Positions 1 to 64,000 of a stretch of 64,000 nucleotides of DNA are shown here, one piece after another. The stretch is from NCBI RefSeq assembly GCF_016862975.1, contig NZ_BONZ01000045.1, forward strand, positions 124,001 to 188,000, read 5' to 3'. Positions within the stretch are counted from its first letter, which is position 1. Each line of letters opens with the position of its first letter. The position numbers and the translations under genes are program-made. The notes under the pieces are model-generated. The model was not told where the DNA came from, ran no database searches, and was given only the letters and a program-made list of their open reading frames with translations. The DNA is from Rugosimonospora africana (lineage in GTDB: Bacteria; Actinomycetota; Actinomycetes; Mycobacteriales; Micromonosporaceae).

Positions 1-513
1 GTCAGTGACTACACGTACGGGCTGAACATGGCGGCCATGGGCATCCAGTTGGCATGCGACGGCGCCTCAGCGCCGATGGCATCGCGCCTCGCCGACCTCG
101 GCAGCCCCAAGGTGTGGGGCATGTACGACGGCGCCGGCGGGGACACCTCGCTACGGCCATGGAGCTACTCCTGGACCATGCTCACTCAGGCGTTCCCCAA
201 GGACGCGACCCTCTACAAGCCCACACAGCCGACATCCGTCTTCACCATGCTCGGATCGATCGGCTCCGGAAGCTCACGGCACTGGTCCATCGCCGTCGCG
301 AACCTGACCTCGAACACCAGCACACAGACCTTCACCCTGCCGAACTCCGCCGGCCGTACTCTCCACGCCTACCGCTACGTCGACGGGACACGAGCCACGA
401 ACTCGGATGGGTTCCCGGCAAGCACCGACACCGTCACTGCCGCGAGCAACGGGGACGTCACGGTCTCGGTGGCCGCGGACAGCATGCTCCTGCTGTCCGA
501 CATCGACGGCTGA
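1..513 (+). CDS. Secreted glycoside hydrolase, C-terminal part (5' truncated by window)
   Basis: The frame is open from base 1 and stops with TGA at 511-513, so only the last 170 residues are seen. The visible part ends a TIM-barrel-like region (WGMYDG, then LRPWSYSWTML) and continues into a small beta-sandwich-like tail (HWSIAVANLTSNTST, ending MLLLSDIDG). This layout is common at the end of clan GH-A secreted glycosidases of actinomycetes, where a C-terminal beta domain packs against the barrel. No catalytic residues lie in the window, so the GH family and substrate cannot be assigned. The family call is inference from composition and end-domain style; a non-enzymatic carbohydrate-related protein is possible. 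Confidence 0.5.
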   Translation, partial: VSDYTYGLNMAAMGIQLACDGASAPMASRLADLGSPKVWGMYDGAGGDTSLRPWSYSWTMLTQAFPKDATLYKPTQPTSVFTMLGSIGSGSSRHWSIAVANLTSNTSTQTFTLPNSAGRTLHAYRYVDGTRATNSDGFPASTDTVTAASNGDVTVSVAADSMLLLSDIDG

Positions 514-552
514 GCAGTACCGCGGACCAGCGTGGGCTCGTAGTCTGGCTTG

Positions 553-1005
553 GTGACGCACGCGGCTGAGCGCAGTCTCGGGTCGTCCCGAGTGGTCTAT
601 CCGGGGACGTTCGACCCGTTCACACCGGGTCATCTGGATATCGTTGAACGGGCGCGCCGCATGTTTGATCAGGTCACGGTTCTCGTCGCCGTCAACGACG
701 GCAAGCGGCCGTCCGGGACGACTGTTGCGCGGGCGAGGCAGATCCGGGACTTGCTTCCGGCGGGCTGGGAGAACGTCACGGTGGCCGCGTGGCATGGGTT
801 GACTGCCGACTACTGCCGGCACACCGGGTGCGGGCTGATCATCCGTGGGGTCAGGAACTCGACCGATTACTCACGTGAGTACGAACTCGCCGCAATGAAC
901 AAAGCGCTCGGCGTAACGACGCTGTTCATTCCTGCCCGGCCGGAATTGGTGACGATGTCGTCCACTGCAGTTCGCCTATCGGGTCAAGGCTCCTTCGTCC
1001 GGTGA
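553..1005 (+). CDS. coaD: Phosphopantetheine adenylyltransferase (CoA biosynthesis)
   Basis: Cytoplasmic enzyme transferring AMP from ATP to 4'-phosphopantetheine, the penultimate step of CoA synthesis. The nucleotidyltransferase signature YPGTFDPFTPGHLD lies near the N-terminus, followed by VNDGKRP, the substrate loop WHGLTADY, RGVRNSTDYSREYE with the conserved Arg, and the PARPELVTMSSTAVR block near the C-terminus. The length (about 150 residues) is slightly short of the usual 160, and the normal C-terminal helix is abbreviated after GQGSFVR. Starts TTG 550, GTG 553 or GTG 592 are all in frame and none has a clear Shine-Dalgarno; 592 would place the protein start right at VYPGTF. It sits alone, not beside the usual rsmD/recG/rpmF neighbours, so it may be a second copy or a paralogue. 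Confidence 0.85.
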   Translation: MTHAAERSLGSSRVVYPGTFDPFTPGHLDIVERARRMFDQVTVLVAVNDGKRPSGTTVARARQIRDLLPAGWENVTVAAWHGLTADYCRHTGCGLIIRGVRNSTDYSREYELAAMNKALGVTTLFIPARPELVTMSSTAVRLSGQGSFVR

Positions 1006-1015
1006 TGATCGGTCG

Positions 1016-1393
1016 CTACCTCGGGTCGTCGGTCTGCCAGGGGTGGAGGAACTGTTCGGGCCGGAGGCCCCATGCTTCAAGGGCAGCGGTGAACTGGGCC
1101 TCTCCGGTGACGGTGGTGGCTTGGACGAGGGTCGCGCCGATGTCGTAGTCGAAGCCGGTGATCTGCTCGGCGTCGTAGTCCCAGTGCGCCAGCTTGAAGC
1201 TGCGATCTCGCTCGGATCGGGTCCAGCCTTGCCGTCGTGCGCGGGCGTCGGCGACGGTCGCGACGGGCCGGATCTCGACGAACGCTCGTCTGCTCGGCCC
1301 TGACGCTGATACCTCGGTCACCAAGCGACGACCGATACGCAGCGCGGTCAGCTTGTCGGTGGGCCACTGCGTCTGTCTGCCGTCGCTGTTCAT
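1016..1393 (-). CDS. Hypothetical protein, 125 aa
   Basis: Convergent with coaD, with only 10 bases between the two stops. The ATG at 1393 is preceded by an AAGG-type ribosome site. The product is soluble and mixed charged, with a basic middle (ARARRQGWTRSERD) followed by an acidic aromatic stretch (HWDYDAEQITGFDYD). There is no signal peptide, membrane segment or motif I recognise. Codon use is normal for the region and the reading frame is clean, so it is probably a real gene of unknown function. Confidence 0.6.
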   Translation of the reverse strand: MNSDGRQTQWPTDKLTALRIGRRLVTEVSASGPSRRAFVEIRPVATVADARARRQGWTRSERDRSFKLAHWDYDAEQITGFDYDIGATLVQATTVTGEAQFTAALEAWGLRPEQFLHPWQTDDPR

Positions 1394-1455
1394 GTCGCCT
1401 TGCCTTCTACGGAAGCCGCACGCGGGGTTCGAGCGTCAACACATTAGCCTTAGTC

Positions 1456-1815
1456 ATGCTCGAGGCCGGGAATCGGCGGCGTAGCCAACCAGCGCCGCCT
1501 CGCGTCATATTCGAAGCGTTGACTGAGCCGGATCGAGATCCGGCGCGTCCGTGGCTACTGCTCCTGGATGACGAACAACCCCCGCGCACACTCCAGGCCG
1601 ACAAGCCTGATCTCGTCGTGTGGTCCTCCATCTGGCGTAAGCGACCAGACGCGATCGTGCGCTTCGAACTGCCTTCCGACGGCGGGGCTGGAACCAATCT
1701 GCGCTGGATCCTTCTCCTGGAGGATCCGATGCCCGAACCGTCCCTGATCGGGCACATGCGCAAGCGGCTTAACCAGCTGATCAACGCGAACCTCAGGTTT
1801 ACGTTCGGTCAGTAG
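1456..1815 (+). CDS. SRPBCC-like small protein, 119 aa
   Basis: The ATG at 1456 gives a compact protein running from RVIFEALTEP through PWLLLLDDE, DLVVWSSIWRKRPDAIVRFELP and LRWILLLEDP to GHMRKRLNQLINANLRFTFGQ. The alternation of short strands with a long C-terminal helix is what the SRPBCC (START/Bet v1-like) fold shows in actinobacterial proteins of this size, with the closing helix MRKRLNQLINANLR. This is a fold-level call; the ligand is unknown. The frame is open further upstream to 1237, but that part overlaps the gene on the other strand and looks non-coding. Confidence 0.55.
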   Translation: MLEAGNRRRSQPAPPRVIFEALTEPDRDPARPWLLLLDDEQPPRTLQADKPDLVVWSSIWRKRPDAIVRFELPSDGGAGTNLRWILLLEDPMPEPSLIGHMRKRLNQLINANLRFTFGQ

Positions 1816-1900
1816 AGGCTGGCTTCCGGTGGCCCGGGGTTAGCAATCCAAGGAGTAATGGGGTTGATTCCACTCCGTGCGTGACACTCGGCCGATCGCC

Positions 1901-2377
1901 TCACAGGCCGCACGGAGTGCCGTCAGTCCCGTAGAACCAGGCATGGGTACCGGGCGGCGATGGCGGCAGTTGCCCTCGGACGAGATCGACAATGGCATCG
2001 GCAACTTCGGCAACCTGGCTTGTGTCAATCGTTGATGCGCCGCGAAGGAACACGCGATGACCATCGACCTCGTAACCCCGTGCGACCTGCTCAGGCGTCA
2101 TGCTCCCACGAGCACGTAGGCGCTGCGCCGCCTCAATGAAGAGAGCCTGAAGCCGTTCACGCTGCGCTTCGGTCATGTCGGCCGGCACATGCAGACCGTA
2201 CGTCCCCTGCACAATGACAGCCCTTCGCAGCCCATCCAGAAGGTCATCTACCCAGGACTCGTTCAGCCCGGCGGCCTCGACAAGCTGGATCACCTCGACC
2301 GCAAGGATCGCGAGACTGACGTCGTACGCCCAGAACCAGTGATCGTCGTCCAGGACCACCGCCACTGTCTTACTCAA
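1901..2377 (-). CDS. Hypothetical protein, 158 aa
   Basis: I chose the TTG at 2377 because an AGGAGG ribosome site lies 7 bases upstream; the frame is open back to 2413 but without such a site. The product starts LSKTVAVVLDDDHWFWAYD and has an amphipathic helical middle (ESWVDDLLDGLRRAV) and a long basic helix (TEAQRERLQALFIEAAQRLRARG). There is no signal peptide or transmembrane segment, and I do not recognise the family. It is a single-gene unit with no informative neighbour. Confidence 0.55.
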   Translation of the reverse strand: MSKTVAVVLDDDHWFWAYDVSLAILAVEVIQLVEAAGLNESWVDDLLDGLRRAVIVQGTYGLHVPADMTEAQRERLQALFIEAAQRLRARGSMTPEQVARGYEVDGHRVFLRGASTIDTSQVAEVADAIVDLVRGQLPPSPPGTHAWFYGTDGTPCGL

Positions 2378-2606
2378 GAACCGTCCTCCTGCTCCCCGAA
2401 CAACCCAGCCCAACCTCGCCGAACGATCATCCAGCCGGAGCTCTCACGAATCAACCGACATTGATCCGTGTCTCATCGACTGAAGTCCGGCAGCTCACAG
2501 GTAGCTCTGTCCGGTCTCGTAACGCGCGTGTCAATCGTCAGCGCCTCGGGTCGTAGACGCGAGAAAATCAAACGCCCCGGCACGCTGGCCTCCCTACGAT
2601 CCGAGC

Positions 2607-3365
2607 ATGGATCTGCGCATCGTGACCGTCGCCGAGCGGCCCACCATGAAGTCCTCGTTCGCGAACGCGGAGAAGACCGATCCGTGGCCCGCGTTCATGA
2701 ACGAAGACCCCATCGCCCTGCTCTACTACAGCGACAACCGGACCGCACACCCCGAGTACGGACTGATCGCCTACGACGCCGACGCGCCGGACCAGGCGAT
2801 CGCCCGCGCCTTCTGCGTACCTTTCGCCTGGGATGGCGACCCTGCTCTGGGCGAGTTGCCGGAAGACGGGTTCGACGGTGTGATCTGGCGCTCGGCGCGC
2901 GACCGGCAGGTCGGGCGGAAACCGAACCTGGTCTCGGCGTTGGAGATCACCGTCCCCACAGACCTACAGGGCACCGGCCTGTCGGGGAAGATGCTGGCGG
3001 CGATGCGGGACAACGTGGCACGCCTCGGCTTCGAGCACCTGGTCGCCCCGGTGCGACCCAACCACAAGCACCTGGCTCCCGACGTCCCGATCGAGGAGTA
3101 CGCGGCGCTGGTTCGCGAGGACGGCCTGCCCCAGGATCCGTGGCTGCGCGTTCATGTCCGGGCCGGCGGCCGGATCGTCGGCACCTGCAAGCGCGCGATG
3201 GTCATCCCCGGCACGCTGGACGAGTGGCGTTCCTGGACCGGCCTGCCGTTCGACAAGTCGGGGCCGGTCGTCGTGCCCGGCGCACTCGTGCCGGTCCAGT
3301 GCAGCGTCGAGCACGACTACGCGGTCTACGTCGAGCCGGGCGTATGGGTGCACCACCGGCTGTGA
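2607..3365 (+). CDS. GNAT-fold acetyltransferase-like protein
   Basis: A 252-residue soluble protein. The segment ALEITVPTDLQGTGLSGKML resembles the acetyl-CoA binding motif A of GNAT enzymes (Q-x-x-G-x-G/S followed by a helix), followed by LGFEHLVAPVRPNHK, where N-acetyltransferases have the beta5-alpha4 strand and an Asn. The C-terminal part (VRAGGRIVGTCKRAMVIPG) is typical of a subset of actinobacterial GNAT-like proteins with an added beta region. The acceptor substrate is unknown. The family assignment is inference from these motifs. Confidence 0.55.
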   Translation: MDLRIVTVAERPTMKSSFANAEKTDPWPAFMNEDPIALLYYSDNRTAHPEYGLIAYDADAPDQAIARAFCVPFAWDGDPALGELPEDGFDGVIWRSARDRQVGRKPNLVSALEITVPTDLQGTGLSGKMLAAMRDNVARLGFEHLVAPVRPNHKHLAPDVPIEEYAALVREDGLPQDPWLRVHVRAGGRIVGTCKRAMVIPGTLDEWRSWTGLPFDKSGPVVVPGALVPVQCSVEHDYAVYVEPGVWVHHRL

Positions 3366-3619
3366 GCGGGAACGGTCTCGGCGCGCGTCCGCCACAACCG
3401 TAGGGAGGTCGTCACTGGCGCGAATGCTGTTGTCATCAACGGGCAAGCCTTGGCGAGAACCAGGCCGCACCGGTGGGAACTGGACTTCTCGCGCTCACTT
3501 CTACAAATCTCCTGATACCCCCTAGCCGTCAAACTAGTGTCTGGAGTGCGAGGGCGGCTCATCTCCGACGACAGCGCCGGCCTCGTGAGCGCCAGCTGCC
3601 AACGGGGGAAGGCACGAGC

Positions 3620-5845
3620 ATGTCCGAGTTTCCTGCCATCGACAGACGACGATTTCTCACGATGGCAGGGGCGGCCAGTGTCGCAGTCGGTGCCGCCGCG
3701 GTCTTTGGCGAGGCGGTGGCTTCGGCCGACACAATGTCGGTCGTACCGGAACTGCCTGCTGGCGTACCGTCCCTGCACGGCTACGACGCGCCAGCGATCA
3801 AGGCGTGGACTCCGGAGACCGATCCGTTCGCGAAGTACTTCCGTTCCCGCGTGCCGCTGGCGAAGCGGATCCGCACGTTCGCACCCACCCAGGCAAATCC
3901 CAGCCTCACGCCCAACCCGCAGCTGCTGTCACTGTCCAACGACTATGTGGAGCCCAACAACAAGGTGGTCATGCATCCGTACGGCGACAGCTTCAATGCG
4001 TACGCCCTACGATTCTGGCAGTACCTCGACACCTTCGGTTCCTGGCATGGGCTGCCCACATTCGGCCAGATCGACGCCCCGGACCCGCATTTCGGGGTCG
4101 TCAACCCGCCCAACCCGACCTGGACGGACGCGGCTCACCGCAACGGCGTCCTGAGCCTCGGCGCGTGGTTCTGGCCGCGCGATCCGGACGAGTTCGCTCC
4201 GCTGGTCGAACGACGACCGGACGGCTCGTTCCCGGTGGCGGACAAACTCATCGAGATGGCGACCTACTTCGGGTACGACGGCTACTTCATCAACCAAGAA
4301 AACCAGTTCGACCCGATCGATCCCGCGGAGGCTCTGCTGCTGCAGGAGATGCTCGGCTATCTCACCCGTACCGCGCCCAAGGGCTTCTACGTCCAGTGGT
4401 ACGACGCCATGCTTCTCACCGGTGTGGTGGAGTACCAGAACGAGTTCAACACGAAGAACTCGCCGTGGATCATCTCCGACGGAACGCGCATCTGCGACAG
4501 CATCTTCCTCAACTACGACTGGTCGCAGGAGCGCCTGCAACGCTCACACGACTACGCCATCTCACTCGGGCTCGATCCGTTGCAGACAGTCTTCGCCGGC
4601 ACCGAGCTGGCGATGAACATGTTCTCCCAGCCGGAGGATCCGCGTTGGATCTTCCCCGAGGGCATGCCTGTCCGGACGAGCTGGGCACTGTTTGGTACGG
4701 ACTTTCCCTTCACCCTGGCGACGGGCGACAAGAACACCGTCGAGGGACAGCGACAGGCGTACGTCTACGAGCGGCAGCTGTGGTCGGGACCCCGCCAAGA
4801 CCCCGCACACGCGGGCCGCCTGCTGCCACCGACCGGCACCGACAACGCCAATCCGGAGCGCTGGGACGGTGTGGCCTACACCAACGTCGAGAAGTCGACC
4901 GTCGGGTGTTATCCGTTCGTCACCCGGTTCAACACCGGCACAGGCCAGAAGTTCTTCCTGCGCGGACGGCTCGCCAGCGAGCAGCCATGGTTCAACATCG
5001 CGATCCAGGACCTGTTGCCCACGTGGCAGTGGTGGGTACGGAAGGCGGACGGCTCGGCGTACGAAGGACTGAACGTCGACTACGACTACGACCTCGCCTA
5101 CGACGGCGGCACGTCCCTCGTTGTCTCCGGCGCGTTGGCTGCCGACGCGGCCGTCGAGTTGCGACTGTTCAAGACCTGGCTTCCGGTCCGAAAGGACGTA
5201 GAGCTCAACCTGACCTATGCGACGGGAAGGGCCGACGCCGAGAGCCACCTGCGCGTCGGCCTCACCTTTGCCGACAGCCCCACCAAGGTGACGTGGCTCG
5301 AAGTCGGGAAGTCGAACTCGCGCGGCTGGAATCACCGCTGCCTGTCGCTCGGGTGCTACGCCGGTCGGACGATCGCGGCGCTGAGTCTCGGGTTCAGGTC
5401 GACGACAGCCCTCAACGACTACGGAGTACACATCGGAGCGCTCAGCGTGCAGACCGCCGACCGTAGGGATGCGCCACGCCAGCCGCGCGGTCTTACCGTC
5501 GACGGCACCCATGTCGACGGGGACACCGCGACCGTGTACCTGTCGTGGGTTCTCTCCCGAAACGGCGTGGCGCACTACGACCTCTTCCGGGTGGCGACGG
5601 GCGCGAACGGCACGGACGGTGCGGCCGCCGCCGGTACACCCACCGCCGGTGCACCCGCCGCCCCCGACGGCCGTCAGACGAGGCCGAAGAGGGAGTGGAT
5701 CGGGCGGATCTTCGGCGACGCCTTCGTCGTGCCCGACCTGAAACGCCAGGGTACCGAGACCAGTACCTGCATCGAGCTGGTCGCCGTCTCACCTCTCGGC
5801 GTCACTAGCCGGGCGGCGCGGACCACGTTCAACTGGACGAGGTGA
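3620..5845 (+). CDS. GH85 endo-beta-N-acetylglucosaminidase, Tat-secreted
   Basis: The ATG at 3620 follows GGGGAAGG at 3605-3612 and gives 741 residues. The N-terminus carries a twin-arginine motif (DRRRFLTMAG) before a hydrophobic stretch and an A-x-A-like cleavage region, so the folded enzyme should be exported by Tat. GH85 enzymes cut the GlcNAc-beta-1,4-GlcNAc core of N-glycans. The catalytic segment GYDGYFINQEN contains the paired residues of the family: N225, which positions the 2-acetamido group, and E227, the acid/base. The C-terminal third is beta-rich and matches the carbohydrate-binding region often found in GH85; the last 100 residues include an Ala/Gly/Pro linker (AAAAGTPTAGAPAAP). 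It is a single-gene unit; a likely role is scavenging GlcNAc-containing glycans. Confidence 0.88.
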   Translation: MSEFPAIDRRRFLTMAGAASVAVGAAAVFGEAVASADTMSVVPELPAGVPSLHGYDAPAIKAWTPETDPFAKYFRSRVPLAKRIRTFAPTQANPSLTPNPQLLSLSNDYVEPNNKVVMHPYGDSFNAYALRFWQYLDTFGSWHGLPTFGQIDAPDPHFGVVNPPNPTWTDAAHRNGVLSLGAWFWPRDPDEFAPLVERRPDGSFPVADKLIEMATYFGYDGYFINQENQFDPIDPAEALLLQEMLGYLTRTAPKGFYVQWYDAMLLTGVVEYQNEFNTKNSPWIISDGTRICDSIFLNYDWSQERLQRSHDYAISLGLDPLQTVFAGTELAMNMFSQPEDPRWIFPEGMPVRTSWALFGTDFPFTLATGDKNTVEGQRQAYVYERQLWSGPRQDPAHAGRLLPPTGTDNANPERWDGVAYTNVEKSTVGCYPFVTRFNTGTGQKFFLRGRLASEQPWFNIAIQDLLPTWQWWVRKADGSAYEGLNVDYDYDLAYDGGTSLVVSGALAADAAVELRLFKTWLPVRKDVELNLTYATGRADAESHLRVGLTFADSPTKVTWLEVGKSNSRGWNHRCLSLGCYAGRTIAALSLGFRSTTALNDYGVHIGALSVQTADRRDAPRQPRGLTVDGTHVDGDTATVYLSWVLSRNGVAHYDLFRVATGANGTDGAAAAGTPTAGAPAAPDGRQTRPKREWIGRIFGDAFVVPDLKRQGTETSTCIELVAVSPLGVTSRAARTTFNWTR

Positions 5846-5966
5846 CCGCCCCGACGCGTCCGCGTTCACAGCGGGATGGCCGGTTCCTGCGCCCTCGCGC
5901 CCGTCGATCATCGGGTACGGCATGCCGATCGCATAGAGTCGGCGATGACCGGAGGGGGTGGTCACG

Positions 5967-6647
5967 GTGGCGGCACACCAGGCCGGCGATCCGAACCCGC
6001 CGCGGCTACCGCCCGGACAGATCGCCGGCGCCACACTGCGCCGGTTCGGGCTGCCTCAGTTCGCGCCCGTCCTCCCGCAGTCGCCCACGTACCCGGTCAT
6101 CACGGTTACCGGCGCAGTGACCCGTCCCACGCAGATCCCACTCGACAGTCTGATCGACCCGGACCAGCGGCGCGGACAACGCAGCGACCTGCACTGCGTG
6201 ACCACCTGGAGTGTGCGGGACCTGTACTGGGACGGTGTGCCGTTCCGGACCGTTCATGAGGTGCTGGCCGCCCGGGTTGGCATCGCCCGGGCGGCCCGTT
6301 GGGTCACCGTCATCGGCTTGGATGGCTACCGCGCCTGCATTCGCCTCGATGACGCGCTCGCCGACGACGTGCTGCTCGCCGACCACCTCGCCGGTGCCCC
6401 TCTCGGTGCCGAGCACGGAGCTCCCCTACGCCTGGTCGCCCCGGCACACTATGGCTACAAGAGCGTCAAGCACGTGTGCGCGATCGAATACCGCCGCGAC
6501 TACGACCCAGGCTCCGCACACTGGGCGGCTCACCCCCGAGGCAGGGTCGCGCGCGAGGAACGCAGCAGATATCTGCCTGGCCCGCTCTGGCGCCTGATCT
6601 GGCGCGCCGTCCTGCCAAAGGTTCGTCGCCTGTACGACCAACGATGA
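5967..6647 (+). CDS. Molybdopterin-dependent oxidoreductase, sulfite-oxidase fold (stand-alone domain)
   Basis: A 226-residue protein matching the catalytic Mo-binding domain of the sulfite oxidase/YedY superfamily. The block DLHCVTTWSVRDLYWDGVPF contains the Cys expected to ligate molybdenum, and GYRACIRLDDAL, GAPLRLVAPAHYGYKSVKHV cover the pterin-binding loops. GTG 5967 is preferred over GTG 5958, because GGAGGGGG at 5951-5957 is 9 bases from the former and would touch the latter. There is no signal peptide, so it probably acts in the cytoplasm or on a membrane partner. No partner redox gene lies beside it. The substrate is unknown. Confidence 0.75.
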   Translation: MAAHQAGDPNPPRLPPGQIAGATLRRFGLPQFAPVLPQSPTYPVITVTGAVTRPTQIPLDSLIDPDQRRGQRSDLHCVTTWSVRDLYWDGVPFRTVHEVLAARVGIARAARWVTVIGLDGYRACIRLDDALADDVLLADHLAGAPLGAEHGAPLRLVAPAHYGYKSVKHVCAIEYRRDYDPGSAHWAAHPRGRVAREERSRYLPGPLWRLIWRAVLPKVRRLYDQR

Positions 6648-6700
6648 GCAAAGCGTTTGCCCGCCGCCCGAATGCACCCGACCGGGAGCTGTGGCCTGGG

Positions 6701-7972
6701 TCAGGGGGTGACGTCGATGTGCCATTTCGAGTAGACCCCGTACCTGGCCTGGTTGAGCGTGCCGTCAAGGTTGAGACAGCCGAGTCCCTGGGTGTCCCAG
6801 ACCCACCAGGTGATGCTGATCCCCTGATCTGTCCCGCTGAAGGTGGGTCCGCCCAGGTCACCCCGGCCCCCGTTGACGTACGAGATGAGCCAGGTGGCCC
6901 AGTTCTTGGCGTCGTCGGTGACCATTCCCGCGCCGGCCTCACCGATGTAGACCGGGGCGATGTGCTCCGTGACCAGGTAGCCCCAGACCACGTTGAACCG
7001 CGCGACGGCGGCGGAGCCGGCGTCCGGGTCTATGTGGGCGACCTCGTACGGGTATTCGTGTACGGAGTAGATGACGCGGGCCCTCCCGGCATTGGCGTCG
7101 GACAGCACCACGGGCTCGGTCCTGACCAGGGTGAGGTCACCCTCGAATGCCTTCACACCGGTGCCTCCAGCGAACGAGCCACCGTAGTTCTGCGGCCCCT
7201 CGCAGATGATCAGCACTCCCGGGTCACGCGATTCGATGGCGTTGCCGACATCGGTGTACATCTTCTTGATGTCGTTGATGCCGCCATCGCCCCAGGTGCT
7301 CTCGCCCGAGTACGCCAGCGGCTCGTTGTCGATGTCCATGCCGACCACGGTGGAGTTACCGGAGTACCGGCTGGCCAGCGTTGCCCAGTCCGCCAGGAAG
7401 GATGACTGGGTGACGGTGCCCGGGTTTCCGCAGCCGTCCTCGTCGCCGAACGGGTTGCCCGGGCCGACGTCGTACCACAGCCCGTTGCCCTGCTGAGTCG
7501 TGCAGTCGCTGCCGGGCACGCCCTCGTCGCTGTGGTGCACGAGGATGACCTTGAGCAGTTGCGCCTTGGCGGCGGCGACGATCCCGTCCATGGCGGCCAG
7601 ATACTGGGACGCATTGCTGCCGTGCAGGCTGGCGTTGTTCCAGCCGAGGGTCACGGTGTTGAACCCGGCGTTGCGGATCGCCTGCATGTTCGCGGCCGGC
7701 GTTGTGTAGGGCCCGGTCGCGTCGAGCGTGAACTGGTCGCGGCGGAGCAGGCCGTGCAGGCCCACGGGCGAGATGCGCACGGGCTTGCCCGTGCTGTCGA
7801 CGATCTGGCTACCTCTCGTGCTCAGGTAGCCGGACGGCAAGAGAGCGCTGGCGGTCGCGGGGGTCGCCGCTGAACGGTCAGGCTGCGCGGCTGCCGTGGC
7901 CTCGCCGGTCAGCGGCAGCAGCAGTGCCAGTCCCATCGCGCATGATCCGCCGATGATCTTCTTCATACCCAT
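6701..7972 (-). CDS. Secreted GH5-type cellulase-like glycoside hydrolase
   Basis: The ATG at 7972 follows AAGGGA 9 bases upstream and gives 423 residues with a Sec signal peptide (MGMKKIIGG, hydrophobic core, ATAAAQ). The clan GH-A catalytic pair is clear: acid/base E217 in MDIDNEPLA and nucleophile E345 in PVYIGEAGAG. Other family landmarks are ILVHHSDEG, YSVHEYPYEV and the late Trp of ISITWWVWD. GH5 enzymes hydrolyse beta-1,4 or related glucans and mannans; the exact subfamily is not set here. It is divergently arranged with the LacI gene at 8456, and box 8119-8133 lies in its upstream region, so control by that repressor is likely. Confidence 0.8.
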   Translation of the reverse strand: MGMKKIIGGSCAMGLALLLPLTGEATAAAQPDRSAATPATASALLPSGYLSTRGSQIVDSTGKPVRISPVGLHGLLRRDQFTLDATGPYTTPAANMQAIRNAGFNTVTLGWNNASLHGSNASQYLAAMDGIVAAAKAQLLKVILVHHSDEGVPGSDCTTQQGNGLWYDVGPGNPFGDEDGCGNPGTVTQSSFLADWATLASRYSGNSTVVGMDIDNEPLAYSGESTWGDGGINDIKKMYTDVGNAIESRDPGVLIICEGPQNYGGSFAGGTGVKAFEGDLTLVRTEPVVLSDANAGRARVIYSVHEYPYEVAHIDPDAGSAAVARFNVVWGYLVTEHIAPVYIGEAGAGMVTDDAKNWATWLISYVNGGRGDLGGPTFSGTDQGISITWWVWDTQGLGCLNLDGTLNQARYGVYSKWHIDVTP

Positions 7973-8118
7973 CTGTGCTTGTCCCTTCTGACGCAGGGTT
8001 CGCCGCAGAGCAGAACGAACGGGCCTCGCGGGCCTGACGGGGAGCCGCCAAGCCGGCGGGCGTGGGATCAGGAACGGGAGTTGATTGTGAACGCGCCGGC
8101 GTGTTTCGGCACCGTAAC

Positions 8119-8133
8119 GCTGGACCGGTTCGA
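8119..8133 (+). promoter_or_regulatory. Candidate LacI operator, GH5-proximal copy
   Basis: GCTGGACCGGTTCGA occurs here and its exact reverse complement occurs at 8381-8395. The centre is an imperfect dyad around ACCGGT with a central CG, the usual form of LacI-family operators. It lies 147 bp upstream of the GH5 start. Confidence 0.5.
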
Positions 8134-8380
8134 TGTCAATCGATGGCCGCGTCATGCGCTCGGTGGGCGGCGTGCGATGCCCCTGGGAGACGCCCGGCGT
8201 GGACCCCTGTGAGTACGCCTGGACCTCGCATAATAGCGGCGGGAAGGATTCTCGGACGCGAGCCGGCGGTGGAGGCCGGCCCCCGACTGTTCGCGACAGC
8301 CAGGCAGTCGTGCCGTCTGCCGTACGGCCCGAACCGCCGACTATGCCCGAGAGGTCCCATGAATAACTCATGATCAACGT

Positions 8381-8395
8381 CGAACCGGTCCAGCA
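8381..8395 (-). promoter_or_regulatory. Candidate LacI operator, regulator-proximal copy
   Basis: This is the exact 15-base inverted copy of box 8119-8133, and the similarity extends a few bases further. It lies about 60 bp upstream of the LacI start, so autoregulation is plausible. Confidence 0.5.
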
Positions 8396-8404
8396 TTGCC
8401 CTAT

Positions 8405-8420
8405 GGTTCAATGCTGAACC
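8405..8420. promoter_or_regulatory. Dyad GGTTCA-n4-TGAACC before the LacI gene
   Basis: Perfect 6-bp arms (8405-8410 and 8415-8420) lie 35 bases upstream of the LacI ATG. The arms share GGTTC with the GACCGGTTCGA boxes, so this may be a further half-related site or the site of another regulator. Confidence 0.35.
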
Positions 8421-8455
8421 GGGAACCAGGTAGACCACAGCGAGGTCCACTGACC

Positions 8456-9613
8456 ATGGCCAAGGTGACGATCCGTGACATCGCCCGTCTGGCAGGCGTG
8501 TCAAAGTCGACGGTGTCGCTCGTCCTCAACGGTCGGCCCCGCGTCGACCCCGAGACCCGCGCCAAAGTGTTGCAGGTGATGGCCGAGCACAACTACGTCC
8601 CGAGCGTCGCGGCCACTGCTCTGGGCAAGCGCGGGGGCAGCCCGTTCATCGGCCTGATCGTGCCCGGTCTGACCTGGCGCATCGTCGCGTCCATCAACTA
8701 CGGCATCGCTTCCGTGGTGGAACGCAGCAAGTACGAAATCATCCTCTACACCAGCACCAACGACCGCGACTACAGCGGAGTCGTGGACCGCGTTCTCGGC
8801 GCCAACCTGGTGTCCGGCCTGCTCGTGGTCAACCACAACCAGCCGATGGAACCGCTGGTCGAGCTGTACGGCGCCGGACTGCCCGTCGTTCTCATCAACA
8901 CGCTGGGCGTGCATTCCGACCTGCCGTCCGTCGAGTCGGACAGTTACGCGGGCGCGCGCAGCGCCGTCGCGCACCTGTTGGAACTCGGTCATCGGCGGAT
9001 CGCGTGCGTCCAGGGGCCCCCGCAATTTCCGTGCTGCGTCAACCGCAACAAGGGCTACACGGACGCGCTGACACATGCCGGGATCGCGATCGACGCCGAC
9101 CTGATCAGGCCGGGCGGTTTCCGGCCCCAGGACGCCTACCGGCACACGGTTGACCTGTTGTGCGGACCGGACCGGCCGACAGCCATCTTCGCGCACAACG
9201 ATCCGATGGCCTACGCGGTTCTCGACGCCGTCGACGAGTGCGGGCTTCGGGTGCCGGACGACATCTCGGTCGTCGGGTTCGACGACATCGTGTCCTCGGC
9301 GCACGTGCGGCCTCCGCTGACCACGGTCCGCCAGCCGTTCGAGGAGATGGGCGCACAGGCCGCCGAGATGCTGTTGAGCGCTCTTTCCTACGAGTCGGGA
9401 CCACCCAGGCACGTGCGGATGCCCACCGAACTGGCGATCCGAGCCAGCGCCGGCCCGGTCCCCCGCCGTCGACGGCGAGTGCCCAAGCAGCCTGCCGATC
9501 TCCACCATGCCATCGGTCCGAAGCTCACCGACGCGATGTACACCTCGGACGCGTCATCGCCGTCGACCGGACTCGATCCAGCCGGCACCTTGTCGACGAA
9601 GCCGTCAGGCTGA
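8456..9613 (+). CDS. LacI-family transcriptional repressor (glycan response)
   Basis: A 385-residue protein with an N-terminal LacI helix-turn-helix ([22 protein letters not shown], hinge helix around [10 protein letters not shown]), followed by the periplasmic-binding-protein-like effector domain ([54 protein letters not shown]). The ATG at 8456 places the DNA-binding helix at the very N-terminus, as is normal. The C-terminus carries an extra tail of about 55 basic and low-complexity residues beyond the usual end (IRASAGPV). Divergent orientation and shared boxes indicate it controls the GH5 gene, with an oligosaccharide as likely inducer. Confidence 0.85.
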
Positions 9614-9735
9614 TCGCCACGACACTGCGACTTGACGCAACCCGAGTACGTGATGGGCGACCTCATCGGGCCGAATCAGTCGTCAGCGCCCCGCCTGTCG
9701 TGCAAGCGCCGCCGGCGATCGGACACGGCTGTCGT

Positions 9736-10299
9736 TCACTGCCCGAGAACGCGGTAGCGGAGATGTACGACGCCGTTTCCGAATCGGCGCTCATCGAGGA
9801 GCTCAAGGTCGGCACGCACGCCGGTCGGCAGCCCCGGCTTGCCCCCGCCGACGACGACGGGCCAGACGAGCAGCTGGCACTCGTCGACCAGCCCGGCCTT
9901 GAAAGCCTGCGCCGCGAGGTTGGCACCTCCTACGGTGAGATCGCTGCTGGCCGTGGCCTTCAGTTCGTGTACCGCGGCGGGGTCGAAACGGCGTTCGAGT
10001 CGGGTGTCGGCAGTTGAGACCGCGGGAAGGGTCGCGGAGTAGACGACTTTGCTCGCCGCCTGCCAGGCGCTCGCGAAGTCGGCCATGAGGCCGGACTGCG
10101 CGGCCAGAGATGTGTCGGTCTCCCAGACGGCCATCGCCTCGTACAGGCGCCGCCCGTAGAGGAACGTGCCCACAGACCGCACGAGGTCGGTGGTGAACGC
10201 GAACACCTCGTCGTCGGGTGGGAACCAGTTGAAAGCGCCGCGTTCGTCCTCGATGTAGCCGTCAAGCGACACGTTCGTCACGTAGATCAGCTTTGCCAT
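9736..10299 (-). CDS. Dihydrofolate reductase-like (RibD C-terminal fold) protein
   Basis: 187 residues beginning MAKLIYVTNVSLDGYIEDERG, the typical N-terminus of the RibD-C/DHFR-like family common in actinomycetes, with FLYGRRLYEAM, the NADPH-loop-like LTVGGANLAAQAFKAGLVDE and VVVGGGKPGLP. These proteins are NAD(P)H-dependent reductases of unknown substrate, not the housekeeping DHFR. It is the third gene of an operon with ArsR and SRPBCC genes; its start overlaps the SRPBCC 3' end by 13 bases, indicating translational coupling. Confidence 0.8.
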   Translation of the reverse strand: MAKLIYVTNVSLDGYIEDERGAFNWFPPDDEVFAFTTDLVRSVGTFLYGRRLYEAMAVWETDTSLAAQSGLMADFASAWQAASKVVYSATLPAVSTADTRLERRFDPAAVHELKATASSDLTVGGANLAAQAFKAGLVDECQLLVWPVVVGGGKPGLPTGVRADLELLDERRFGNGVVHLRYRVLGQ

Positions 10300-10793
10300 G
10301 CCTCTACCTCTCGATGATCAGCTGCAACAGCCTGGACATTCATCAGCGCGGCGTCCAGCTTGGTGAACGCTTGACGCCAACCCTCCTCGCTGGGGTGTGC
10401 CAGGCGTTCGGGGAGCCACTGGCGGATCTCCAGTCGCGTGCGTCCGTCAGCCTCGTCGTGGAACTCGACCCGGAGTCTCGTCTCGAACGGCTCGATGCCC
10501 TCCGGCAGCCGGCCACTGACGTGCATGACGCCTTCGAGCAGTTCACCGTCGGCGACGTCTGTGAGGTCGACGTGGATGTGCACGCGAAGGCGGGGGTCGG
10601 ATGCATTGACCTCCGTCCACCGTTGATAGCCGCCGGGGCGCACGTCGAACTCGATCTCGTCGCGCGGCAGTGAGTTGCCGATCGGGCCCCACCACGCCGC
10701 CAGGTGGTCGGGATCGGTGAAGGCTCGGTAGACGAGCTCCCGCGGCGCATTGAACACGCGGGAAATGACGAGCTGCGGAATTTCGCTGTTCAA
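10287..10793 (-). CDS. SRPBCC/AHSA1-family protein
   Basis: A 168-residue Aha1-like SRPBCC protein: VISRVFNAPRELVYRAFTDPDHLAAWWGP is the family hallmark, followed by the beta strands VRPGGYQRW and LEGVMHVSG and the C-terminal helix GWRQAFTKLDAAL. It starts at TTG 10793, whose bases overlap the TGA of the ArsR gene (TTGA), a strong sign of coupling. ArsR-SRPBCC pairs are widespread in actinobacteria; the protein probably binds a hydrophobic ligand. Confidence 0.85.
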   Translation of the reverse strand: MNSEIPQLVISRVFNAPRELVYRAFTDPDHLAAWWGPIGNSLPRDEIEFDVRPGGYQRWTEVNASDPRLRVHIHVDLTDVADGELLEGVMHVSGRLPEGIEPFETRLRVEFHDEADGRTRLEIRQWLPERLAHPSEEGWRQAFTKLDAALMNVQAVAADHREVEAWQS

Positions 10794-11164
10794 TCGGACT
10801 CCCTGGGGTCGTCGGCCATCCGGTCCGTTGCACGTCCGGCGGCCTGCACCGCGGCGAGGTGGGCATCGAGGCGGTCGAGGGACGAGTCCCAGAACCGCCG
10901 GTAGCGCTCGATCCAGTCGGACGCCTCACGCAGCGGCGCAGCCTCGAGGTGGCTCGCGCGCCACTTGCCCGACCGCGACCGCGAGATGAGCGCGGCGCGT
11001 TCGAGCACTTTCAGGTGCCGTGACACCGCCGGCATCGAGATGGAGAGAGGCGCGGTGAGCTCGGTGACCGTGGCGTCGCGTGCGGCCAGCTCGGCGATGA
11101 TCGCCCGTCGAGTCGGGTCGGCGAGCGCCGAGAACACCGCGCTGAGCTGATCGGTGCCAGCCAT
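10790..11164 (-). CDS. ArsR-family winged-helix regulator
   Basis: 124 residues with a classical ArsR fold: FSALADPTRRAIIAELA, then the recognition helix SMPAVSRHLKVLERAALISRSRSGKWR. There are no metal-binding Cys pairs (the ELCVCDL-type motif is absent), so it is likely not a metal sensor. It is first in a three-gene operon with the SRPBCC and DHFR-like genes. A perfect dyad at 11180-11197 sits just upstream of the start, so autorepression of the operon is the simplest model. Confidence 0.88.
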   Translation of the reverse strand: MAGTDQLSAVFSALADPTRRAIIAELAARDATVTELTAPLSISMPAVSRHLKVLERAALISRSRSGKWRASHLEAAPLREASDWIERYRRFWDSSLDRLDAHLAAVQAAGRATDRMADDPRESD

Positions 11165-11179
11165 CGGAAGCTCCCTTCA

Positions 11180-11197
11180 CTTAACCACCATGTTAAG
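11180..11197. promoter_or_regulatory. ArsR operator candidate, CTTAAC-n6-GTTAAG
   Basis: Perfect 6-bp inverted arms with a 6-bp spacer lie 15 bases upstream of the arsR start. The size and placement fit a winged-helix dimer blocking transcription of the operon. The site is AT-rich against a very GC-rich background. Confidence 0.6.
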
Positions 11198-11360
11198 CGT
11201 ATGGAGAAGCGAGTGATGTTGTCAACGGATGAGTCGCCGGGCCGGCACGGTCCTGCCACCAGCGCTGACGCCTGCCGAACAACCTGCGGAAAGACGGTGT
11301 CCGCTTCTGTCCCGAGTCGCGAGGTCATGCCGAGAAGAGTGCGTCAGCAGGTTGGCGCGA

Positions 11361-11804
11361 TCAGCCCGAAGCTCCGGACAGCAGCGCCAGCCTGAACCGG
11401 GTCTCGTCCTCGGTGTCCGGAGCCGTCGACAGTATGACGATCTTGCGTTCAGCGTCGCCTTCGGTCATGACGTCGCAGTCCACCGCGATCGGTCCCACCA
11501 CCGGATGATCGACGATCTTGTGGTCCTCGCGGTGCGCGCCGACCGCGCCCGAGGACCACAGCTCGGCGAAGCGAGTGTTGCCCTTGCCGAGCGCTCGGAT
11601 CAGTCCGGTCAGGCGCTTGCTCTGCCGGAAGCGTCCGGTGGCGCGGCGCAGATCCGACACGACGGCGGACTCGACCGCGTTCTGGGCCAGTGAGGTGACT
11701 GGCCAGTGCGACAGGCGTGGTCCCGCACCGTCGACCGGGAACGTGTCCCGGGCGAAGTTGCCGACCCGCCGCGCGGCTGACCGCACGGCGGCGATCCCGC
11801 GCAC
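11361..11804 (-). pseudogene. Remnant of an XRE/MmyB-type regulator (ligand-binding domain only)
   Basis: The frame encodes the C-terminal part of an MmyB-like ligand-binding domain: NFARDTF, SAVVSDLRRATGRF, LTGLIRALGKGNTRFAELW, GAHREDHKIVDHPVVGPIAVDCDVM, then RKIVILSTAPDTEDETRFRLAL. In intact regulators this follows an N-terminal XRE helix-turn-helix of about 90 residues. Here the reading frame upstream runs into the DinB-like gene in another frame, and no start codon or HTH precedes the domain. It is therefore a 5'-deleted remnant. Confidence 0.65.
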
Positions 11805-11809
11805 CCGGT

Positions 11810-12565
11810 TCAGGCGCCGGCCTCGAGCACGGCGAGGTCGCGTACTGCGTAACGGTGATGCTCGGCCTCTTCCTTGAGCACCACCTTGAGGCAGCGGCGC
11901 ACGACGTACTCCTGGTCTGGATATGGGTCCGCCGGCTTGCGACCACACACCCGATCGAGCTCGGCCTCGGTGAGCCCGTCGACGACACGCCGCATCGTGG
12001 CCATGCGAGCCAGCCGCGGCGCGAGTACCTCGTCGAGCGTCGGGGTGGCTTCGAGAGTGAGCCCGAGCTTCGCCGCTGCGTCGGACGGCATCCCGCCGTG
12101 AGGAAGGCCCAACGGGTGATACGGCGCATCCTCCTCGAGCACGGCATTACCCAGCCAGGCATCGGCGGCCATCAGCAGGTGCCGTTGGGTCTCGACGAAC
12201 GACCACTCGCCGTTGACCTGCTCGTGCAGTTTGGCCTCGGGCAGGAGCCTGGCGCGGTGAAGCGTCGCCTCCCATTGCGTCTCGATGGCATCCCAGGCAG
12301 CCCGGTAGTCGACGGAGGACTCGGCGTCACGCGCCAGCACCCGCGTGGGATGCTGCCGGTCGAGCTCGGCCTCGACGTAGGCAGTCACGTCGACGTCGTT
12401 GACAACGAGACGCTCGAAGGCGCCACCGAGGTAGACGTCGCCCCCATAGCAGTCCACGATCTTCAGGCCGCTGACCTCGCAATCGCGAATCTCAAGGCCG
12501 GCAAGATCGCATAGGTGGATGCGGGCACCACGGAACTGGTCACTCTGGGCGTACGCAGCAGGCAT
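11810..12565 (-). CDS. DinB-like fold protein with pentapeptide-like N-terminus
   Basis: About 251 residues. The first 50 (FRGARIHLCDLAGLEIRDCEVSGLKIVDC) form a short pentapeptide-like A(D/N)LxG-type beta-helix region. The rest is a four-helix DinB-type bundle: WDAIETQWEATLHRARLL, NGEWSFVETQRHLLMAADAWLG, and EEAEHHRYAVRDL, with His residues placed for the metal triad. Such proteins are mycothiol-related or uncharacterised hydrolases or transferases. ATG 12565 is preferred; TTG 12601 is a longer alternative. The 3' end abuts the regulator remnant. Confidence 0.65.
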   Translation of the reverse strand: MPAAYAQSDQFRGARIHLCDLAGLEIRDCEVSGLKIVDCYGGDVYLGGAFERLVVNDVDVTAYVEAELDRQHPTRVLARDAESSVDYRAAWDAIETQWEATLHRARLLPEAKLHEQVNGEWSFVETQRHLLMAADAWLGNAVLEEDAPYHPLGLPHGGMPSDAAAKLGLTLEATPTLDEVLAPRLARMATMRRVVDGLTEAELDRVCGRKPADPYPDQEYVVRRCLKVVLKEEAEHHRYAVRDLAVLEAGA

Positions 12566-12682
12566 CGGGACAGCTTCCCGAATCCGTCCCGCCTGCGTCA
12601 ACGCCGGGGTACGGCGCCGGGCTGTGAGCGGACGAGCGCGGATGGCTGGCGTGCGGCGGGTGCAGCGCCGACGTACGTGAGC

Positions 12683-13060
12683 CTAGCGGCCCAGCTCCCG
12701 AGCGACCGCCGACACGATCTGATCATCGTCCGCACCGAGCAGACGCGCCTCACGCACGAACGCGGCGGCGCGCTCGCGCAACGCCTTGGCCGGATCCGAC
12801 CCTGGCGGCGGTCCCGCCGCGACACGAGTCCCGCCGCCCCGCCGGGAGACCACCATCCCGGCCGCCTCGAGTTCGCGGTAGGTCCGGGCGACCGTGCCGA
12901 CGGCCAGCCCCAGGTCGGCGGCGAGCTGGCGCAGAGGCGGAAGGCGATCGCCGGGGGTTAGCACGCCGTACCGGATCAGGTCGACCAGTTGGCGGCGCAG
13001 TTGCTCGTACGGTGGCGTGGGGTCGTCGGTGACCACCGTCAACGCCGGACGATCGGTCAC
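12683..13060 (-). CDS. GntR-family regulator, YtrA-like
   Basis: 125 residues with the winged helix of GntR proteins (PPYEQLRRQLVDLIRYGVLTPGDRLPPLRQLAADLGLAVGTV split over helix-turn-helix) and only a short C-terminal helix (LRERAAAFVREARLLGADDDQIVSAV), as in the YtrA subfamily. The start is GTG 13060, which overlaps the TGA of the upstream membrane-protein gene (GTGA), so the two are co-translated. YtrA-type regulators usually control a neighbouring transporter or membrane protein. Confidence 0.85.
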   Translation of the reverse strand: MTDRPALTVVTDDPTPPYEQLRRQLVDLIRYGVLTPGDRLPPLRQLAADLGLAVGTVARTYRELEAAGMVVSRRGGGTRVAAGPPPGSDPAKALRERAAAFVREARLLGADDDQIVSAVARELGR

Positions 13061-13944
13061 CGCGTCCGTGCCAGCAGATCGGTTCGGTCCGTCGGGGCAA
13101 GTACCGCGGCCACGCACCAGCCCACCATGGCAAGCGATGCGGGAGCCAGTGCGAGCAGGCCCCAGCCCATGACCGTCCACCACATCGGTGCGCAGGAGAT
13201 GCCGAGCAGGCCACCGGCCGCCGTCAGGCTGACTCCGGCGAGCGGAATGGCGATGAGGACGCCGACCGCGCCGGTGACGACGCGGGCCGCGCGCTCGCGC
13301 AGCGCGTCATCGACCGCCAAATCGCTGGTACCGTCGGGTCGCGGTCGCCGGACGATGGTGCGCACGGCGACGTACGCCATCAGCAGGCCGACCAACACGA
13401 CAGCCACCAGTCGACCGGTATAGAACAGGCCTGGCCACGGTCCGTCGCTCTCGAACGTGTCGAACGTGCACTGCCGGGCGAGCGAGCGCCCGGGGTGCCC
13501 CATGTCGTCGGGGGCACCGGCCGACGTCGTGGCAATGACCAGAACCAAGAGCACTCCGCCGCCCGCGGCGACCACCCGGCTGAGGTGGCGTGGCAGGTAG
13601 TCGCGGATGCGGCGGACTTCGACCGCGGCGGTCCGCGTCGGCCCCCGCGGGGGCCGAACCGTCAGCTCCCCGGTGAGTACGCCGATGAGTGCGCACAGCC
13701 CGAACAGCGGTGCTGCCATCAACAGCCCCATGCCGAGGTCGCCCGATCGCGCGGCGATGATGCCGACGATCACGCCGATCGTCACGCCCGCCCACCGCAG
13801 TACGGCTGTCCGACGGGCGACCCCCCTCGGGATGTCGCCCGTCGCAGCAGCCGGCTGACGAGGGACCCGCCGCATCACGAGTGCCACCACTACACCGCAC
13901 GCCATCAGGCCGAACAACAGCGCCGGGATCGTCAGTACGGCCAT
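13057..13944 (-). CDS. Multi-pass membrane protein, partner of the GntR regulator
   Basis: 295 residues with about seven hydrophobic segments (IPALLFGLMACGVVVALVM, WAGVTIGVIVGIIAA, LLMAAPLFGLCALIGVL, GGGVLLVLVIAT, LVAVVLVGLLMAYVAV, VVTGAVGVLIAIPLAGV, and a last one near ALAPASLAMVGWCVAAVL). It resembles the DUF1648/YtrA-linked membrane proteins found beside small GntR genes, but no catalytic motif is visible. A GGGGGG ribosome site precedes the ATG. It is the first gene of a two-gene operon and is likely autoregulated by the downstream GntR product. Confidence 0.7.
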   Translation of the reverse strand: MAVLTIPALLFGLMACGVVVALVMRRVPRQPAAATGDIPRGVARRTAVLRWAGVTIGVIVGIIAARSGDLGMGLLMAAPLFGLCALIGVLTGELTVRPPRGPTRTAAVEVRRIRDYLPRHLSRVVAAGGGVLLVLVIATTSAGAPDDMGHPGRSLARQCTFDTFESDGPWPGLFYTGRLVAVVLVGLLMAYVAVRTIVRRPRPDGTSDLAVDDALRERAARVVTGAVGVLIAIPLAGVSLTAAGGLLGISCAPMWWTVMGWGLLALAPASLAMVGWCVAAVLAPTDRTDLLARTR

Positions 13945-14004
13945 GAATGCCCCCCCGTTGTATCAAGCGTTCGGCACAAGGAGGATGGACCACGGCAGGC
14001 ACTT

Positions 14005-14015
14005 GTGTCAAACAC
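14005..14015. promoter_or_regulatory. Small dyad upstream of the membrane protein/GntR operon
   Basis: GTGTCAAACAC is a dyad with 4-bp perfect arms, 61 bases upstream of the operon start. It is a weak candidate for the GntR operator. Confidence 0.25.
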
Positions 14016-14110
14016 CTGGCACATCTGAGCCGAGCCTGCACCGCTCGGACACCGCCCCGCAGTGTCGTTGCGCGTCAGTCCGTCAACCGACCTGGGCGCG
14101 TGGCGATGGT

Positions 14111-14500
14111 CTAGGTCCTGTCGACAGTGGTTCCAGCGCGAATCGCGCGCGGGATCTCTGCCACCTGATCCACGTGCTGCAAAAGACGCGTGAGTTCATC
14201 GGCAGACGCCGCCGAGTCCAGTTCGACGTGGTACGTGATGCCGGTCGAAGCCCAGGTCTGCTCGTCGAACCCTCCGGAGGCCGTTACTCGTACTCCATCC
14301 AACTGGATGTCGTCATCGCTGGCTTCCCTGTACAGGTCGTTGAGGACACAGCCCGCCGCGGACAGGTGCAACAGATGAGCGCCGGTAAAGGCCGCCTCCA
14401 CCGTGACGCCTTCGGCCGTCCACCGGTGAGGAAAACGAATCGCTCCGTCATCGCCGGACCTCAAGGTCCCGGCACCGACCACGACCGTGAACTGCTCCAC
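14111..14500 (-). CDS. OsmC-family protein
   Basis: 129 residues: EQFTVVVGAGTL, HRWTAEGVTVEAAFTGAHLLHLSAAGCVLNDL, then VRVTASGGF and a C-terminal helix (SADELTRLLQHVDQVAEIPRAI). The AAGCVLND helix carries the conserved C-terminal peroxidatic-type Cys; the second Cys of Ohr/OsmC is not obvious, so the peroxide-reductase role is uncertain. GTG 14500 is chosen because an AAGGGG site precedes it; the frame is open to 14542. Confidence 0.7.
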   Translation of the reverse strand: MEQFTVVVGAGTLRSGDDGAIRFPHRWTAEGVTVEAAFTGAHLLHLSAAGCVLNDLYREASDDDIQLDGVRVTASGGFDEQTWASTGITYHVELDSAASADELTRLLQHVDQVAEIPRAIRAGTTVDRT

Positions 14501-14623
14501 TCGCCGACCCCTTCGCTGGTTGCGCCTGACCGACCGTGCCATTGTGACCTCGCGGGCAGCGTCATCACCAGACCGTGAAGCATCCGGATCTGCCGCAGCC
14601 CGGGCGCGCGGCGGTGCGCGCGC

Positions 14624-15355
14624 TCAGCGGTCGGAAACCTCGACAGTCGTCACGTGTTCGTGGGCCCGGCAACGGCCGCCGCCGGTGGCGACGCCGCACG
14701 ATGTCCCGCGTTTCGTCGGAGCGCCGCAGAGCACGGCGGGGTCATGGACGTGGCAGAAGCCGGACGGTCGGGCAGTGATCGGGCAGGGCTTGCCGACCTT
14801 CGTCTTGGCCCGACACCGAGGCCCATCGTTGGTCACCGACACCCGCGGTGCGGCTTGACGGCGCGGCTCCGGCAGCGGCGGCACCGAGACGCCGGCGGCC
14901 TCCAGCGCCTCCCGCTGGCCGCGAGCCGCTAGCCGGTCGGCGCGTTCGTTCTCCACATGGCCGGCATGGCCCTTCACCCAGTGCCAGACAACCTCGTCGT
15001 GGCGGGCAACCGCGGCGTCGAGTTCCCGCCACAGGTCCGCGTTCTTGACCGGCTGGCCCTCCCTGGTACGCCAACCGTTGCGCTTCCAGTTCGCCACCCA
15101 CGACGTGATGCCGTTGCGCACGTACGTGCTGTCGGTGTGCAGGTCGACGACCGACGCACGGGTCAGTGCGGTCAGCGCCCGGATGGGGGCGGTGAGCTCC
15201 ATCCGGTTGTTCGTCGTCGGGGTGGACTCACCGCCGCACAGCTCCTTCTCGACCTCGCCGTAGCGCAGCAGCGCGCCCCAGCCGCCCGGCCCTGGGTTGC
15301 CGCTGCACGCACCGTCGGTCCAGATCTGCACCCGCGCCGTGCCCAATTCCGCCAC
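14624..15355 (-). CDS. rnhA: Ribonuclease HI with duplicated Cys/His C-terminal tail
   Basis: Degrades RNA in RNA-DNA hybrids. The catalytic carboxylates are all present: D14 ([16 protein letters not shown]), E53 ([10 protein letters not shown]), D74 ([12 protein letters not shown]) and D140 ([11 protein letters not shown]), with the basic handle region [11 protein letters not shown]. The core ends near residue 152. A further 90 residues hold two related units, C181-x9-C191-x9-C201-x2-H204 and C210-x9-C220-x8-C229-x2-H232, each with a T-K-x-G-x-x-C core, which look like small zinc-binding modules. This tail is not part of the standard enzyme. The start is GTG 15355. Confidence 0.9.
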
Positions 15356-15458
15356 CCTGACAACCTACCGTGCCCGTTCGGTCGGTTTCCTCGCCAGCAC
15401 GCCGTCAGGCTCGCGCCTCGTGGATGCCACTCCCGGGCGCTCAGGCTCTTCGCAACGG

Positions 15459-15485
15459 TGTCACGCTTCCGGTACCGGCGGTGTC
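15459..15485 (+). promoter_or_regulatory. Candidate ECF41-type promoter
   Basis: TGTCACG (15459-15465) is followed after exactly 16 bases by TGTC (15482-15485). The described ECF41 consensus is TGTCACA-n16-CGTC, so 6 of 7 and 3 of 4 positions match at the right spacing. It lies 38 bases upstream of the decarboxylase-like gene start, which is co-transcribed with the ECF41 gene, suggesting autoregulation. Confidence 0.55.
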
Positions 15486-15522
15486 TTCATGCCCGTACAG
15501 GCTAACGTCCAAGGAGGACACC

Positions 15523-16101
15523 ATGGCGCCACGCGTTCCGAAGGCAGAGCTCCCCGCCGAACTCAGGCAGGCCCTGATCAAGCAACTCGGTTCTGTGCCC
15601 GAACCCATCGAGGTGATGTACAACAATCCCGCGGTGTCCGCCGCCAGCCAGGAGTACTCGGCCAAGGTAGCCACGTGGAACGCAGTCGACGACAACCTCA
15701 AGACCCTCACGCACATGGTCGTCGCGGTACAGGTCGGTTGCAGTTGGTGCCTCGACATCAACTACTTCTTCGCACTGAACCAGAACCTGGACCTGAACAA
15801 GGCCAGCCAGGTGCCGCGTTGGCGGGACTCGGACCTGTTCACGCCGTTGGAACGCGACGTCCTGGAGTATGCCGAGGCGATGACCAACACGCCGACGACC
15901 GTCACCGATGAACTGTCGGCGAGCCTGCAGCAGCAGCTAGGCCCGGCGGCGCTGGTCGAGCTCACCGTGTTCATCGGCTTCGCGAATCTGTCGACCAGGT
16001 GCAACACGGCGCACGGGATCACGTCCCAGGGCTACTCCGATGCCTGCGAGATCCCCCTGGCCAAGCGCGCCGAGAACACCGAACCACTGTTGAGTTCATG
16101 A
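15523..16101 (+). CDS. Carboxymuconolactone decarboxylase/AhpD-like protein
   Basis: 192 residues with the CMD/AhpD fold: VDDNLKTLTHMVVAVQVGCSWCLDIN contains the C73-x2-C76 redox pair. The His normally four residues after the second Cys is Asn80 here, so the proton relay is altered. A strong ribosome site AAGGAGG (15511-15517) precedes the ATG. The gene overlaps the next ORF by ATGA. CMD proteins are the standard partner genes of ECF41 sigma factors. Confidence 0.82.
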   Translation: MAPRVPKAELPAELRQALIKQLGSVPEPIEVMYNNPAVSAASQEYSAKVATWNAVDDNLKTLTHMVVAVQVGCSWCLDINYFFALNQNLDLNKASQVPRWRDSDLFTPLERDVLEYAEAMTNTPTTVTDELSASLQQQLGPAALVELTVFIGFANLSTRCNTAHGITSQGYSDACEIPLAKRAENTEPLLSS

Positions 16102-16958
16102 CCGACGACCCGTTCGTCGCCCACCGCAGCCTGCTGTTCACGGTCGCCTACCAGCTCCTGGGTTCGGCGGCCGACGCGGAAGACGTCCTGCAGGACTCCT
16201 GGCTGCGGTGGGCCGACGTCGACCACACGCAGGTGAACGACCCCCGGGCGTACCTCGTCCGGATCGTGACAACGCAGGCACTCAACCGCATCCGAACGCT
16301 GTCCCGCCGCCGAGAGGACTACGTCGGCCAATGGCTGCCGGAACCGCTGCTGACGAGCCCGGATGTGGCCGATGATGTCGAACTCGCCGAAAGCGTCTCG
16401 ATCGCGATGCTGACCGTTCTGGAAACGCTCACACCAGTGGAACGGGCGGTGTTCGTGCTCCGCGAAGTCTTCGACATGCCGTACGGCGAGATCGCCGAAG
16501 CCGTCGGGAAATCCACGGTCACGGTACGGCAGATCGGGCGGCGGGCCCGCGAACATGTTGCGGCCCGGCGACCGCGGATGCAAGTGAGCCGGTCGGAGCA
16601 GCAGGCTGTGGTGGAGCGGTTTCTGGCCGCGCTGCGAACGGGACGGTTAGAGGAGTTGATGGAGGTCATGGCGCCGGACGTGGTTCTGATCGCCGATGGC
16701 GGCGGCGTCGCGGCCGCGGTTCTGGCCCCCGTCCACGGGGCCGAATCGGTGGCGAAGGTGCTCACGCGCTCGAGCCGAGCCGAGTTCGTGCTGACGACCA
16801 CCTGGCTCAACGGTGCGCTCGCGGGTCGGATCGAGGTCGCCGGCGAGCCGGCCGCGGTGAGCCTCCTGGTGGAGGACGGGCAGGTCACCCAGATCTACCT
16901 GATCCGCAACCCGCGAAAGCTGACGCGGCTGGATGCACCAGCGGACCTCGCCAGGTAG
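16098..16958 (+). CDS. ECF41-type sigma factor with C-terminal SnoaL-like domain
   Basis: 286 residues. Sigma region 2 covers FVAHRSLLFTVAYQLLGSAADAEDVLQDSWLRW; region 4 covers LTPVERAVFVLREVFDMPYGEIAEAVGKSTVTVRQ with its HTH. Between them is WLPEP (79-83), the motif that defines ECF41 and contacts the C-terminal domain. The fused SnoaL/NTF2-like domain (residues 166-275) contains DGGG (200-203), the second ECF41 signature. ECF41 proteins lack a separate anti-sigma factor and use this domain for self-control. It is coupled by ATGA to the CMD gene. Confidence 0.92.
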   Translation: MTDDPFVAHRSLLFTVAYQLLGSAADAEDVLQDSWLRWADVDHTQVNDPRAYLVRIVTTQALNRIRTLSRRREDYVGQWLPEPLLTSPDVADDVELAESVSIAMLTVLETLTPVERAVFVLREVFDMPYGEIAEAVGKSTVTVRQIGRRAREHVAARRPRMQVSRSEQQAVVERFLAALRTGRLEELMEVMAPDVVLIADGGGVAAAVLAPVHGAESVAKVLTRSSRAEFVLTTTWLNGALAGRIEVAGEPAAVSLLVEDGQVTQIYLIRNPRKLTRLDAPADLAR

Positions 16959-17041
16959 GCCCACCGCTGCGGCGATCATCAGGGCTGCGCCGGCGAACTG
17001 CTCTGATCACGAGTTTGCGGTCCGCGTCTCGGCTCGATCGA

Positions 17042-17059
17042 CGCTCAAACGATTCAGCA
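17042..17059. promoter_or_regulatory. LacI-type box, degenerate copy
   Basis: CGCTCAAACGATTCAGCA matches the better box at 17187-17204 at 14 of 18 positions, including the central ACG core. It lies 145 bp upstream of that box. Confidence 0.4.
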
Positions 17060-17186
17060 TCGCCGGGGCTCGACGTCCGGCCATTCGTGGTCAAACCACC
17101 GAAGCCTCCGTACCGCGTCGGCCGGTTCGCCAGATTGACCAGCTCAGGCTATTGACGCCGTAGTCAACGTCACTTAGCGTCCTTCG

Positions 17187-17204
17187 TGCTCAAACGTTAG
17201 AGCA
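17187..17204. promoter_or_regulatory. LacI-type operator 1 of the arabinan importer locus
   Basis: TGCTCAAACGTTAGAGCA is a near-perfect 18-bp dyad (8 of 9 positions pair) with a central CG, the standard LacI-family design. It lies 79 bp before the LacI gene start. Confidence 0.7.
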
Positions 17205-17236
17205 GTCGACGGAGACGACCAGCACCTCACATCGCC

Positions 17237-17254
17237 TGCTCTAACGCTTCAGCA
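17237..17254. promoter_or_regulatory. LacI-type operator 2 of the arabinan importer locus
   Basis: TGCTCTAACGCTTCAGCA shares its left half with the dyad complement of operator 1 and has the same central CG. Its centre is 50 bp from that of operator 1, close to five helical turns, so cooperative binding on one DNA face is possible. Confidence 0.6.
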
Positions 17255-17282
17255 CCAAGCGACCGCTGAGGAAGGACACGCG

Positions 17283-18500
17283 ATGTCCAGCGACGTGCAC
17301 CGCCAGGGCGAGGCCGCGGACGGCACCGTGAAGCCGCGCGTCCGCCGTGCGGACCCATCCGGCGCCGCAGCGTCCCCCGAGACGGGCGCACTCGTGCCGC
17401 CGGCCCGCTCGCCAGTGGAACCGACCGACGAAGCCAGCCGCGCTGCGGTCACGGCACCCGGCGCGCCGGCCCGACCACAGACGGTGACGTTGAAGGACGT
17501 GGCCAGGGCCGTCGGGATCTCGCAGAGCGCCGTGTCGATGGCGCTCGCCGACAGCTCACGCATCAGCCCGGCCACCAAGGACGCCGTGCGCGCGGCGGTC
17601 AAGAGCCTGGGCTACGTGCCGAACTCGGCCGGCCGAGCGCTGCGCGCGGGCCGGGCCGCCTCGATCGCCGTGGTCGTTCCGAACACCGGACAGCACATGT
17701 TCGGTCACCCCTACTTCATGCATCTTCTCGTCGGGGTCACCGCCGCCGCGAACGCGCACGACGTGGCGCTGATGATATCGACCAACCCCGACGAGACGCA
17801 CGGCGTCGCCGCGTACGAACGGGTGCTGCGTTCACGGGCGGCGTCCGGCGCGATCGTCGCCTCCGCCTCCATCAATGACACGAACGTCAACCGGATGGTC
17901 GACGCGGCGCTTCCGGTGGTGCTCATCGGCCGGTACCCGCAGCTGCCGCACGCGGTGAGCGTCGGCGTCGACGAGGTGGCCGGCGCCATGGCGATCACCC
18001 TGCACCTCGTGCAGCAGCACGGCCTGCGCCGCATCGCGCACATCAGCGGGCCGCTGGACCATCAGCCAGCGATCGACCGCTACGAAGGATTCACCCGGGC
18101 ACTGGCCGAATCGGGTCAGCCGTGCACGCACACGCTCGCGGTCGGTGACTTCAGCGAAGAGTCGGGCCGCGCCGCCGCTCGCCAGGTGCTGGACACCATG
18201 TCCGACGTACAGGCGATCTTCGCGGCGAACGACGAAATGGCCTACGGCGCGCTGTTGGAGCTCCGCTCGCGGGGGCTGCGGGTACCCGAGGACATCGCGC
18301 TGGCCGGCTACGACGACTTCGGCATCTCCCGGCTCGTCACCCCCGGACTGACCACGGTGCACGTCCCCGCCGAGGCCCTGGGCCAGCGGGCCGCCGCGCT
18401 GCTGTTCGACCTCGTCGAGGGCACCACGCCGGTACGGACACACACGGTTCTTCCCGCCGAGATCGTCGTCCGCGATTCCTGCGGCACCCATCCTGCTTGA
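17283..18500 (+). CDS. LacI-family regulator with long N-terminal extension
   Basis: 405 residues. The helix-turn-helix (VTLKDVARAVGISQSAVSMALADSS) begins only at about residue 67; the preceding segment is disordered, Pro/Ala rich. The start is well supported by GAGGAAGG 7 bases before the ATG, so the extension is probably real. The effector domain follows (IAVVVPNTG, ASGAIVASASIND, LRRIAHISGPLDH, VQAIFAANDEMAYGALLELRS, VPEDIALAGYDDFG). It is first in a run of five genes including a sugar ABC importer and a GH51 enzyme; the boxes before it suggest autoregulated, sugar-induced control of the operon. Confidence 0.88.
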   Translation: MSSDVHRQGEAADGTVKPRVRRADPSGAAASPETGALVPPARSPVEPTDEASRAAVTAPGAPARPQTVTLKDVARAVGISQSAVSMALADSSRISPATKDAVRAAVKSLGYVPNSAGRALRAGRAASIAVVVPNTGQHMFGHPYFMHLLVGVTAAANAHDVALMISTNPDETHGVAAYERVLRSRAASGAIVASASINDTNVNRMVDAALPVVLIGRYPQLPHAVSVGVDEVAGAMAITLHLVQQHGLRRIAHISGPLDHQPAIDRYEGFTRALAESGQPCTHTLAVGDFSEESGRAAARQVLDTMSDVQAIFAANDEMAYGALLELRSRGLRVPEDIALAGYDDFGISRLVTPGLTTVHVPAEALGQRAAALLFDLVEGTTPVRTHTVLPAEIVVRDSCGTHPA

Positions 18501-18554
18501 CACCGCCACCACACGACGCCACACCAACACACCCTCGAAAGTGGAGCGATCTGC

Positions 18555-19838
18555 ATGTTATTCGCGCATCGCCGAGCGGTCCCCGTGGCCGCCGCCATCG
18601 CTGCCATCGCCGCCCTGCTCCTGACAACCGCATGCGGCAATGGGTCCTCCGGATCCTCGGGAGGAGTCGTTCACCTGAGCATGCTCACCGGGTTCACCGG
18701 ACCCGACGAGCCCTCTTACCAGACGCTGGTCAAAGAGTTCAACGACACGCACCCCGACATCCAGGTCACCATGACTGTCGAGCCGTGGGCCACGGTCGGG
18801 CAGAAGCTGCCGGCGTCCTGGGCCACCGGCCAAGGCCCCGACCTGGCCACGCCGAGTTCCGATCCAGGGTCGATCTTCAGCTACATCAAGACGAACTCGG
18901 TGCTGCCCCTGGACCCCGCGGTGGGTTCCGGAGCGGACCAGATCGACTCGGCGGCCTTCCCGCCGTCGGTCAAGGCCGCGTTCACCGTCGGCGGGAAGCT
19001 CTATGCGGTCCCGGCGAACATGGCCACCCTCGCGCTCTACTACAACAAGGACATGTTCGCCGCCGCCGGCATTTCCACGCCGCCGACGACCGAGGATGAC
19101 CTCATCGCCGATGCCAAGAAGCTGACCATCGGCGCAGCGGGCAAGCCATCGCAGTACGGGATATCGCTGGCGGACAACAACACCATCCAGATGTGGCCAG
19201 TTCTGCAGTGGATGAGCGGTGGCGACATCCTCGACAGCAACAACTGCGCCGCCGTCAACAGCGCCGCCAGCGTCTCGGCTCTGACCACCTGGAGCCAACT
19301 CGTGGCCAAGGACCACATCAGCCCGGTCGGCCAGGCCGGAGCTGACGCCGACACCCTGTTCGCCTCGAAGAAGGCGGCGATGGAGATCAACGGGCCGTGG
19401 GCCGCTGCCGGCTTCAAGTCCGCCGGCATCAACCTGGGCATCGCCCAAGTCCCGGTCGGCTCCGCTGGCCCGGTGACACTTGCCTCGACGGTCCCGCTGA
19501 TGATCGAGCGGACCACCAAGCATCCCGCCCAGGCGAAGACCTTTCTCGCCTGGTACACGAGCAAGACCGCGCAGGAGAAGTTCTCCCAGGTCTCCGGCTT
19601 CCCGCCGGCGCGTACCGATCTAGGCAACAGCACCGCCGGCGACCCTGCGGTGTCGGTCTTCGCCCAGGCGCTGCCGCACGCGAAGCTCTACCTCGCCGGG
19701 CAGAGCGTCGCCTCTCAGATCGACTCCGATGTCTACGTTCCGTTCATTCAGAAGATCGAGCGAGGCGCCGGCGTGCAGTCCGCGGCCGACGACGCGGCCA
19801 AACAGATCAACAAGCTGACCGGCTGCAAGCAGAACTGA
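18555..19838 (+). CDS. Sugar ABC transporter substrate-binding lipoprotein
   Basis: 427 residues. The N-terminal signal ends in a lipobox (LLTTACGN), so the protein is anchored at the outer face of the membrane. It matches the cluster of carbohydrate-binding proteins served by MalF/MalG-type permeases: SMLTGFTGPDEPSYQTLVKEFNDTHPDIQVT, KLYAVPANMATLALYYNKDMFAAAG split over lobes, AAMEINGPWAAAGFK, and the late hinge MIERTTKHPAQAKTFLAWY. With the GH51 gene downstream, arabino-oligosaccharides are the best-guess ligand. The gene starts 54 bases after the LacI stop. Confidence 0.9.
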   Translation: MLFAHRRAVPVAAAIAAIAALLLTTACGNGSSGSSGGVVHLSMLTGFTGPDEPSYQTLVKEFNDTHPDIQVTMTVEPWATVGQKLPASWATGQGPDLATPSSDPGSIFSYIKTNSVLPLDPAVGSGADQIDSAAFPPSVKAAFTVGGKLYAVPANMATLALYYNKDMFAAAGISTPPTTEDDLIADAKKLTIGAAGKPSQYGISLADNNTIQMWPVLQWMSGGDILDSNNCAAVNSAASVSALTTWSQLVAKDHISPVGQAGADADTLFASKKAAMEINGPWAAAGFKSAGINLGIAQVPVGSAGPVTLASTVPLMIERTTKHPAQAKTFLAWYTSKTAQEKFSQVSGFPPARTDLGNSTAGDPAVSVFAQALPHAKLYLAGQSVASQIDSDVYVPFIQKIERGAGVQSAADDAAKQINKLTGCKQN

Positions 19839-19896
19839 CGATCCCCGTCGGGCCGGGACGCGACGCACCGCTCGCGTCCCGGCCGGGAGGAGCACC

Positions 19897-20808
19897 ATGA
19901 CGACCAACCGAATACCCACCGCGCAGCCCGCGCGGCGTCGATCGGCGCGGCGCTTCAACAGCGCGTACCTGTTCATCGCCCCCAGCCTCGTGCTCATCGC
20001 GGTCTTCATCGCCGAGCCGATCGTGCAGTCCGGCTGGATGAGCCTGCACGACTGGATGGTCGGTGAAAGCAGCCACCGGTTCGTCGGCTTCGCCAACTAC
20101 ACCCGACTGTTCCACGACTCCCGGTTCTGGAACGCGCTGCGCGTCACCGTCGTCTACACGCTCGTGGTGTCGGTCGGACAGGTGGTGCTGGGATTGGCCA
20201 TCGCCTCCCGCCTGCGCCGGACCACCTGGTACTCCACGCTGCTGCGCACCGCGTACTTCTTTCCCTTCATCGCGTCGCTGGTCGTCGTCGGCATCATCTG
20301 GAAGTTCCTGCTGGACCCTCAGGTAGGGCTGGTCGACGCGTGGCTGGCCGCGGTCGGCGTCTCGCCACCGGCCTGGTTGCAGTCGACCGCGCTGGCGCTG
20401 CCGACGGTGATGGCCGTCGGGATCTGGAAAAACGTCGGCTTCACCATGATCGTGCTGCTGGCGAGCATGCAGCAGGTGCCCCGCGACCTGTACGAGGCGG
20501 CGGCGCTGGACGGAGCCGGCGCGTGGCGCCAGTTCCGCAACGTCACCCTGCCGGCGCTGCGGCCCGCCCTGCTGTTCACGACGGTCATCGCGACCGTGAA
20601 CGGCCTGCAGTTGTTCGACCTGGTGTTCTCGATGACCAGCGGCGGCCCGATCTTCCACACCGAATCCGTCGTCATGTACCTGTACCAGAAGGGGTTCGTG
20701 GAGTTCCAGATGGGCTACGCAAGCGCCATTGCCTGGGTGCTCTTCGTGATCATCCTGGGCATCTCGGCGGTCCAGCTGCGAGTGCTGAGGTACCGCGATG
20801 TCGACTGA
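19897..20808 (+). CDS. Sugar ABC transporter permease (MalF/UgpA type)
   Basis: 303 residues with six membrane spans. The ABC-permease EAA loop is LYEAAALDGAGAWRQFRNVTLPAL, which docks the ATPase. The N-terminus (TNRIPTAQPARRRSARRFNS) is cytoplasmic and basic. A GGGAGGAG ribosome site precedes the ATG. Its 3' end overlaps the next permease by 11 bases. There is no ATPase gene in the cluster; in actinomycetes such importers commonly use a shared ATPase (MsiK) encoded elsewhere. Confidence 0.9.
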   Translation: MTTNRIPTAQPARRRSARRFNSAYLFIAPSLVLIAVFIAEPIVQSGWMSLHDWMVGESSHRFVGFANYTRLFHDSRFWNALRVTVVYTLVVSVGQVVLGLAIASRLRRTTWYSTLLRTAYFFPFIASLVVVGIIWKFLLDPQVGLVDAWLAAVGVSPPAWLQSTALALPTVMAVGIWKNVGFTMIVLLASMQQVPRDLYEAAALDGAGAWRQFRNVTLPALRPALLFTTVIATVNGLQLFDLVFSMTSGGPIFHTESVVMYLYQKGFVEFQMGYASAIAWVLFVIILGISAVQLRVLRYRDVD

Positions 20809-21718
20809 GACCGTGACGTCCCTGCGTGCGACGGGCGCACGGCCGCCCCGACGCGCGCGTGGGACGGGAGGGCGTGCGACCGCAGTGCGCGCCGCCGGTG
20901 CCGCCACCCGCGCCGGCGCCGCCCTGTCCTGGGTGGTTATCGGCGTCGGTGGCCTCGCGATGCTGGTGCCGTTCCTCTGGATGCTCGGCGTCGCCTTCCG
21001 CACCAGTCCCGACCTGTACGCCGATCCGGCCCGGCTGTGGCCGGTGCACTGGACGTTGCACGGGGTGCGCGCCGTCGTCGACCAACTCCCGTTCGGCCAG
21101 CTCATCCTCAACACCTTCGTCTTCGCCGGCGGCGCGACGCTGCTGTTGCTGCTGTTCGACTCGATGACCGCATTCGCCCTGTCACGGCTGCGGTTCCGCG
21201 GGCAGAACGCGGTGTTCGTGCTGATCCTGGCCACCCTGATGGTGCCCTTCCAGGTGACCGTGGTGCCGGTTTTCCTGACCCTGTTCCACCTCGGCTGGCT
21301 CAACTCGTACCAAGGACTCATCATCCCCCGGGCGACCAGCGCACTGGGTATCTTCCTGCTGCGACAGGCGTTCCTTTCGCTGCCCCGTGAGCTCGACGAC
21401 GCATCACGGATCGACGGTGCGGGCAACCTCACGCTCTACTGGCGCATCATCCTGCCCAACGCGAAGCCGGCCCTCGCGTCGCTGTTCATCATCCAGTTCG
21501 CCGCGCTGTGGAACGACTTCCTGTGGCCGCTGGTGGTCACCAACGACGTGCACATGCAGACCCTGCCGGCCGCGCTGACGCTGTTCTCCAGCCAATCCGG
21601 AGTGGACCACGCCGCACTGATGGCCGGCGCCGCGATCTCCCTCGCCCCGCTGGCCATCGCCTTCATCGCCTTGCAGCGCTACTTCGTCCAGGGTGTCGCC
21701 AACAGCGGCATCAAGTGA
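20798..21718 (+). CDS. Sugar ABC transporter permease (MalG/UgpE type)
   Basis: 306 residues, six membrane spans, and an EAA-type loop LDDASRIDGAGNLTLYWRIILPN. The N-terminal 45 residues are an unusually long, Arg/Ala-rich cytoplasmic tail before the first span (AALSWVVIGVGGLAMLVPFLWML). It overlaps the MalF-type gene, consistent with a 1:1 heterodimeric channel. The GH51 gene follows immediately. Confidence 0.9.
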   Translation: MSTETVTSLRATGARPPRRARGTGGRATAVRAAGAATRAGAALSWVVIGVGGLAMLVPFLWMLGVAFRTSPDLYADPARLWPVHWTLHGVRAVVDQLPFGQLILNTFVFAGGATLLLLLFDSMTAFALSRLRFRGQNAVFVLILATLMVPFQVTVVPVFLTLFHLGWLNSYQGLIIPRATSALGIFLLRQAFLSLPRELDDASRIDGAGNLTLYWRIILPNAKPALASLFIIQFAALWNDFLWPLVVTNDVHMQTLPAALTLFSSQSGVDHAALMAGAAISLAPLAIAFIALQRYFVQGVANSGIK

Positions 21719-21750
21719 CCACAGTGATCGAACAGAAATCGGAGACAGGT

Positions 21751-23259
21751 GTGTTCACCTGCACAGCAACCATCGACCCGGCCTTCGTCATCGCACCGGT
21801 TCCGCACCGCCTGTTCGGCTCCTTCGTGGAGCACATGGGCCGCAGTGTCTACGGCGGCATCTATGAACCGGGGCACCCGGAAGCCGACGTCAACGGTCTG
21901 CGGCTGGACGTCGTCAAGCTCACCAAGGAGCTGGGCGTCAGCGCCGTGCGGTACCCCGGCGGCAACTTCGTGTCAGGCTACCGGTGGGAAGACGGGGTCG
22001 GCCCGCGCGAGCAGCGGCCGGTCGCGCTCGATCTGGCCTGGCGATCGCTGGAGCCCAACACCTTCGGTCTCAACGAATTCATGACCTGGGCACGGCAGAC
22101 CGAAGTCGAACCCATCATGGCGGTGAACCTCGGTACCCGGGGCGTCGAGGACGCCTGCAACCTCCTGGAGTACGCCAACTTCCCCGGCGGTACCCGCTAC
22201 TCCGACCTGCGCATCGCCCACGGCGTACGGGAACCGCACAACATCCGCACCTGGTGCCTCGGCAACGAGATGGACGGCCCCTGGCAGATCGGCCAGAAGA
22301 CCGCCACCGAGTACGGCCGGCTGGCAGCCGAGACCGCGAAGGCGATGCGCCGCGTCGACCCGGACATCGAGCTGGTCGCCTGCGGCAGCTCCAACGAGCG
22401 CATGCCCACCTTCGGCTCCTGGGAGGCCACCGTCCTCGACGAGGCGTACGACGTGGTGGACTACATCTCCCTGCACGCCTACTTCGAACAGCACGGCGAC
22501 GACCGCGTCGGCTTTCTGGCCTCGGCCGACACGATGGACCGCTTCATCGAGGGAGTCATCGCCACCTGCGACCACATCGGAGCCAAGAAGCGGTCCCGGC
22601 GCAGGATCAACCTGTCGTTCGACGAGTGGAACCTGTGGTACGAAAGCCGGTTCGTCGGCCAGGACCGCCTCGACTGGGCCCGCGCGCCGCGCCTGATCGA
22701 GGACGAGTACACCGTGGAGGACGCGGTCGTGCTCGGCAACCTGTTGATGAGTCTGCTCAGACACAGCGACCGGGTGACCATCGCGTGCCTCGCCCAGCTC
22801 GTGAACGTCATCGCGCCGATTCGCACCGAACCCGACACCGGTGCCTGGCGGCAGACCATCTTCTACCCGTTCGCGCTGACCGCCCGGCACGCACGCGGCG
22901 AGGTGCTTCGGGTCGCGGTCGACTCCCCCACGCTGTACTCCAGGACGCTCGGCGACGTGTCCGCCGTGGATCTCACGGCGACGCGGGAGCCGGACAGTGG
23001 CGACATCGCCGTGTTCGCGGTCAACCGCGATGAGCACCAGTCGGCCCGGCTACGGCTGCGGATGGGCATCGACGGCGCGCACGAGGTCGTCGAGCACGTC
23101 GTGCTGGGCGGCGATGACCTGCTCGCGACGAACTCCAAGGAGACGCCCGGCCGGGTCATCCCGCGGTCCAGCACCCGGCACGGAATCGAGGACGGCTTCC
23201 TCGACGTGGAGCTGCCACCGGTGTCCTGGTCGATGATCCGCACGACGCCCATCCGGTGA
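21751..23259 (+). CDS. GH51 alpha-L-arabinofuranosidase, intracellular
   Basis: About 502 residues, the family's usual length, with no signal peptide, so it acts on imported oligosaccharides. The catalytic acid/base is E173 (LGNEMDGPW) and the nucleophile is E292 (SFDEWNLWY). Conserved N-terminal blocks are FGSFVEHMGRSVYGGIYEPGHP, RYPGGNFVSGYRWEDGVGP and LGTRG. GTG 21751 is chosen because it lies 5 bases after GGAGA and leaves the usual short lead before IDPAF; GTG 21715, overlapping the permease stop, is also in frame. It removes terminal arabinofuranosyl units from arabinan or arabinoxylan fragments brought in by the upstream importer. Confidence 0.92.
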   Translation: MFTCTATIDPAFVIAPVPHRLFGSFVEHMGRSVYGGIYEPGHPEADVNGLRLDVVKLTKELGVSAVRYPGGNFVSGYRWEDGVGPREQRPVALDLAWRSLEPNTFGLNEFMTWARQTEVEPIMAVNLGTRGVEDACNLLEYANFPGGTRYSDLRIAHGVREPHNIRTWCLGNEMDGPWQIGQKTATEYGRLAAETAKAMRRVDPDIELVACGSSNERMPTFGSWEATVLDEAYDVVDYISLHAYFEQHGDDRVGFLASADTMDRFIEGVIATCDHIGAKKRSRRRINLSFDEWNLWYESRFVGQDRLDWARAPRLIEDEYTVEDAVVLGNLLMSLLRHSDRVTIACLAQLVNVIAPIRTEPDTGAWRQTIFYPFALTARHARGEVLRVAVDSPTLYSRTLGDVSAVDLTATREPDSGDIAVFAVNRDEHQSARLRLRMGIDGAHEVVEHVVLGGDDLLATNSKETPGRVIPRSSTRHGIEDGFLDVELPPVSWSMIRTTPIR

Positions 23260-23316
23260 CGGCCGACACGGTCGGAAAGTGCCGGCGAACGTGCGGGTGA
23301 CTCCGGACGGCGTGCA

Positions 23317-26253
23317 CTACCGCCGGGACGGCGCCGCGGCATCCAGGTCCGCAAGCCGCGCCCGCACCGCCGCGGCCTCGGGGTGCTGCGTCCCGTCCAG
23401 GATGTTCAGGGCCTGCCGCCATGATGCCCGGGCCGCCGCGAGGTCACCGGCGGCGCGGTACGTCTCGCCCAGGCGGCTCAGGCTGGCGGCCTGGTAGTAC
23501 TTGTCGCCCAGGCCGCGGCGCAGCCGCACGGCTTCGGTGTACGCCGCCACGGCCCGCTCGTAGCGACCCAGTTGGTGGTGGATGTTGCCCAGGCTGTCCC
23601 AGGTCTCCGCCTGCCCGACCACGTGCTCCAGTTCCCGGTGCAGGGTCAGCGCCTGCTCGCAGGTGACCAGGGCCTGCTGGTGGTCCCCGAGCCGCACCTG
23701 CAACCAGCCGATGGCGGCGAGCGCGTCGGCCTGGCCGACCCGGTGCCCCGTACTCTCGTGCAGGTCGAGCGCCCGCCGCGCGTGTTCGAGCGCCTCCCGG
23801 TGCCGGCCCTCGCGCTCGGCGACGATCGTCAGGCTGTACTCGGTGTGCCCCGTGCCGGTCTGGTCGCCGGCGCGCCGGTACAGGTCGAGGGCGATGTGCA
23901 GCTGGTCGCGCGCCACGTCGAACTGCCCGAGCCGGATGCAGGCACGGGCCAGGCTACGGCGGCACACCGCCTCCGCGGCCGGATCCGCCAGCCGGCGGGC
24001 GGCCTCGATCGCGTCCCGCTGCAGCGCGGCCCAGTCGTGCCACAGGCTGCGCCGATCCAGGAAGGTGGCCGCCGCCCAGGCCAGCTGCCACGCGTGTGCG
24101 TCGAAGCCGTACGCGGCGGCCTGACCGGCGGCCGACACCAACGCCAGGTACTCGGCGGTGAACCAGGCCATGGCCTCGTCGTACCCGGACAGCGGTGTGG
24201 AGACGACGGCGCGGGTCGCGGCCGGTGGCTGCACCGGGTCCCGGCGCGGGTTGAGCAGGCGGTCGGCCGCGTGCGCGGTGTGTAGGTAGTAATCGAGCAT
24301 CCGGCGCACGGCGGCCCGACGCCGTGTGGTCGAGTCGGTGGCGGCCTGCTCGGCGGCGTAGTCGCGCAGCAGGTCGTGTGCGGCGAAGCGGCCGGGTACC
24401 CGCTCCTCCAGCAGGTGGGCGCCGGCCAGCTCGGCGAGCAGCCGCCGCGCCTCGGGCAGCGTGAGCCCGCCGAGGCTGGCGGCGGCCGGTACGCCGATGT
24501 CCGGCCCGGTATGCAGGCCGAGCAGCCGGAACAGCCGGGCCACCGGCCTGCCGAGCGCCCGGTAGGACCAGGAGAACACCGAGCGCACGTCGACCGCCGG
24601 GTCCGGGCCGGACAGCCGGTCCAACCGCTCCGGCCCGCCGGCCAGCTCCGCGGCCAGAGTGGCCAGGCTGAACTGCGGATGGGTGACCGCGCGGGCCGCC
24701 ACGATCGCCAGCGCCAGGGGCAGCCGGGCGCACCGCGCGATGATCTCGTGAGCGGCCTGGCTCTGCTCGGCCAGCCGCGCGCTGCCCAGGCGTCGCTGGA
24801 GCAGGTGCCAGGCGTCGGCGGCGGGGAGCAGGTCCAGCGTGACCGGCTGCGCCCCGGCGGCGATCAGGCCGACGAGTGCGCCGCGGCTGGTGACCACCGC
24901 CGCGCAGCCCGGCGAGCTGGGCAACAGCGGGCGTACCTGGCCGGCGTCGCGGGCGTTGTCCAGCAGTACGAGTACCCGCCGCCCGGCCAACCGGCTGCGG
25001 TAGAGGGCGGCCTGGGCGTCGGAGGCGGCGGGCACCTGGTGTGCGGGCACCTGCAAGGCATCGAGGAATCCGCGGACCACAACGGCCGGGTCGACGGCCT
25101 CGCCGTCCGGGCCGTAGCCGCGCAGGTCGGCGTAGAGCAGCCCGTCCGGGAAGCGGTCCCGCGCCCGGTGCGCCCAGTGCACCGCCAGCGCGGTCTTGCC
25201 GATCCCCGCGGTACCGGAAACGACCACGATCCGGCTACCGCCCTGCCCGACCGGGCCGGTCCGGCCGTCCGGACCGTCCCGGCCGGGCGGCGGCAGCAGT
25301 GAGTCTAATGTGGACAGCTCAGCGATCCTGCCCACGAACCCCGGCACGTCGGCCGGCTGCTGTGCGGGCCGGATGGCCTGCGCCGCTGCGCCGCCGGAAG
25401 CCTGGGAACCCTCGCTCCCCGACGCCGGTCGCTCCGGCGCTTCGCGCAGCAGGTCGGCCCGCGCCGCCGCCAGCTCCGGGCCGGGCGCCACACCGAGTTC
25501 GTCGCGCAGCCGGCGCCGGATGCCGTCGAACACGCCGAAAGCGCGGTCCCGCCGGCCGGCCGCGCGGTAACAGCGCATCAGTTGCGCGTGCACCGCCTCG
25601 TCGAAGGGGTGGGCAGTGGACACCTCGGTCAGGATCGGCAGTGCCTGAGCCGCGACGCCGGCTCCGCGCGCCGCCGAGGCGTACCGCAGTACCGCCGCGC
25701 GGTGCTCCTCGATGAGCGCGCGGACCCTCGGATGGCCGGTCGCGCCCGCGGCTTCGGGCAGCGGCGGCCCGTGCCACAGGCCCAACGCCAGGCCCAGCAG
25801 TGCCACGGTCCGCTCCGCATCGCCGCGCTGGCCGCCAGTCACATCGGCACCGTGCCGTCCGCCCTCGCCGGGTCCGCTCGCACCGTACCGGGCGTCCGCG
25901 GCGCCGACGGCTGCCTCGGCCAGCAGGCGCCGGAACACGCTCACGTCGACGGCGTCCTCGGGCAGGCGCAGCGCGTACCCCGTGCCCACCGCGGGGAGCA
26001 CCTCGCTGGGTGCGTGCGGACGCCGGGCGGGCTCCAGGAGACGGCGCAGGTGCTTCACGTAGGTCTGGATCACATTGGTCGCGCTGGCCGGCGGCCGCTC
26101 CCCCCACAGCGCGTCAACGAGTTCGGATCGGGCCAGGGGCTGACCGTCGGCCAGCGCCATTACGCCCAGCAGCGCCCGCTGCCCGGCCGGACCGAGGTCC
26201 AGTTCCGTGGCGTCGCGCCAGGCCCGGACCGGGCCGAGGACCTGCAACCACAT
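23317..26253 (-). CDS. AfsR/SARP-family transcriptional activator (SARP-NB-ARC-TPR)
   Basis: 978 residues from ATG 26253. Domains in order: an OmpR-like winged helix (WLQVLGPVRAW, GQRALLGVMAL, SELVDALWGERPP), the bacterial transcriptional activation domain to about residue 260, a linker, an NB-ARC-type ATPase with P-loop GTAGIGKTAL near residue 346 and LVLLDNARDAGQVRPLLP, then TPR-like repeats to the C-terminus (GNIHHQLGRYERAVAAYTEAVRLR style). This is the AfsR architecture, usually an activator of secondary metabolism or development. It is divergent from the secreted NucA/NucB-like gene, and the gap contains SARP-style direct repeats oriented toward that gene. Confidence 0.9.
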   Translation of the reverse strand: MWLQVLGPVRAWRDATELDLGPAGQRALLGVMALADGQPLARSELVDALWGERPPASATNVIQTYVKHLRRLLEPARRPHAPSEVLPAVGTGYALRLPEDAVDVSVFRRLLAEAAVGAADARYGASGPGEGGRHGADVTGGQRGDAERTVALLGLALGLWHGPPLPEAAGATGHPRVRALIEEHRAAVLRYASAARGAGVAAQALPILTEVSTAHPFDEAVHAQLMRCYRAAGRRDRAFGVFDGIRRRLRDELGVAPGPELAAARADLLREAPERPASGSEGSQASGGAAAQAIRPAQQPADVPGFVGRIAELSTLDSLLPPPGRDGPDGRTGPVGQGGSRIVVVSGTAGIGKTALAVHWAHRARDRFPDGLLYADLRGYGPDGEAVDPAVVVRGFLDALQVPAHQVPAASDAQAALYRSRLAGRRVLVLLDNARDAGQVRPLLPSSPGCAAVVTSRGALVGLIAAGAQPVTLDLLPAADAWHLLQRRLGSARLAEQSQAAHEIIARCARLPLALAIVAARAVTHPQFSLATLAAELAGGPERLDRLSGPDPAVDVRSVFSWSYRALGRPVARLFRLLGLHTGPDIGVPAAASLGGLTLPEARRLLAELAGAHLLEERVPGRFAAHDLLRDYAAEQAATDSTTRRRAAVRRMLDYYLHTAHAADRLLNPRRDPVQPPAATRAVVSTPLSGYDEAMAWFTAEYLALVSAAGQAAAYGFDAHAWQLAWAAATFLDRRSLWHDWAALQRDAIEAARRLADPAAEAVCRRSLARACIRLGQFDVARDQLHIALDLYRRAGDQTGTGHTEYSLTIVAEREGRHREALEHARRALDLHESTGHRVGQADALAAIGWLQVRLGDHQQALVTCEQALTLHRELEHVVGQAETWDSLGNIHHQLGRYERAVAAYTEAVRLRRGLGDKYYQAASLSRLGETYRAAGDLAAARASWRQALNILDGTQHPEAAAVRARLADLDAAAPSRR

Positions 26254-26280
26254 GACGCACCGCCCGATCGCACGGAGGCG

Positions 26281-26300
26281 TGGACCGCAAGCTCGGTCCA
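26281..26300. promoter_or_regulatory. Inverted repeat TGGACC-n8-GGTCCA
   Basis: Perfect 6-bp arms at 26281-26286 and 26295-26300 in the SARP/nuclease gap, overlapping the first SARP direct repeat. It may be a second regulator's site or simply part of the repeat array. Confidence 0.3.
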
Positions 26301-26336
26301 GCATCTGTCCAGCGCCCGTCCAGAGAAATCTACCAG
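26296..26336 (+). promoter_or_regulatory. SARP-type box: three GTCCAG repeats at 11-bp spacing plus -10
   Basis: GTCCAG starts at 26296, 26307 and 26318, exactly one helical turn apart. A -10-like TACCAG follows at 26331-26336, seven bases after the last repeat. SARP regulators bind heptameric direct repeats at 11-bp periods placed about 8 bp before the -10 in place of a -35. The promoter points to the secreted NucA/NucB-like gene at 26427. Confidence 0.65.
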
Positions 26337-26426
26337 CATGAATCGAAACGTCATGGTACGGACGCGGCGCGCGCCCGGCACCGGACGCGCACCACGCCTG
26401 CCATGTAGAACCCGAGAGGAGCACGT

Positions 26427-27728
26427 ATGCGCCTGCGCATGGTGACGGTCGCCGCCACGGCGGCCCTCGCGCTGCTGGCCACGGCCGGCCCGGCGTTCGC
26501 CGGGACCGGATCCGCCGCGCCGCCCGGCCCCGCCGCCCGGGTGGTGCCGCTGACGCTGCCGCATGTGGACAGACCGACCTCGATCAGGGCGGCGTCGGTC
26601 TCGCCGCACGCCACGAGCGACTGCGGTTCGGTGCGGGCAAGGCTGCACGACTATGCCGCCCGCGGCCAGCGCGCGGTGGCCTGTGTGTCGACGGTACCGG
26701 CCACCGCCGACCAGCGGTCGGCGGCCCGGCTAGCGCCGGGGGCGGTGCCCCACTCGGCCGACTTCTGCTCCACCATCGACAACGGAGACTGGGCGCTGAA
26801 CAGGACGGAGGCGTGCTCCCAGGGCCACAACATCTACGAGTCCATCATCGATCCGGAGACCGGGGAGATCGTCGGCACCGCTACCCTGTCGGTCGCGCAG
26901 GACATCCTCCTCCAGACCAGCAGCGGGCTGTTCACCGAGAACGACACGATCGTGTGGCTCACCGCGACCGGCGTGGCCACCGCCGCCCGTACCCTGACCT
27001 TCACCGGGTCATGCAGTGACAACTGCAGCGCCACGGTCGGTACCCGCACCGCGCCGATCGCACTGGGGCAGACCGTATCGGCGGCCTTCGTCTACGACGA
27101 CGAACCGGGGACCCGAGTCGAAACGACCGGCATCACCAACACCTTCTTCTGGACCGTGCCGCCCGGAGTCATCCCCGAGGGTCGGGTGAGCTGGTCCGGA
27201 CCGGGCACCATCAGGTGCGACGGGCAACTGGCCAACCAGAACGCGGGCTGCGTGTTCCCGGAGTTCTCGCCGGTGCTCAGGCTGTCGCTGTCCATCCAGG
27301 GCGCGGGCGCGGCCAACGTGGCGGTCGGCGAGTCCTTCCTGCCCGACGGCTTCGGCTCCGCGCAGCCGCTGCACCGGGAGGCGGACGACGACACGGTGAC
27401 CAGCAACCGCAACGCCATCTGTAACGACGGGACCTTCTTCCCCACCACGTTCGTCAGCAACGACAGCTGCGACGAGTACGCCTTCGCCAGCAGCCAGGAG
27501 AGCGGTGCCTCGTTCGGCCTCACCGGCCTGTCGTGCGCCGAAGCGGTACCGTTCCAGGCGAACGGGCAGTGGGTGGTGCAGTTCTTCTCCTATGTGGGCA
27601 ACGAGCGATGCCTGCGGGGGCACGTACCGCTGGACCAGAACCAGGCGGTCGGCTCGGTCCTGGGTACCCTCGTCCGCACCGACCGAATCCTGGACGGCGA
27701 CGGCTACTACGTCTCCATCGCCCCCTAG
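26427..27728 (+). CDS. Secreted protein with NucA/NucB-like deoxyribonuclease domain
   Basis: 433 residues; ATG after AGGAG. A Sec signal peptide is clear (MRLRMVTVAATAALALLATAGPAFAG). The middle is a beta-rich region with paired Cys (GSCSDNCSATVG). The C-terminal 130 residues resemble the NucA/NucB domain: READDDTVTSNRNAIC, the key SCDEYAFASSQESGA (family form CDEYPFAST-EGG), VPLDQNQAVGSVLG and RILDGDGYYVSI. NucB-type enzymes are extracellular, biofilm-degrading DNases. The Pro and Thr of the consensus are changed (YAFASS), so activity is not certain. Control by the divergent SARP regulator is likely. Confidence 0.72.
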   Translation: MRLRMVTVAATAALALLATAGPAFAGTGSAAPPGPAARVVPLTLPHVDRPTSIRAASVSPHATSDCGSVRARLHDYAARGQRAVACVSTVPATADQRSAARLAPGAVPHSADFCSTIDNGDWALNRTEACSQGHNIYESIIDPETGEIVGTATLSVAQDILLQTSSGLFTENDTIVWLTATGVATAARTLTFTGSCSDNCSATVGTRTAPIALGQTVSAAFVYDDEPGTRVETTGITNTFFWTVPPGVIPEGRVSWSGPGTIRCDGQLANQNAGCVFPEFSPVLRLSLSIQGAGAANVAVGESFLPDGFGSAQPLHREADDDTVTSNRNAICNDGTFFPTTFVSNDSCDEYAFASSQESGASFGLTGLSCAEAVPFQANGQWVVQFFSYVGNERCLRGHVPLDQNQAVGSVLGTLVRTDRILDGDGYYVSIAP

Positions 27729-27813
27729 CCTGTGCGGAAGTCGCCCGCGACGTGGCTGACGCGACGCTGCCGCCACGGGCACGGATCGACGTCGAGTGAG
27801 GTCTGTTGACCGG

Positions 27814-27863
27814 GGTCTCCGGTAGGAAGGGCGTCGTCGAAGACGGCCCCGCTACCGGAGACC
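27814..27863. terminator. Strong hairpin between convergent genes
   Basis: GGTCTCCGGTAG (27814-27825) pairs perfectly with CTACCGGAGACC (27852-27863); an inner stem (GGGC-GTC with GAC-GCCC) folds within the loop. It lies between the nuclease-like gene and the MDMPI gene, which converge here, so it may act in both directions. There is no T-run, as is usual in actinomycetes. Confidence 0.7.
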
Positions 27864-27921
27864 TCCACCTCGACGGCAAACGGCGCCAGCAGCCGGGATC
27901 CTCAGGTGACCTCTTCCCGTT

Positions 27922-28695
27922 TTACGCGTTCGGGTCCCAGTCTGCGAGCCGCTCCATCGGCTCGGTGTCGCCGGTGGTCTCCAGGCCGTCGAGCGGGATG
28001 CGCCCGTAGAAGTAGAGGATCAGTTCGCTCGCTGCGCCTCGCACCGCCATGTCGCCCGGCTCCGCGTCGGGGGCGAGGTCGTCGCAGCGGACGCCGTCGG
28101 CGTTGAGGGTCAGGCGCCAGGAGCGGCCCTCGGTCGTGTGCAGGTCGATGGTCGCCGGCTTGAACGGCCAGGGGACGGTCGTCGCCGAGCAGGTCGTCAG
28201 GAACTCGTCGACGCCCTCGACCGCGATGTCCGTCGGCAGCGGCTGTGCGGCCCCCTGGGTGAGCTGGGCGTCGTAGGTGTGGACGGCGATCTCCTGGATC
28301 TGGTGCCGGGCAACGGCTCCGCTGGTCTCCGGGGCCTGCGAGCGGCCCCACCAGGTCCAGCAGCCGCGGTCCGGGCCGGCCTCGCGCATCGCGTCGAGCA
28401 TGAGCTCGATCGACTCGGCGAGCCAGGCGTCCAGGGCTTCGCGGTCGCGGGGCGCGGTCGGGGCGCCCTTCGGGTCCGTCCTCGCCGGGGGCTCAGCGCC
28501 CGGGCCCGTCGCGACGATGGCGGCCTGGCGGCGGCGGCCGTCGCCGAGGTGCTGCGCCAGTTCGCGCAGCGTCCAGTCCGGGCAGGTCGGGACCTGGACG
28601 TCAAGGTCGGGGGCGGACGCGATCGCGGCGCGGAACGCGGCAGAGCGGTCTTCGATCAGTCGCAGGACCTCGGGAAACTCCAAGATGTTTTGCAC
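27922..28695 (-). CDS. Maleylpyruvate isomerase-family (MDMPI/DinB-like) protein
   Basis: 257 residues starting at GTG 28695. The N-terminal helical DinB-like domain has VPTCPDWTLRELAQHLGDG, the hallmark of mycothiol-dependent maleylpyruvate isomerase relatives, and the metal-ligand His in AVARHQIQEIAVHTYDAQL. The C-terminal domain (VDLHTTEGRSWRLTL type, AASELILYFYGRIPLDGLE) is the MDMPI C domain. Such proteins use or bind mycothiol, consistent with an actinobacterial host. The specific reaction is unknown. Confidence 0.8.
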   Translation of the reverse strand: MQNILEFPEVLRLIEDRSAAFRAAIASAPDLDVQVPTCPDWTLRELAQHLGDGRRRQAAIVATGPGAEPPARTDPKGAPTAPRDREALDAWLAESIELMLDAMREAGPDRGCWTWWGRSQAPETSGAVARHQIQEIAVHTYDAQLTQGAAQPLPTDIAVEGVDEFLTTCSATTVPWPFKPATIDLHTTEGRSWRLTLNADGVRCDDLAPDAEPGDMAVRGAASELILYFYGRIPLDGLETTGDTEPMERLADWDPNA

Positions 28696-28859
28696 GTCGG
28701 TTGTGTATCACGGCGCTCCGGCCGCCGGGTAGCGAATTTGTCGGAGTCAGGGTGGGACGCTGTTGCGGCCGACAGCCGTAGTTGCAGGTTGCGCAACAAC
28801 TCGTCGCATGTGTCGTACTGTGTTGGCCCGTACGTTGCCGAATCAGCCAGGGAGCCGAC

Positions 28860-29276
28860 ATGTCCGACGAACCCGCTGTCCGAGAACTCCGCCTCGTGGT
28901 AACCGCAACCGACTACGAAGCGGCACTGCACTTCTACCGCGATGTCCTTGGCCTGGCCGAGCGTGCTGCTTTCTCCTCTCCCGATGGGAAGGTCACCATC
29001 CTCGACGCCGGCCGAGCCACCCTGGAGTTGGCCGACCCCGGCCATGCTGCCTTCATCGACGAGGTCGAGGTGGGGCACCGAGTGGCTGGCCACATTCGCG
29101 TCGCGTTCCAGGTCGACAACTGTGACACCACCACTTCGAGGCTGGCCGCTGCAGGTGCTCAGGTGGTCGCACACCCGACCCGGACTCCATGGAACTCACT
29201 GAACGCACGGCTGGAGGCACCCGGCGATCTGCAGTTGACGCTCTTCACCGAACTCGAAGGTCCCGGAACTGACTGA
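28860..29276 (+). CDS. VOC/glyoxalase-fold protein
   Basis: 138 residues from ATG 28860 (AGGGAG ribosome site). It has two beta-alpha-beta-beta-beta modules of the vicinal oxygen chelate fold: LRLVVTATDYEAALHFYRDVLGL and VAFQVDNCDTTTSRLAAAGAQV, ending RLEAPGDLQLTLFTEL. The metal-ligand pattern is incomplete, so it could be an antibiotic-binding or dioxygenase-like member rather than glyoxalase I. It is a single gene, divergent from the MDMPI gene; a GTTGCGCAAC dyad lies at 28788-28797 in the gap. Confidence 0.78.
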   Translation: MSDEPAVRELRLVVTATDYEAALHFYRDVLGLAERAAFSSPDGKVTILDAGRATLELADPGHAAFIDEVEVGHRVAGHIRVAFQVDNCDTTTSRLAAAGAQVVAHPTRTPWNSLNARLEAPGDLQLTLFTELEGPGTD

Positions 29277-29996
29277 GAAGTCGTTGCAGACTACTGGTGT
29301 CTCGCTCGTAGTGCGCGATACCCGCGGTCCTTCGGCCGCCGCCACATCGGGCCGTCGACCGGCGCCATCACGTCCGCCATGCTCACCGGCGGACGCTCCG
29401 CCGTCCGCGCCGCCTCCAGCGACCCGCAGGCGTTGAAGCCCGGCCAGGTGTTCGGCTTCGTGTTCCGGCGGGGGAACCGGCTCTCATAGTCGACCGCGGC
29501 GTTGATCATGCGTAGCAGCGACAACGTGGACGTCGATCCGGTGAACCACCGTCTCAGGTGCCTGTCGCCGAATCCAGTAATCACGGCTTCTGTCGCTCGG
29601 CCACATCGTCCAGCACCGCAGACTCGCGGCCGCGTCGCCCATTGCCTCCGTTACCCGGACATGCGCCGCGGCGACGCGCGCGGACTCTCGGCCGCGCATC
29701 GACGGTTCGCCGGGAACTGCTCTGTCGGGGTTTCGGTGTGGCCCGGCCCACTTTGTAGCAGAGCACCGACTAATTCGGCGCTTCCGGGAAGTCTGCATTC
29801 CCGACAGGCCCGGTGCCCGTTCCGCGCCTGACTCGAACAGGCGGAGGTGACCATGCAGAAGGCGGCGCTCACCGGCGCGGCTGCTGCGTCAAGAGCCTCG
29901 CGATGACCGTCGACGGCCGAATCGCCTCCTGATCCCGGCCGGCGGGCGGGCACAAGACCGCTCCCGCCGGCACACCGGCTACACGATTGGACAGAT
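29277..29996. other. 720-bp gap with no supported gene
   Basis: Open frames here (for example 29291-29584 on the minus strand) have no ribosome site, no recognisable domain and atypical composition. Near 29889-29936 a short frame reads CVKSLAMTVDGRIAS then stops, reminiscent of the start of a RibD/DHFR-like protein, and may be a remnant. A hairpin at 29938-29971 closes the region before the efflux gene. Confidence 0.4.
29938..29971. terminator. Hairpin just upstream of the efflux pump gene
   Basis: GCCGGCGGG (29938-29946) pairs with CCCGCCGGC (29963-29971). It ends 25 bases before the GTG start of the MFS gene, so it could be a terminator of upstream transcription or an attenuator in the leader. 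Confidence 0.4.
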
Positions 29997-31439
29997 GTGG
30001 ACAAGAAGGCAGCGCCGGCGGCCACGACGCCGGCACAGCGGTGGGTGCTCGGCCTCAGCGCCCTCGCGTCATTCGTGGTGGTGCTGGACATGCTCGTGGT
30101 GGCGACCGCGCTGTCCGCGATTCAGCACGATCTCGGCGCGTCCCTTGAGGACCTTGAGTGGACCGTGAACGCCTACACGCTCAGCTTCGCAGTTTTGCTG
30201 ATGACCGGGTCGGCGCTGGGCGACCGCTACGGGAGGCGCCGCCTCTTCGCGATCGGGCTCGGCCTGTTCGCCGCAGCGTCCGCTGCCTGTGCGCTGTCCA
30301 CCCACGTCGGCGCGCTGGTCGCGGCCCGCGCCGTGCAGGGTGCGGGCGCCGCGTTGATCATGCCGGTGGCGCTCGGGCTGCTCAACGGCGCGTTCCCGCC
30401 CGAACGCCGCGGTTGGGCCACCGGGATCTACGGCAGCGTCACGGGGCTTGCCGCGATCGTCGGCCCGATCCTCGGCGGTGTCGTGACCGAGCACCTGGCG
30501 TGGCAGTGGATCTTCTGGCTGAACGTCCCGATCACGCTGATCGCGATCCCGCTGGTGCTCGGGCGCATCGCCGAGGCTCACGGGCCGGGTGGCACGCTGG
30601 ACCTGCCGGGCCTAGCCCTCGCCGCAGCAGCGGCGCTGGGCATCACGTGGGCTCTGGTACGCGGCAACACGGCCGGATGGAGCAGCGCCGAAACGGTCTC
30701 CACGCTGGCCGGTGGCCTCGTGCTCGGCGTGTTGCTCGTCGTTCGGGAGCTGCGTGCCCGGGCCCCCATGCTGCCGATGCGGCTCTTCCGATCGTCGGCC
30801 TTCTCCGCCGGCAACGCGGTGGTCTTCTTCCTCAACGGCTCTCTGACCAGTGCGATCTTCTTCACCGCCCAGTTCCACCAGGTCGCGCTCGGCCACGGAC
30901 CGGTGGCGGCCGGCTTACGGCTGCTGCCCTGGGGCATCGCGCCGTTCCTCATCGCTCCCCGAGCCGGCGCACTCACCGATCGGATCGGCGAGCGATCACT
31001 GATCCTCATCGGCACGCTCTTGCTCGCGCTCGGCATGGGCTGGATCGCCCTGATCTCCGAACCGGGCATCGGCTACGTCACGACAGCGGTGGCGATGGCT
31101 GTCGGTGGCATCGGGTTCTCACTAGCCCTGCCGGCCGTCACCAAGGCGGTCGTGAGCCGGGTCGCACCTCAGGACATCGGCCGGGCGTCGGGCACGTTCA
31201 GCACCAGCCGCCAGCTCGGTGGCGCGTTCGGGATCGCCCTCACCGGCGCGGCCTTCGCCGCAGCCGGCGGCTACGCCACTGCCCGCCAGTTCAGCGACGG
31301 CTACATCGTGGCGATGAGCGTCTCCGCAACTCTCGCCTTCGCCGCCGCTGTCGCCGGCATCGTGCTGCCGCGGCACCGCCGCCCCACGCCCGCAACCGCG
31401 GACAGACGCCCCGCGCCCGTTGCGGCTCAGACCGACTGA
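29997..31439 (+). CDS. MFS drug efflux transporter, DHA2/EmrB type
   Basis: 480 residues, about 14 hydrophobic spans. Motif A-like GSALGDRYGRRRLF follows span 2, and motif C-type GAALIMPVALGLL and GPILGGVVTEHLAWQWIFWLNVP are typical of the 14-span DHA2 family. FVVVLDMLVVATALSAIQHDLGASLEDLEWTVNAYTL (first span and WTVNAY motif) is diagnostic. It exports drugs or hydrophobic cations by proton antiport. The start is GTG 29997. There is no adjacent TetR/MarR gene, so regulation is not evident beyond the upstream hairpin. Confidence 0.88.
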   Translation: MDKKAAPAATTPAQRWVLGLSALASFVVVLDMLVVATALSAIQHDLGASLEDLEWTVNAYTLSFAVLLMTGSALGDRYGRRRLFAIGLGLFAAASAACALSTHVGALVAARAVQGAGAALIMPVALGLLNGAFPPERRGWATGIYGSVTGLAAIVGPILGGVVTEHLAWQWIFWLNVPITLIAIPLVLGRIAEAHGPGGTLDLPGLALAAAAALGITWALVRGNTAGWSSAETVSTLAGGLVLGVLLVVRELRARAPMLPMRLFRSSAFSAGNAVVFFLNGSLTSAIFFTAQFHQVALGHGPVAAGLRLLPWGIAPFLIAPRAGALTDRIGERSLILIGTLLLALGMGWIALISEPGIGYVTTAVAMAVGGIGFSLALPAVTKAVVSRVAPQDIGRASGTFSTSRQLGGAFGIALTGAAFAAAGGYATARQFSDGYIVAMSVSATLAFAAAVAGIVLPRHRRPTPATADRRPAPVAAQTD

Positions 31440-31511
31440 GGTGACGAGCGATGCCGACGCGCCCCGGCATCGCGGTAAGAGAAACCTTCATCACGCTAAG
31501 GAGAGTCAGAA

Positions 31512-31985
31512 GTGATCAGAAAACGCTTCGTTCGGGTCCTGTTCGGGGCGGCGCTCGTGGCCACCTCGCTCGTGGCCACGTCGCCAGCGGGCCCGGCCTA
31601 CGCGGGCGGATACGGCTGCACCGGCTCCTCCGTCGGCAGTTGGACAATCTACGGCAGCGAAGGTGCGGCCGCAGACATCGATCTGTACTACGACTCCAGC
31701 ACCGGCTGGAACTGCGCCGTCGTTGTGAAGCGGACCAGTAACGTCTTCTACGGTCTGGCGACCAACATGTACATCTATATGCACAACAGTTCCTACGACG
31801 ACAATCACATCAAGAACAACTGGTCCGAGGACAGCGGCATGTACAAGTACTATGCCGGGCCAGTCAGGGTCTACGGCAAAGACATGTGCATCTGGATCGA
31901 GGGGGCAACCGCGGAGAACAACGGGCCCAACTCCGAATACTGGGACTTCGATGTGCGCGACGTCAACAGGGTGGCTTGCGATTGA
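31512..31985 (+). CDS. Small secreted protein, 157 aa
   Basis: GTG 31512 follows AAGGAGAG by 6 bases. A Sec signal peptide (MIRKRFVRVLFGAALVATSL, cleavage near AYAG) leads to a mature protein of about 125 residues with four Cys, rich in Tyr/Asn/Ser (GYGCTGSSVGSWTIYGS, YYDSSTGWNCAVVVKR, NMYIYMHNSS, GKDMCIWIEG, NRVACD). Two disulfides are likely. It resembles small actinomycete exoproteins, including spore-associated protein A-like proteins, but I do not assign a function. Confidence 0.7.
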   Translation: MIRKRFVRVLFGAALVATSLVATSPAGPAYAGGYGCTGSSVGSWTIYGSEGAAADIDLYYDSSTGWNCAVVVKRTSNVFYGLATNMYIYMHNSSYDDNHIKNNWSEDSGMYKYYAGPVRVYGKDMCIWIEGATAENNGPNSEYWDFDVRDVNRVACD

Positions 31986-32080
31986 CCTTCGGGCTCGGGT
32001 GAACACCGGCGGCCGGCCCACGTTCGGCATGGCGTAACCGGCCACGCCGACGACAACCGTCGGACGCGTTCGGCCGGCAG

Positions 32081-32143
32081 GTGCCTTCCGTGACGGGTGA
32101 TTCGGGTCTGCGACAAGCCGAACCCGCCCGGATCGGAAGGCAC
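32081..32143. terminator. Long imperfect hairpin with 10-bp terminal arms
   Basis: GTGCCTTCCG (32081-32090) pairs with CGGAAGGCAC (32134-32143). Inside, CGGG/CCCG and TTCGG/CCGAA also pair, giving 19 paired positions in about 26 per side. It lies between the secreted-protein gene and the inward-facing MocR gene and may be a bidirectional terminator. A small non-autonomous mobile element end is an alternative, though no target duplication is seen. Confidence 0.5.
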
Positions 32144-32153
32144 TTACGGGTGG

Positions 32154-32321
32154 GCCCACGTTGTCCACGGCATACGAACAGCTCGGGCAGCCGTCCTCCC
32201 AATCCGGGTGGAACATGAAGTGGTACACGATGAGTTGACCGCGGCCCTCGAACAGATCGCCCAGACGCGTCTTGCCGGCCGGACCTTCGAACACGTAGTC
32301 CTTGTCGATCCTGAGTACGTT
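32154..32321 (-). pseudogene. DUF899 (thioredoxin-like) gene fragment
   Basis: The frame reads VLRIDKDYVFEGPAGKTRLGDLF, then GRGQLIVYHFMFHPDW and DGCPSCSYAVDNVG, which is the central block of DUF899 proteins including the invariant GCPSCS. Intact family members are about 220-250 residues; here only about 56 remain. Both sides lose similarity, upstream at the MocR gene end and downstream before the hairpin. It is a clear remnant. Confidence 0.75.
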
Positions 32322-32326
32322 GCGGC

Positions 32327-33661
32327 CTACGGGGCGATCGCGTCCACCGCGGTGCGCAGGCGGCGCAGGATCGGGCCCAGCTCCTCCCGCGGCGGGGTGG
32401 CCAGCGCCAGACGCAGCGCGTGCGGCCGGTAGCCGCCGGTGGCGAAGGCGTCCGCGGTGGACACGAGGATGCCCTCGTGCGCGAGGACGTTCGCCGCCAG
32501 GTCTGGGCGCTGGTGTGGCTCCAATCGGAGCCAGACGATGTACGAGCCGGGGTGGGCGGTGAAGTCCAGGCCCTGCAACGCCATGCGAGCGATGTCCTGC
32601 CGGATGGCGGCGTCCTCCCGGCGGGACTGTTCGAGGCGGGCGACCGTACCGTCCGCCAGCCACCCGGTCGCCAGCGAGGTCACCAGCGTCGGGCCGCCCC
32701 ATGCGGCGGCCCGCAGTTGCCGGACGACCGCGGCAATGTGTGCGTCCGGCACCACCGCGAAGCCGAACCGCAGGCCCGCGGCCACGTTCTTGGACAAGCC
32801 GGCAACGTAGAAGGTCCGCTCCGGCGCCAGGGCCTGCAGTGGTGGCGGTGGCGCCGGCTCGAGGAACGCGTACGTGCCGTCCTCGACGAGCAGGCTGTCG
32901 CCGGCCCGGGCCGCGGCCACGATTCGCTCGCGCTGCCCGGCGTTCAGCACCCAGCCGAGCGGGTTGTGCACGGTGGGCGCGGCGTAGATCGCCCGGACCG
33001 GGCGGGTGCGGCACAGCGCGTCGAGGGCATCGAGGTCGGGCCCGTCGGCGCGGATCGGCACCGGCGCGAGTTGCAGGCCGTGCGCGGCTGCGAGCAGCTT
33101 GATGCCGGGATACGTCAGAGCGTCGACGGCCAAGATGTCGCCGGGCCGGGTCAGCGCGCGCAGGACCGTGTCGAGGCCCTGCTGCGAGCCGCCGGTCAGC
33201 AGGACGTTCGCCGGCACTGTGTCGACGCCGTGGCCGAGCAGGTACGTGGCCACCACCGCGCGGTCGACCTGGCGGCCGCCCGGCGGTTCCTGGCGCAGCA
33301 GGCTCTCGATGTCGCCCATCCCGGCGCGGCGGCGCAGCGCCTCCCGCAGTTGACCGCCCTGCTCCGTGCTGAGCGGCTGATTGAACGAGAGGTCGGCGAC
33401 GCGGGGCACCGGCAGCGCTCGCGTCGGCTCCGCGCCGTCGTAGCCGGACACGTCCCGCACATACGTGCCGCGCCCCGGCTCGCCGACCGTCAGGCCCATG
33501 ACGGCCAGCTCACCGTATACCCGGGTGGCCGTGGCGACCGCGATCCGCCGCTCGCGGGCCAGCTCGCGATGCGTCGGCAGCCGGGTCCCGGCCGCGATCC
33601 CGCCCGAGCGGATCCGGCCGGCGAGCTCCTCGGCGATCAACCGATAGGACGTCGACGCCAC
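32327..33661 (-). CDS. MocR-type regulator (GntR HTH fused to class I aminotransferase fold)
   Basis: 444 residues from GTG 33661 (AGGAG 7 bases upstream). The N-terminal winged helix is YRLIAEELAGRIRSGGIAAGTRLPTHRELARERRIAVATATRVY; the rest is an aminotransferase-like domain with TGGSQQGLDTVLRAL, APTVHNPLGWVLN, LLVEDGTY and the PLP Lys291 in AGLSKNVAAGLRFGF. MocR proteins use PLP or related amines to sense metabolites and often act on their divergent neighbour, here an enoyl-CoA hydratase gene. A strong dyad lies in the shared gap. Confidence 0.9.
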   Translation of the reverse strand: MASTSYRLIAEELAGRIRSGGIAAGTRLPTHRELARERRIAVATATRVYGELAVMGLTVGEPGRGTYVRDVSGYDGAEPTRALPVPRVADLSFNQPLSTEQGGQLREALRRRAGMGDIESLLRQEPPGGRQVDRAVVATYLLGHGVDTVPANVLLTGGSQQGLDTVLRALTRPGDILAVDALTYPGIKLLAAAHGLQLAPVPIRADGPDLDALDALCRTRPVRAIYAAPTVHNPLGWVLNAGQRERIVAAARAGDSLLVEDGTYAFLEPAPPPPLQALAPERTFYVAGLSKNVAAGLRFGFAVVPDAHIAAVVRQLRAAAWGGPTLVTSLATGWLADGTVARLEQSRREDAAIRQDIARMALQGLDFTAHPGSYIVWLRLEPHQRPDLAANVLAHEGILVSTADAFATGGYRPHALRLALATPPREELGPILRRLRTAVDAIAP

Positions 33662-33673
33662 GAGGATGCTCCT

Positions 33674-33708
33674 GTACCTAGGACAATCGTTGGATCGTCC
33701 TAGTGTAC
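33674..33708. promoter_or_regulatory. Candidate MocR operator between divergent genes
   Basis: GTACCTAGGAC (33674-33684) is mirrored by GTCCTAGTGTAC (33697-33708), with one bulged base. Between them are two direct ATCGT elements (33687-33691 and partly 33694-33698). The site overlaps the only available promoter space for both genes (66 bp gap). Confidence 0.6.
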
Positions 33709-33727
33709 GGCGACTACGGTTCACGCC

Positions 33728-34510
33728 ATGATCGTCGAACTCCACAATCGCGTCGCCACTCTGACCATCGACCGCGAGGCCAAGCTCAACGCCCTGGACT
33801 ACCCGACCATCGACGCGATGCTCGCGGCGCTGGACCGCTTCGAGACCGATCACAGCATCCGCGTGGTCATCGTGACCGGTGCGGGCCGGAAGGCGTTCAG
33901 CGCAGGCGCGGACATCCCGGCGCTGGCGGCCAGCATCGGCAACGGCCCCGAGCACGCCATGCGCGACATCGTCCGGCGCGGCCAGGCGCTGACCTGCCGG
34001 ATCGAGGAGTACCCCAAGCCTGTGATCGTCGCCGTCAACGGCCTGGCCTACGGCGCCGGCTGCGAGATCACCGAGGCGGCCCCACTCGCCCTCGCCGCCG
34101 AGCACGCGACCTTCGCCAAGCCCGAGATCACCCTGGGCTTCCCGCCGCCCTTCGGCGGCACTCAACGACTGCCCCGGCACATCGGCCGCAAGCACGCGCT
34201 GGAGATGATCCTGACGGGCGAACCAATCCCGGCAACCCGCGCCGCCGAACTCGGCCTGATCAACGACGTCGTACCGGCCGATGACCTGCTGCCGGCAGCC
34301 CAGGAACTGGCCGCCCGGATGATCCGGCACGCCCCAAGCGCCGTCGCCGCCTGCCTGCGGGCGGTCACACGTGGCATCAACCTGCCGATCGACGAGGGCC
34401 TCGCCGTCGAGGCAGCCGCCTTCGCCGCCACCGTCGCCACCGATGGCGTCCACAACGGCCTGCGACGCTTCCTCGACAGCCGCCACGACAGCGGCGTGGT
34501 CACTCGTTGA
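33728..34510 (+). CDS. Enoyl-CoA hydratase/isomerase family protein
   Basis: 260 residues of the crotonase fold. The oxyanion-hole segments are FSAGADIPAL and AYGAGCEITEA; the catalytic glutamates of hydratases are present as E113 (GAGCEIT) and E133 (KPEITLG), followed by PPFGGTQRLPRHIG. It adds water across, or isomerises, enoyl-CoA thioesters in fatty acid or related breakdown. Divergent from MocR with an overlapping operator, so it is probably MocR controlled. Confidence 0.88.
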   Translation: MIVELHNRVATLTIDREAKLNALDYPTIDAMLAALDRFETDHSIRVVIVTGAGRKAFSAGADIPALAASIGNGPEHAMRDIVRRGQALTCRIEEYPKPVIVAVNGLAYGAGCEITEAAPLALAAEHATFAKPEITLGFPPPFGGTQRLPRHIGRKHALEMILTGEPIPATRAAELGLINDVVPADDLLPAAQELAARMIRHAPSAVAACLRAVTRGINLPIDEGLAVEAAAFAATVATDGVHNGLRRFLDSRHDSGVVTR

Positions 34511-34588
34511 AGAAGCCATCAAGTCGCCGGCGATTGGGGGCGGCCGATGATGGAGAATCCTTTCGCATTCGGCGCCGGAGGAGGCCAG

Positions 34589-35002
34589 GTGACAGAACTG
34601 AAGATCGAACGGACCGGTACGCACACGTTCACCGGCACCAACGCACGCGGTGCCACGGTACGAATTGGTGGAAACGACGTACCCGGTGCCTTCACACCCG
34701 GTGAGCTACTTCAGATCGCCACGGCCGGGTGCGCCGCGTTGACGGTGGAAGAACTCCTCACCCAGTGCGCCGGCGACGACGCCCCGCTTACCGCGACCGT
34801 CTCCCCCGAACGGGCCCCGGACGTACGTGAATACGAGCGGTTGCGGGTCACGCTGTACGCCGACCTTTCGTTCCTGGACGACGCCACACACGCGCGGGTA
34901 TTGGACGCCATGCACACCGCGATACGGACGCGCTCCACGGTGACCCGCACCGTCGAGCGCGGCGCCCCAATCGAACTCAGCATCGAACCTCGGCCATCCT
35001 GA
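34589..35002 (+). CDS. OsmC-family protein (organic hydroperoxide defence type)
   Basis: 137 residues from GTG 34589, placed by GGAGGAGG (34577-34584). The N-terminal TELKIERTGTHTFTGTNARGATVRIG is the typical beta hairpin, FTPGELLQIATAGCAALTVEELL has the first conserved Cys, and the last third (DARVLDAMHT type helix, STVTRTVERGAPIEL) matches. The second Cys is in ELLTQCAGDD rather than the usual helix position, so peroxidase activity is uncertain. The frame is open to 34547. Confidence 0.72.
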   Translation: MTELKIERTGTHTFTGTNARGATVRIGGNDVPGAFTPGELLQIATAGCAALTVEELLTQCAGDDAPLTATVSPERAPDVREYERLRVTLYADLSFLDDATHARVLDAMHTAIRTRSTVTRTVERGAPIELSIEPRPS

Positions 35003-35208
35003 GCCCGACACCGATGCCCGATTTCTCCGAGTCCAGTCCGGGCGAGATTCGCCGGCATCACCATCCATCGACTGTCGACGAACCGAGAAGACTAAGATCC
35101 AGTGTCAACGCGGACCTATTCCGTCTGGGCCTGACCTGCGTTCTAAACAGACCGCTTCAGCCGTACCTCACACCGGTACGAGTCACGCTCTTTCGTGAAA
35201 GGACAATC

Positions 35209-36048
35209 ATGCACAGCAACCTGACAGGCAAGGTGTGCATGGTCACCGGGGCCAATCGCGGCATTGGCTACGCCACGAGCGTCGCACTGGCCCGCGCCGG
35301 CGCCATAGTCACGCTGGTCGGTCGTGACCCGGCCCGGCTGGAAAGCGCCCGGGACGCGATCCGCCGGACCACCGGAGCCGACCGGATCGATTACCTGCCC
35401 GCCGACCTGGCCTCCCAGGCCGCCGTCCGTTCCCTGGCCGAACGGTTCCGGGACCGTCACGACCGCCTCGACGTGCTGGTGAACAACGCCGCCACCATAT
35501 CCGAGCAACGGCAGGTCACCGTGGATGGCCGCGAGCGCACCTTCGCCGTCAACCACTTGGCGTACTTCCTGCTCACGCGGCTGCTGTTGGACCTGCTCGT
35601 AGCCGCTCACGGTGTCGTCGTCAACGTCGCGGCGAGCAGGCACCGCGACGCCGTGGAGGGTATCGAGGACATCGACTCGCTCACCGGCTACGAGATGAGA
35701 AGCGCGTACATACGCTCGAAGCTGGCCAACGTCAGCTTCACGCTGGAGCTCGCCCGGCGACTGGGTGCATCAGCCCGCGCGAACAGCTTCTGCCCCGGCG
35801 CCACCGCGACCGAAGCGCTGATGCAGTTCGCACGGATCCCGCCAGAGCAATGGCAGCAACGACTCGCGCAATATCCATCCCCCGACACCGCCGCCGAAGT
35901 GGCGATGAGCGTCATCACCTCACCCGGCACCGGCCGGTACCTCGAAGACGGCGTGGACGTCACACCATCGCCGCAGGCGCTCGACCAGGATCTCGCCCGC
36001 CGGCTATGGAGCCGGTGCTCGGCCCTCACCGGTCTCCCCGAGGACTGA
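35209..36048 (+). CDS. Short-chain dehydrogenase/reductase, retinol-dehydrogenase-like
   Basis: 279 residues from ATG 35209 (GAAAGGA 7 bases upstream). It has the Rossmann motif TGANRGIG (13-20), NNAA (92-95), the catalytic Ser143 in VAASRHRD, Y167 and K171 in AYIRSK, and the downstream CPGATAT. The order matches the RDH/WWOX-like classical SDRs acting on lipophilic alcohols or ketones with NADP(H). The frame is open upstream to 35014 but coding character begins at the chosen start. Single-gene unit. Confidence 0.85.
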   Translation: MHSNLTGKVCMVTGANRGIGYATSVALARAGAIVTLVGRDPARLESARDAIRRTTGADRIDYLPADLASQAAVRSLAERFRDRHDRLDVLVNNAATISEQRQVTVDGRERTFAVNHLAYFLLTRLLLDLLVAAHGVVVNVAASRHRDAVEGIEDIDSLTGYEMRSAYIRSKLANVSFTLELARRLGASARANSFCPGATATEALMQFARIPPEQWQQRLAQYPSPDTAAEVAMSVITSPGTGRYLEDGVDVTPSPQALDQDLARRLWSRCSALTGLPED

Positions 36049-36383
36049 CCACCGGCGTCGAACGTCACCAGCCGCACGCCGATGACCAGCCAGAACGCTT
36101 ATCTTCCCGGCTTTGGGCTTCACCAGCGGCGACTGACGCGCGACAAGGTGCCGGCATCGGTGGCCTGACAGTGCCGCAGCCTCACCACGACGAATGAGCC
36201 CAACGCCAAGCGCCGTCGATGGCTACCGGCCCGTCGACTGGGTGCGGCCCCGTACGACGCCCTGGCCTGCAGCTGCCGGACAGGGGAGCTGCAGACCAGG
36301 GCGGCTCGCCCGGGCCGAATTCCGCGTTGCTACGGCGGATCACACGTTGCCGTCCACCGCAAGGTGACCGAAACAGACAGACC
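36049..36383. other. 335-bp convergent gap holding a terminator only
   Basis: No open frame here has coding character. The only structure seen is the hairpin at 36261-36300. Confidence 0.5.
36261..36300. terminator. Hairpin between SDR and ABC-2 permease genes
   Basis: CCTGG-c-CTGCAGCT (36261-36274) pairs with AGCTGCAG-a-CCAGG (36287-36300): 13 pairs with one mismatch and a 12-base loop. It lies between convergent genes, so two-way termination is likely. Confidence 0.6.
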
Positions 36384-37157
36384 TCAGAGGGAACGCTGGT
36401 AGACGCGGTAGGCGCGGGCCGCCAGCCACGCCATCACGATCGCCAGTACCGCCAGCAGCGCCACCCGCTCGAACACGAACCCCCAGTCCGGCGCCGCCCG
36501 TAGCGACTCCCGACTGGCTACCGCCGCCCAGTTCAGCGGGTTGAACCGGGCCAACCGGCCGACCCAGCCGGGCATCAAAGCGGGCGCCATCATCACCGAG
36601 GACAGGAACGCCAGCGGTAGCACCAGGAACTGCGAGACCGCGATCAACGCCTCCTGCTGGTGGACCAGCAGCGCGACCGCGTTGGACAGTCCGGCGAACA
36701 CCAGGGCGAGCAACGCCGCACAACCCAGCACGACCAGCAGCCCCAGGGGCCCACCCGGGTACCGGGCACCGGCTACCAGCCCGGTACCGAACATGATCAG
36801 CGACTGGACCACGGTAATCAGGGCCTGGTACGCCATCGAGCCGGCGACCAGGGCGGACCGGCGTACCGGGGAGGTGAGGGTGCGGTCCATGACCCCGCGC
36901 TCCATGTCCTGCACGATCGAGGTGCCGCTCCACCCGGCGGACATCATCGCGGTCATCACCACCACGCCCGGTGTGAGGTAGTCCAGGTAGTTGCCGCCGA
37001 AGCCGGGCAGCTCCGCAACCCGGCGGAAGAGCTGGCCGAACAGCAACAGCCACACCATCGGCTGGACCAGCGTGAACAGCAGGTACGCGGGCTGACGGGA
37101 CAGGGTACGCAACGAGCGGCCGGACAGCAGCCCGGTATGGGTCAACACGCTCGTCAT
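36384..37157 (-). CDS. ABC-2 type exporter permease (DrrB-like)
   Basis: 257 residues, six hydrophobic spans (YLLFTLVQPMVWLLLFGQLF, LTPGVVVMTAMMSAGW, MAYQALITVVQSLIMFGTGLVAG and others). This matches ABC-2 membrane subunits such as DrrB that export daunorubicin-like drugs. It overlaps the ATPase gene by ATGA, so they form one complex. The end of the operon is marked by the hairpin at 36261-36300. Confidence 0.87.
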   Translation of the reverse strand: MTSVLTHTGLLSGRSLRTLSRQPAYLLFTLVQPMVWLLLFGQLFRRVAELPGFGGNYLDYLTPGVVVMTAMMSAGWSGTSIVQDMERGVMDRTLTSPVRRSALVAGSMAYQALITVVQSLIMFGTGLVAGARYPGGPLGLLVVLGCAALLALVFAGLSNAVALLVHQQEALIAVSQFLVLPLAFLSSVMMAPALMPGWVGRLARFNPLNWAAVASRESLRAAPDWGFVFERVALLAVLAIVMAWLAARAYRVYQRSL

Positions 37158-38158
37158 ACCGGCACCACCTCCCGCCCGGCCCCGGCCCGGTCCGCTTCGC
37201 CGAAACTGCGGCCGGCGTGGTGCAGGTACACGTCGTCCAGCGAGGGCCGGGCGACGCTCACCGACGTTAGCCCGACTCCGGCGCCCTCCAGCGCGGCGAG
37301 CACCGCGGGCAGCGCGGCGGCCCCGTTGCCCACCCGAGCCTGCAGGGTGGCGCCTTCGGCGAGAGTGGCGCTGACCCCGGGGACCGTCCCGATCGCCCGG
37401 CCGGCCCGGTCCGCCTCTGACGGGCGGACCAGACCCACCCGGACGGTGTCTCCGCCCAACTCACTCTTGAGCTGGTCGGGGGTGCCGGCGGCGACCACCC
37501 GCCCGGCATCGACGATGACCAGTTGTGCGGCCAGGTGGTCGGCTTCGTCGAGGTAGTGCGTGGTCAGCAGCACAGTCAGCCCGTCGTGGCGGGCCAGCCG
37601 GGCGATCTCCGCCCACAGGTCCAACCGCGCCTGCGGATCCAGGCCGGTGGTGGGTTCGTCGAGGAACAGCACGCGGGGGCGGTGCATCAGCCCCATGGCG
37701 ACGTCGAGCTTGCGCTGCATCCCGCCGGACCAGGCGCCGGCCAGCCGGCGAGCGGCCGCGGACAGATCGAGGCGGTCGAGCAATTCGGCCGCGCGCGCCC
37801 GGGCCGCGCGGGCCGAGGCGCCGTGGACCCGGCCCTGCAACACGAGGTTCTCCATCCCGGTGGCGACCGGGTCGAAGCCCGGCTTCTGCGAGACGTACCC
37901 GATGAGCCGCCGGACCTGGTCGGGGTGCTTGCCGACGTCGATGCCGAGGATGCTGGCCCGGCCCCGGTCCGGCCGCGACAGTGTGGTCAGGATCCGTACC
38001 GCGGTCGACTTGCCGGCTCCGTTCGGGCCAAGCAGCCCGAACACGATGCCGGGGCGCACGGTGAAGGTGAGGCAGTCGAGGGCACGTACGGCCTTGGCGC
38101 CCTTACCGTACGTCTTTTCCAGCTCCACCGCCTCCACGGCCGGTGCTGGTGTGGACAT
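37154..38158 (-). CDS. ABC exporter ATP-binding protein (DrrA-like)
   Basis: 334 residues from ATG 38158 (AAGGAG ribosome site). Walker A GPNGAGKST (44-52), signature SGGMQRKLDVAMGL, Walker B RVLFLDEPTTGLDPQ, H-loop LLTTHYLDEAD. The C-terminal third (about residues 230-320) is the DrrA-specific regulatory region (GVSATLAEG, LTSVSVARPSLDDVYL). With the ABC-2 permease it forms a drug or lipid exporter. The upstream PadR-controlled gene ends at a strong terminator, so this pair has its own promoter. Confidence 0.9.
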   Translation of the reverse strand: MSTPAPAVEAVELEKTYGKGAKAVRALDCLTFTVRPGIVFGLLGPNGAGKSTAVRILTTLSRPDRGRASILGIDVGKHPDQVRRLIGYVSQKPGFDPVATGMENLVLQGRVHGASARAARARAAELLDRLDLSAAARRLAGAWSGGMQRKLDVAMGLMHRPRVLFLDEPTTGLDPQARLDLWAEIARLARHDGLTVLLTTHYLDEADHLAAQLVIVDAGRVVAAGTPDQLKSELGGDTVRVGLVRPSEADRAGRAIGTVPGVSATLAEGATLQARVGNGAAALPAVLAALEGAGVGLTSVSVARPSLDDVYLHHAGRSFGEADRAGAGREVVPV

Positions 38159-38301
38159 GTGTGCTCCTTGAGATTGCCGGGCGGTCCGGCCGCCCGGGAT
38201 GCGAAGGAGCCGGCGGGTCGAGGTGCGGCGTGGGCTACCGTGGCGATTGCAGGCACGCACGGCGGGTCGGCCGCCTCGGTCGACGACTCCGGTGTGTCAC
38301 C

Positions 38302-38335
38302 CCGTGGCCGCGGTGTTGGCGCACCGCGGCCACGG
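38302..38335 (-). terminator. Perfect 14-bp stem terminator after the PadR-controlled membrane gene
   Basis: CCGTGGCCGCGGTG (38302-38315) pairs perfectly with CACCGCGGCCACGG (38322-38335) around a 6-base loop. It lies 15 bases downstream of the membrane gene stop on the minus strand and separates it from the DrrAB pair. Confidence 0.8.
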
Positions 38336-38349
38336 ACTCTTCAGGACCT

Positions 38350-39252
38350 CTACTCGGGCCGTGGGACGAACAGCATCCGAGCGAGCATGATCATCATGAT
38401 CACGACGCCGCCTACGATTGCCAGCCAGGACCAGACCCAGCCGGCGGTCAGGGTGAGCACCACGAACCCGACAATGGCCAGCAGCCAGGTGACCGCGGTG
38501 TAGACGCCGAACCGGGCGGCGGCCGCGGGATCCTCGGCGAACCGGTTGCCGACAGCCGCGTGCGACTCCTGCATCCGGACCACCCATTCCTTGTGGCGAT
38601 TGGTCTGCGTGGCACCGAGGTAGCTCAGCAGCCCGACGGCCACCAGTACCGACACCGCGCCACCGATGACCCAGCCCATGCCGCCGTCGCGCAGGTACAG
38701 CCAGCCGCCGCCCAGCCCGGCCACGGCCAACAGGGCACCGACGCCGTACCCGGCGGCGCGCCGGCCGGGCATCGGGTGGTTGCTGGTCGTCTCCTGACAC
38801 AGCGCGTCAGCGGTGACCGCTCCAGCCGCCACGGCGACGCCGAGTACCGCGGCGACCTGACCGCCGAGCGGGACACCGCCTGCGGTGGCGGCCAGGGCCA
38901 GTACGGCCAGCCCGGCCACTCCGAGCGCGGACAGCAACACGGTGCGCAGTACGAAATCCGGCCGAGGGCGCACCCGCTGGTGCTGCCACGGTGCGGCGGA
39001 GGTGGTAGCAGCCGGTTCCGTGCCGTCGACGATGGCGTGGACGTCGCCGAGTTCCTCAACCGCCCGGCGCGCAGCAGCGCCCCCGGCCAGCCCACCGGCC
39101 TCCAGTTCGGCCACCCGAGCCATCAGATTGGCTCGCATCTCCTCTTTCAGATCCTGCCGTTCGAGGGTCATCTCAATGCCCGCGAACGCCTGGTCGAGCA
39201 GCCGATGGACATCCATGTCGGAGCCGCCCGTGATGTCGTTGGGTCTGGTCAC
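38350..39252 (-). CDS. Membrane protein with cytoplasmic permease-prefix-like helix domain
   Basis: 300 residues. The first 85 form a soluble helical domain (DVHRLLDQAFAGIEMTLERQDLKEEMRANLMARVAELEAGG), which resembles the short domain found at the start of PadR-linked membrane proteins and permeases. Seven or so membrane spans follow (TVLLSALGVAGLAVLALAAT, GVGALLAVAGLGGGWLYL, AVSVLVAVGLLSYLGA, TWLLAIVGFVVLTLTAGWVW). It is coupled to the padR gene by a 4-base overlap and probably forms a stress-responsive envelope system. Confidence 0.75.
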   Translation of the reverse strand: MTRPNDITGGSDMDVHRLLDQAFAGIEMTLERQDLKEEMRANLMARVAELEAGGLAGGAAARRAVEELGDVHAIVDGTEPAATTSAAPWQHQRVRPRPDFVLRTVLLSALGVAGLAVLALAATAGGVPLGGQVAAVLGVAVAAGAVTADALCQETTSNHPMPGRRAAGYGVGALLAVAGLGGGWLYLRDGGMGWVIGGAVSVLVAVGLLSYLGATQTNRHKEWVVRMQESHAAVGNRFAEDPAAAARFGVYTAVTWLLAIVGFVVLTLTAGWVWSWLAIVGGVVIMMIMLARMLFVPRPE

Positions 39253-39662
39253 GATGACCGCCTTCCGGGTGCCGCGCCGCCGGGACCGGTGGACCGGTCC
39301 AGGTCGATAAGGGAGTCGATGAGATCGCGGGTGAGCGCCCAGGCCGCCACGTTGCGGCGGTACACGGCGCGGCCCGCGTCGGTGATGCGGTAGTACTTGC
39401 GCCGCCCGCCCTGGCTCTCATCACCCCAGTACGCCTCGATGAGGCCGTCTTTCTCCAGGCGCCGGTACGTCGCGTAGAGAGTCGCCTCCTTGATCTCGTG
39501 CCGGCCGCCAGTGGCGTCCCGGATCCGCTTGAAGATCTCGAAGCCGTAGCTGTCGTCCTGACGCAGCACTGCCAGCACGATCGTGTCGGTGTGCCCGCGC
39601 AGCAGGTCGGCGGCGAGGACTTCGACGCTGGAGGAGCCATCGCCCCGGGCGTTCTCAACCAC
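39249..39662 (-). CDS. PadR-family regulator
   Basis: 137 residues from GTG 39662. The winged helix DTIVLAVLRQDDSYGFEIFKRI, EIKEATLYATYRRLEKDGLI and GGRRKYYRITDAGRAVY is the PadR hallmark; a short C-terminal dimerisation helix follows. No Shine-Dalgarno precedes the start, and a -10-like element ends seven bases before it, so the transcript may be leaderless. The perfect dyad covering that promoter argues for autorepression of the padR-membrane gene operon. Confidence 0.9.
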   Translation of the reverse strand: MVENARGDGSSSVEVLAADLLRGHTDTIVLAVLRQDDSYGFEIFKRIRDATGGRHEIKEATLYATYRRLEKDGLIEAYWGDESQGGRRKYYRITDAGRAVYRRNVAAWALTRDLIDSLIDLDRSTGPGGAAPGRRSS

Positions 39663-39668
39663 GCCAGC

Positions 39669-39687
39669 TACTGTATCAGATACAGTA
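39669..39687. promoter_or_regulatory. PadR operator: perfect 19-bp palindrome
   Basis: TACTGTATCAGATACAGTA is a perfect dyad around a central A. It starts 6 bases upstream of the padR GTG, and its inner TACAGT could be the -10 box of a leaderless transcript on the minus strand. It resembles the ATGT/ACAT-type PadR sites in design. Confidence 0.75.
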
Positions 39688-39876
39688 CTCGACGTCGTCC
39701 ACCACTGCGGCGTCGACCGGCTGTCAACCTGGTGTGGGGGCGCCCCGCCTCAGGGAGGCGGACACCTCGATGCCGACTGCGGTGGCGCAGTGTAGAAGTC
39801 GAGCATCGTGGCGATGAGGGTGCCGTAGGCCCGTCAGACATGTCGACGATGCCGAACCACCGTCCGCGCGGATGAC

Positions 39877-40524
39877 TCATCCAGCATGGTGATAGACGAT
39901 CTGCCAGTTTCCTGCGACAACCTTGAGGAGCATGGTGTGATGCCGTAGGCCGCTGTCGGTGACGGCTTCAGCAGAGCAGAGCGCCTCCCAGCGTCCGGTG
40001 CCGACGAGCCACTCGGCCTCGGACAGTGACGCTATTCCGGCCTCGGGCAATGCGGCGCTGAAGGCGTCTCGCCCCCGGACCGCGCGTCCTGCCATCCACA
40101 GCGTGGCGTGGCGGTCGATCAAGGAGGCGAGGAGTTTTTCCGATCTTTTGCTGAGTGCGTGCCGGTAGGCGTCGAGGAAAGTGTCGAGTTCGTGGGCGGT
40201 TTCCTCGTTGGCGTCGATGGTGATCGGCTCGCCCTGCGCGATGGGCCGTAACGCGATATCGCAAGCTCGATCGAAGTCCTGGTAACAGGAGGGGTCGTCC
40301 GCGTGGTTCACGAAACGCGCCGGTGCTGGGTAGAGGTAGCGGCGGCCTGCGTAGCTGTGCACGAAGAGATCCTCGCCAGCAGGTAGGGCCAGGTAGTCGG
40401 CCTCGTCGAGTGGCTGAAGCCGGTAAGACACGACCACTTCACCGGCGGCGAAGTCACGCGCGGCGTAAACGCCTGTGCCGGCGAGGTTGCCCGGGCCAAG
40501 TATCACATCGTCCACAACGGACAC
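39877..40524 (-). CDS. SET-domain / NTF2-like fusion protein
   Basis: 215 residues from GTG 40524. Residues 5-110 resemble a SET methyltransferase domain: GTGVYAARDFAAGEVVVSY, then FVNHADDPSCYQDF (SET form FxNHs-c-PN) and GEPITIDANEE where SET proteins have the ELxxDY block. Residues 130-215 are NTF2/DUF4440-like: LASLIDRHATLWMAGRAVRGRDAF, EWLVGTGRWEALC and LLKVVAGNWQIVYHH. The final Tyr of SET catalysis is not evident, so activity is unsure. Stop of the MarR remnant and this start are adjacent. Fusion of these folds is unusual. Confidence 0.65.
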   Translation of the reverse strand: MSVVDDVILGPGNLAGTGVYAARDFAAGEVVVSYRLQPLDEADYLALPAGEDLFVHSYAGRRYLYPAPARFVNHADDPSCYQDFDRACDIALRPIAQGEPITIDANEETAHELDTFLDAYRHALSKRSEKLLASLIDRHATLWMAGRAVRGRDAFSAALPEAGIASLSEAEWLVGTGRWEALCSAEAVTDSGLRHHTMLLKVVAGNWQIVYHHAG

Positions 40525-40931
40525 CTAGTTCGAGTCCGCGGTGGGGGTCGTGCGCGGCTCGGGCTTGGTATTCAAGGTGACGAAGATCCGGGTGAGGGCT
40601 GCTATATCGTCGGCGTCGAGCGCGGCGAGCGCGGGCGGCGGATCGGTGAGGATGTCGTGAGGGTGCGGCAGTCGCCGGACGAGACCGCGTCGTTCGAACA
40701 GATCGACCGCGACGGTGGCAGCGGAGGGGTCGACCTCGACGGCCTGCGCGACCTCGCGAAGGGTCATCAGCGCCTGCGCGAGTTTGATCAGCACTCGGAT
40801 TTCCCCACCCCGAGGTCCAGCTCAAGACGCAGGGCGCGGAGCCGGTCCTGACCGGTGACGAATGCCAGCACCTGCGCCCAGGCTTCTGCCGCCGGGGAGT
40901 CGCCGACGGAAACGCTCCTGTCGAGGTTCAT
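40525..40931 (-). pseudogene. MarR-family regulator, frameshifted and internally deleted
   Basis: From ATG 40931 the frame gives SPAAEAWAQVLAFVTGQDRLRALRLELDLGVGKSE and stops at 40788. In the -1 frame from about 40794 the protein continues as LIKLAQALMTLREVAQAVEVDPSAATVAVDLFERRGLVRRLPHPHD, a MarR winged helix, then directly PPPALAALDADDIAALTRIFVTL. The wing region that normally separates these blocks (15-20 residues) is missing. Alternatively the second part could be translated by coupling at GTGCTGA, but it would still lack the wing. Confidence 0.6.
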
Positions 40932-41059
40932 CGCGCCACATCCAAAGCTCGCGTTCTCAACTGCTGGACACTGCGTTCGGCGTGGGTCCTGACCCAGCGT
41001 CCGGTCGAGTTCAGACCGAACAGCACGGTCGCGCCGCCGCAGCCGGCGAGCACAGCCTA

Positions 41060-41440
41060 GGCGGCATGACTCGCCGCAACGAACCCGGCCGAACGACCGG
41101 CAACTGGCCGCCCGCATTGGTGGCTGTCTGGCGGACGTACCCGGCATCGACGCCGCCGCGCTGTTCGGCAGCATGGCCCGGGGCGACGGGAATTCCTGCA
41201 GCGACATCGACATTCTGATCACCACCAGCGACCTCGACCTCGACCCGGCGGCCGTTCGGGATCAGTTGCCACGCCGGCTGCAGCACCCGAGGTTGGCACC
41301 ACCACACCGCCACCGCCCGCCGACCGAAACGCGCGGCTGGCCGCCATTCAGACACAGCTTCGAGCATTCGAGGACCTCAGCGTTCGACGGCGTACTGCCG
41401 GGTTGCGTCACCTGTTGGTCGTGGCGTCGCGGGCCGCCTC
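41060..41440 (+). pseudogene. MNT-type nucleotidyltransferase remnant
   Basis: One frame reads RQLAARIGGCLADVPGIDAAALFGSMARGDGNSCSDIDILI, with the G-S-x-A-R-G...S-D-I-D signature of minimal nucleotidyltransferases (often HEPN/MNT antitoxin partners). It has no start codon in frame; the likely ATG 41067 (TRRNEP) is in another frame. Downstream, coding character moves to a further frame (DRNARLAAIQTQLRAFEDLSVRRRTAGLRHLL), so at least two shifts have occurred. The 3' end overlaps the serine hydrolase gene on the other strand. Confidence 0.5.
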
Positions 41441-42463
41441 GTTGTGCACCAACCTGCGTACACGGGCAAAGTCTTCGCCGGCGCGCGAGGGATGCACCCG
41501 ATTGGTCAGCAGCACGATGTAGATGCCGAGGTCCGGGTCGATCCACAGACTCGTTCCGGTGAAGCCGGTATGTCCGTACGCCCGCACGCCCAACAGGTCA
41601 CCAGCTGGACTGTTCTCTGGGTCTCGGCCCTGCCAGGCCAAGCCGCGCCGTAGCGGCAGGTGGTCGGTGGCCGGCTCGATCATCTGGACCAGGCCGGCGG
41701 GTGAGAGCAACCGCCCATGCGGACCGACGCCGCCGCGGCACAGCACCTGTCCGAGAGACTCCACGTCGGCCAGTGAGGCGAACAGCCCGGCGTGGCCGGC
41801 GATGCCGCCGAGCACCTCGGCATTCTCATCATGCACCGTCCCCTGGACCAGGCGTCCCCGCCAGGGGCACTCCTCGGTCGCCGCCGCGTGCTGTTGCAGG
41901 TCGGCGGGCAGCAGGAAGCGGGTTTCCATCATCCCAGCCGGCCGTGTCACCTGGTGCGCGACCAGCTGGTCCAGTGACTGTCCGCTGACCGCTTCCGCGA
42001 TCAGCCCCAGCAGGATGAAGCCCTGCGAGCTGTAGGTGACGTTGCTTCCGGGGGCAAACGCCACGGGCACGTCGCGGATCGCGTCGACCAACTGCGCGGG
42101 CGTGCTGCACCAGCGGTACAGCGGGATCTGTCCGGGGATGCCGGAGGTGTGCGTGAGCAGCTGGCGGATGGTCAGGTTCGCCTTGTCGCTGTGGGCGAAT
42201 GCCGGAAGGTGCTGACCGATGGTGTCCTCGAGCAGGAGCATTCCGGACTCGACCAGTGACATGACCGCCAGCCCGACGATGGGCTTGGTGACGGAGGCCA
42301 GGTCCCACAGGGTGTGCGCGTCGGCGTCCGGTCCGCCCCAGGACAGCGTCCCGATGGTCCCGCGACCGAGGATCTGTTCGCCGCTCCCGTAGGACCATGC
42401 CGCCGCGGAGAACATCCGCTGGTCGCGGGCCTGCTCGAGAATAGCCTGAACTCCTGCGCTCAC
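41408..42463 (-). CDS. Serine hydrolase, beta-lactamase/D-aminopeptidase type
   Basis: 351 residues from GTG 42463, 8 bases after GGAGGAGA. The penicillin-binding fold motifs are S57-V-T-K60 (WDLASVTKPI), the YxN-like YSS in VTYSSQGFILLGL and the KTG-like HTG in YGHTGFTG. There is no signal peptide, which favours a cytoplasmic peptidase or esterase role over beta-lactam resistance. Remnants of RidA and oligopeptide ABC ATPase genes lie just upstream on the same strand; such genes often form peptide-use operons, so this may be the last intact member. Confidence 0.82.
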   Translation of the reverse strand: MSAGVQAILEQARDQRMFSAAAWSYGSGEQILGRGTIGTLSWGGPDADAHTLWDLASVTKPIVGLAVMSLVESGMLLLEDTIGQHLPAFAHSDKANLTIRQLLTHTSGIPGQIPLYRWCSTPAQLVDAIRDVPVAFAPGSNVTYSSQGFILLGLIAEAVSGQSLDQLVAHQVTRPAGMMETRFLLPADLQQHAAATEECPWRGRLVQGTVHDENAEVLGGIAGHAGLFASLADVESLGQVLCRGGVGPHGRLLSPAGLVQMIEPATDHLPLRRGLAWQGRDPENSPAGDLLGVRAYGHTGFTGTSLWIDPDLGIYIVLLTNRVHPSRAGEDFARVRRLVHNEAARDATTNR

Positions 42464-42539
42464 CGGCGTTCTCCTCCGTCTCTGCCCCAGGCCCTACCGT
42501 CCGGCCGGGGCCGTGTCACGCCATCGGCACCGCGCGCGG

Positions 42540-42690
42540 TCAGCCCGCGTACGCCACAACGTCGATCTCGACAAGAATTCCGTTGAGAGTGGAGCCGACC
42601 GTGGTTCGGACCGGCAGGGGTTCGCGGAACCGGGAGCGGTAGCCCCGATTGAATTCGGCGAAGTCCAGGATTCCTCGAGCCTCGACTGTG
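42540..42690 (-). pseudogene. RidA/YjgF-family C-terminal fragment
   Basis: The last 50 codons before TGA 42540 read [19 protein letters not shown], then [24 protein letters not shown]. This is the C-terminal part of RidA (enamine/imine deaminase), including the conserved Arg-Thr-Thr-V and VEID. The N-terminal half (trimer core) is absent. Confidence 0.65.
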
Positions 42691-42821
42691 GATGGAACGG
42701 GTGGTCGCCTCAGGCATCGGCGGTGGACTGTACCGTTCGACCATTCTGGCTCGGCTCGTCTGCGCCGCGCCGCGACCCAGATCAGTCGCCACCCGGCGCT
42801 GCTGTGCCAGGGCGAGTTCGG

Positions 42822-43268
42822 CGATGGAGTCCACGGGGAACAGCACGCCGCGAGGTGTCCGGACGCGCCGGTGGGTTCCAGCGGCGGACGGGCCTGGGCG
42901 CACTGCGGGCGCGCCAGCGGGCAGCGCGTGCGGAACCGGCAGCCGGTGGGCGGGTCGACCGGTGAGGGCGGGTCGCCCTGCAGGACGATCCGGCGGCGGG
43001 CCCGTCCGACCTGCGGGTCGGCCACCGGCGCGGCGGACAGCAGCGCCTGGGTGTAGGGGTGGCGGGGGTGGGTGAACAGCTCTTCGGTGTCCGCGACCTC
43101 GACGATCTGTCCGAGATACATCACCGCGATGCGGTCGGCGATCTGGCGCATGACCGACAGGTCGTGGGAGACGAACAGGTAGCTGAGCCCGCGCTCCTGC
43201 TGCAGCCGGCGCAGCAACTGCAGGATCCGCGCCTGGACGGAGACATCCAGCGCGGACACCCGCGACGG
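42822..43268 (-). pseudogene. Oligopeptide ABC transporter ATPase (OppF/DppF) C-terminal fragment
   Basis: The frame begins at [20 protein letters not shown] (just past Walker B) and runs through [44 protein letters not shown] and the OppF-type Cys block [12 protein letters not shown]. The N-terminal Walker A and signature motif are missing. Near its end the frame shifts from HLAACC to a neighbouring frame reading [11 protein letters not shown]. It is a 5'-deleted remnant of a peptide importer. Confidence 0.7.
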
Positions 43269-43496
43269 CGTCCGACGACCGACGGCGCACGACGGGCGCT
43301 GATGGTCACCTCTCATCGGGCGGCCGCCACCGAGCGACCCACCAGCCGGTCCATGCGCCCCGCCGCTCGCGTTCGAAGGTCCGCCGCGATACGCGTACGG
43401 GACTCGGGTGGCCGGGTCAGGTTCGACACGGGCCGCGGTCGACCCACTGCACGGCGGTCCAACGACCGGTGACGAGGCCGCCGCGGGGCCACGCAC

Positions 43497-44774
43497 TCAA
43501 CGCGCATCGCGCCTTCTCGAGAGCGAAGTATCGGGCAGATCGGGGGCAGGTCCAAGATCGGCGGACCGCGGAAGGGTCACCGTGACATGCAGGCCGCCAG
43601 TCGCCATCGGCTGCGCGTGCACCGTGCCGCCGTGGACATGCGCGATCGAGGCGACGATCGCCAGGCCCAGGCCGAAGCCATCCTTGCTGGTTCGGTCGTG
43701 CAGCCGCCGGAACGGCTGGAACAACGCCCCGACTGCGCCCGGCGGCACCACCGGTCCGTGGTTGCTCACGTCGAGGCGCACGTGTCCGTCCACCGTGGAC
43801 GTGGCCAGCCACAGATCGCCGCCGGATAGGTTGTACCGCACCGCATTGTCCACCAGGTTGGCGGTCAGCCGCTCCAGGAGGATCGGGTCGCCGGTGGTGA
43901 GGGCCGGCTCCAGCGACAGGTGGGCCTGCCGGTCGTGCAGGTTGGTTACGTCGAGCACATCCTCGGCCACCGTGGCCAGGTCGGTCGGCTCGCTGACCGC
44001 CAACCCACCGTCGTTGCGAGCCAGGGTCAGCAGTGCCTCGATCAGGGCCTCGGCGTGATCGACTGCCGCTCGAACATCGCGCGCCATCCCCGTGAGTTCG
44101 GCCTCGGTCGCGTGCGGCTTGGCCAATACCACCTCGACACTCGTGCGCAGGACGGTCAGCGGTGTACGCAGCTCGTGACTGGCGTTGGCGATGAACTGCC
44201 GTTGCCCTTCGAACGAACGCTGCAGCCGGTCGAGCATCGTGTCGAACGTGTCGGCCAGCTCGCGCAACTCGTCGCGTGGACCATCGAGCGCCACCCGGGC
44301 CGACAGGTTGTGTTCAGAGGCTGCCTGAGCGGCCGCGGTGAGCCGGTGCACCGGGCGCAGGACGCGCCCGGCGACGAACCAGCCGGCCACGGCGGCCAGC
44401 AGGGTCGCGGCGGCGAGGCTCAACCCCGACTGCCACAGCAGGGAGTCGAGCGTCGCGTCGCGCTGCGTCTTGGCGCCGATGATGACGCCTTCGTCGTAGG
44501 CCCTCTGGCACTTGGTCCGGAGATTGGCGTCGTCGGTCGGCTGCCCGTGGAGAATCAGCCTGCACTGTTCGAGGAACTCGTCCGGCGGCCTGGCGTCCTT
44601 GCCTTCCCCGGCTTTAGCGACGCTGGTTTTGTCGAGAGTCAGCTCGGTGACGCGCGGCAGGTTGGCTGCGAGCAGTCCATAGGTGATCGCGACCAGGGCT
44701 GTCCCGCAGATCGCGAACAGCAGCGTGTACAGCAGCGTCAACCTGACACGGACGCTGAATCTGGGCCGTCTCAC
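43497..44774 (-). CDS. Sensor histidine kinase
   Basis: 425 residues from GTG 44774. Two membrane spans (LTLLYTLLFAICGTALVAI; LSLAAATLLAAVAGWFVAG) enclose an external loop of about 80 residues with two Cys (C71, C89) that may form a disulfide. HAMP, then the HisKA box IANASHELRTPL with H200, and an HATPase domain (NLVDNAVRYN, GLGLAIVASIAHVHGG). The C-terminal tail is Arg-rich. It pairs with the OmpR-type regulator upstream and probably senses an envelope-active compound to control the divergent efflux operon. Confidence 0.92.
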   Translation of the reverse strand: MRRPRFSVRVRLTLLYTLLFAICGTALVAITYGLLAANLPRVTELTLDKTSVAKAGEGKDARPPDEFLEQCRLILHGQPTDDANLRTKCQRAYDEGVIIGAKTQRDATLDSLLWQSGLSLAAATLLAAVAGWFVAGRVLRPVHRLTAAAQAASEHNLSARVALDGPRDELRELADTFDTMLDRLQRSFEGQRQFIANASHELRTPLTVLRTSVEVVLAKPHATEAELTGMARDVRAAVDHAEALIEALLTLARNDGGLAVSEPTDLATVAEDVLDVTNLHDRQAHLSLEPALTTGDPILLERLTANLVDNAVRYNLSGGDLWLATSTVDGHVRLDVSNHGPVVPPGAVGALFQPFRRLHDRTSKDGFGLGLAIVASIAHVHGGTVHAQPMATGGLHVTVTLPRSADLGPAPDLPDTSLSRRRDAR

Positions 44775-44823
44775 TGCTGTGCCGCCGGTTGGCTCTGATC
44801 GCCGTCCCGGCTCGGCCCTGCCC

Positions 44824-45480
44824 TCACAGCCGGTACCCGCTGCCGACGACGGTCTCGATCAGCGGCGGAGCGCCGAGTTTGCGCCGCAGCCGGGTCAGGG
44901 TGACCGAGACGATGTTGCTGAACGGGTCGGCTGTGGTGTCCCAGACATGCTCCAGGAGGTCCTCAGCACTGACCACCGCCCCGTCTGCGGCGGCGAGCAT
45001 CTCCAGGACCCCGAATTCCTTGCGGGTCAGCGACAACGGTCGACCGGCGCGGCTGGCCCGGTGGCGGGCCCGGTCGACGGTCAGGTCACCGCGCCGCACG
45101 ACCGGAGGCGCCGATGGGGCCCGCCGGGCCAACGCCCGCACCCGGGCGACCAGCTCATGGAAAGCGAACGGCTTGCCGAGGTAGTCGTCGGCGCCCAACT
45201 CCAGGCCGTTGACGCGGTCGTCGACCCCGGAGGCGGCGGTCAGCATGAGGATGCGGGCGCCGTCGGTGGCGGCCAGTGACCGGCATACCTGGTCGCCGTG
45301 GACGACCGGCAGGTCCCGGTCGAGCACCAGGACGTCGTAGTCGGTCTCGGCAGCCAGGGTCAGCGCCGCCGCGCCGTCGTACACGATGTCGACGGCCATA
45401 CCCGCATCGCGCAGCCCTTCACCGATCCGCTCGGCGAGCGTCGCGTGATCCTCAACCACAAGCACCCGCATGCCGACCAT
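44824..45480 (-). CDS. OmpR-family response regulator
   Basis: 218 residues. The receiver has the acidic pair VVEDH, phospho-acceptor D54 (LVLDRDLPVV), T/A and Lys (GADDYLGKPF). The output domain is the OmpR winged helix (LTRKEFGVLEMLAAADGAVVSAEDLLEHVW and SNIVSVTLTRLRRKLG). ATG 45480 or ATG 45471 may start it. It is in an operon with the kinase and divergent from the lipoprotein/efflux operon; repeats in the gap are candidate sites. Confidence 0.93.
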   Translation of the reverse strand: MVGMRVLVVEDHATLAERIGEGLRDAGMAVDIVYDGAAALTLAAETDYDVLVLDRDLPVVHGDQVCRSLAATDGARILMLTAASGVDDRVNGLELGADDYLGKPFAFHELVARVRALARRAPSAPPVVRRGDLTVDRARHRASRAGRPLSLTRKEFGVLEMLAAADGAVVSAEDLLEHVWDTTADPFSNIVSVTLTRLRRKLGAPPLIETVVGSGYRL

Positions 45481-45504
45481 TGTGCGCCGCGGCTGATGAC
45501 ATCG

Positions 45505-45548
45505 GTCCTACATGGCGTGTAGCGCCCGTGTCACCGTCATGCGTGTAG
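45505..45548. promoter_or_regulatory. Repeat cluster in the response regulator/efflux gap
   Basis: GCGTGTAG occurs at 45515-45522 and 45541-45548 (26 bp apart), and CTACA at 45509-45513 forms a 5-bp dyad with the first (CTACA-n5-TGTAG). OmpR-type regulators bind direct repeats, so this is the likely control site for the efflux operon and possibly the two-component genes. Confidence 0.5.
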
Positions 45549-45559
45549 ACCTGACGGCC

Positions 45560-46303
45560 ATGAGAATCGGACTGCTCACCGCCGCGGTGTTGACCGCCGT
45601 GGCGTTGACCGCATGCACCTCCAGCGGCAGGTCGCCGAGCGTGCCGAGCCTCGGCGGGGCCAGCCATTCGGCGCCACCGGGCTCTGGTGCCTGCATGAGC
45701 GCCGCCGAGGACCTCAACCAGCTGACTGGCGACAGCGGGCGCCGGCCGGATGCCAGCCCAAGCGGCGGTGCCAGTCAGGGCACGGGCGGCGGCAGGGGAT
45801 CCGGCGATGACCTCGGTTACCGGCCGACCTGTGCCGGGGCGAGCGGCGATGCGCGCAAGAACGCGTTGCACGCAGCGGCCGAGTGCATCCGCCAGCACGG
45901 CATCCCGACCTACAAGGATCCGGTGCTGAGCGCGGACGGCCACGTGTACACCGACTCGCGCAGCCTGCAGGATGCCGACGAGAACACCGTCCAGGCGGTG
46001 GCGCAGGCATGCAGGGACCTGATCCTCACCGCGCAGCTCGTGCCCGACGGGCAGGCGCCGGCGCCGCCGAAGCTGGTCCAGGCCGGGGTGAAGTCGGCGC
46101 GGTGCATGCGCGCCAACGGTCTGCCCAACTTCCGCGATCCGACCGCCAACGATCTGTTCACGCCGGGGCACGGGTTCGGCATGCACCCCGAGGATCTGCC
46201 CGGAGACAAGACCGACCCGACTGTTCAGCACGCGCTGCAGGCGTGCCGGTCGATCCTCGACGAAGAGGCCCGTGCCTCCAGCCTGGGGAGTCTCACGCAA
46301 TGA
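45560..46303 (+). CDS. Lipoprotein with duplicated CMRxxGxPxFxDP motif
   Basis: 247 residues from ATG 45560; ATG 45539 is also in frame. The signal ends in a lipobox (VALTACTSS). The mature protein carries two related units, AECIRQHGIPTYKDP...QACRDLI and ARCMRANGLPNFRDP...QACRSIL, a motif seen in lipoproteins beside actinobacterial MacB-type operons. The function is unknown; it may be a periplasmic-side component or sensor of the efflux complex. It overlaps the next gene by ATGA. Confidence 0.78.
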   Translation: MRIGLLTAAVLTAVALTACTSSGRSPSVPSLGGASHSAPPGSGACMSAAEDLNQLTGDSGRRPDASPSGGASQGTGGGRGSGDDLGYRPTCAGASGDARKNALHAAAECIRQHGIPTYKDPVLSADGHVYTDSRSLQDADENTVQAVAQACRDLILTAQLVPDGQAPAPPKLVQAGVKSARCMRANGLPNFRDPTANDLFTPGHGFGMHPEDLPGDKTDPTVQHALQACRSILDEEARASSLGSLTQ

Positions 46304-47363
46304 ATCGACGAACGTTTGTGACGGCGGCGGCCACCGCGGTCGCGGTCACCGCCACCGGTGGCTTGTTGGCCTGGAAGCGTCCGGGCGCGGCCAGTACCGC
46401 CCCCACCGGGGTACCGACCACGACGGCGAAGGTCACCAGGACCGATCTGTCCACCAGCACGCAGGTGTCCGGCGCACTGGGGTACCGCGGGGACTACAGC
46501 GTCATCGCGCAGGGCGCCGGCGGCACGCTCACCACGCTTCCGCAGCCGGGTACGGTGATCAAACGCAACGAGCCGGTATACGAGGTGAACAACCGACCGG
46601 TCCGGCTGTTCTACGCCGGCCGCCCGGCCTTCCAGCCATTCGCCGCCGGGATCGCGCCCGGGCCGGACGTGCGGGCGCTGGAGGACAACCTCAAGGCGCT
46701 GGGCTACCTGTCCACCGCCAACAACACGTTCACCTCGGCGACTACGACCGCGATCAGGCGCTGGCAGCGGGCGACCGGCCAGAGGGTCAACGGCCGCATT
46801 GAGTTGGGCGAGGTGACCTTCCAGCCCGGCGCGATCCGGATCGACACGGTCACCGCCAAGCTCGGCACCGACGTGCGTGGCGGGGAACCGCTGCTCACCG
46901 CGACCTCGACCACGGCCGTGGTCACGATCAACGTGCCGACCGGCCAGACCTACCTGGTACACCCCGGCGACACCGTGACCATCACGCTGCCGGACCGCAA
47001 GAAGGTGACCGGCAAGGTGGCCTACCTGTCGCCGGTAGCCGACGACCAGCCGCAGCAGCAGGACCCCGGCCGTGGCGGGCAGGTGACCGTCCCCGGCATC
47101 GTCACGCTCGACAACCCGCAACTGGGGGCCAACCTCGACCGCGCGCCGGTACAGGTCGGTATCACCGACGAGACGGTCACCGGCGTGCTGGCCGTGCCGA
47201 TCACCGCGCTGGTCGCGCTTGCCGACGGTGGGTACGGCGTCTACAAGCTCGACGGCGCCGAGCGCATCCTGCTCGGCGTCACCACCGGGTTGTTCTCCGA
47301 CACGCTGGTCGAGGTGCGCGGCGACGGTCTGCGGGAGGGCGACGACGTGGAGGTGCCGTCCTC

Positions 47364-47367
<4 letters not shown>
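46300..47367 (+). CDS. Efflux accessory (HlyD/MFP-like) protein with peptidoglycan-binding domain
   Basis: 355 residues; Tat-like or membrane-anchoring start (MNRRTFVTAAATAVAVTATGG). It has a barrel-sandwich-type segment (STSTQVSGALGYRGDYSVIAQGAGGTLTTLP), a PG_binding_1 domain (DVRALEDNLKALGYLSTAN, TTAIRRWQRATG), and a beta-barrel C-terminal part (YLVHPGDTVTITLPDRKKVTGKV, GVLAVPITALVAL). This is the actinobacterial adaptor that replaces MacA beside MacB-like ABC pumps. It is coupled to the lipoprotein and ATPase genes. Confidence 0.85.
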
Positions 47368-48052
<685 letters not shown>

Positions 48053-48056
<4 letters not shown>

Positions 48057-49243
48057 GACCACGCAGCCGCCTGCGTCCATCTGACGCGCTTTCCGTCGGT
48101 ACCGTCGGACTCCGAGCCCGCCGGATCCGTTCGACTCTCTCGGCGCTCGGAATCGCCATCGCCATCGCGGCGCTGGTCGCCGTCCTGGGCGCGGCGGAGT
48201 CCTCGAAGAAGCACCTGCTGGACGAGCTGGGCCAACAGGGCAACCTGCTCACCGTCGGGACCGGGCAGACGTTCGACGGCAATCCCACCCCGCTGCCCCC
48301 CACGGCGCAGACGATGATCGCACGCATCCCGCCGGTGCTTTCCACCACCGCGGTCGGCAACATCGACGGGGCCACGGTCCGGCGGACCGACCGCATCCCG
48401 CCGGAGAACACCAACGGCATCAACCTGATGGCCGCGCAGGTGTCGCTGCCGAGCACGCTGTCGACCAGGATCCTGCGCGGCGCGTTCCTCGGGCCGCTCG
48501 CCGAGCGGTACCCGGAGACCGTGCTGGGCTACTCCGCCGCGCGAAGCCTGGGCATCGACAAGCTCACCGCGCAGACCCAGGTCTTCATCGCTGGCCGGTA
48601 CTTCGCCGTGGTCGGAATCCTGGACCAGGTCAGCGTCGCGCCGGAGATCGACACCTCGGCCCTGATCAGCTTCGGCATCGCCGACCAGCTGTTCGACCTG
48701 GGTGACGTGCCCACCCGCATCTATATTCGGGTCGATCCCGACCAGGTGCCGGCGGTGGCGGCCGTGCTCGGGGCGACCGCGTCGCCGGAGAGCCCGCCCG
48801 ACGTCCAGGTCCAGCGTCCGTCGGACGTCATCCTGGCCAGGCTCCAGGCCAAGGGCGCCTTCGTCGGGCTGTTCCTCGGCCTCGGCGCCATCGCACTGCT
48901 TGTCGCCGGGGTCGGCATCGCGAACATCATGGTGATCTCGGTGCTGGAGCGGCGAGCCGAGATCGGGTTGCGCAGAGCGCTCGGCGCGCGACGGCGGGAC
49001 GTTGCCGCGCAGTTTCTGCTGGAATCGGCGCTGCTGGCCGTCATCGGCGGGGTCGTCGGCATCGGGCTGGGCTGCCTGGCCACGGTGGCTGCGGCCCGCC
49101 TTGCCGGCAATCCGGTGGCGATCCCGCTACAGGCCCCGCTGGCCGGCCTGATCGCGGCCCTGCTGGTCGGTGCACTAGCCGGCCTGTACCCAGCCACCCG
49201 GGCATCGCGGCTACCTCCCGCGGACGCGCTGCGCACCCTCTGA
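48053..49243 (+). CDS. MacB/FtsX-type ABC permease
   Basis: 396 residues. The first span (STLSALGIAIAIAALVAVLGA) is followed by a large external MacB-like domain (residues 45-270), then three spans (GLFLGLGAIALLVAGVGIANIMVISV with the VLER-RAEIGLRRALGARRRDV coupling helix, FLLESALLAVIGGVVGIGLGCLATVAA, PLAGLIAALLVGALAGLYPA). It ends a five-gene unit of lipoprotein, adaptor, ATPase and permease divergent from the two-component genes; it likely exports peptides or antibiotics from the outer membrane-side leaflet. Confidence 0.92.
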
Positions 49244-49252
49244 CCGGCCGCG

Positions 49253-49285
49253 AAGGGGCCCGGTCCTGTCGGAACCGGGCCCCTT
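49253..49285. terminator. Perfect 12-bp stem between convergent operons
   Basis: AAGGGGCCCGGT (49253-49264) pairs perfectly with ACCGGGCCCCTT (49274-49285) around a 9-base loop, ten bases after the permease stop and 15 before the metallophosphatase stop. The strongest terminator in the window; acts both ways. Confidence 0.9.
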
Positions 49286-49300
49286 GTCGAAGCGAACGGG

Positions 49301-50479
49301 TCAGCCTTGGCAGCTGCCGGAGCCGGAGTCGCTGTAGTCCAGTGCGGACGGGCCGAACCCGGCACCGGCCAGCGCCGGCTTGTACGTGAACGAGTAGCCG
49401 TGTGGCTTGAGCGTCAGGTTCATCACGCCGTAGCCCTGGTCGTAGCCGGTGACGACGTTCGGGTTCGCGTACACGCCGTTCGACACGGCCAGGGTATCCA
49501 GCGCCTCACCACCGGTACCGATAATGATCTCCGGGATGCCGTGCTTCGGGTCGTAGCTGCCGGCCGGATCCATCGGACGCAGGCGGGCGTACGCGTGTTC
49601 GTGGCCGTTGAGCACGAGCGTGGCGTGATTGCTGTAGAGCAGCTGCCACCACGCGTCGGCGACGCCGCCCTCCTGACCACCGGCACCCGGCGCGGAGGCC
49701 GGCACGGTCGCGGTCGAGTCGGTCGTGGCGCTGAAGGTCGGCTGGTGCCAGTACGCGACCGTGCACGGCTCGTTGTTGTTCTTCAAGTCGTTGGCCAGCC
49801 ACCGCGTCTCCTGCGCGAGCAGGCCGCCACCGGTGGTCGAGCAGTCATTGTTGAACGCGGCCGAGTTGCACTCGACGTTCAGCGAGATCACGTGCCAGTT
49901 GCCGAGGTTGTACGAGTACCAGCCCTGGTTGGTGGCGGTGTCGTCACCGGCCTGGCCCTGGCTGTTCGGTGTCCCGTTCTGGTCGTGGCCATTGAAGTAG
50001 CCGAAGTAGCCGGTGCCGTTCTGCGCCGGCTCGTTGTCGCCCTTCTTGGTGTAGCTGTAGTACTCGTGGTTGCCCGGCGCCGGGCGCTCGATGAACTTCA
50101 GGCCACCCCACGCCTGCTCGAAGGAGCCCTCGAAGTCGCTCAGCTTGCCGACCTGGTACTGCTCGTCACCGAGCAGGGCGACAGCATCGGGGTGCAAGCC
50201 CAGGGTCTGCCGCGCGGTCGCGTACTCGGCGTCGTAGCCACCCAGGTCGGCGCTTCCACACTTGAGCGAGGCGGGATTCGACTCGTTCTCGGCGTCGGCG
50301 GGCTCACAGGCGATATCGCCGACGGCGGCCAGCGTGTACTGCTGACCCTTGGCCGCGCCGTCGTACGGCCAGTCACTGCCGCTGATCGGCGAAGCCGCGA
50401 CGGCGACACCGGCGACACCGGCGACCGCGACGACCCCCACAACCGCGGCCAGCGGCAACTTGCGAATTCGAAAAGACAC
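49301..50479 (-). CDS. Exported metallophosphatase (calcineurin-like)
   Basis: 392 residues from GTG 50479, chosen by GGAGAGG about 7 bases upstream. The N-terminal segment RIRKLPLAAVVGVVAVAGVAGVAVA acts as signal or anchor. The metallophosphatase motifs are all present: VGDIACE, LLGDEQYQ, GNHEYYS, AYWHQPTFS and LNGHEHAYARL. It resembles actinomycete secreted purple-acid-type phosphatases or phosphodiesterases. A PHO-box-like GTTCACCTGAT lies in its upstream region (minus strand, 50550-50570), so phosphate control is possible. Confidence 0.85.
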   Translation of the reverse strand: MSFRIRKLPLAAVVGVVAVAGVAGVAVAASPISGSDWPYDGAAKGQQYTLAAVGDIACEPADAENESNPASLKCGSADLGGYDAEYATARQTLGLHPDAVALLGDEQYQVGKLSDFEGSFEQAWGGLKFIERPAPGNHEYYSYTKKGDNEPAQNGTGYFGYFNGHDQNGTPNSQGQAGDDTATNQGWYSYNLGNWHVISLNVECNSAAFNNDCSTTGGGLLAQETRWLANDLKNNNEPCTVAYWHQPTFSATTDSTATVPASAPGAGGQEGGVADAWWQLLYSNHATLVLNGHEHAYARLRPMDPAGSYDPKHGIPEIIIGTGGEALDTLAVSNGVYANPNVVTGYDQGYGVMNLTLKPHGYSFTYKPALAGAGFGPSALDYSDSGSGSCQG

Positions 50480-50539
50480 CAACGTTCCTCTCCGGGCGAG
50501 TGGATCTACAGGGAACCTAGGGCGTAGTCGCCGAGATGC

Positions 50540-50585
50540 GACAAACGAAAGTCGATCATCAGGTGAACAGTTGTCGCCCTCGAAC
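50540..50585 (-). promoter_or_regulatory. Possible PHO-box half-site upstream of the metallophosphatase
   Basis: On the minus strand CTGTTCACCTGATGATCG contains one good 11-mer unit of the PhoP direct-repeat consensus (G-T-T-C-A-C-C-T-G), followed by a much weaker second unit. It lies about 85 bases upstream of the phosphatase start. Confidence 0.35.
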
Positions 50586-50663
50586 CCCGCACGCGCGTCG
50601 GGTCCGTCTTTCGCGCCAGGAACGTATCCAGGAATGCCGTTGACAAGCACGGCCGGCGTCTGA

Positions 50664-51689
50664 TCAGGGGCAGAGGTCCACGCCAAGCTTGCTGCCCATG
50701 ACCCTCTGCACGACGGCCTGCGGCTGGTTTGCGGTCAGGTCGAAGCTGAGCACCCTCCCGGTCACCGCGGTGCCGGTCGCCCGGACCTCGTTCGCATCAC
50801 CCTCGATCCCACTGAGCGTCTGGGAGGCGGCCGAGCGGGCCGCCTGGTTGGCCTGCGCGCTGCGGTGGTCGGGAAACGTCAACGCGTCCAGTGCGGTCGT
50901 GTCGGTCGGACCGGCTATTGCAGTGATCTCCGCCTGCGGCGGCGTGAAAGTGCCAGGGAATTGCCGGCGTACGGCGGCGAGCTGCTCCGGGTTGACGCTC
51001 TTGCCGATCATGCTGGTCAATGGCATGCAGGCGGCGGAGCCGACGGCGATCGCCGCGGTGGCGGTACGGTCCTGCCTGGCCGCGACCTGAGCGAGCAGCG
51101 GGACCACGGACTCGGCGTGGCCGAGCGGGTGGGACGGTACGGCCATCAAAGACCGGACCGCGACCGCGTCTGAGCTACCGACCAGCAGATGCCGTTTGCG
51201 GTCGATGCCGATGGCGCGTAGTGGGAACATCCACGTGTGTTCCTGGCTTACCTGGCCTGTCGGACCAATGAGGATCGATCCGTCGGCGCGGTAGCTGAGC
51301 CGGGTGAGCTTGGTGGCCAGGCCGGATAGATCGGTGCGTACGTCGTAGCTGAGCACCTCCACCGGTGGGAGGTGGACGCGCTGGACGTCCAACTCCCACC
51401 GTGCGTCCCTGGACCTGATGCCCAGGTCGCGTTGCATCTGGTCATCAACGGCGACGAGCCCACCGGCGAACGAGGTCGTATTCTGATCGCCCAGCATCGA
51501 CCAGTCGGCGTAGAACACGGAGCCGTCGCCGATGTCTGGCACCTGGTCGAGCGCCGACGACAGGGCGGAACCGTGAGCCGCGGTCCCGCCGCCCTCGGAA
51601 GGCGTGCTGGCGGAGGGGCGGCCACTGACGGAACAGCCACTGAGCGCCAGCACGACGACTGCGGCCAGAGTCGTACGTCGAAAATCCAA
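50664..51689 (-). CDS. Lipoprotein of unknown function, 341 aa
   Basis: The start is TTG 51689, just after GGGGGAG. The signal ends in a lipobox (VVVLALSGCSVSG). The mature protein has no recognised domain; it contains GDGSVFYADWSML, YDVRTDLSGLATKLTRLSYRAD and a C-terminal block VQRVMGSKLGVDLCP. The frame is open upstream to 51776 but without lipobox logic. It is separated from the phosphatase gene by 184 bp and is likely its own unit. Confidence 0.65.
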   Translation of the reverse strand: MDFRRTTLAAVVVLALSGCSVSGRPSASTPSEGGGTAAHGSALSSALDQVPDIGDGSVFYADWSMLGDQNTTSFAGGLVAVDDQMQRDLGIRSRDARWELDVQRVHLPPVEVLSYDVRTDLSGLATKLTRLSYRADGSILIGPTGQVSQEHTWMFPLRAIGIDRKRHLLVGSSDAVAVRSLMAVPSHPLGHAESVVPLLAQVAARQDRTATAAIAVGSAACMPLTSMIGKSVNPEQLAAVRRQFPGTFTPPQAEITAIAGPTDTTALDALTFPDHRSAQANQAARSAASQTLSGIEGDANEVRATGTAVTGRVLSFDLTANQPQAVVQRVMGSKLGVDLCP

Positions 51690-51897
51690 CTTCTCCCCCG
51701 CAATGCCAGACCGTCCCTGTGACAAACCAGCGGACCGTCGGGGGATCGCGTTACATAGCCCGGTGGAGTCGTTCATGACCGGCGAAAAGTACGGTCATGG
51801 GCACCTGCTTGCCGCTGTCAGAGACTGCCGCGGAGCCCGAACCGGGTACGCCCAGAACCCTAACGCCCATCGCCGGCGGCGAGGACCGGGGCACGCG

Positions 51898-54009
51898 TCA
51901 CCGCGTCTTCGGGAAGTCGAACTGGTCGGCGGACTGGCAGTCGAACGGCCCCCCGATCGCGTCGCGGCCCAGCCGGTCCAGCGTCCGGCGGGCCCGTGAT
52001 CGGTCGAGATTCCACGCGTACCAGGGATCCGGGTCGGCGAGCTTGCTGGAGACCCAGCTGAGCGTGCACCGGCGTGCCGGGTCTGGCAGCGTGGCCAGGG
52101 CGGGTGTTGCGTCCGCCGACAGCGCCCGCAGGTACCATGCGTCGATCTTCCCCGCCTCCTGGTACCGGGCAATGTTGCGCTCCGCCGCGTACTGCTCAGG
52201 GTTGAGTACGGCCAGGCCCAGCAGCATGACCACGCCCAGCCCGAGCGTCATCTGGGGGATCCAGTCGCCCCGCAGCCGCAGCCCCGCCCCCATCACCAGC
52301 AGGAAGATGCAGCCCAACAACAACTCGAATGCCATGACGAAGATGCGCTCGCCGGTGAAGCTGTACACCTTCTGGTACGTGTACATCCGGGAGAGCGCGG
52401 AGGCGACGATGACCGTCGACAGCGCGCACAGCGGACCCAGCAGGATCCGCAGCCAGACCCGGTCGAGGGCCCGGTCCCGCCGGGCCCACCGACCGACGCC
52501 GCCGAGGATCGCCAGGGTCAGCACCGTGACCGCACCCAGTTGCCAGAAACCGCTGCGCGCGTAGTCGGCATAGTCCAGCCCGGCAGTCTGCAGGACGTGC
52601 CGTTCACCGCCGAAGAGCACGGTGAACTGCACGGCGACGAAGCCTCCGAAGAGCACCACCAGCGCGCCGACCGGCAGCCCCCACTCCAGGGTCCGCAGCC
52701 GACGCCGCGCCGCCGCGTCCATCGCGGACAGGTCGGGCGGCGCGCAGACGGTGTAGACCGCAGCGACCGCGGTCAGACCACCGACCGCCAGGAGGAACAC
52801 CCAGCTGAACACCTGGCCGACGCCGATCGCCGGTACCACATCGCCGAGCACTACGGAGAAGGCCGCGTCAGCCGACGAGAGCAGGGCCCCGAAGACGAGC
52901 AGTACCAGCGCCGTGACCGCGACCGACCAGGCGACGCGGGCGCCCAGCCCGGCCCGGTGCGGAGACCGGCGCAGGTGACGGCGCACCCACGGCAACCCGC
53001 GGACTGCGGCGACCGGCACGGCGACGAGGCTGAACAGGATGGAGCGGACCTGACGACCGCCGACGATGGCCAACGAGAGGCAGCCCAACGCTCCCACGAC
53101 GCTGAAGGTGACCAGCCACCAGGCATTGCGGAATGCGAGCACGGTGAGCAGCGCCAGCGCGGCGGCTGTCCAGCCGAGTCTGATCCACCGCTCGACCGGC
53201 GGTACTGCGGCCACGGCACGCCGCACGGCCGGAATCACCCCGAGTACCAGCGCGAGCCCGGCGAGCAGCCAACCGATGCCGGTGCTGCCCAGCGGCAGGA
53301 AGATAGCCAGGCCGAGTGCTCCAGCGATGACGGCCAACGGTACTTCCACACCCCGCTCCGACGCCGGTCCCGGCCAGCGAGTCTGGAAGAACGACGGTGC
53401 CGGGGCGGCGGCGTGAGGCGGTCCGAAGCCAGGGAACGGCGCTACCGGCACCGGCCGCGCGGGCTGCGGTGCCGGCGGCCCCGCAACTGCCGGCTGCGGC
53501 GGCATCGGTCCCGCAACGGCGGGCTGCGGCGGCATCGGTCCCGCAACGGCGGGCTGCGGCGTCGGTCCCGCAACCGCCGGCTGGGGCGGCGTCGCGGCGG
53601 ACCGGGGCGGCGGGACCAGGGGCGGCCCCATCGTCGGCGAGGCCGGTGGCATGGCGGGATACGGGATCGGGGTAGGCGGCGGGCTGCCGGGTGGCAGCAG
53701 CGGAAGGAAGACCGGGTAGCCCTGGGTACCCGGCGGAATGACAACTGGTATCGCCCACGCCGCCTGCCCCGGCTGCCCCGGCCAGGCGATGTGACCGGGT
53801 GGGGCATCCACCGCGGTCACGACAAGCAGATGCGGAGCCACGACCGGCGGAGCCACGACCGGCGGCGCGCCGGCCGCGGCAGCGCTGGTCGCCGCCTGTT
53901 CGGTCGCGGACTCCGCCGCCTCCCGCTCACTCATCGACCCAATCCCTACACCCGAGGGTGTTGAGTCGCTGGCGCTGGGTGATGGGCCTGGCGGCTCAAG
54001 CTCCGGCAC
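51898..54009 (-). CDS. DUF4153/DUF4173-type polytopic membrane protein
   Basis: 703 residues from GTG 54009 (GAGGAG 8 bases upstream). The first 190 residues are cytoplasmic, Pro/Ala rich, with a tandem decapeptide PAVAGPMPPQ. About twelve membrane spans follow, with FLPLGSTGIGWLLAGLALV, ALLSSADAAFSVVLGDVVP, ALDYADYARSGFWQLG-like and TYQKVYSFTGERIFVMAFELLLG, matching the DUF4173 pattern. After the last span a soluble tail holds ALSADATPALATLPDP and DWNLDRSRARRTL-type elements. The family has no settled function; envelope polymer roles are suspected. Confidence 0.78.
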   Translation of the reverse strand: MPELEPPGPSPSASDSTPSGVGIGSMSEREAAESATEQAATSAAAAGAPPVVAPPVVAPHLLVVTAVDAPPGHIAWPGQPGQAAWAIPVVIPPGTQGYPVFLPLLPPGSPPPTPIPYPAMPPASPTMGPPLVPPPRSAATPPQPAVAGPTPQPAVAGPMPPQPAVAGPMPPQPAVAGPPAPQPARPVPVAPFPGFGPPHAAAPAPSFFQTRWPGPASERGVEVPLAVIAGALGLAIFLPLGSTGIGWLLAGLALVLGVIPAVRRAVAAVPPVERWIRLGWTAAALALLTVLAFRNAWWLVTFSVVGALGCLSLAIVGGRQVRSILFSLVAVPVAAVRGLPWVRRHLRRSPHRAGLGARVAWSVAVTALVLLVFGALLSSADAAFSVVLGDVVPAIGVGQVFSWVFLLAVGGLTAVAAVYTVCAPPDLSAMDAAARRRLRTLEWGLPVGALVVLFGGFVAVQFTVLFGGERHVLQTAGLDYADYARSGFWQLGAVTVLTLAILGGVGRWARRDRALDRVWLRILLGPLCALSTVIVASALSRMYTYQKVYSFTGERIFVMAFELLLGCIFLLVMGAGLRLRGDWIPQMTLGLGVVMLLGLAVLNPEQYAAERNIARYQEAGKIDAWYLRALSADATPALATLPDPARRCTLSWVSSKLADPDPWYAWNLDRSRARRTLDRLGRDAIGGPFDCQSADQFDFPKTR
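53480..53575. repeat. 30-bp tandem repeat coding for PAVAGPMPPQ units
   Basis: Three to four near-identical 30-base copies lie in frame within the proline-rich N-terminal region of the membrane protein. Copy number is probably variable between strains. Confidence 0.75.
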
Positions 54010-54117
54010 GGTGACGGCTCCTCGCTCGGGGGGGGTGTTCCGACACATTACGGCCAGTCCCGCACGGCCCGCCGCCCCGCGCGCGGCCTATGCGTGTCAC
54101 CCGGCTCTTTTTGTTTG

Positions 54118-54352
54118 ACCCGGACTGGTTCGGGCGCCCGGGCGCACCCTCGCTGACCCGCCCCGTCCGCGGTTCGATGCGTGGCCGCGGGCGGCCGACG
54201 TCAGGGAGAGCCGCCCCGGGGCCCGGGCGGTCGCGGACGGCCTGACGGCCTCCGCCGCAGGGCTCTCCCTGGGCTACGGCTGGAAGCTGGCCATGGCGCT
54301 GTACCTGCCCGGCGTGCGCGAGCGTAAGGCACTGGGACTGGCGGCGACGTGA
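54118..54352 (+). pseudogene. Unrecognised coding-like fragment
   Basis: A frame open from 54118 ends with GLTASAAGLSLGYGWKLAMALYLPGVRERKALGLAAT and TGA at 54350. The last 35 residues look like the end of a real protein (amphipathic helix plus basic tail), but no start codon or ribosome site fits. It may be a gene end left after deletion. I do not recognise the family. Confidence 0.3.
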
Positions 54353-54363
54353 CCGCCGCCGGC

Positions 54364-57300
54364 TCAGGAGCCGGCGGCGGTCACCCGCAGCGAGACCGGG
54401 AGCGGATCGAGCGTGTACGGGGTGTCCGTGCTCTGCTCCAGAGTCGCGGTGTACGAGCCGGGCTCGGTGAGCCCGGCAGCGTTCAGCGTGACGCTGATCG
54501 TGGCCGTCTGTCCGGGTTTCAGCGTCAGCTGCCGCGGGCTCTCCGACAACCAGCTGACGTCCGACTCGATCTGGTCGTATCCCTGCAGGACCTCGGCCGT
54601 GGACACCACGTTGGGCAGGTGCGTGGTGCCGCCGACCCGGTACATGCCGGAGCTTCCACCACCTCGCGTGGTGGCGGCCGGGGCGTCGGGCAACGCACTC
54701 CAGGTACCGGTCTGCGGATCGTAGGCGTACCCGTGGGCGGTGGCCACGAAGTTGCCGTTCTGGGTGGTGAACCCGCCGGAGAGCAGCAGTTCGCCGTTGG
54801 CCGCGGCGTACGACGACTGCGCCAACACGATCGGCAGGTCGGCGAGCTTCGACCAGCTGTCGGAGGCCGGGTCGTACACGAAGGCGTCCTGCACGGGGGC
54901 GAAGTCCACCTCTCCACCGGCGCAGTACAGCTTGCCGTCTACCGCGCCGCAGGCGCCCCAGGAGATCGGCTCCGGGTAGGCGGCGGCCTTCGACCACGTG
55001 TCGGTCGTCGGGTCGTACACCTGGACATCGGTCGTTCCGCAATCGGTGACGCCGCATCCGCCGACCACGTACAGCGTGCCGTCCAGCACGGCGCCGGCGG
55101 AACCGCCGTACGGGTGCGGCTCGTCCGCTCCGGTGGTCCAGGTGTTGGTCGCCGGGTCGTAGACCTGCGTCGCGGCGCTGATGCCCTCACCATTGGCCCA
55201 GCCGCCGGTGTAGTAGATCCTGCCGTCGATGACGCCGTGCGTGGGCTGTTCACTGGCGTCGGGGGCGTCGGCCCGTTGACTCCACGTGCTGCTGCGCGGA
55301 TCGTAGGCGTACAGGTCATTCATGATTCCGCTGCTCAGGTTGGTGCCTAACGCCGAGTAGACGGTCTGCCCCACGGTGTCGACGGCGTTGTCGTACACCT
55401 TGATGGGCAGGTCGGCGATGGACTTCCAGGCCGAGGCGGGCGCCGGTGAGCCGGGCGAGGTTCCGCTGCGCTCGATGGCCGTCCACGCGGCCGGCGCACT
55501 GCCGGTGTTCTTGACCGTCAGGGTTCGCGTCACCCTGTGGCCCGACTCGACGCTGCCGCTGATCGGGCCCGCGCTGACGGTCAACCGTCCCGCCTTCAGC
55601 GTGAAGTCACGCCGCGAGACCTTGTCGGCGCGCACCTTCACGGCTGCGGTGGCCCCGACGTACGAGCGCATGGCCGCGGTGGAGGTGTGGTTGCCGGCCC
55701 CGGGCGCGAAGGCGTCGTAGAAGCCGTCCCCGGTCCCGGGATCGTCCGGTGTCGCGGTGGTGACGGCGTGCACCGAGCCGTCCGGGCTGCTCACGGTGGC
55801 CCCGACGACGCCCTTGCCGGTGTTCGCGTCGATCACGGTTCCGATGAGCATGCCACCGGGGACCGGTGTCAGGCTCCGCTCGGCGATCGCGACGTTGTCC
55901 AGTTCCCAGAACACGCCGGGGCTGACGTAGTGGAACCGGATCTGCACGGCGGACCGGCCGGCGAACGCGTTGAGTGCGATCTCCACGTGGCTTGGCCCGT
56001 AGAAGCCGAAGCCGAAGTCCTGGTGCCAGAGGTTGGTCCAGGTCCTGCCGCCGTCGGTGGTGATGTCGACGTCGCCTGTCTGTTCCGAGTCGCCGTGATA
56101 GGCGGTGTCGAAGGACAACTCGGGTGAGGTGTCGGCGGACAGGTCGTACACCGGGCTGATCAGCTCGGTATTCTCGGCGATCCGCGTGTCGGCGTAGTTG
56201 CTGTCGGCGATGGCGAAGTTTCCGTCGCCGCCGGTCTGGTTGCCCTCGTCGCCGGGGTCGTCGAAGACCCAACCGTCGGTGGTGCCGGGGGCGTTGACCA
56301 CGCTCCAACCGGTCGGCGCGGCGCCGGTCGAGTCGAACGACTCGACACTGGCGGTCTTGACGTTGCGCGTGTAGCCAGGATTGGTGAGCGCCCAGGTGTC
56401 GCCCGGCAGGGCGAAATCCTGCTTCGTCGCGTGCTTGCCGACCACGACGTCACGGGTAGCGGGCTGGTAGCCGGGATACTCGGCGGTGACCTGCAGGGTG
56501 TAGGTGTGGTCCTCGGGGAGTCTCAGGCTGTAGGCGCCGGTGCCGGGATCGGTGTACACCGGGCCACCGGGCACGCCCTTGACGGTGATCTTCGCGTACA
56601 GCGGCCACCCGTGGCCGGCCCCGTCGCTGACCGTGCCGGCGACCTTCTCGACGGCCAACTGCCGAAGCGCCAGGTCCAGGTGGACGGTGCCGCCGTCGGC
56701 GACGTCGGCGGACGCGGTGGCCTCGGCGTAACCATAGGCGTCGACGGTGATGGGGTACGTGCCGCTCTTCACGGTCAAGGTGAAGGCACCGTGGGCGTCG
56801 GTGGTGGCGGTGTAGGGTCCCGAACTCACCACGGCCCCGGCGATCGGGGTGCCGGCCTTGTCGGTGACGGTGCCGGTGACCTCGCCGTGCGGGCCGAGCC
56901 GGAAGGCGTCCAGACCGTTCGGGGTGCCCAGGCCGGTCGGGCCGTCGTAGCCCGTCCTCGCCGTGCACAGGTAGGAGACGGAGCAGGTGCCATCGCTGCC
57001 GCTGGTCACGTCGTTGAGATCCGACGCCCCCGCCAGGTACGGGTACTCCACCGGCCGGGTGCCGGGTGCGGGTGTGCCGGCGTCGGCGTAGACGCCGGCG
57101 ATGATGGGCGCGGAGGCGCTCGTACCGCCGATCACGATCCAGCCGCCGTCGCTGCTGTCATAGACGGCGGGACCGGTGGCGGGGTCGGCGACGGCCGAGA
57201 CGTCCGCGACGGTTCGGGTGCCACAGCCGGTGTCGGTCTGGAACGCGGGCTTCGGCTCGTAGAGCGAACAGCCCGAACCGGTGGAGCCCTTTCCGGCACC

Positions 57301-58203
57301 GCCGTTCCACACCGATTCCGACCAACCACGCGCGCCGCCCGCCTCCCGCAGCAGGGAGGTGCCGCCGACGGACGTCACGTTCGGGGACGCGGCGGGGTAG
57401 GAGACCCCGTATCCGTAGTCGCCGGCGGAGGCCACAATGGCGACGCCAGGGTGGTTGAAGTGCGGGTCGAGGCTGGTTTCCGCGGGATCCTCCGGCGAAA
57501 AGACGTACGACGAGCCCCACGAATTGGACACGAACTTGGCCCCGAGCGCCACGGCTTGGTCTTCGGCCGCGGAAAGGTTCGCCGGCGATGCGTCGTCAGC
57601 CTCCACGAGCAGGAGGTGAGCCTTCGGAGCAACCGCGGACACCATGTCCAGGTCAAGGGAAATCTCGCCGACCCAGTCGTCGCTGGGAGCCGGATAGTCA
57701 CTGCCGCCGCGCTGGTCCACCTTGTTGAAGCAGCCATCGGCCGTGGTACAGGCGGGCAGGCCGTACTGCTGCCGGTAGAGGGTGAGGTCGGCTTCTGCCT
57801 GCGGATCGTCGAAGGCGTCGACGATGGCGACGGTCTGGCTCCCGCCCCCATCGGAAGGCAGGTTGTAGGCGCTGCGCAGATCGGCCGGCCCGTAGCCGCT
57901 GGGCGCCACGGCAGCCTCACGCAGCAGCCCCTTGCGCGGTGTGACATCGGTGCGCTGCAGAGCGAAGCACGTGAAGTCGCCCGCCTGGGGAGTGCCGCAC
58001 ATGCGTTTGACGCCGTGCGCGGAGACCGGTGTGGTTGTCTTGGCGGCCAACGCACCGGAGTCGGCCGCCGTGGTTGGACGACCCGTGAACGGCGTGGTCT
58101 GCGGTGCGGCCTGGACCGCACCCGCGAGACCGGGAAGGCTTTGGCCGGCCAGTACGCCGATAACCGTGGCCACCACCGCGAAAGCCCGAAACGAACGACG
58201 CAT
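54364..58203 (-). CDS. Secreted sedolisin (S53) protease with accessory and kelch-repeat domains
   Basis: 1279 residues from ATG 58203 (AAGGAG 6 bases upstream). Signal peptide, then an S53 catalytic domain (about 80-430) with E180 and D184 (GEISLDLDM) and the nucleophile Ser362 (GGTSASAP). The long pro-domain of classical sedolisins is missing; only some 60 residues separate signal and protease. Next come two carboxypeptidase-regulatory-like beta domains (440-610), a choice-of-anchor-J-like domain (ESFDSTGAAPTGWSV, AIADSNYADTRIAENTELISPVYDL), a third regulatory-like domain, kelch-type repeats (about 920-1190) and a C-terminal beta domain. Acid-active serine-carboxyl proteolysis outside the cell. 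Confidence 0.9.
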   Translation of the reverse strand: MRRSFRAFAVVATVIGVLAGQSLPGLAGAVQAAPQTTPFTGRPTTAADSGALAAKTTTPVSAHGVKRMCGTPQAGDFTCFALQRTDVTPRKGLLREAAVAPSGYGPADLRSAYNLPSDGGGSQTVAIVDAFDDPQAEADLTLYRQQYGLPACTTADGCFNKVDQRGGSDYPAPSDDWVGEISLDLDMVSAVAPKAHLLLVEADDASPANLSAAEDQAVALGAKFVSNSWGSSYVFSPEDPAETSLDPHFNHPGVAIVASAGDYGYGVSYPAASPNVTSVGGTSLLREAGGARGWSESVWNGGAGKGSTGSGCSLYEPKPAFQTDTGCGTRTVADVSAVADPATGPAVYDSSDGGWIVIGGTSASAPIIAGVYADAGTPAPGTRPVEYPYLAGASDLNDVTSGSDGTCSVSYLCTARTGYDGPTGLGTPNGLDAFRLGPHGEVTGTVTDKAGTPIAGAVVSSGPYTATTDAHGAFTLTVKSGTYPITVDAYGYAEATASADVADGGTVHLDLALRQLAVEKVAGTVSDGAGHGWPLYAKITVKGVPGGPVYTDPGTGAYSLRLPEDHTYTLQVTAEYPGYQPATRDVVVGKHATKQDFALPGDTWALTNPGYTRNVKTASVESFDSTGAAPTGWSVVNAPGTTDGWVFDDPGDEGNQTGGDGNFAIADSNYADTRIAENTELISPVYDLSADTSPELSFDTAYHGDSEQTGDVDITTDGGRTWTNLWHQDFGFGFYGPSHVEIALNAFAGRSAVQIRFHYVSPGVFWELDNVAIAERSLTPVPGGMLIGTVIDANTGKGVVGATVSSPDGSVHAVTTATPDDPGTGDGFYDAFAPGAGNHTSTAAMRSYVGATAAVKVRADKVSRRDFTLKAGRLTVSAGPISGSVESGHRVTRTLTVKNTGSAPAAWTAIERSGTSPGSPAPASAWKSIADLPIKVYDNAVDTVGQTVYSALGTNLSSGIMNDLYAYDPRSSTWSQRADAPDASEQPTHGVIDGRIYYTGGWANGEGISAATQVYDPATNTWTTGADEPHPYGGSAGAVLDGTLYVVGGCGVTDCGTTDVQVYDPTTDTWSKAAAYPEPISWGACGAVDGKLYCAGGEVDFAPVQDAFVYDPASDSWSKLADLPIVLAQSSYAAANGELLLSGGFTTQNGNFVATAHGYAYDPQTGTWSALPDAPAATTRGGGSSGMYRVGGTTHLPNVVSTAEVLQGYDQIESDVSWLSESPRQLTLKPGQTATISVTLNAAGLTEPGSYTATLEQSTDTPYTLDPLPVSLRVTAAGS

Positions 58204-58243
58204 GGTTGCTCCTTCTCTCGTCCCCGAGTCGCCGGCGCCGAGC

Positions 58244-58264
58244 GTCGTCACGCGGTCGTCACGC
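58244..58264. promoter_or_regulatory. Direct repeats GTCGTCACGC at 11-bp period
   Basis: GTCGTCACGC occurs at 58244-58253 and 58255-58264. The one-turn spacing suggests tandem binding of a dimer on one face. It is 41 bases upstream of the sedolisin start and also in the control region of the divergent HTH gene. Confidence 0.45.
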
Positions 58265-58379
58265 AGTCTCCGTGCAACTTTCAGAGATTCGAGCGAGACA
58301 TTAGCAGCGAGCCGTCACGCCGACGCGCCTGATCCGGCCAGGTGCCTGTTCCGGACAGCGATGGCCTACGCTCACGGCT

Positions 58380-59378
58380 GTGACGGATGCCGGTGGGCGG
58401 GGAAGCTGGGAACTGATCGGCCTATCCGACCTGGACCAACAGGTGTACCGGCGGGTCCTGCTGGACCCCGGAGCCGACGCCGCGGCACACAGCGAGGCAC
58501 TGAGCTGTCCGGCCGCACAGGTACACGGGGCGCTGGACCGTCTGGTGTCCTTGGGCCTGTTGCGGCTCGACACCGCAACGGGCGGCCGCCACGAGGCGGT
58601 GGACCCTCTTGCCGGCCTCGGCGCGTTGGTGCGGGAACGACGACACGCCCTGGACCGACTCGAGGCCGCCTCACACGATCTGTCACGGGTATTCGCCGCC
58701 GGACTGATGCGCACCGAGCCACGTCGGTTGTTCGAGGTGGTGGAGGGGCGCGCGGCGACCGCGACCCGTATCCACGACCTGCTCGGCTCCGCGAGGAGTG
58801 AAGTGGTCGGCATCGACAGCCCACCGTACGTCGCGCCGAGCAGCGCGTACGTCAGCGACGCCGAACTCGATCTGCTGCGCCGAGGCGTCCGGTTTCGGTC
58901 CCTGTACGCAAGCCCGGTCCTCGACGAGCCGGCGCTGGTCGCCCGCATCCACTGGATGGTCGAGTCGGGCGAAGAGGCCCGGGTTCTGCCGCAGGTGCCC
59001 ATGAAGCTGCTGGTGGTCGACCGGGAGAGCGCCGTGGTACTCCTGACCGGAGAGGAGGCCGCGCCGGAGACCGTCTCGGTCGTGGCGGCGCGCTCGGCGC
59101 TGACTGACGGCCTGCAGGCGATGTTCGAGCAACTGTGGTCGCACGCCAGCCCGATCCGGTTCGGATCGGGCCGCCACGGCGCCACACAGGCGCGCGACGC
59201 CGACACAACCGAGCTTGTCGACCTGCTCACCGCAGGGATGAAAGATGAGTCGATCGCCCGCCATTTCGGGATCAGCCCACGAACGGTCCGCCGCCGCATC
59301 GCAGCGCTGCTCGACGAACTCGACGCCACCGGCCGGTTCCAGGCTGGTGTCCGCGCGGTCAAGCGCGGCCTGCTGTGA
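58380..59378 (+). CDS. TrmB-like/LuxR-type transcriptional regulator
   Basis: 332 residues from GTG 58380. The N-terminal winged helix (SDLDQQVYRRVLLDP, AAQVHGALDRLVSLGLLRLD) is of the TrmB/MarR kind, the middle is a phospholipase-D-like or sensor domain (SEVVGIDSPPYVAP, VRFRSLYASPVLDEPAL, MKLLVVDRESAVVLLTG), and the C-terminal helix-turn-helix (LTAGMKDESIARHFGISPRTVRRRIAALLDELDA) is LuxR-like. Such regulators are common in Streptomyces relatives. It is divergent from the sedolisin gene and could control it. Confidence 0.82.
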   Translation: MTDAGGRGSWELIGLSDLDQQVYRRVLLDPGADAAAHSEALSCPAAQVHGALDRLVSLGLLRLDTATGGRHEAVDPLAGLGALVRERRHALDRLEAASHDLSRVFAAGLMRTEPRRLFEVVEGRAATATRIHDLLGSARSEVVGIDSPPYVAPSSAYVSDAELDLLRRGVRFRSLYASPVLDEPALVARIHWMVESGEEARVLPQVPMKLLVVDRESAVVLLTGEEAAPETVSVVAARSALTDGLQAMFEQLWSHASPIRFGSGRHGATQARDADTTELVDLLTAGMKDESIARHFGISPRTVRRRIAALLDELDATGRFQAGVRAVKRGLL

Positions 59379-59650
59379 TCCTGCCCGACTCTGCTGCCAG
59401 ATTCTGTCTGCACGGCGAGGGTGAGATCCCGCCCCAACTGCCGAACCGATGCGACCAGATGGGATGCGACCGACGTCCGGGCTGGCCGCAGCCGCCGGCC
59501 CGGTCGTGGGAAGTGGTCATGGAATCCGGGATCAGCCCCTCTTCTTCCTGAGCGCGACGACCGCGTCGTGAACCGCCGTGCACGAGGTCAGGTAGTGCAG
59601 CCCTCAGGGTGCGGTGGCAGGGACGTCCGAGAGGGACACTGTCAGAGGAG

Positions 59651-60451
59651 TCAGCAAACACGACTTTGAGACAGACCGTAGTTCTTCGTCGCTGTCACCA
59701 TCGCGAAGCCCAGGAGGCTGCCTCGGTCGGCGTTGAGCAGGTCAATGATCTCTTGGCGATCGCGGCGTGGCCCGGACTCGTCACCGCCGTGCTCGGCCAC
59801 CGCTTGTGTCCACAGCAGCCAGTCCTGCCAGCCGTCCTCCTGGAGTCGTGCGCAGGTGACGGTCACTAACTCGGTGATGTGCCATTGAAAGCGCCACCAC
59901 TCGGGGGTATGCCAGGCAATGGGCTCCCAGCCGAACAGCTTCTTGATCGGCTCCGGGATCGCGCCGAGATCACGGATCTCCCGGGTCATTCCCGGCGTCG
60001 ACATGCCGATCTGCCCGCCCGGCCGCACGAAGCCCGCGAGATAAGGCAGATAGCTGTCGGCCGTGCCGAAATACTCGAACGCGTCGATGCTCACGATCGC
60101 GTCGAAGCTGTCCCGGGCAAACGGCAGTGCATGCGCCTCGGCCCGCACGGCGGTCACCCGATCGGCCACACCGGCTTCGGCAAACACGGCCGCCGCTTCA
60201 TCCGGCCCGATCCACAGGTCGGCCGCCACCACGTGAACGCCGTACTCACGGGCCAGGAAGACCGATGTCGCCCCTCGGCCGGAGCCCAAGTCGAGGACCT
60301 TCATGCCCGAGTGCAGGTCGAGGTCTTGGGCCAGGTCTTCCAGCAGCCACAGCGGATTGGGCCCCATGTCCAGGTCGAGCAGCCAGACCGGGTCGTACTG
60401 AGACGAGCGCGGATAGCGGTCCGGGCGGGCAAGCGCATCGATGGCTGTCAT
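59651..60451 (-). CDS. SAM-dependent methyltransferase, class I
   Basis: 266 residues. Motif I is VLDLGSGRGATSVFLA (about 53-68), followed by VVAADLWIG, AEAHALPFARDSFDAIVSIDAFEYF (motif III-like) and FVRPGGQIGMSTPGM. The C-terminal part (WHTPEWWRFQWHITELVTVTCAR) includes aromatic residues that likely shape the acceptor pocket. The substrate is unknown. Single gene in a gene-poor stretch. Confidence 0.85.
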   Translation of the reverse strand: MTAIDALARPDRYPRSSQYDPVWLLDLDMGPNPLWLLEDLAQDLDLHSGMKVLDLGSGRGATSVFLAREYGVHVVAADLWIGPDEAAAVFAEAGVADRVTAVRAEAHALPFARDSFDAIVSIDAFEYFGTADSYLPYLAGFVRPGGQIGMSTPGMTREIRDLGAIPEPIKKLFGWEPIAWHTPEWWRFQWHITELVTVTCARLQEDGWQDWLLWTQAVAEHGGDESGPRRDRQEIIDLLNADRGSLLGFAMVTATKNYGLSQSRVC

Positions 60452-60764
60452 GGATGCCGATCAAAGCCAAGCGCAAGCGGCCCCGCAACCAAATTGAGCG
60501 ACCGGCTGGGATCGGGCACGCATGAGCGCCACGCATGTGCAGGCGGTCCGCGACGTGTCGTTTGCCCTGCGGCGGGGAGTGTTGACCGCGTTCGGCGCTC
60601 GGGCGAGAGACAAAGCGGCGCACACGGTCACGGGCGCGGACCAGCGGGCCGCATTGCGTGTGGGATTCCTCGCTACTCGCGTTGACCTGTGTGATCTGGC
60701 CGACTAGCATCTGTCGTGAATTACGGTCCTGGCCGTAATCGTCGGCAGCCTACGGGGGTCTCGA
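60452..60764. other. 313-bp upstream region of the truncated secreted gene
   Basis: A frame at 60522-60707 has no ribosome site or domain and overlaps the promoter; I do not count it. The functional content is the promoter and dyad listed next. Confidence 0.4.
60682..60739 (+). promoter_or_regulatory. Promoter plus perfect 20-bp operator dyad
   Basis: TTGACC (60682-60687), 17 bases, TAGCAT (60705-60710) form a good -35/-10 pair. The expected start point is near 60717, and ATTACGG-n6-CCGTAAT (60720-60739) lies immediately downstream, where a bound repressor would block the polymerase. Confidence 0.65.
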
Positions 60765-61016
60765 ATGGCCGCGCGACTGCGTGCCCTTGTCGGGCTGCTG
60801 CCCGGCTGTACCCTGGCGGCCCTGCTCGCGCCCGCAGCCCGGGCGGTGGCCATGACCAATCCAGGCTTCGAGCAACCGGTCACGGGCGGTGTCATCCCGG
60901 GCTGGCGGCAGACCTTTGGCAGGGCACCGGCGTTCGCTGTCGTAGACACCAGTCCTGACCGCAGCCTGTACGGCGCCTCGATCGGCGTGCTCTTCGAGAT
61001 GACTCTGGAGAACAGA
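60765..61016 (+). pseudogene. Truncated secreted protein, N-terminal part (NPGFE-type)
   Basis: ATG 60765 follows GGGGG. The frame gives a signal peptide (ARLRALVGLLPGCTLAALLA) and AMTNPGFEQPVTGGVIPGWRQTFG, the usual start of the beta-sandwich domain in secreted lyases and glycosidases. After PAFAVVDTSPDRSLYGAS it loses family character and runs on in the frame over the next gene to a stop at 61160. A deletion seems to have joined this promoter and start to the beta-propeller gene. Confidence 0.5.
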
Positions 61017-63088
61017 TGCCTGCTCACCCCACTCGTCGCGCGATTCTGTCCGCGGCCGTCATCGCCCCTGTCGCTGGCCTGGCTCGTCCATCAATCGCCG
61101 GTGCCGCCCCCAGCACGACGCAGACCACCGCCGATCCGGTGTCCTTGGGCACTCCGCTGAGGGAGACGAACGTCTCCGGTTCTGCTGTCGTCACGACACC
61201 GGACGGCGAACCGCGGATGTACGCAGTCATCGACGGCAGCCCCGCCGTCCTTGCCGTCGTCGACCCGCGCACCGCCAAAACGCTATGGACCAGCCCGCTC
61301 ACCGGCGGCGGCACCGGCGCGCTGGTCGTCTTGGACAGCGGAGACGTCTACATCGGCGGCGCCGGCAACGTATACCACCTGCGCTGGGGAAGCCAGGCGC
61401 CCGAAGATCTAGGTAAGCCAGTCGCCAACCAGACCGTCACCTACAGTCTCACGATCGGCGACGACGGCCTCATCTACGGAGTCACCTACCCGGGCGCGGC
61501 CCTGTTCTCCATCGATCCGAGCAACGACGCGGTCCACAATTTCGGCTCTCTGGTGGACGACGCCAAGCACGCATACGCCGTCACCGCCCTCGGAGGCAAC
61601 CTCTACGTCGGCACCGGATCCAGCCCGCACTTCCTGCGCGTCGACCCAACTACGGGCGCGGTCAGTGACATCGCCATGCCGGACGGGTCCGACGGCGACA
61701 ACGCGCTGGCCTCGGTGTTCGACGTAAACGCCGTGGGCGACATCGTCTACGCGCGCATCGGCCACGACATCAAGTACTCGCCGCTCTACCCGTACCACCC
61801 GGACACCGACAGCTGGGACGATCCGATCAACGACGTCGCCGGCCTCGGTCTACCGCCGGCAGGACCCAACGGCGAGGTCTACGTGATGACCGAGAACACG
61901 CTGACCGCGTACGACCCGGAAACCAGCAAGCTCAGCCCCACCCCGTTGACCTATCCAGGGCGCGTGTACAACTACCGAGGTACCGGCTGGGTCGACCTCG
62001 GCGACTCCGACTGGCCGGGGCAGACGCTCGTCGGCTTCTTCTGGCGCGGCGAGGTGTGGCGCTACAACCCGACCACCGCGAAGACTCAAACAGACCAGTC
62101 TGACGTCCCGACGTCGCCGGTGGACATCATCTCGGTGTCCCCCGCTCGCGACGGCGGTGTGTGGGTGGGCGGTCACCTGGTCGGATTCGCCCACGTGGCC
62201 GAGGACGGAGACACCACCTACCACCGTTGGTCGCAAGCCGAGAGCTTCTACGACGACGGACGCAACCTCTGGATCGGCGCCTACCCGGACTCCCGCGGGT
62301 ATCGCTTCGATCCCAGCCTCCCGTTCAACGACCCCGACTACTTGCCCGGCCCGCCCGGATCGGCGATCAACCCGGTCAAGCTCTGGGACTTCGCGCTGGA
62401 CGAAACCTACACGGGCCCACCACAGGATCGGGTCTTCGCCATGACCCGCGCGGGACGCTGGGTGTTGGCGGCGACCGGCCCGAAGCTCACCGCGTTCGGC
62501 GGCGCACTGGTGGTCTACGACACGAAGACCGGCAAATATCGGATCATCGGCGATCTTGCCCATGAGCGCGCGCTGACGTCGCTCGCCGTTCGGGCCGGCA
62601 TGGTCTACGCGGGAAGCTGGATCAACGGCGGTACTGGCAGTTCCAACCCGCCCCAGTTCGAGGGCACGGTCCTCGCCTACGATCTCGAGCACGGCCGTGT
62701 GCGGTGGCAGGTATCGCCGGAGGCTGGCGCGACCTCCTATGTCGCCACGCAGTTCGATGCCCGTGGCCGCCTATGGACCTTGGCGGGCACGGCGCTCTTG
62801 CAGCTCAATCCGGCTACCGGCGCCATCAAGCGGCGCGTCCAGTTGCCGGGAACGATGAGCACCACGTCCGCCACCTCGCCGAGCACTGTCGGCACCGTTG
62901 CTCAGGTGCCGGGAAAGGACGCGCTGTATGTCGGCGTGGCCGATCGGCTCTGCCTGGTCTGGGGCGCTACCGGCAAGGTCGACGACCTGGGCGAGTTCGG
63001 CTACAGCCAGTTCGCCGTGCTGCCAGACGGCCGGCTGGTGCTTGTGTCCGGCGTGACGCTGTACAAGTGGCAGCCGCCAACCGCCTAA
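61016..63088 (+). CDS. Tat-secreted beta-propeller protein
   Basis: 690 residues from ATG 61016. The N-terminus is twin-arginine-like (HPTRRAILSAAVIAPVAG, cleavage near AGA). The rest is a series of four-stranded blades of the SMP-30/PQQ/YncE kind, with repeating D-G and G-x-x-Y-x-G turns (SGDVYIGGAGNVYHL, DDGLIYGVTYPGAALFSID, GGNLYVGTGSSPHFLRVD, GKDALYVGVADRL). Such proteins act as binding proteins, lactonases or lyase-like enzymes in glycan loci. No catalytic metal triad is evident. It is cotranscribed from the upstream promoter and precedes the sulfatase. Confidence 0.75.
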   Translation: MPAHPTRRAILSAAVIAPVAGLARPSIAGAAPSTTQTTADPVSLGTPLRETNVSGSAVVTTPDGEPRMYAVIDGSPAVLAVVDPRTAKTLWTSPLTGGGTGALVVLDSGDVYIGGAGNVYHLRWGSQAPEDLGKPVANQTVTYSLTIGDDGLIYGVTYPGAALFSIDPSNDAVHNFGSLVDDAKHAYAVTALGGNLYVGTGSSPHFLRVDPTTGAVSDIAMPDGSDGDNALASVFDVNAVGDIVYARIGHDIKYSPLYPYHPDTDSWDDPINDVAGLGLPPAGPNGEVYVMTENTLTAYDPETSKLSPTPLTYPGRVYNYRGTGWVDLGDSDWPGQTLVGFFWRGEVWRYNPTTAKTQTDQSDVPTSPVDIISVSPARDGGVWVGGHLVGFAHVAEDGDTTYHRWSQAESFYDDGRNLWIGAYPDSRGYRFDPSLPFNDPDYLPGPPGSAINPVKLWDFALDETYTGPPQDRVFAMTRAGRWVLAATGPKLTAFGGALVVYDTKTGKYRIIGDLAHERALTSLAVRAGMVYAGSWINGGTGSSNPPQFEGTVLAYDLEHGRVRWQVSPEAGATSYVATQFDARGRLWTLAGTALLQLNPATGAIKRRVQLPGTMSTTSATSPSTVGTVAQVPGKDALYVGVADRLCLVWGATGKVDDLGEFGYSQFAVLPDGRLVLVSGVTLYKWQPPTA

Positions 63089-63200
63089 ATTGCGGTCGAC
63101 GTGGTCGCACGAGGTGTTGGTGCTGCTCCCGAGCCGACCTGCGTGGCGGCGTCCCTGACCTGATGGAGAAGGGAAGCGACTTTCGGTCTAGACCGCAATT
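63088..63200. repeat. 10-bp inverted repeat pair AATTGCGGTC / GACCGCAATT
   Basis: The two arms (63088-63097 and 63191-63200) are 93 bp apart, too far for a simple hairpin; the right arm overlaps the DasR-like palindrome. They may be paired operator elements or chance. Confidence 0.3.
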
Positions 63201-63214
63201 GCTCGGCGGTCTAG
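63184..63214. promoter_or_regulatory. DasR-like palindrome CGGTCTAGACCG with adjacent half-copy
   Basis: CGGTCTAGACCG (63184-63195) is a perfect 12-bp palindrome containing GGTCTAGACC, the core of the DasR-responsive element. CGGTCTAG recurs at 63207-63214. It lies upstream of the small ORF and sulfatase. Confidence 0.6.
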
Positions 63215-63246
63215 TGTGGCCAGAGCTCCAGCCCTGGAGGGACGAC

Positions 63247-63366
63247 ATGGTTCCAGATGAACGCACAGCCTTCACCCGCCACAGCGTCCTGCAGGCAACC
63301 ATCCAGGTACGCGCCATCCACGCCAGCCTCGACGCCGCCACCGTCACGATCGGCGCCACGCGATGA
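63247..63366 (+). CDS. 39-aa ORF coupled to the sulfatase gene
   Basis: ATG 63247 has a good ribosome site (GGAGG seven bases upstream) and its TGA overlaps the sulfatase ATG (ATGA). The product (PDERTAFTRHSVLQATIQ and onward to TVTIGATR) has no recognised domain. It may be a real small protein or a leader peptide that sets sulfatase translation. Confidence 0.45.
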   Translation: MVPDERTAFTRHSVLQATIQVRAIHASLDAATVTIGATR

Positions 63367-64000
63367 CGCCGCCCGACATCGTGCTCGCCCACTGCCACGA
63401 CCTGGGCGACTGGCTGTCCTGCTACCGAATGCCCAGCGTCCCCAGCCCCAGCCTGGAACGGTTCGCCGCCGAATCGGTCGTGTTCGACAACGCGTTCGCC
63501 ACAGCCCCGCTGTGCAGCCCGGCGCGCGCCTCACTGTTCACCGGAACCTCGCCGCACGTCAACGGCATCCAAGGACTCGCGCACGCCGGATGGCGCTACC
63601 GCCCCGGCGTGCGAACGCTGCCTGAACTGATGTCCGGGGCGGGCTACCGCAGCGTGCTGGTCGGCCTGCAGCACGAACACACCGACCCCACGGTCCTGGG
63701 CTATGACGAGGTGATCGGCGCCGGATTCCTGCCGCGCGCGCTGCCGATGGCGGCGATGGCCGAAGAGTACCTTCGGGACCGCACCACAAGTCCCGGCGCG
63801 CGGCAACCGATGCTGATGGTCACCGGTACCTGGGAGGTGCATCGCCCCTGGCCCCCGGAGGACTACCGACCCGCCGACCCGGACCGCGTCGACGTGCCGG
63901 AGTTCCTGCCTGACAACGCGCACACCCGGGCTGACATCGCCGCTTTCCACGGCTCCATCCGCCAGCTCGACACGGCGTTCGGCCGGCTGCTGCACGCCAT
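63363..64000 (+). CDS. Formylglycine-dependent sulfatase, 5' part (cut by window end)
   Basis: 212 codons are visible. The modification motif is LCSPARASLFTG (C-x-P-x-R), where the Cys becomes formylglycine. The order IVLAHCHDLG, PSLERFAAESVVFDNAFATAPLCSPARA split by spacing, GIQGLAHAGWRY, LPELMSGAGYRSVLVG and HRPWPPEDYRPADPDRVDVPEFLPD resembles N-sulfoglucosamine sulfohydrolase-like members. The usual N-terminal metal-ligand pair DD is weak here (AHCHDLGDW), which should be checked. No signal peptide, so probably intracellular. Confidence 0.82.
   Translation, partial: MTPPDIVLAHCHDLGDWLSCYRMPSVPSPSLERFAAESVVFDNAFATAPLCSPARASLFTGTSPHVNGIQGLAHAGWRYRPGVRTLPELMSGAGYRSVLVGLQHEHTDPTVLGYDEVIGAGFLPRALPMAAMAEEYLRDRTTSPGARQPMLMVTGTWEVHRPWPPEDYRPADPDRVDVPEFLPDNAHTRADIAAFHGSIRQLDTAFGRLLHA

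What the first reader, a model, noticed from the sequence alone, without database searches (positions are those of the whole stretch)
26254..26426. SARP-style direct repeats place a secreted NucA/NucB-like gene under an AfsR-like activator
Seen: GTCCAG at 26296, 26307 and 26318, exactly 11 bp apart, with TACCAG seven bases further on, oriented to the secreted gene and next to a divergent SARP-NB-ARC-TPR gene. Established: SARPs bind heptad repeats at 11-bp period just before the -10. Inference: this SARP governs an extracellular nuclease-like protein, unlike the usual secondary-metabolite targets, perhaps linking development or DNA scavenging to a signal sensed by the STAND ATPase.
Basis: partly seen in the sequence, partly recalled or inferred. 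Interest (0 to 1): 0.72.

Follow-up and report, generated by a model that had tools for sequence, protein, structure and literature searches.

The report
SARP switch for a secreted nuclease-like protein
An AfsR-like regulator very probably switches on, through three GTCCAG repeats, a neighbouring gene for a secreted DNase-like protein; the same DNA box and regulator type recur across actinobacteria, mostly in front of secreted proteins rather than antibiotic genes.

Summary
GTCCAG stands at 26296, 26307 and 26318, 11 bp apart, facing a secreted NucA/NucB-like gene and divergent from a SARP-NB-ARC-TPR gene. It is the only perfect period-11 hexamer triplet in the window and the only such box in the 11.1-Mb genome.

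Comparison raises it from a pattern to a well-supported operator. Loci were chosen only because they encode a SARP with a similar DNA-binding domain: 26 of 60 carry the box, against 0 of 20 less similar SARPs and 0 for the reversed pattern. Only an 11-bp period gives sites in number. A -10-like hexamer follows at a fixed 10-bp gap in 23 of 23 triplets not chosen for it. This moves the window's -10 to CAGCAT at 26334-26339, not 26331.

Of 59 boxes, 48 precede genes for signal-peptide-like proteins (about 15 unrelated families; background 28.5%). NucA/NucB-like genes in three other genera carry the box and three more loci a degenerate version, at 23-29% protein identity.

Best reading: a large-SARP subfamily whose GTCCAG triplet operator mostly serves exported proteins; here a one-target switch. 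DNA binding, nuclease activity and the signal sensed are untested. I found no description of this in the papers searchable here.

The parts
23317..26253 (-). Large SARP (winged helix + BTAD + NB-ARC + TPR), 978 aa; the putative activator
   Evidence: Pfam Trans_reg_C, BTAD, NB-ARC and TPR hits above cut-off; Walker A at 347; ATG at 26253
26296..26301 (+). GTCCAG repeat 1 of the operator
26307..26312 (+). GTCCAG repeat 2
26318..26323 (+). GTCCAG repeat 3, promoter-proximal
26334..26339 (+). Inferred -10 hexamer CAGCAT, 10 bp after repeat 3; inferred transcription start near 26346 by analogy with the AfsR/afsS register
   Evidence: A at position 2 and T at position 6 at a 10-bp gap in 23 of 23 unselected triplets and 48 of 54 in all; AfsR register from PMC10936776
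26427..27728 (+). Secreted NucA/NucB-like protein, 433 aa: signal peptide, middle region of unknown fold, C-terminal DNase_NucA_NucB domain (residues 316-428)
   Evidence: PF14040 30.6 bits against cut-off 23.8; D349, E350 and N405 invariant among relatives

Best explanation
The 26254-26426 region is a promoter-operator for the NucA/NucB-like gene. The SARP domain of the divergent 978-aa regulator binds the GTCCAG triplet side by side, the two promoter-proximal repeats taking the place of the AfsR box where a good -35 is missing. It recruits RNA polymerase to the weak -10 CAGCAT at 26334-26339. The NB-ARC and TPR parts presumably hold the SARP domain back until a signal and ATP release it, as shown for AfsR. 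In this genome the switch appears to have one target, an exported protein with an apparently intact NucA/NucB active-site motif. The module is one member of a wider subfamily of SARPs with the same operator, which mostly controls exported proteins. Shown here: operator anatomy, its co-occurrence with the SARP subfamily, its conservation before NucA/NucB-like genes, and the exported nature of the targets (by a sequence heuristic). Inferred: binding, activation, the ATP switch and nuclease activity.
For: The box is unique in window and genome. Of 60 loci picked by DNA-binding-domain similarity alone, 26 carry it, against 0 of 20 outgroup SARPs and 0 with the reversed pattern; in a wider set 31 of 68 against 2 of 43. 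Repeat period: 35 sites at 11 bp, 0 or 1 at every other period from 7 to 15. Gap to the -10: 23 of 23 unselected triplets at 10 bp. NucA/NucB-like genes elsewhere carry it: L244 (1 mismatch, divergent SARP), L260 (1), L249 (2), and degenerate forms in L048, L245 and L246, all three next to a divergent SARP. Of 56 boxes with a called downstream gene, 48 targets are signal-peptide-like against 28.5% background. The repeat aligns with the AfsR half-site at the contacted T and C positions (PMC10936776).
Against: No binding, transcript or mutant data. More than half of the subfamily loci show no strong box within reach. Degenerate boxes (4 mismatches) in L048, L245 and L246 are individually weaker, although the control rate is about 0.002 per 300 positions. 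L249 and L260 have the box but no subfamily SARP within about 6 kb. Residue 68 is His where AfsR has the contacting Arg92. Some boxes precede non-secreted genes (L083 LanKC-like, L019 PLP enzyme, L028 LuxR-like, L120 and L162 further SARPs, L213).
Confidence: 0.85

Rival explanations
1. The triplet is a real SARP operator but is read by another SARP in the genome; the adjacent SARP controls something else.
For: The genome has 7 matches to this DNA-binding domain at E<=1e-15. Boxes occur without an adjacent SARP in L249 and L260.
Against: The box tracks the DNA-binding subfamily, and in many loci it lies within 250 bp of the SARP start, facing away. The genome has a single box, next to this SARP.
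Confidence: 0.08
2. Same operator and switch, but with a specific purpose: an inducible extracellular attack or defence system in which the STAND-SARP senses a challenge and releases an exchangeable exported effector, here a DNase. (This is a reading of function, compatible with the best explanation.)
For: STAND sensor architecture; very diverse exported targets (NucA/NucB, CBM2, peptidase inhibitor I36, DUF4394, unknown families); NucA/NucB-like genes are also paired with a STAND-TPR protein bearing an XRE-like helix-turn-helix (L250).
Against: No immunity gene seen beside the nuclease-like gene; several targets look like binding or structural proteins rather than toxins; no phenotype data.
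Confidence: 0.3
3. Chance repeat without regulatory role.
For: Short repeats do occur by chance in G+C-rich DNA.
Against: No shuffle reproduces it; strict period, fixed -10 gap and phylogenetic recurrence.
Confidence: 0.02

Closest known systems
AfsR and the afsS promoter of Streptomyces coelicolor (PMC10936776)
   Same: Same domain order (SARP, NB-ARC/NOD, TPR); 11-bp direct repeats overlapping the -35 upstream of a weak -10; half-site of the type GTTCA against GTCCA here; first target (afsS) is not itself a metabolite gene.
   Different: Not the AfsR equivalog (518.6 bits against cut-off 1430); three repeats here, two in afsS; recognition-helix Arg92 is His68; target is an exported nuclease-like protein; divergent single target.
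PimR and the pimM promoter (SARP-LAL, PMC5930380)
   Same: Three repeats at 11-bp period; one dedicated target gene.
   Different: Heptamer CGGCAAG; LAL rather than NB-ARC-TPR C terminus; operator does not overlap the -35; target is a metabolite-cluster regulator.
NucA/NucB secreted DNases of Bacillus (PMC5758888)
   Same: PF14040 domain; Asp-Glu and Asn of the active site appear kept (D349, E350, N405); exported.
   Different: 433 aa with a large extra middle region; no sequence match to any solved structure; next to a SARP; catalytic activity unknown.

Membership tests
Large SARP (AfsR-type architecture) | Trans_reg_C winged helix + BTAD + NB-ARC + TPR | tested here: met
   each of the four above its Pfam cut-off
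Large SARP (AfsR-type architecture) | Intact nucleotide-binding P-loop | tested here: met
   Walker A at 347, VLVLLDN at 427
AfsR equivalog | NCBIfam NF053617 above cut-off | tested here: not met
   518.6 bits against 1430
SARP operator | Direct repeats at 11-bp period at a fixed distance from the -10 | tested here: met
SARP operator | Binding and activation by the SARP | not testable with these tools
   needs gel shift, footprint or transcription assay
DNase NucA/NucB (PF14040) | Pfam domain above gathering score | tested here: met
   30.6 against 23.8 bits
DNase NucA/NucB (PF14040) | Active-site Asp, Glu and Asn | tested here: met
   D349, E350 and N405 invariant in alignments; correspondence to NucB D93, E94, N117 is by motif, from PMC5758888
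DNase NucA/NucB (PF14040) | NucB-like three-dimensional fold | tested here: inconclusive
   AlphaFold2 model pLDDT 53.5; fold search uninformative
DNase NucA/NucB (PF14040) | DNase activity | not testable with these tools
   needs purified protein

The most novel reading that the evidence does not exclude
A whole subfamily of STAND-SARP regulators, found in Micromonosporaceae-like and Pseudonocardiaceae-like genomes and in Streptomyces, Lentzea, Microtetraspora and Catenulispora, uses one conserved operator (GTCCA at 11-bp period, 10 bp before the -10) to drive exchangeable exported effectors, forming a sensor-triggered extracellular arsenal in which the NucA/NucB-like protein is one weapon.
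Probability: 0.3. Interest if true: 0.82.

Novelty: new variant of a known kind. Interest (0 to 1): 0.62.

Why it matters
SARPs are known mainly as activators of antibiotic clusters. Here a sequence-defined operator, tied to a recognisable DNA-binding subfamily, predicts targets in unexplored genomes, and those targets are mostly exported proteins, many of unknown function. That gives a direct way to ask what large SARPs sense and why actinobacteria tie a STAND ATPase switch to single exoproteins.

Tried and rejected
Scan of named genomes for P0002 found no relative; whole-genome search with its alignment failed twice and was replaced by a PF14040 search. No PDB sequence match for P0002; the AlphaFold2 model was too weak, and its fold search gave only beta-sandwich look-alikes. 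Literature searches for GTCCAG with SARP, SARP with secreted proteins, and AfsR with NucA gave nothing relevant. Relaxed search of the own genome for a wider regulon gave 16 matches against 10 for the control, so a multi-gene regulon with this box was rejected. Upstream of the own-genome NucA/NucB paralog (L045) no box was found. No terminator pattern after the gene.

Full report
Observation. The three GTCCAG copies lie exactly where reported, 11 bp apart, in the 173-bp gap between two divergent genes. They form the only perfect period-11 hexamer triplet in the window; 100 shuffled windows contain none. The exact triplet occurs once in the 11.1-Mb genome, with other near matches at the level of the reversed control, and a looser box with a -10 is also found once.

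The two genes. The minus-strand gene (23317-26253) is a large SARP with winged helix, BTAD, NB-ARC and TPR; it scores far below the cut-off for AfsR itself and keeps a P-loop. The plus-strand gene (26427-27728) encodes a 433-aa protein with a signal-peptide-like start and a C-terminal NucA/NucB domain. Its D349, E350 and N405 are invariant among relatives and appear to match the residues needed for catalysis in Bacillus NucB (PMC5758888). The next gene downstream is on the other strand, so the NucA/NucB-like gene is probably transcribed alone.

Does the box belong to this SARP? I first searched 355 genomes of the same family for the exact triplet: 18 matches against 6 for the reversed control, 4 of those 6 in one genome. 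Many matches lay beside SARPs with 33-49% identity to the window's. To avoid circularity I then chose loci only by similarity of the SARP DNA-binding domain. Of 60 such loci (52-72% identity) 26 have the box at no more than 2 mismatches of 17; 20 loci with less similar SARPs have none, and the reversed pattern gives none. In a larger tally excluding loci chosen for the box, 31 of 68 subfamily SARPs and 2 of 43 others have a box nearby; of those two, one is a second SARP in a subfamily locus and the other is a borderline subfamily member. Four named genomes outside the family with a subfamily SARP also have it: Catenulispora sp. MAG, Lentzea waywayandensis, Microtetraspora malaysiensis and Streptomyces lycii.

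Operator grammar. With the -10 gap fixed, period 11 gives 35 sites and other periods from 7 to 15 give 0 or 1. In triplets not selected for a -10, all 23 have A at position 2 and T at position 6 of a hexamer exactly 10 bp after the third repeat. In the window this hexamer is CAGCAT, 26334-26339. The AfsR structure paper gives an afs box at -40 to -19 with two 11-bp repeats, contacts to a T and a G-C pair of each half-site, and a weak -10 (PMC10936776). Setting GTCCAG on that half-site gives the same -10 and a start near 26346. This register is inference.

Conservation before NucA/NucB-like genes. Among NucA/NucB loci fetched from the family, L244 has the same divergent SARP with the box at 1 mismatch; L260 (1 mismatch) and L249 (2 mismatches) have the box with no SARP within about 6 kb. 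L048, L245 and L246 have the divergent SARP with a degenerate box (4 mismatches; control rate 0.0017 per 300 positions). The aligned boxes share CCA in all three repeats, while the proteins are only 23-29% identical to the window's. The link has therefore outlasted most of the protein sequence.

Targets as a class. Fifty-nine boxes were collected; 56 have a called gene downstream and 48 of these score as signal-peptide-like under a simple heuristic, against 28.5% of other genes in the same loci. They fall into about 18 unrelated families, 15 of them exported, including CBM2, DUF4394, peptidase inhibitor I36, a BNR-repeat protein and several without a Pfam family. Exceptions include a LanKC-like synthetase (L083), a PLP enzyme (L019), a LuxR-like regulator (L028) and other SARPs. 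Loci from one genus are not independent, so the family count is the safer figure.

Mechanism and rivals. The best reading is activation of one exported protein by a STAND-gated SARP. AfsR work shows that NOD and TPR inhibit and ATP relieves (PMC10936776); whether that holds here is untested. What the exported protein does (scavenging, development, competition or defence) cannot be decided from sequence. Pairing of NucA/NucB-like genes with other STAND regulators (L053 with an unrelated SARP DNA-binding domain; L250 with an XRE-like N terminus) suggests that STAND control of such exoproteins is a recurring theme.

Limits. Signal peptides were predicted by a home-made rule; gene starts are approximate. 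LanKC, PLP, LuxR and XRE labels on relatives were read from the sequence by eye, not from a family search. Literature coverage was open-access papers only.

Noticed in passing
L020, L022, L023, L025 upstream of the SARP start (near 5900): Other large SARPs (Nonomuraea, Streptomyces) have GCTGA-type repeats at 11-bp period upstream of their own gene (CGCTGA three times exactly in L023), suggesting self-activation through a different half-site.
   Followed up: partly
L250 6029-9682; L247 6217-9877: NucA/NucB-like genes divergent from NB-ARC-TPR proteins without a matching SARP DNA-binding domain; in L250 the N terminus looks like an XRE-type helix-turn-helix.
   Followed up: partly
L053 7798-11844: Another divergent NucA/NucB-like and SARP pair whose SARP has an unrelated DNA-binding domain and no GTCCAG box.
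   Followed up: partly
L045 (own genome C48) 8381-9658: A second, full-length NucA/NucB-like paralog (about 40% identical) in the same genome; no SARP match in the 18 kb around it and no box seen upstream.
   Followed up: partly
L083 6680; L019 1463: The same box precedes a LanKC-like lanthipeptide synthetase and a PLP enzyme, so the subfamily has some likely secondary-metabolite targets too.
   Followed up: no
L168, L183, L186, L188: Single SARP loci with two boxes, one facing a CBM2-like and one a DUF4394 exported protein.
   Followed up: partly
window 18555-23259: Sugar ABC transporter genes followed by an arabinofuranosidase (ArfA-like), convergent with the SARP gene; no box there.
   Followed up: no

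Follow-up and report, generated by a model that had tools for sequence, protein, structure and literature searches.

What does a bacterial protein do in which a SET domain runs directly into an NTF2-like domain, and which chemistry could its SET half support? The question is raised by one gene in the window, by which we mean the whole stretch of 64,000 nucleotides of Rugosimonospora africana DNA that was analysed. A reading-frame check of the window revealed a 215-codon open reading frame without interruption at 39877-40524 on the minus strand. The gene and its immediate neighbour were delimited as follows:

39877..40515, minus strand: gene of the SET and NTF2-like fusion with the GTG at 40513-40515 as preferred start, 212 amino acids
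40524, minus strand: alternative longer start of the fusion gene, 215 amino acids
40525..40794, minus strand: truncated MarR-like reading frame of 89 codons just upstream of the fusion gene (Pfam)

The shorter version is the likelier one because homologues L008-L011 could start at a GTG equivalent to the one at 40515 and an AGGTG lies 6 nt 5′ of this codon; on this basis the gene probably spans 39877-40515. The genome of the window carries one copy of the fusion. The original prediction had described the next gene upstream as a broken MarR regulator. Truncation is supported, as the frame covers only positions 21-58 of the 61 of MarR_2, barely above the cut-off, and the piece of frame preceding it has no Pfam match; the exact breakage is presumptive. 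The MarR-like neighbour is not conserved beside the fusion homologues and therefore provides no functional information. At 36384-39662 (minus strand) a PadR-type regulator (PF03551, 81 bits), a membrane protein with a weak HAAS match, an ABC-type ATPase and a permease follow in series. This row is probably an exporter operon, the ABC genes being named from sequence alone.

The first half of the protein, for which a SET core with an FVNHADDPSC motif (residues 71-80) had been proposed, was assigned to the SET family by profile search. The row counts given here and below refer to the clade that is defined further on.

40213..40479, minus strand: SET domain PF00856, residues 16-104 (38.6 bits against a cut-off of 22.4, E 1.5e-9)
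40471..40479, minus strand: GxG motif, residues 16-18, which we take to be SET cofactor-binding motif I (G16 and G18 in 16 of the 16 clade rows readable there)
40303..40308, minus strand: N73-H74, the NH motif of cofactor binding (N in 17/17, H in 16/17 clade rows)

PF00856 was matched by all 14 members of alignment A2, in 12 of which the second half is present. Among the features that mark a SET lysine methyltransferase, the GxG and NH motifs are present in the clade, G16, G18 and N73 being invariant where readable. An AlphaFold model of the whole protein based on a 14-row alignment reached a pLDDT of 89.6 and a pTM of 0.84. Its residues 2-105 align with vSET (PBCV-1 A612L, PDB 3kma/1n3j; here 3kma) with Z 11.9 and an rmsd of 2.2 over 101 aligned residues. 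A SET-only model (pLDDT 90.9) gave the same picture: SET-containing structures were among the matches listed by VIA, with vSET first (Z 10.5, rmsd 2.8, 99 aligned), and the top Foldseek matches were SET structures. vSET, a minimal SET fold like the SET half of the window protein, is therefore the closest structure, and the SET assignment of the original prediction holds. A search of NCBIfam returned no family for the protein, and a search of PHROGs nothing significant. SAF-domain matches were found in 10 of the 14 A2 members (best E 0.011), the window protein lying below the cut-off. According to a passage of a review, SAF-like folds are the presumed origin of SET (PMC3980110).

The second half had been described as NTF2/DUF4440-like.

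39880..40209, minus strand: NTF2-like (SnoaL/DUF4440-like) domain, residues 106-215 (profile matches of kin and AlphaFold model)

On its own, this half of the window protein is below Pfam significance (DUF4440 E 0.069, 14 bits against a cut-off of 25.2). We identify it as NTF2-like because its kin match SnoaL_2 (5 of 14 A2 members, best 8e-5), DUF4440 (3 of 14, best 0.0012) and SnoaL_3, and because the model is confident. The matches include a CPR homologue of the same two-part layout, L029, with 33.4 bits for DUF4440 (cut-off 25.2) and 22.7 for SnoaL_3 (cut-off 22). In the model, residues from about 104 to 215 align with many NTF2-like structures, the best with Z 14.7 and an rmsd of 1.8 over 105 aligned residues. 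Neither profile search nor structure comparison assigned either half to another fold. The domain resembles SnoaL_2, DUF4440 and SnoaL_3 domains in fold and by weak sequence match; unlike the known ones, it is attached directly after a SET core. A known catalytic set was not identified in it. The NTF2 half of L029 aligns with the actinomycete halves from end to end (26% identity to the window protein; E 2.1e-9 in a set of 12 sequences; 33.7 bits by profile), and its junction with the SET core has the same position. It is therefore likely, judging from these alignments, that one ancient fusion stands behind the CPR and actinomycete forms. The strong sequence divergence between them means that the pocket need not be conserved.

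The main point, on which the original prediction was silent, is that the motif-IV tyrosine is naturally absent from this SET domain.

40210..40212, minus strand: codon of A105, which stands where SET motif IV has its catalytic tyrosine (alanine in 17 of the 17 readable clade rows)

The site, which is the position after the motif-IV Asp and 105 in window numbering, was compared in an alignment of 64 SET stretches that omits eleven loci (duplicates L001, L002, L006, L010, L023, L024, L025 and L057; marginal L003/L007; frame-broken L005). Alanine occupies position 105 in 17 of the 64 rows, namely in 12 actinomycete fusions, four CPR SET-only proteins (one a partial frame) and one CPR fusion. L019, cut off before the site, was set aside. 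The 46 remaining rows have 41 Tyr, one Phe, one Asp and three gaps, so that tyrosine is found in 41 of 43 readable rows, a total that counts two rows twice through the overlapping loci L022 and L026. Three alignment methods agree on alanine in the clade. A profile alignment with MLL4 and MLL3 places the alanine opposite the Y of the human DY motif, and in the structure alignments the last aligned pair is A105 of the model (A102 of the SET-only model) with vSET residue 105. vSET has its catalytic Y105 there and is a histone H3 methyltransferase, whereas the window protein has alanine followed by the NTF2 domain, whose first predicted helix (residues 105-126) begins at the very position of the missing tyrosine. 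Thus the motif-IV tyrosine expected of a SET lysine methyltransferase is lacking in all readable rows of the clade.

Four further PF00856 loci of the same genome and its relatives (L069-L072) show the DY motif by eye. One of them, L070 (G000:C29:23691-23978), is a second, ordinary SET gene of the window's genome with the DY motif and post-SET cysteines. In the CPR protein L050 one SET domain follows another, and the second carries Asp where the motif-IV tyrosine would be; this may be an independent loss in a pair of one active and one inactive domain.

In published work, changing the equivalent Tyr to Ala costs SET enzymes their methylation activity, which counts against an active enzyme. According to passages of the respective papers, mutation of G9a Y1154 or GLP Y1211 entails a loss of activity (PMC2797608), yeast Set1 is null with Y1054A and partly active with Y1054F (PMC3585878), vSET Y105A/F serve as catalytic mutants (PMC3510492), and BurB is almost inactive with Y124A and keeps more than 60% with Y124F (PMC12542666). 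Instead of an aromatic residue at the BurB Tyr124 place the window protein has A105, the two being equated by their equal spacing from the NH histidine only (31 residues in both). The G9a/GLP, Set1 and BurB mutants support the chief rival explanation, a catalytically dead pseudo-SET whose pocket binds SAM, SAH or another ligand, so that the protein would act as a sensor or binder and use its NTF2 domain for dimerisation or ligand storage. The retained cofactor motifs agree with such a role, and NTF2-like folds often dimerise. We consider this explanation quite possible, and the observations that speak against it are given where they arise.

The loss of the tyrosine is accompanied by changes at other positions of the SET half.

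40357..40365, minus strand: F54-V55-H56 (F54 and H56 fixed in the clade, 17/17)

The tyrosine-bearing siblings L030, L032, L034 and L038 have Tyr at 54, A, S, S and L at 56 and Met at 65, where the clade has F54, H56 and Y65; columns 54-65 are less certain than 105 because of a variable loop before NH, with 54 and 56 the same in three alignments. The cysteine of NHxC is lost in the clade, which has D, A or R there (one of the four siblings has Y), and no post-SET cysteine cluster was seen in the clade sequences. Position 34 (motif II) is aromatic, with 13 Y, two F, one W and one gap. Residues 55-58 are predicted to form a strand, and H56, two residues past F54, may face the same side; F54, H56 and Y65 would all lie in the predicted substrate channel. 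L030 and L032, the nearest outgroups of the clade in the tree, of which L030 is 41% identical over the SET half, differ from it in keeping Tyr at 105, the NHSC cysteine and post-SET cysteines. Coordinated channel changes of this kind resemble re-tooling and not decay, which speaks against a pseudo-SET.

The same residues bear on another reading, that of an ordinary protein (lysine) methyltransferase whose missing motif-IV tyrosine would be replaced by Y34, Y65 or a residue of the NTF2 helix. The Pfam SET match is above the cut-off, the best PDB sequence matches of the protein are histone methyltransferases, and position 34 is aromatic in all 16 clade rows that can be read there. However, hydroxyls of the channel that are present in the nearest siblings are lost through F54 as well as A105, the post-SET segment is absent, and the NTF2 domain would occupy the place of the clamp on the substrate peptide. 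We therefore regard this reading as unlikely.

Alanine at this position can also mean more than a loss. Passages of two papers report that G9a Y1154A and GLP Y1211A accept synthetic SAM analogues and transfer their bulky alkyl groups (PMC5502580, PMC11211345), and the natural change seen here is identical at the aligned place. The clade could accordingly be a natural ‘bump-and-hole’ enzyme, with a site enlarged by alanine and a bulky SAM derivative instead of SAM as donor. This seems improbable to us, since the homologues have no linked candidate cofactor gene and H56, Y65 or the NTF2 helix could fill the space. A wider form of the idea, suggested by the fact that the loss of the gatekeeper tyrosine is the same change that chemists engineered into G9a, is a naturally evolved ‘hole’ SET enzyme that uses a bulky SAM-like donor or performs non-methyl transfer onto a small molecule under the NTF2 lid, its module having moved between CPR bacteria and actinomycetes; this, too, we would mention as a long shot.

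The fusion is distributed patchily. A profile match was found in 2 of 61 relatives, the window's own genome counted, and in 2 of 296 genomes of the class, namely the own genome and a marginal match with one stop (G227, E 9.7e-4), which was dropped. When a three-sequence profile was run against 84,980 species genomes, 15 loci were confirmed. Intact fusions account for eleven of them and come from Actinoplanes, Paractinoplanes, Streptomyces, Microlunatus and Actinocatenispora. Paractinoplanes pyxinae, besides its intact copy (L009), has a frame-broken fusion (L019:6048-6874). The other three loci encode two 108-aa proteins of CPR MAGs that consist of SET alone (L020, L021) and a distantly related SET protein (L022). 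L022 and L026 comprise three SET stretches close to each other in one MAG. In Streptomyces californicus, a plasmid carries an intact copy of the fusion and a second plasmid a frame-broken one (L005:729-1366).

In the CPR phylum of L020, the profile of the SET half matched 40 of 286 genomes, mostly with ordinary SET proteins that have the tyrosine. The set includes the SET-only L028, the partial frame L031 and the 227-aa SET and NTF2 fusion L029. The SET module of about 108 aa stands alone in L020, L021 and L028. The original prediction had held SET proteins to be rare in bacteria, with ribosomal or histone-like proteins as their main targets. This was too strong in view of the CPR matches, of a review passage that puts the number of bacterial genomes with SET genes above 500 by 2014 (PMC3980110), and of BurB, which is described in part of its report as a bacterial SET enzyme that methylates free methionine, a methionine S-methyltransferase (PMC12542666).

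In a midpoint-rooted tree that left out eight short, duplicate or tandem rows, the alanine rows and the cut-off row L019 form one group of 17 rows with a support of 100/99. The clade is thus monophyletic, and its nearest outgroups are the tyrosine-bearing CPR proteins L030 and L032 (96/96). The simplest reading of these sequences would be that the tyrosine was lost once and that the gene passed, in either direction, between CPR bacteria and actinomycetes. A phage or viral origin was also considered and rejected, with no phage match and no confirmed relative in three viral-contig scans; the CPR form has one distant match in an uncultured phage record (32%, E 1e-3). An 835-base unit that is common to two CPR genomes at 88.5% identity (L020:7949-8782 and L076:5960-6782) contains a SET-only gene and a convergent GIY-YIG gene. 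Its end adjoins a tRNA-Leu in one genome and a tRNA-Met in the other, and the flanks are otherwise unlike, which suggests a small mobile unit.

Patchiness and the two broken copies, L019 and the plasmid-borne L005, might indicate a decaying or accidental fusion without function. Against this stand eleven intact actinomycete loci in the species-level genome set, the same architecture in a CPR genome, and low dN/dS in both halves. By the NG86 method, comparison of the window gene with 11 homologues gave dN/dS values of 0.064-0.203 for the SET half and 0.172-0.381 for the NTF2 half, rough values as pS is 0.42-0.67 and synonymous sites are partly saturated. The SET half is under strong purifying selection and, by its lower dN/dS, it is the tyrosine-less half that is better conserved. 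These values disfavour decay, which is very improbable.

A conserved operon was absent from 14 actinomycete contexts examined with a rough custom gene caller; context was shared only within two S. californicus records, two Microlunatus species and the pair L015/L017. The four CPR contexts have no common neighbours except the 835-base unit of the two related genomes. An upstream serine hydrolase of the beta-lactamase family in the window, L015 and L017 was rejected as a linked gene: at 27-28% identity and differing distances, we regard its recurrence as a coincidence of a large family. For a pseudo-SET, a conserved partner or regulator would be expected beside the homologues, and the stand-alone 108-aa form, if a sensor, would require a separate output. 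A stand-alone form and the lack of a common partner gene across unlike loci rather favour a self-sufficient enzyme over a sensor that needs a partner.

We therefore favour, with a probability of roughly 40%, a re-tooled SAM-binding enzyme acting on a non-lysine acceptor, with the NTF2 part as lid, pocket or dimer interface, because cofactor motifs are kept, constraint is strong, channel changes are coordinated and the 108-aa form is self-sufficient. As far as sequence and model allow, the SET part would bind SAM or a close relative. The NTF2-like domain starts at the missing tyrosine, in the place of a post-SET segment that would normally close the active site. It would offer a pocket, and SET pocket and NTF2 lid together would handle the acceptor, most likely a small molecule. 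H56 is a candidate catalytic or positioning residue. Most likely, then, the protein would not methylate protein lysines but act as a self-contained transferase with altered chemistry. BurB/MSMT (PDB 9l4v; Foldseek E 3.0e-4, TMq 0.63), like the window protein a small bacterial SET protein, is a precedent for a small-molecule acceptor; it differs in keeping Tyr124, and the parts of its report that describe the 172-aa protein do not mention an NTF2 domain (PMC12542666). The earlier idea that the protein could methylate a small molecule or bind without catalysis is reasonable and is sharpened by the missing tyrosine.

SET domains, NTF2-like domains, bacterial SET proteins and one small-molecule SET enzyme are known. 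A conserved natural clade that combines the lack of the motif-IV tyrosine with an NTF2-like fusion did not turn up in open-licence PMC texts, a literature search of weak scope. The proteins, at 108-215 aa, are small enough for easy expression and crystallisation. They represent a conserved, apparently selected SET family without a residue regarded as essential for SET catalysis, and their activity or inactivity would test both the natural need for this tyrosine and SET chemistry beyond the methylation of lysine and methionine.
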